The notes under the pieces: generated by a model
The model's database searches: none
The model's input: only the letters and a program-made list of their open reading frames with translations
What the model was told of the DNA's origin: nothing
In this document: positions 1-11,936 of the stretch, one piece after another
How positions within the stretch are numbered: position 1 is the stretch's first letter
Layout: each line of letters starts with the position of its first letter
Program-made: the position numbers and the translations under genes
Assembly (NCBI GenBank): GCA_021014945.1
Contig: MU266833.1
Location: forward strand, 1-11,936
Source: Leucogyrophana mollusca
Lineage: Eukaryota; Basidiomycota; Agaricomycetes; Boletales
DNA length: 11,936 nt
Reading direction: 5' to 3'

Positions 1-187
1 AGCAGGTGATCGCGACGGGGGCGTCGCGATGTGCAGGGGGGGGCAAATGGAGTGGGGCGTTTGGTGAGAGGAGCGCAGGCGACAAGGCGTTTGAGACGGC
101 AGACTGCAGGATCAGAGGGGTTTCGGGGATGCGGGACGGTGTCCGAGGTCGCAGCTTAGTCATACAGTAGACACAGGCCATGCACGC
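1..187. other. GC-rich left edge, no gene recognised
   Basis: This stretch is G-rich and holds no gene I recognise. A reading frame is open from base 3 to a TAG near 170, running in from the left edge, but its translation shows no motif. One strong hairpin is present at 9-30, with 9-bp perfect arms and a GGGG loop. The rest (31-187) lacks the dense hairpins seen further right, so the hairpin-rich DNA may be interrupted here. Confidence 0.4.
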
Positions 188-607
188 ATGTACACGCACA
201 CACATCATTCATCATCATCTCTTGCTGCACGTCTGTTCCCCTCTCGGCCTGCTCCATCGAGATTATTCTCGTCGTTAGATGACAAGCAGATGAGCCTGCT
301 GGCTGATCCCCCCACCGTGCACAATTTAGTCACGGCTAGTGCGACATCTGGACTTGTCGCCGGGGGGTTCGCCGCCAACAATCCGTTGGCCGACGTGGAC
401 CACGAAATGGCCACGGTCGTCCCCAACAACAAGCGGCAGCTCATCATCGGCCGTCCCCGCAGCTCTCCCCCTCCTGGCGAGGGGGCAGTCTCTCTTGACT
501 ACAGAGAGGGAGATGTACCCGTCAACATGAGTGTTGACACCGCCCACGTCCTTGGTGACCCAACAGGTCACCCCAATGTCCCCGCTAACAAGGCCCTGCC
601 CTCGTGA
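188..607 (+). CDS. Unrecognised 139-codon ORF, possibly the C-terminal part of a retroelement third ORF
   Basis: I do not recognise this protein. It is open for 139 codons from an ATG at 188; a second in-frame ATG follows DDKQ near 290. The first 30 residues are His/Ser-rich and look like translated noncoding DNA; the remainder is Ala/Pro/Val-rich, with no membrane segment or catalytic motif. About 200 bases downstream are a polypurine tract and an LTR-like start, so by position this could be the end of the last ORF of an upstream retroelement copy. It shares the inverted-repeat style of the main element: stems at 521-538 (7-bp arms, 4-nt loop) and 554-572 (7-bp arms, 5-nt loop) lie inside it. 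It could also be a chance ORF. Confidence 0.35.
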   Translation: MYTHTHHSSSSLAARLFPSRPAPSRLFSSLDDKQMSLLADPPTVHNLVTASATSGLVAGGFAANNPLADVDHEMATVVPNNKRQLIIGRPRSSPPPGEGAVSLDYREGDVPVNMSVDTAHVLGDPTGHPNVPANKALPS

Positions 608-815
608 GCGCTCTATCATCCACGCTACCCTAGGGTAGCGTCTGTTTCTCTTTTCCTTTCTCTCCTCATTTTCTCTCTACCTAAAATATGCAAGTACCAC
701 AGTGGTACTTGCCCTTTGTACTATTTCTGCCTAGTACATTACTGTACCACCACCCACACGTCTCAATGCGCGCTGCTAAAATTATCAGAGTCCCAAGGGA
801 CTCTAGTGGGGGGAG
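608..815 (+). other. Hairpin-rich spacer ahead of the LTR (putative 3' untranslated region)
   Basis: There is no ORF of note. The spacer contains a perfect 20-bp palindrome at 622-641, just after the stop codon of the preceding ORF, a stem of two 11-bp arms around one base at 690-712, and an 8-bp stem with a 2-nt loop at 787-804. In position it resembles a 3' untranslated region between a terminal ORF and a polypurine tract. The palindromes could also act in RNA 3'-end formation, which sequence alone cannot show. Confidence 0.4.
808..815 (+). promoter_or_regulatory. Polypurine tract next to an LTR start
   Basis: The run GGGGGGAG directly abuts TGTAAGG at 816. In Ty3/gypsy elements a purine tract immediately before the 3' LTR primes plus-strand DNA synthesis. 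Its position here, upstream of gag, implies that the sequence to its left is the 3' end of an element. Confidence 0.5.
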
Positions 816-988
816 TGTAAGGGGCTGTTACCCTTTTAGGGTGACAGCTCATATATTCAACTCTACCTACTATAAATACATAGAAAAACCTTATTTACAA
901 TGACTGTACTTTTCACTTACTTACCATCAAATACACCGAGTGGTCGTGTTAGTGGTCTCGAGTGAACAAGTATAACAAAACCGTTACA
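816..988 (+). repeat. Candidate LTR of the main Ty3/gypsy element (173 bp)
   Basis: The segment begins TGTAA right after a polypurine tract and ends TTACA, giving 5-bp inverted TG...CA termini. TATAAATA at 871-878 is a plausible promoter. It lies 36 bp upstream of the gag start, as a 5' LTR should. Weak points: it is short, no second copy is present in the window, and I cannot identify a tRNA-complementary primer site after it. A different right boundary is possible. One imperfect stem (about 10 bp with one mismatch) lies near 831-851; otherwise it has few hairpins. Confidence 0.45.
871..878 (+). promoter_or_regulatory. TATA box in the candidate LTR
   Basis: TATAAATA lies 147 bases upstream of the gag ATG and within the candidate LTR, a reasonable place for the element's promoter. 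No transcript evidence is available. Confidence 0.4.
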
Positions 989-1024
989 CTTTTTTAACAC
1001 CCAACAAAACTTGTTGAGTATTCG
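989..1024 (+). other. Leader between the candidate LTR and gag
   Basis: This 36-base leader has a T run followed by a stem at 1002-1016 with 6-bp arms and loop AAC. A primer-binding site would be expected here. I see no TGG start matching a tRNA 3' CCA end, so the priming mechanism is unresolved; self-priming by complementarity, known from the Tf1/sushi group, remains untested. Confidence 0.3.
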
Positions 1025-2845
1025 ATGGCAACACAAGCCAACACCCGCGCAGCCTCATGTGCCGGCATAGCCGGCGCAAAAAAAGGTCCTTCTCCATTGG
1101 GGGGCAAAAAGCCTTCAGTGAAGGCGAAAAAAGGCCAAGGGAGTGATCCCGAGGCCACAGAAGAGCGTGATCAGCAGATTGCTGGAAATAGCGCTGTAGA
1201 AGCGCAGGGGCAGACCCTGGCTTTGACAGACAAAGGCCCCAAAATGGGCGCCAATGAAAATACCGAGGAAGCCCTGGAAGGGGCCCCAAGGAAAGAAAAA
1301 GAGGCGGATGCTAGCATCCGTGTGACTGGCACAGAAGGACAAGCGGTGACTCTAGAGTTGCCCAACGTGTCCCGCGAGAAGACTCGCGAAGTAGCGAAGG
1401 GGACCCCAAGGGTGCTCCCCAACGCTAAGGAAGCCAGCGAGCATATGCTCATGTATATGAGGTGCGCCATTCGAGAATGGCGAGCGCAGGGACAAAGTGT
1501 CCCTGCCGGATATAACCATGGGATTAATCCCTATGAGGCCGAGGCCCAATGCCTCGAAAATCTCGAGGTGCTGATGATCGGCTCGCTCGAGGAGATCGAG
1601 CAGACCAACCCCCCGTCCGATTCGGACGAAGAGGAACGAGTCCCCACCAATGAGGAGGGGCTCGAGGACCTCTATGCCAAGGAACAGCCTCGCAATAGCG
1701 AGGGAAGACAGAGGGGAAATCCCCAGGACTACCCGCAAGGTAGAGGACTGCCCCAAGGGCAGCCGGATCCGGCAAGACAATTCGGGACAGGAAGACCTGT
1801 TCCCGAAGGATACCCAGCCTACCTCTCGGGTAGGAATAGCGACATAATGCGCCACCTGGGAGCGGATGGGCAAGCCCCATATGACCCAGGAGATGACAAA
1901 GGTAGCCAATATGGCTACGACCATAATGGTAATGGGTCTCGAGAGACCCCTTCATATGGGTGTGGAGGTGGTGGAGGAGGTGACCCTCCTCCTCCCCCGG
2001 TAGGGGGTGGCGATGATGAGCGATCCAGTCGCTCATCACGGCGAGACACAGGTCACTCAGACCCATGCGCATTGCATGAGCGTGAAGTACGCCCTCGAGG
2101 GGGCTACCCTGCCGCTAGGGACAGGGAAACACCAGGTCCCTTTGACTATATGTTGACCCTACTCGACAGGTATGAGCAATGGATCCACGAGAAAGTGGAT
2201 GGAGACAGGGAAAAGATCCCTGAGGTCAAAGGGGCGAAGCCCACAACACCCGACACCTATGATGGCAAGGATGACATCGAGATGTTCGAGTCTTGGCTAT
2301 CCAAGACTCTGCGCTGGATGCGCATGCTGAGAATGGTCGGCCCCAACTATGATAGGTTGAGGATAGAGTACTTGGGAAGTACTCTGACGGGGCTCGCACT
2401 CAGCTGGTACGAGCAGGTGATTGAGTCCCCATATGGGGAAGGCAATCACTACTACTTCAATGAAGTAGTAGTTGCCCTGTTCAAGCGCTTCATTACTGAA
2501 GCGACAGTCCAGAAGGCGCACGATGAGTACGCCGCGACGTGCTACTTGCGTGCCAAAGGCGCGTTGGCCTTCTACAACGAGATCCAGCGGCGAGCCGCTA
2601 GGATGATCCAACGGCCTGATGACTATTCCATCAGGTGCAAGTTCTTGACCGGACTCCCGCAAGAACTTGTGCAGGATGTCCTCAAGTCGAGAGGAATCTC
2701 GGCTGAACACTCATCAATCGACGAGATCCTAATTGCCGTAAGGCAGATGGAATCGGCCCACTGCTTTGTGGAACACCACAGGCAGGGAATGGACCATAGT
2801 GCCCACCAGAGTGGTGGGAGTTCACATCGTCGAGATGACAAGTGA
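1025..2845 (+). CDS. gag: Gag polyprotein, N-terminal and capsid part
   Basis: This encodes the structural protein that would form the cytoplasmic particle. The 606-codon frame starts at the first ATG after the LTR. Residues 1-130 are Ala/Lys/Glu-rich; 200-310 are hydrophilic with many Arg, Gly and Pro; 313-330 form a Gly-rich then Pro-rich stretch. Residues about 385-590 match the retrotransposon Gag capsid domain, with a WLSKTLRW segment, GLALSWYE, VVALFKRFI and a YSIRCKFLTGLPQEL helix pair. It ends at a TGA (2843), and the same frame continues with Arg/Lys-rich sequence, so the stop is probably secondary. At least eight stems with arms of 8 bp or more lie in it, the longest being 11 bp at 2448-2472. 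Confidence 0.85.
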   Translation: MATQANTRAASCAGIAGAKKGPSPLGGKKPSVKAKKGQGSDPEATEERDQQIAGNSAVEAQGQTLALTDKGPKMGANENTEEALEGAPRKEKEADASIRVTGTEGQAVTLELPNVSREKTREVAKGTPRVLPNAKEASEHMLMYMRCAIREWRAQGQSVPAGYNHGINPYEAEAQCLENLEVLMIGSLEEIEQTNPPSDSDEEERVPTNEEGLEDLYAKEQPRNSEGRQRGNPQDYPQGRGLPQGQPDPARQFGTGRPVPEGYPAYLSGRNSDIMRHLGADGQAPYDPGDDKGSQYGYDHNGNGSRETPSYGCGGGGGGDPPPPPVGGGDDERSSRSSRRDTGHSDPCALHEREVRPRGGYPAARDRETPGPFDYMLTLLDRYEQWIHEKVDGDREKIPEVKGAKPTTPDTYDGKDDIEMFESWLSKTLRWMRMLRMVGPNYDRLRIEYLGSTLTGLALSWYEQVIESPYGEGNHYYFNEVVVALFKRFITEATVQKAHDEYAATCYLRAKGALAFYNEIQRRAARMIQRPDDYSIRCKFLTGLPQELVQDVLKSRGISAEHSSIDEILIAVRQMESAHCFVEHHRQGMDHSAHQSGGSSHRRDDK

Positions 2846-3619
2846 CCCGATAGGTCGCGTGAGCAAGGACGCCCTTACCGAGTGGTAAGGCGAACTGACA
2901 CCAAGAGGGAAGGACACCATGATAAGGCGCCCAACTCTCAAGAAAGGGGAAACTACCCCGACAAGAACAAATACCAATCCGCCCCTAGGGGTGATAACGG
3001 GACTGGAGGATACCCTCCAAGGAAGAATAACTTTGGGGGCGACAAGGCCACCCCCAAGAAGTCACACCCACCGGGTGTGAAATGCTATATATGTGGCGGG
3101 CAACATTATGCAAATGAGCATAAAGAGAAGACACAGCAACTGTTTGCTGCACATATCATAGAGGAAGGCGAGCCTTCCCCTGAGGAAGACTTGCCGACCG
3201 GCGCCGCTGCCGACGAGGCTGAGCAAGCTCAGCCTCCCGCAGAAGGCGAGGAGCCTTCTGATAACGAGGTTGCAGAGGAAGAGGATCCCGAGGGATCCTC
3301 AGAGAACTCAGACGAGTACGCCCTGGAGCTGTATGAATCATACGGAGAAGAGCATGACGATAGCGATATCATCTATATACGGGCCATGAACACAAGGTTC
3401 GATGTCCCTGACCTCGATGAGCCCATGAGCGTGGTGGAGGACGACGATGTCCCCCTGCTCGAGGATGCAGACAACTCATCCCACAGGGGGGGTACTGCAG
3501 GGCAGGAAGCCCTTCCAGAAGGAAGGAGGCCCAGGTGGCATTACCATCCCGAGGATGGTATTGTACACGACAGTGACGAGTGTCGCATATGCAAGGGACG
3601 CGGAGGATGCGACCTATGA
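2846..3619 (+). pseudogene. gag: Gag C-terminal part: nucleocapsid zinc knuckle and acidic linker
   Basis: The segment continues Gag in the same frame after the TGA at 2843; its first ATG-like codon is the GTG at 2882. A basic stretch, as expected for nucleocapsid, precedes a zinc knuckle at 3083-3121 of form CX2CX3HX4H, which would bind element RNA. The last ligand is His where Cys is usual. Residues after the knuckle are strongly acidic (many Glu/Asp) up to about 3500. Near the end is a second His/Cys-rich patch, HYHPEDGIVH then CRIC. The frame closes at 3617-3619, and the coding signal continues in another frame from about 3600, indicating a net +1 shift. Confidence 0.75.
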
Positions 3620-4208
3620 GGTCACGGTAACCGAGAAAATGGATCATGAGCGCATGATCTATATGAATGCCTGGGACACTTATGAAGTGTCCTCGATTGG
3701 ACCCGAGTCAGAAGAGTACAGAGCACTGCTCACTCGACTGTCAAGGGCCAATGACAGGCTGCAGACCGCCTCACGAATGGCGGATGAACTGGCCAGTGCA
3801 GCAGTCGAGATTGCGCATGAGATGCATGAAGGCCACCGATGGGTGGCCCATAGACTGCATCTGCACTACCAGGGAGAGGGCAGTGAGGCCGAGTCTGAAG
3901 AAGACTCGACCCCATCGCCAGGACCAGCGTGGGTCCTCGCCTCTGACGAGGCGGATACGTCCACCAATGAGGTGGAACAGTTGTTGACGGAGCCTGTGGG
4001 ATGCACGCGCTGTGTGAACCATAGCAGTGGCAACTCCTCTCATGGAGAGGAGAGCGAACAGCTTCATGCTATGCATGAAGCAAAAGCACCTGAAGAGCAA
4101 GAATATCGCTACACCATCAGGAAGCCCATGGCTACAGGACAGTGTCCCAAGAGGGACGCTCGTGCACAGCGGTGCATGGCAGGGTATATTACCCTCAATG
4201 GCTTCTGA
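3447..4208 (+). pseudogene. gag-pol: Gag-to-protease linker, shifted frame
   Basis: The frame is open from 3447, but only the part after about 3600 looks genuine; the earlier bases overlap the preceding frame. The translation is acidic, with alpha-helical regions (DELASAAVEIAHEMHEGH) and a small Cys/His patch (CTRCVNH). It ends with GYITLNGF directly before the protease, where this family normally has the strand leading into the active site. The TGA at 4206 interrupts it and the same frame continues into DSGST. Stems inside include 3642-3659, 3674-3692, 4034-4052 and 4061-4081 (9-bp arms). I cannot assign an enzymatic role; a spacer or particle-assembly region is most likely. Confidence 0.6.
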
Positions 4209-4367
4209 GCCTACACACTGTTCGACTCTGGGAGCACGACCGACTCGGTCAGCCCCTAGGTGATGAAGGTAGCGAAGCTACTGGTTTTCCAACTGGATAA
4301 CCCAGTGACATTGCAACTCGGCTGCGTTGGCAGCCGCTCCAAAATATTCTATGGTTGCAATGTAACT

Positions 4368-4372
4368 GCTGC
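4368..4372. repeat. Target-site duplication of solo LTR copy 1, left
   Basis: GCTGC here is repeated exactly at 5120-5124 on the other side of the LTR. Removing the LTR and one copy rejoins the protease codons in phase. Confidence 0.9.
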
Positions 4373-5119
4373 TGTCAAATCTGGTTCCTCCGGTGCTTTC
4401 CGGGGAACTCCAGACTAGGAGTGAGTGTAGGGACTTAGAGTAATTAAGGACAAACGATTTCCGGAGTCAGAAAGGAACCTTTGGCTTCAGCTTATGTGCT
4501 GCGCCCTTGTCCGAGTTTGGTTCCGGATTTCAGAGGAGTCGGAGGGGAGTCGGAGACTCAAGGAGAACACAAGAAGTAAGAGGAATCTTAAGGAAAGATT
4601 CCAGAGAGAATAATCGGAGGGGTAGAGACTTAGAGGCGGAAAGAACAGGAGGTGATTTAATTGATATTCGAACTAAGGAACTGGAGCATACATCGGAGCA
4701 ATATTTATACTACGGAGTCAGGCTGTGCTACGGAGTAGGGTAACCGGAAACCGGTGCAACGAGAACAATAAGAAAACAACTAAAGGAATAGCTTTGGAGT
4801 GGGTCCGGAGAACGGAGGAGGCTATGTACATAGGATTTGTGTGACAGATGGAGGATAAATGATAAGGTTAATATGCAGGCTAACAAAAGGCAATGCATAA
4901 TAATATGGAAACTATAAGTGACAACATACTGGAGATCCGACGAGGCGGTGTTCGGTCCGAGGGACCGGCGGAGAGTCTGGAGGACCGGAGGCGGAGTGAC
5001 GAGTTCTGAAAAAACGTTAAGTCCAACATATGTTAGACGGAGGCAACGGAAGGACGCGGAAGTATCCGGAAAGAACTTGGAGTGGTGGATACGGGCACGT
5101 GGCTGTACGGGATATGACA
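4373..5119 (-). repeat. Solo LTR, copy 1 (747 bp) nested in the protease
   Basis: The termini are TGTCA...TGACA and the insert is flanked by perfect 5-bp target duplications GCTGC at 4368-4372 and 5120-5124, as LTR integration leaves. It aligns along its whole length with the reverse complement of 10688-11434, which is also 747 bp. The two are clearly diverged; by eye I estimate identity around 75-85%. TATAAATA on the minus strand (4702-4709) suggests that the LTR reads leftward. No internal retroelement sequence adjoins it, so it is a solo LTR left by LTR-LTR recombination. Several differences from the other copy are C to T at CpG positions, such as near 4381. Confidence 0.9.
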
Positions 5120-5124
5120 GCTGC
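5120..5124. repeat. Target-site duplication of solo LTR copy 1, right
   Basis: GCTGC matches 4368-4372 exactly. Confidence 0.9.
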
Positions 5125-5302
5125 GTTCAGTCCACTATCAGTGGACCACTACTTCGATGTCACGAACATCGATAGATACGACTGCATCGTAGGGAATCCC
5201 TGGATGTGTGAACATGGAGTCCTATTGGACTTCGCTAACGACGCCATTGTTATCAATGGTGTACATATCCCCGCTCTTACGGAGGAGGAGGAACAGGAGT
5301 GA

Positions 5303-5986
5303 CTAGCTCACTCGAAGTCCTCCGGTATCTCTACGAAAGTAGAGCCGGCAAGGACTTCTCGCCCCCACGCCACGACAATAGTGGAAGTGGAGGACAAGGA
5401 GGCACCCAAGAGTGCTTCGTGTGGAGGGAGTGCGGTGCAGGCACCGCGCTCACAAGGTAATGTTAGTCACCTGAGGGGGACCTCAGAGGCCCCTTCAGAA
5501 AAATCTGAAAAAGCCAAAAAGAAGTCGAAGATTAAATCTTCGAAGAGAAGGGAAAGCAGGAAAGCCCAGCGAGCTTTCCTGGCTAGGATACAGGAGAACT
5601 CCCTAACAGAGGAGGACATCCCGAGGCTTCGAGAACAATGGTTCTCAAAGCGTGTGGATATGATGGGAGGAGTACCTCCCAGGATGCTGCCCTTACGGGA
5701 GGTAAATCATCATATACCCCTTGTCAATCCTGATAAGCAACATACATACCACCTCCCGAGGTGTCCGGACGCCCTTAAGCCGCAGCTTATGGACAAAATC
5801 CGTACATATGAAGACGCAAAGTGGTGGGTACGCGCTAGCATACCCCAAGCTGCACCAATGTTGTGCATTCCCAAGAAAAATGGGAAGTTGAGGACAGTCG
5901 TGGACTGTCGCAAACGGAACAATAACACCGTAAAGGATGTTACCCCGTTCCCGGATCAAGATCAGATCCGGTTGGATGTAGCTTGA
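5303..5986 (+). pseudogene. pol: Reverse transcriptase, N-terminal (fingers) part
   Basis: The segment is in the same frame as the end of the protease, after the TGA at 5300. It opens with a linker and a Lys-rich patch (EKAKKKSKIKSSKRRE), followed by the typical lead-in to Ty3-type RT: MLPLREVNHHIPL, YHLPRCPDALKP, SIPQAAPMLCIPKKNGKLR and TVVDCRKRN (from about 5891), the fingers region that contacts template and nucleotide. It stops at a TGA (5984-5986) just before the motif A aspartate. Stems include 5525-5543 (8-bp arms) and 5557-5581 (9-bp arms). Confidence 0.85.
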
Positions 5987-6224
5987 GTGAATTTTCGCTC
6001 AAAGATAGACATGGCAAATGCGTATGAACAAGTACGTGTTGACCCCGCAGACGTGGTGTCGACGGCCTTTGCGACCGTCTACGGCACGTTCCTGAGCAAT
6101 GTAATGCAGCAAGGGGACTGCAACGCCCCTGCCACATTCCAGCGGCTCATGACCACGATATTTCGTGATTATATTGGGGTGTTTATGCACGTCTATCTAG
6201 ACGACATGTTTGTGTTCAGCGATA
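5987..6224 (+). pseudogene. pol: Reverse transcriptase, palm with catalytic motifs A, B and C
   Basis: The frame is unchanged from the preceding segment. Motif A is SKIDMANAYEQ, with its catalytic Asp codon at 6008. Motif B is QQGDCNAPATFQRLM. Motif C is YLDD at 6194-6205, followed by FVFSD. All three catalytic aspartates are present, so activity was lost through stops and insertions rather than active-site change. Coding stops making sense at 6225, where the TIR element begins, and resumes at 6900. Confidence 0.88.
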
Positions 6225-6897
6225 TAGTGTCAGTCACTCAAAAGTGGCAACTGGCTAGTAGGCAGGACAAAAATGATATCTCCTCACAGACAAAAAAGCT
6301 TTTGGTCTCGGAAATAGTGCCAATCGACTCCTTTTATATGTAGCTTTAATTCTACCTCACCACTTTTCTAAAATTCCTTCATATAAAATTTTCGCCCATC
6401 TTAAATCTGAATTTGAAGCGGAGATCAATCGGAGTTACCATAAATGGTATGCATGGATCGCTTAGCTCACTTTGCCGGGGTTGCCGAGGACTGAACTTGA
6501 ACACTCCCACTTGACTCCTACCCAGAAATTTAGTAGAAACTTGGTCGTGACACTATTCCTTACTTACATCCTGTACCACAGTTCTGACCCTCTCTCTTGC
6601 ATTGTGATACTAGACTAGTTGTTATGATTTCCATGTATCTTATATGATTTGAGCTGCCTCAGAATTATCTTTCCATGAGCGAATGAAGTTAATGAACCTC
6701 CCCTGAGCTTCCCTGCACCAAAGAACAAAAAGTAAAATTTTGATCACAAATCTGAATTATTATGTAATCAGGGTGATTTTCAAGAATTTAAATTTACGCA
6801 TATTTCATCCATGTTTCCTATCAAAATTTCTTTTTGGCGGTGAGGGGAGGTCATTTCGAGGCACAGCAGAGTTGCCGTCTCTTACTGACTCACACTG
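6225..6897. mobile_element. Non-autonomous TIR element with TA duplication (MITE-like, 673 bp)
   Basis: The ends are inverted repeats: the outer 28 positions match at 20 (for example AGTGT and GGCAACT shared), and weaker similarity reaches about 70 bp inward (6225-6299 against 6828-6897). TA flanks both sides (6223-6224 and 6898-6899), as for Tc1/mariner-type transposition. The interior is AT-rich and has no ORF resembling a transposase. Removing 6225-6899 joins the RT codons exactly, and 675 bp is 225 codons, so the insertion does not shift the frame but brings in stops (first at 6341). Superfamily assignment rests only on the TA and termini. Confidence 0.8.
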
Positions 6898-6899
6898 TA

Positions 6900-7066
6900 C
6901 AATTGAAGAAAACAAAGAACACCTGGGTATGGTGTTCACAAAGCTGTGCGAGGCACAGCTATACCTCGAGAAGGAAAAATGCAACTTGTATTCCAAGCGC
7001 ATGGACTGTCTCGGCCACGTAGTGGACGACAAGGGGCTTCACGCTGACAGTGATAAAATGGCATGA
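6900..7066 (+). pseudogene. pol: Reverse transcriptase, thumb/connection part
   Basis: After the TIR element the RT resumes in phase with TIEENKEHLGMVFTKLCE, then LYLEKEKCNLYSKRMDCLG and HVVDDKGLHADSDK, the usual segment after the YLDD box in Ty3-type RT. A TGA at 7064-7066 interrupts it and the same frame continues directly into the next segment. That stop lies in a near-perfect 16-bp palindrome (7060-7075) whose only broken pair involves the T of the TGA. Confidence 0.85.
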
Positions 7067-8938
7067 ATTCGTGCCTGGAGAGTGATGCGCTCGTACCATG
7101 AGGTACAGCGCTTCCTGGGACTGGTGGAATATCTGGCACAATTCATGCCAGATGTATCCCCGTATACCAGTCCGTTGTCTGGCATGACCAAGAATGGTCA
7201 CGCGTTCTACTGGAGACCGCTCCATGATAAGTGCCTTGAGTATATCAAGGCACTGGCGTGCAAATCGCCGATACTTTGGCCAATCAACCCAAAATTGCTT
7301 GAAGCAATTTGGTTGATCTGCGATGCCTCGGCATCGGGGCTAGGAGCGTACTACAGGCAGGGCCCGGATTGGAGGACATGTAGGCCAGCCGGCTTCATGT
7401 CCAAGAAACTCAGTGATGCCCAGCATCACTACGCCGTACACGAATGCGAGGTCCTCGCAATACTTGAGGCACTCCTCAAGTGGGAGGATAAGCTCCTCGG
7501 GTACAAGTTCAGCATAGTGACCGACCATGAGTCACTAGAGTTCTTTCAAACTCAAAGGAAGTTATCGAGTCAACAGACTCAATGGATGGAATATATCGCC
7601 CGATTCAACACAGACATTGTCTACGTGAAGGGTGAAGAGAACAAAGTAGCGGACTGCTTGTCCCGCTATTTCGAAAGCGACACCTGGGAGGATGTCCCCC
7701 AGGAAGGGGACATGGCAGTTGCAGATGTGCGATTGGATCCCCACGGTGGCGACCTTCCCCAGGGAAGGATAATAGAATTACGATCCCAGAGGATCGTGAG
7801 AGAACCTACTCGTAAGAGTAGGCAGCTAAAGGAAATGCCTGAACCCAGGAGGATTCAGGCCGAGGAACTCACACATGCCACCCCTCAACGAGGGGAAACA
7901 GTGCATGGCCCTTCAAAAAACCCAGGGGGTGGGGAACCAACCCCAGGGACCCTCGAGGGACCAAGCATGGTGCTCCAAGGAGACACTGCGGTGAGTGGTG
8001 ATGATGACGACACATCGACAGTGAGGTTGGTCAACTCAGTGGCCGACTCCCCCTCACTGCGCAAGTACGCCGAAGAAACCGAAGGGTTTCTTAGGGATAT
8101 CCATGTGGGATATCCTGGGGACAAGTTACTGTCCAAGGTGTTGGACAGTCCGAAGGAACATGCAGCATTCACGCTGCGTGACGGATCATTATACTCCACT
8201 AACCGTGGAGGGCACGAGGTGTTGTGTGTACCACGAGGTACGCACAAGGGACGAAGCCTCACGGGCATCGTAATCGACCAGGCACACACGGTGCTTGGGC
8301 ACTTCGGACCTAGCAAGACTGCCGATTATATACGGCGGTGGTATTGGTGGCCCAAGCTGGGCACGGAAGTCAACAAATTCTGCAGGAGCTGCGGAATCTG
8401 TCAGACCACCAAGGGCAGCAATCAGCTGCCCCCCGGACTACTGCACAGTCTACCCATACCCAGGAGACCCTGGGGATCGATAGGAATGGACTTCGTGGGT
8501 CCATTCCCCGAATCGAAGGGGTACGACTACCTGTGGGTAGTCCTGTGTAGGTTGATGTCAATGGTACACTTGGTACCAGTGAGGACAACCATTAGGGCGT
8601 CCAAACTAGCTGGTGTATTTGTACGAGAGGTCGTACAACTGCACGGACTGCCCGAGACAATTGTCTCAGACAGAGATCCCAAGTTCACGTCAAAGTTTTG
8701 GCGTGAAACACATAGGATATTAGGAGTCAAGCTCCTAATGTCCACCGTGTTCCATCCCCAGACGGATGGAGCGTCCGAAAGATCTATAAGATCAATCGGG
8801 CAGCTGTTGAGAAGCATGGTGCTCCCAGACCAGACGGACTGGGCAGATAAAGTCCCCCTGGTCGAGTTTGCAATAAACTCAAGTATCAGCGTGTCAACGG
8901 GGTTCGCCCCGTTCAAACTGAACTATGCCTACGTTTAG
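7067..8938 (+). CDS. pol: RT connection, RNase H and integrase core
   Basis: This is the longest intact stretch; numbering is from an in-frame ATG at 7082 (618 codons), which is an internal Met and not a true start. Residues 1-60 finish the RT (YHEVQRFLGLVEYLAQFMPD). RNase H, which removes the RNA template, spans about 74-195, with Asp81, Glu121, Asp148 and Asp191 present. Integrase, which inserts the cDNA, follows: an HX4HX29CX2C zinc site (His402, His407, Cys437, Cys440), then the core with Asp470 (GMDFVGP), Asp530 (VSDRDPKF) and Glu566 (DGASERS), a D,D(35)E spacing. Residues 200-320 are a hydrophilic linker. The frame ends at a TAG in a hairpin loop (8925-8947), where the coding frame shifts. 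Confidence 0.92.
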   Translation: MRAWRVMRSYHEVQRFLGLVEYLAQFMPDVSPYTSPLSGMTKNGHAFYWRPLHDKCLEYIKALACKSPILWPINPKLLEAIWLICDASASGLGAYYRQGPDWRTCRPAGFMSKKLSDAQHHYAVHECEVLAILEALLKWEDKLLGYKFSIVTDHESLEFFQTQRKLSSQQTQWMEYIARFNTDIVYVKGEENKVADCLSRYFESDTWEDVPQEGDMAVADVRLDPHGGDLPQGRIIELRSQRIVREPTRKSRQLKEMPEPRRIQAEELTHATPQRGETVHGPSKNPGGGEPTPGTLEGPSMVLQGDTAVSGDDDDTSTVRLVNSVADSPSLRKYAEETEGFLRDIHVGYPGDKLLSKVLDSPKEHAAFTLRDGSLYSTNRGGHEVLCVPRGTHKGRSLTGIVIDQAHTVLGHFGPSKTADYIRRWYWWPKLGTEVNKFCRSCGICQTTKGSNQLPPGLLHSLPIPRRPWGSIGMDFVGPFPESKGYDYLWVVLCRLMSMVHLVPVRTTIRASKLAGVFVREVVQLHGLPETIVSDRDPKFTSKFWRETHRILGVKLLMSTVFHPQTDGASERSIRSIGQLLRSMVLPDQTDWADKVPLVEFAINSSISVSTGFAPFKLNYAYV

Positions 8939-9596
8939 CGTAGGCATGCACCCCCAGGAGAAGAACACTGTTCCTGGCGTTCAGCACTTTGTGCGTCAAG
9001 CACAAAATAACTTGGTGATGGTGCATGACGCCATCATAGAGAGCTGGGTCAACCAGACCCACTACACTAATCAGCGTAGGCGGACAGAGTATGATCTCCA
9101 AGTAGGAGATCTAGTGTACCTGTCCACAAAGAACTTATCCCTACCCAAGGGTAGGGCATTTAAGCTATTGCCCAAATACATAGGACCTTACAAGGTCCTG
9201 AGTAGGAACGAGGAGAGCTTGAACTACACGCTCGAGCTCCCTGACATACTCGTCAATAGACGAGTTCACCCCACATTCCACGTGGGTGTACTGCGCAAGC
9301 ACAAACCAAACGACGATGGGTTGTTCCCCCATCGTGACGTCCAAGTCTATTACGACTTCGGAAACGATGACGAGACCAAATGGCTTGTCGACGAGATCAA
9401 TGCCCACCAGTGGGTGGGCAGGAAAGTAGAGTTCCAGGTTCGCTGGAACCTGGGCGACTCTACGTGGGAGCCTTACAACGAGTGTAAGTACTTAGAAGCT
9501 CTAGACAATTATCTAGAGCTTGCCAGAGTGGGCAACTGGCAACAGTTGCCCAAGGCGTCCGCGCGCCCTAAGGTGCACGCACTTGGTAAAGGTTGA
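8925..9596 (+). CDS. pol: Integrase C-terminus (GPY/F) and chromodomain
   Basis: This continues the integrase in another frame; its first ATG (8925) overlaps the previous frame by 14 bases. EKNTVPGVQHFV and AHDAIIES-like helices lead to the GPY/F motif YIGPYKVL (residues 85-92), then HPTFHVGVLRKHKP. Residues 153-200 form a chromodomain (KWLVDEI, VEFQVRWNLGDSTWEPY, ALDNYLEL), which in chromoviruses directs integration toward modified chromatin. It ends at a TGA near 9594. The stem density is extreme: 9182-9199, 9401-9420, 9434-9453 nested in 9426-9463, 9496-9521 and 9529-9552. The protein motifs fit the family while the DNA forms stems. Confidence 0.9.
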   Translation: MPTFSVGMHPQEKNTVPGVQHFVRQAQNNLVMVHDAIIESWVNQTHYTNQRRRTEYDLQVGDLVYLSTKNLSLPKGRAFKLLPKYIGPYKVLSRNEESLNYTLELPDILVNRRVHPTFHVGVLRKHKPNDDGLFPHRDVQVYYDFGNDDETKWLVDEINAHQWVGRKVEFQVRWNLGDSTWEPYNECKYLEALDNYLELARVGNWQQLPKASARPKVHALGKG

Positions 9597-9803
9597 AGTC
9601 CAGTTTAGGACTGGATGCGCGCGTGGGGCCTTGGTCCGAGTCCCTGCCGCCGGGATCCAAATTAGGATCCCTGAGATTAACCCGAAATGAATGATTGACT
9701 CATCGAGTCAATTTAGACTTTACGCAAGCGTGGAGCTCAAATTTATTTTAGCAAAGCGAGAGGGGCCCTCTTGCTTTTACCCTACACCCTCATCATCTAG
9801 ACA
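9597..9803 (+). other. Spacer between pol and the third ORF
   Basis: No ORF is seen. It carries stems at 9652-9671 (7-bp arms, 6-nt loop) and 9694-9712 (8-bp arms, 3-nt loop), plus a 13-base palindrome AGAGGGGCCCTCT near 9760. How the following ORF would be expressed (separate promoter, splicing or re-initiation) cannot be told from the sequence. Confidence 0.5.
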
Positions 9804-10340
9804 ATGAGCAGCAAGCAATCCAAGCAGCCCTTGGGCAGCCGCCAGAACACTCACCGTGCATTGCCCCTAGGGGAGTCGCATGACAAGCCCATGGACCATG
9901 AGTCCACCAAACCGCCCTCCGTGCCCTCAACGATGGCAACGTCGAAGAGGTTGCGGTGTCCAAGCGACGACAATAGTCACTCATCAAAACGCCCACCCCA
10001 CGGGTGGGTATTCAAACCGTTCCTGCAGACGGTAGCTCACGCTACCGGCTGCCCGCAGTGCACAGTGTACATCGAGCACCTCAGCGAGGTCGATAGTACG
10101 TCGGGCAGCTTTGCAGCTGCTATCGAGGCGCGCGACAGCTTCTACGCTGATCGCACAAATCGCGGCATGCTGCCGGGGTGCAATGTCGCCCTCTTGGAGG
10201 ACGACATGCGACGTTTTCGTTGCAGTATGGAGGAGGCTGTCATCACTCGTGATGAATATTTGCATGAGTTGTGAGATCAGGACTCTGAAATCACAACTCT
10301 CAAGGAGGAGTTGGCTGTTGCGCAGGCGCTGTCTTCTTAG
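9804..10340 (+). CDS. Third ORF downstream of pol, short coiled coil, interrupted by TGA
   Basis: I do not recognise a named family. The ATG at 9804 opens 156 codons, a TGA falls at 10272-10274, and the same frame continues 21 codons to a TAG at 10338. Residues 1-60 are Ser/Lys/His-rich and probably disordered. The middle has GCPQCTVYIEHL, a CX2C-like site, and the end (RRFRCSMEEAVITRDEYLHEL, then SEITTLKEELAVAQAL after the stop) has helical heptad character. A separate ORF after pol can encode an envelope-like or accessory protein in some gypsy elements; no signal peptide or membrane segment is visible here, so a cytoplasmic or nuclear accessory role fits better. The protein appears truncated at the 3' side. 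Stems lie within it, including 7-bp arms in the GTAGC...GCTAC region near 10030. Confidence 0.55.
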
Positions 10341-10687
10341 GATGGTGTTTAATATGTTTTCAGACAATGATACCAAACACTATCCTCCACGGTTAGCGGT
10401 TCAGACAAATACCAACGGCTAATAACGTGGTCGTTTGTGGTGGACTCAGAATAGTATGAGTTTCCCGATCTGCTAGGATAAAGTGGCTGACGACTGCTAG
10501 GGGGTACCTTCTTGGTGATACGATCAAATACGGTGAACAAGGCGAAGTCAATCGGTTGACTTCTAACACGATGCAAGATGAGCTCTAGAAGTGGGTTACA
10601 CTTTCACTAGAGTTTGAGCGGATAGTGTAATCTCCGATTGAGATTATAGATACGTAATACGTGGGTGAGTATGCTAAAGCTTACGAT
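10341..10687. other. Noncoding stretch after the third ORF
   Basis: No gene is recognised. Two clear stems, 10544-10563 (8-bp arms, loop TCGG) and 10628-10646 (7-bp arms, 5-nt loop), and a longer imperfect foldback around 10390-10430 continue the style of the main element, so this is probably degenerate element sequence. No copy of the candidate LTR (816-988) is found here. Confidence 0.4.
10683..10687. repeat. Target-site duplication of solo LTR copy 2, left
   Basis: ACGAT is repeated exactly at 11435-11439. Confidence 0.9.
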
Positions 10688-11434
10688 TGTCATATCCCGA
10701 ACAGCCACGCGCCCGTATCCACCACTCTGAGTCCTTTCCGGATACTTCCGCATCCTTTCCGTTGCCTCCGTCTAACATATGTTGGACTTAACATTTCTTC
10801 AGAACTCGCCATTCCGCTTCCGGTCCTCCGGACTCTCCGCCGGTCCCTCGGACCAAACACTGCCTCGTCCGGATCTTTTGTATGTTGTCAGTTATAGTTT
10901 CCATTTTATTATGCATTGCCTTTGTTAGTCTCCATATTAACTTTATTGTTTATCCTCCGTCTGTCATACTAATCCTATGTACATCGCCCCCTCCATTCTC
11001 CGGATCCACTCCGTACTCTGGAGCTATACCTTTAGTTGTTTTCTTATTGTTCTCCTTGCACCGGTTTCCGATTACCTACTCTGTAACATAGCCCGACTCC
11101 GTACTATAAATATTGCTCCGATGTAACTCTGTACCCCAGTTCGAATATCATTTAAATTACCTCCTCTGTTTTCTGCCTCTGATCTCCTCTCCGATTCTCC
11201 TTCCTAAGTCTAATCTAAGACTTCCTCAGTTCTCCCTTATCCTTTGTATCACTCCGACTCCTTCCGACTCATCTCCGAAATACGGAACTGAACTCGGGCA
11301 AAGGCGCAGCACATAAGCTGAAGCCGACGTTCCATTCCGACTCCGGAATCAGTTCGTTCACTCCTATCTACATATCTACGCTTACTCCTTAGTCCGGAGT
11401 TCCCCGGAAAGCACCGGAGGAACCGGATTTGACA
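10688..11434 (+). repeat. Solo LTR, copy 2 (747 bp), inverted relative to copy 1
   Basis: It begins TGTCATATCC and ends GATTTGACA, with the 5-bp duplication ACGAT on each side. Its reverse complement aligns end to end with 4373-5119. TATAAATA at 11105-11112 sits mid-element and suggests transcription rightward, with roughly 420 bp of U3 before it. It is pyrimidine-rich on this strand with many TCCG motifs. No internal retroelement sequence adjoins it. It came from an insertion independent of copy 1, because the duplicated sites differ. Confidence 0.9.
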
Positions 11435-11439
11435 ACGAT
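11435..11439. repeat. Target-site duplication of solo LTR copy 2, right
   Basis: ACGAT matches 10683-10687 exactly. Confidence 0.9.
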
Positions 11440-11936
11440 GTTCAGCAGAAACACTTGACTTAGACTAAGAACACTAGGCTCAAGAATGTCTAGTAGTCAA
11501 CAATCTGACTCTACTAGCCTGAGGACTAGGTAACATGGCAATCGATCACTTACGACTGCAAAGAATAAGAAGCACTAACAAAATACTTGCAGTCCTTGAG
11601 ACTACTTTGATCGAGAGAATATTAGAGCAGAAGCGCTGTACAATACTCAGTCAAATGTTACTACCATGCTTGCCGTGGCCTACTTGGGCTATTTAAGCGT
11701 ACACAAGTTCTACAGGAATATATGTCCTGGCAGAAGATAGATTGTTTGTGAACTGAAGCTGTGTCTGGTTCTCACAGAAATACCTCAAACACAAAATCCA
11801 TATGATTTCATACGATCTTCCCACAGATTTATCACTGTAGGTAATGATGACGAAAGGTGTCTCGACGTCGCCTGGAATGATGACGAGAGGGGTCCAATCG
11901 TTGAGCTTAACATTGACCACACGGGGGTCCTAACGT
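11440..11936. other. Right flank, no gene recognised
   Basis: The sequence has balanced composition and few inverted repeats, unlike the region left of 10650. The only possible coding signal is on the minus strand near the right edge (separate entry). No transposon end or RNA gene is seen. Confidence 0.4.
11693..11920 (-). CDS. Short unrecognised minus-strand ORF, possibly an exon reaching the window edge
   Basis: The frame is open for 75 codons from a GTG at 11920; there is no ATG at this start. The first part reads VNVKLNDWTPLVIIPG then DVETPFVIITYSDK, a composition that looks protein-like, while the rest looks less so. Just upstream on the minus strand is TTAG followed by GACCC, which could be a 3' splice site, so this may be an internal exon of a gene lying to the right. 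I do not recognise the family, and a chance ORF is quite possible. Confidence 0.25.
   Translation of the reverse strand: MVNVKLNDWTPLVIIPGDVETPFVIITYSDKSVGRSYEIIWILCLRYFCENQTQLQFTNNLSSARTYIPVELVYA

Follow-up and report, generated by a model that had tools for sequence, protein, structure and literature searches.

RNA viruses are known to have coding RNA that is structured throughout, and what this serves is debated. In the GORS genomes (PMC7642675), folding is pervasive, MFED reaches up to 23.4%, and the structure is maintained with turnover, many stem positions differing between relatives. A second comparable system is template switching between short inverted repeats in Saccharomyces, reported for 39 genes across strains (PMC8604942). 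Here we present the analysis of a window of 11,936 nucleotides of Leucogyrophana mollusca DNA, whose hairpin-rich element is, judging from its sequence, a Ty3/Gypsy LTR retrotransposon with a Tf2-type pol. It has the RT, RNase H, integrase H2C2 and core, and SH3_Tf2-1 of the Agaricomycetes Ty3/Gypsy elements, but its DNA is saturated with hairpins, while ten other Ty3 loci of the same genome are not. With the GORS genomes it shares pervasive folding, as predicted here, and, in part, stem positions that differ between relatives; unlike them, it is an LTR retrotransposon, its MFED is 30.5%, and its pairing is mostly local. With the Saccharomyces cases it shares perfect short-spacer inverted repeats in coding DNA and spacer inversion, yet here 129 stems lie within one element. 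Our literature search found no report of a hairpin-saturated retrotransposon. On the whole, we are fairly confident that a force specific to this lineage has recast the whole genome of an LTR retrotransposon, as far as its proteins allow, into a succession of short perfect hairpins. This force would be either selection across the genome for local RNA folding or an RT that self-templates so frequently that its sequence evolution is dominated by fold-back copying.

The features of the window are collected in Table 1, where W is the window copy and L with a number denotes other loci of the same genome. The pol order RT, RNase H, integrase is found by Pfam (5987-6226, 7067-8935, 8922-9593), with the match to the integrase core PF00665 (E 2.3e-7) just under its cut-off; Rfam gives no match. 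The preliminary description took the hairpin-rich DNA for one element reaching to about 10646, and both points have to be revised. The LTR at 816-988, with TG..CA ends and borders set from L015, L012 and L016, joins the 3' end of an upstream copy to the gag-pol copy; positions 257-815 also lie directly upstream of the LTR in L012 and L016 (blastn). At the right, another repeat (10330-10687 and 11435-11936; blastn) interrupts the element at about 10329, and the gag-pol copy in the window is without its 3' LTR. The gag-like ORF has a relative in Leucogyrophana mollusca with 62% identity across 74% of the query. Of 606 database matches to the pol, the best has 59% identity, and a Phanerochaete sordida protein has 57%, and the tree would place the pol clade of this genome beside Pisolithus pols. 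At the DNA level, no usable match beyond this genome is found in viral_contigs or phages, and the only matches are remote, one at 27% in genome_contigs and three in plasmids.

Table 1. Features of the window: architecture, stems with long arms, and sites of spacer inversion
Positions	Strand	Feature	Remarks
1..815	+	internal 3' end of a further copy of this element lying upstream; rich in hairpins	blastn
816..988	+	LTR, 173 bp, TGTAAGGGG...CCGTTACA	L015 match begins at 816; L012, L016 matches end 988-989
1025..2845	+	gag-like ORF, 606 aa from ATG, without Pfam match	14 stems, arm >=7
2846..4372	+	hairpin-rich region with ORFs 2846-3619 (without Pfam match) and 3429-4208	
4373..5119	+	nested solo LTR of another family, without hairpin richness	TG..CA ends; 5-bp target duplication GCTGC
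5120..6226	+	pol start to second insertion	reverse transcriptase PF00078 from ~5999
6227..6895	.	second insertion, no hairpin excess	inverted-repeat-like ends, TA either side; boundaries approximate
6896..8938	+	RT end, RNase H (PF17917, PF17919), integrase zinc-binding PF17921 and core PF00665	22 non-overlapping stems, arm >=7
8922..9596	+	integrase C-terminal part, SH3_Tf2-1 (PF24626)	
9801..10274	+	3' ORF, without Pfam match	
10688..11434	-	second solo LTR of the nested family, inverted, within right-flank repeat	5-bp target duplication ACGAT
9..30		stem 9 bp, loop 4	
622..641		stem 9-10 bp, loop 0-2	
690..712		stem 10-11 bp, loop 1-3	
1486..1506		stem 9 bp, loop 3	
2014..2038		stem 10 bp, loop 5	
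2288..2309		stem 9 bp, loop 4	
2365..2385		stem 9 bp, loop 3	
2448..2472		stem 11-12 bp, loop 1-3	
2638..2669		stem 10 bp, loop 12	
3215..3236		stem 10 bp, loop 2	
3281..3300		stem 9 bp, loop 2	newly listed
4061..4081		stem 9 bp, loop 3	
5557..5581		stem 9 bp, loop 7	
7230..7254		stem 10 bp, loop 5	
7292..7310		stem 8-9 bp, loop 1-3	L023 and L025: same centre, stem of different sequence
8128..8149		stem 9 bp, loop 4	
8483..8507		stem 9 bp, loop 7	newly listed
8925..8947		stem 9 bp, loop 5	
9496..9521		stem 10 bp, loop 6	kept in L018 and L023
9529..9552		stem 10 bp, loop 4	
5988..5997		spacer between short arms	5992-5993 TT in W; AA in close copies L010, L011, L013, L016 and L022; GT in L020
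7412..7430		stem, 8-bp arms, 3-nt loop inverted in L010 (CCA to TGG)	CCA in L011, L013, L014, L015
9139..9156		stem, 8-bp arms, 2-nt loop inverted in L012 (AA to TT)	AA in L009, L011, L014, L016

All 18 long stems listed in the preliminary description are present, with arms of 9-12 bp when paired maximally inward, and the two newly listed ones were absent from that list. Loops of 2-7 nt, as given there, are found in most, with 2638-2669 as the exception. Four stems are near-palindromes with a loop of 0-1 if paired to the centre (622-641, 690-712, 2448-2472, 7292-7310), and the arms of the last drop to 8 bp if a loop of at least 2 is required. Counting loops of 2-8 with 30 shuffles per segment, we find 36, 8 and 41 stems with arms of at least 7 bp (a small number of them overlapping) in 1-4372, 5120-6240 and 6872-10646, against dinucleotide-shuffle means of 1.43, 0.53 and 1.70, together an excess of about 23-fold, which bears out the earlier statement that the stems are far above chance; for arms of at least 9 bp the counts are 11, 1 and 6 against 0.07, 0 and 0.07. 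The insertions and the right flank, already described as outside the pattern, are at background, with 1, 0 and 0 stems (arm >=7) in 4373-5119, 6250-6870 and 10688-11936. Overall, 2,382 of the 8,913 element bases lie in the arms or loops of 129 stems that do not overlap (arm >=6, 924 bp). Stem loops are short (mode 4 nt). The densities per kb for arms of at least 7 and at least 6 bp are 8.1 and 11.1 in 1-989, 7.2 and 14.3 in gag, 10.8 and 14.7 in 6896-8935, and 5.7 and 9.5 in 9801-10329, the highest density being that of the integrase C-terminal part (15.2 per kb in 8936-9593). Since 1-989 holds an ORF (95-607) and clear non-coding DNA is short (9594-9800, with 2 stems), the comparison of coding with non-coding density cannot separate the explanations. 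A single palindromic repeat family, MITE or REP-like, is rejected, since the arms and loops of the listed stems differ and no direct-repeat family of at least 25 bp is found; within the scope of these tests, the earlier view that the stems do not form one family stands.

The structure is carried mainly by codon choice, which created most of the stems. In eight coding stretches, 63 stems (arm >=7) are observed against 4.8 in synonymous-codon shuffles (maximum 16 among 200), 2.5 in codon-order shuffles and 2.4 in dinucleotide shuffles, so that the stems remain in excess also against the codon-preserving shuffles named in the preliminary description. Chance, base composition, codon usage, low complexity or an assembly artefact is therefore a very improbable origin: all three kinds of shuffle are exceeded, no tandem arrays are found, and the same signal is seen in relatives on other contigs, falling off at the element borders (e.g. 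L009, L010, L011). Little speaks for it, namely that the protein alone about doubles the expected stems (4.8 vs 2.4) and that a Gly/Pro run in gag yields, by composition, a few. The excess is largest in the two registers that set third codon positions opposite first or second ones, with 41 and 36 stems against 28 for third with third (loops 0-8), the same registers giving 356, 545 and 629 per 100 synonymous shuffles (loops 2-8). When pol is compared with 60 of the 120 relatives listed, conservation is no lower for codons within stems than for the remaining codons (0.587 vs 0.528, p 0.09), indicating that conserved residues are not sacrificed for stems. Of the non-overlapping stem sites that the protein permits, 20 of 62 are realised in pol, 13 of 56 in gag and 10 of 20 in the integrase end, whereas two other Ty3 pols realise 0 of 61 and 1 of 56. 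A protein-only test supports no claim for other species: 120 pol relatives reach 1.29 times what shuffling predicts and 120 proteins from a different Ty3 clade 1.03 times, but columns common to at least 8 proteins contribute 18.9 of the signal of 38.7, about half, the control has more 9-bp sites (21 vs 11), and in gag the z value falls from 5.5 to 2.0 once one Gly/Pro run is removed.

As the best explanation we propose diffuse selection for locally folded genomic RNA, with a probability of about 0.45. It would have shaped the Ty3/Gypsy clade such that short hairpins, each formed locally, are predicted to follow one another along the entire transcript. The benefit may be shielding from RNA silencing or nucleases, a plus strand kept from its antisense or cDNA, or an RNA that packs more compactly into the particle. 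With only 6-11 bp, the stems do not make long double-stranded RNA, which would fit shielding without feeding Dicer. The excess of 63 over 4.8 stems with protein and codon usage fixed supports this selection, as do the register excess, the conservation of stem codons and the use of permitted sites. The predicted folding also supports it. The MFED of the element (350 nt, predicted folding against shuffles) compares with 27.8 for MS2, 23.7 for PP7, 33.2 for Qbeta, 5.7 for other Ty3 and 0.2 for host DNA, and 83% of 58 windows of 150 nt have a folding z below -2, a GORS-type departure from dinucleotide shuffles along the element. The heavily structured RNA of the preliminary description thus stands as a prediction, and selection is the cause we tentatively favour for it. 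Although the MFED is similar to that of the three RNA phages, predicted pairs spanning at most 30 nt make up 71% in the element against 46-52% in the phages, and perfect stems (arm >=6, loop 3-8) are 14.2 against 3.6-5.6 per kb. With predicted folding that equals that of RNA phages, and with ordinary Ty3 elements in the same genome, the clade offers a natural comparison between selected folding, with silencing escape, packaging and strand separation as possible roles, and a by-product of template switching, and it shows that codon choice throughout an element can be governed by a force acting on local pairing.

The main rival is mutational: the RT of the element or a host polymerase would often switch template at fold-backs and copy one arm onto the other, so that chance near-palindromes become perfect stems, filtered by protein selection. 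We regard it as possible, though less probable than RNA selection. Template switching was already suggested in the preliminary description, and a trace of it is seen in three clean spacer inversions (W at 5992, L010 at 7420, L012 at 9147), of the kind reported for yeast genes (PMC8604942), while other repeats have 0 of 10 rows inverted (adjacent-base changes, flanking arms >=3 bp). At 7412-7430, the changes are one-sided in five alignments of distant relatives to W, with 3-4 in the left arm and 0-1 in the right. Local stems, short loops and few G-U pairs also favour this rival, and restriction to one clade would suit a property of the RT. However, each inversion is private to one copy and may result from hairpins, and the arms at these sites are 3-8 bp, whereas the yeast inversions are reported only with arms >9 bp (PMC8604942). 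Candidates for block-wise one-arm changes are few, and runs of adjacent differences between close copies are not in excess (276 doubles to 1,888 singles, against 74 to 415 in other repeats). Nor are the stem codons of pol less conserved. Further candidates were rejected, namely CA/TG changes at 2939, 8880 and 8914, which are separate CpG decays, other copies having CG; two 4-nt inversions in distant relatives (7984, 7384), for which CpG decay is also possible; and an inversion-like change at 1321 in L014, which is without arms.

A third explanation, which we consider unlikely, is selection or bias at the DNA level, where the element would benefit from, or be protected by, hairpins of its minus-strand cDNA while this is single-stranded, or cruciforms formed once the copy is integrated. 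It draws on the near strand symmetry of folding over the family, the sense minus antisense difference being -0.08 +/- 0.08 z in 12 sets of copies (358 windows), against -0.27 +/- 0.09 z in other Ty3 loci. It also draws on the parity of G-U and A-C in one-mismatch stems (G-U 5, A-C 5, other 4, as the state common to most close copies; unique sites, hand-counted), and on loops that are A-rich in the sense strand and hence T-rich in the minus strand (0.36 vs 0.27 overall in W, 0.34 vs 0.27 in five loci of other subfamilies). Parity does not favour DNA, since MS2, PP7 and Qbeta show the identical parity, and it was discarded as proof of a DNA mechanism; the differences in CpG context between close copies suggest free decay after insertion, with no maintenance of structure in the integrated DNA. 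The strand test gives a mixed picture, PP7 and Qbeta having no strand difference while MS2 has one (-1.61 +/- 0.40). Turning again to RNA selection, the A-rich loops and the lean of W alone to the sense strand (-0.46 +/- 0.20 z) support it. Counted against it are the missing wobble preference, the low G-U share of predicted pairs (7.4% vs 9.6-10.2% in the phages and other Ty3), the near-zero strand difference of the family, A-rich loops that are not universal (MS2 0.23 vs 0.23), and the lack of a GNRA excess in loops (4 vs 2.8; 1 vs 1.9). Given the phage parity and the symmetry of PP7 and Qbeta, the wobble and strand objections are weak, though they lend no positive support.

Among the loci tested, hairpin saturation is restricted to one Ty3 clade. 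The comparison with relatives and host DNA proposed in the preliminary description shows that relatives in the genome share the property, while neither ten other Ty3 loci nor ten host stretches have a hairpin excess; that these Ty3 elements manage without hairpins also counts against RNA selection. Compensatory evolution between close copies, whose differences are mostly in CpG contexts, is not accepted as a signal, because 14 of 17 unique double changes that keep Watson-Crick pairing lie in CpG contexts and are decay of both arms, a dominance again counted against RNA selection; the non-CpG sites left are 3 against 0.3 expected. Stems also carry fewer substitutions than the rest (3.0% vs 5.6% for informative sites, 8.9% vs 12.0% for singletons), but this was likewise set aside, being partly built in by picking stems as perfect in W, and the ratio of informative sites to singletons shows no difference between stems and the rest (p 0.12). 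Stems partly persist and largely turn over between subfamilies: most centres do not coincide and some of those that do carry different sequence, but 22 coincide against 2.7 by chance (112 stems of W, 74 of relatives), which supports RNA selection.

The window is an entire contig of 11,936 bp from a 32.3-Mb genome assembled in 545 contigs. The element in it is a Ty3/Gypsy retrotransposon with RT, RNase H and integrase domains plus an SH3_Tf2-1 domain, and this copy is truncated and split. All 18 short perfect inverted repeats (stems) listed in the preliminary description are present in the sequence. Overall, we count 36, 8 and 41 stems with arms of at least 7 bp and loops of 2-8 nt in the three element segments, while dinucleotide shuffles of the same segments average 1.4, 0.5 and 1.7. 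Loop length has its mode at 4 nt and seldom exceeds 7 nt, and 2,382 of the 8,913 element bases lie under stems and loops (129 non-overlapping stems, arm at least 6 bp). The nested DNA is rightly excluded from this richness: its two insertions have 1 and 0 stems (arm at least 7 bp), and the right flank has 0. The eight coding stretches have 63 such stems, against 4.8 expected (maximum 16 in 200) from a synonymous-codon shuffle, which holds protein and codon usage fixed, 2.5 from a codon-order shuffle and 2.4 from a dinucleotide shuffle; therefore the excess persists against the codon- and dinucleotide-preserving shuffles by which it was to be judged. It peaks in registers with third codon positions opposite first or second positions. 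In pol, 20 stems are realised out of the 62 non-overlapping ones allowed by the protein, and in two other Ty3 pols 0 of 61 and 1 of 56.

In 350-nt windows, the predicted folding energy in excess of shuffles is 30.5% for the window's copy, 5.7% for six other Ty3 loci and 0.2% for host DNA, and for the RNA phages MS2, PP7 and Qbeta 27.8%, 23.7% and 33.2%. A coronavirus paper gives comparison values at this length: hepatitis C virus at 7-9%, SARS-CoV-2 at about 15%, and a recorded maximum of 23.4% among vertebrate RNA viruses (PMC7642675). In 500-nt folds, pairs spanning at most 30 nt make up 71% in the window's copy, 51% in other Ty3 and 46-52% in the phages; perfect stems (arm at least 6 bp, loop 3-8 nt) number 14.2 per kb compared with 3.6-5.6 in the phages, and G-U takes 7.4% of predicted pairs compared with 9.6-10.2% in phages and other Ty3. 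The energy excess, short-span pairs and stem density together point to a predicted folding as strong as that of an RNA phage, via more local pairing.

A DNA search of the same genome with 7067-8938 gives at least 29 matches, among them the window's own sequence and fragments of a single copy. Each of the 17 loci taken around matches has 7-56 stems (arm at least 7 bp), the lowest being L025 with 7 and L017 with 10, and ten segments with hand-set borders from L017-L025, which are more distant loci, have 2.0-7.3 stems per kb versus 9.3 in the window's copy. Ten other Ty3 loci out of 32 matches have 16 stems in 28 kb (7.8 shuffled), and ten 3-kb host stretches from 10 of 545 contigs have 19 in 30 kb (12.2 shuffled); with arms of at least 6 bp the host stretches show a slight excess of their own, 60 versus 42.1. 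In a FastTree pol tree, read without regard to support values, the rich copies form one clade of three subfamilies beside Pisolithus proteins, with the other Ty3 loci outside. The gag-like protein has a relative in Leucogyrophana, which along with the tree tentatively suggests that the host belongs to the Boletales. The signal of a protein-only test for the trait in other species failed its checks. No earlier report is found in the literature searched, judged by titles and abstract starts with subscription papers mostly outside its scope, and on this basis the hairpin-rich clade appears unreported there.

Among close copies (at least 84% identity), stem differences are mostly in CpG contexts. 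For those of 1-10329, 17.5% per side of stem pairs changed at CpG versus 1.5% elsewhere, a contrast inflated by a CpG class partly defined by having changed; this suggests methylation-linked decay after insertion. Across subfamilies with less than 80% identity, the centres of 22 stems coincide versus 2.7 under random placement (112 stems of the window's copy, 74 of relatives, 22 alignments; one window stem may count against several relatives), some differing much in sequence, such as 7292-7310 with 10 differences in L023 and L025. The majority of stems are unshared between subfamilies. Stems apparently turn over, with their density remaining raised.

As to the cause, the structured RNA proposed in the preliminary description agrees with predicted folding well above shuffles, and we tentatively favour selection for locally folded RNA, at a probability of about 45%; such selection would explain the observed codon use, conserved residues in stems and A-rich loops. 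Template switching, also proposed there, would account for near-exact pairing, short loops and restriction to one clade, and it does take place, as inverted spacers show at 5992 in the window's copy, 7420 in L010 and 9147 in L012. Each inversion is private to one copy, and multi-base changes show no excess among close copies; this origin is somewhat less probable than RNA selection. Wobble parity was dropped as an exclusion of RNA selection, because MS2, PP7 and Qbeta show it too. The strand test is symmetric for the whole family (-0.08 +/- 0.08) and sense-leaning for the window's copy alone (-0.46 +/- 0.20); PP7 and Qbeta are symmetric, but MS2 is not (-1.61 +/- 0.40). Selection at the DNA level is improbable, and a combination of causes is possible.

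Features of the element and its neighbours in the window
Feature	Positions	Remarks
3' end of upstream copy	1-815	
LTR	816-988	173 bp
Two nested solo LTRs from a different family	4373-5119 and 10688-11434	about 747 bp; opposite orientation
Further insertion, AT-rich	6227-6895	splits RT; inverted-repeat-like ends, TA both sides
3' ORF	9801-10274	no Pfam family matched
Further repeat family	10330-10687 and 11435-11936	in place of element 3' end

The element ends near 10329 instead of 10650 as first placed. At 1-988, another copy's 3' end is joined head-to-tail, via one LTR, to the gag-pol copy. The insertion in RT is possibly a short element of Tc1/mariner type. The solo LTRs have 5-bp target duplications (GCTGC, ACGAT), and similar stretches are present in L009, L010, L012, L013, L014, L018 and L019, and partially in L024. 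The further repeat is split by a solo LTR, and its family is also present in L009, L014, L022 and L023.
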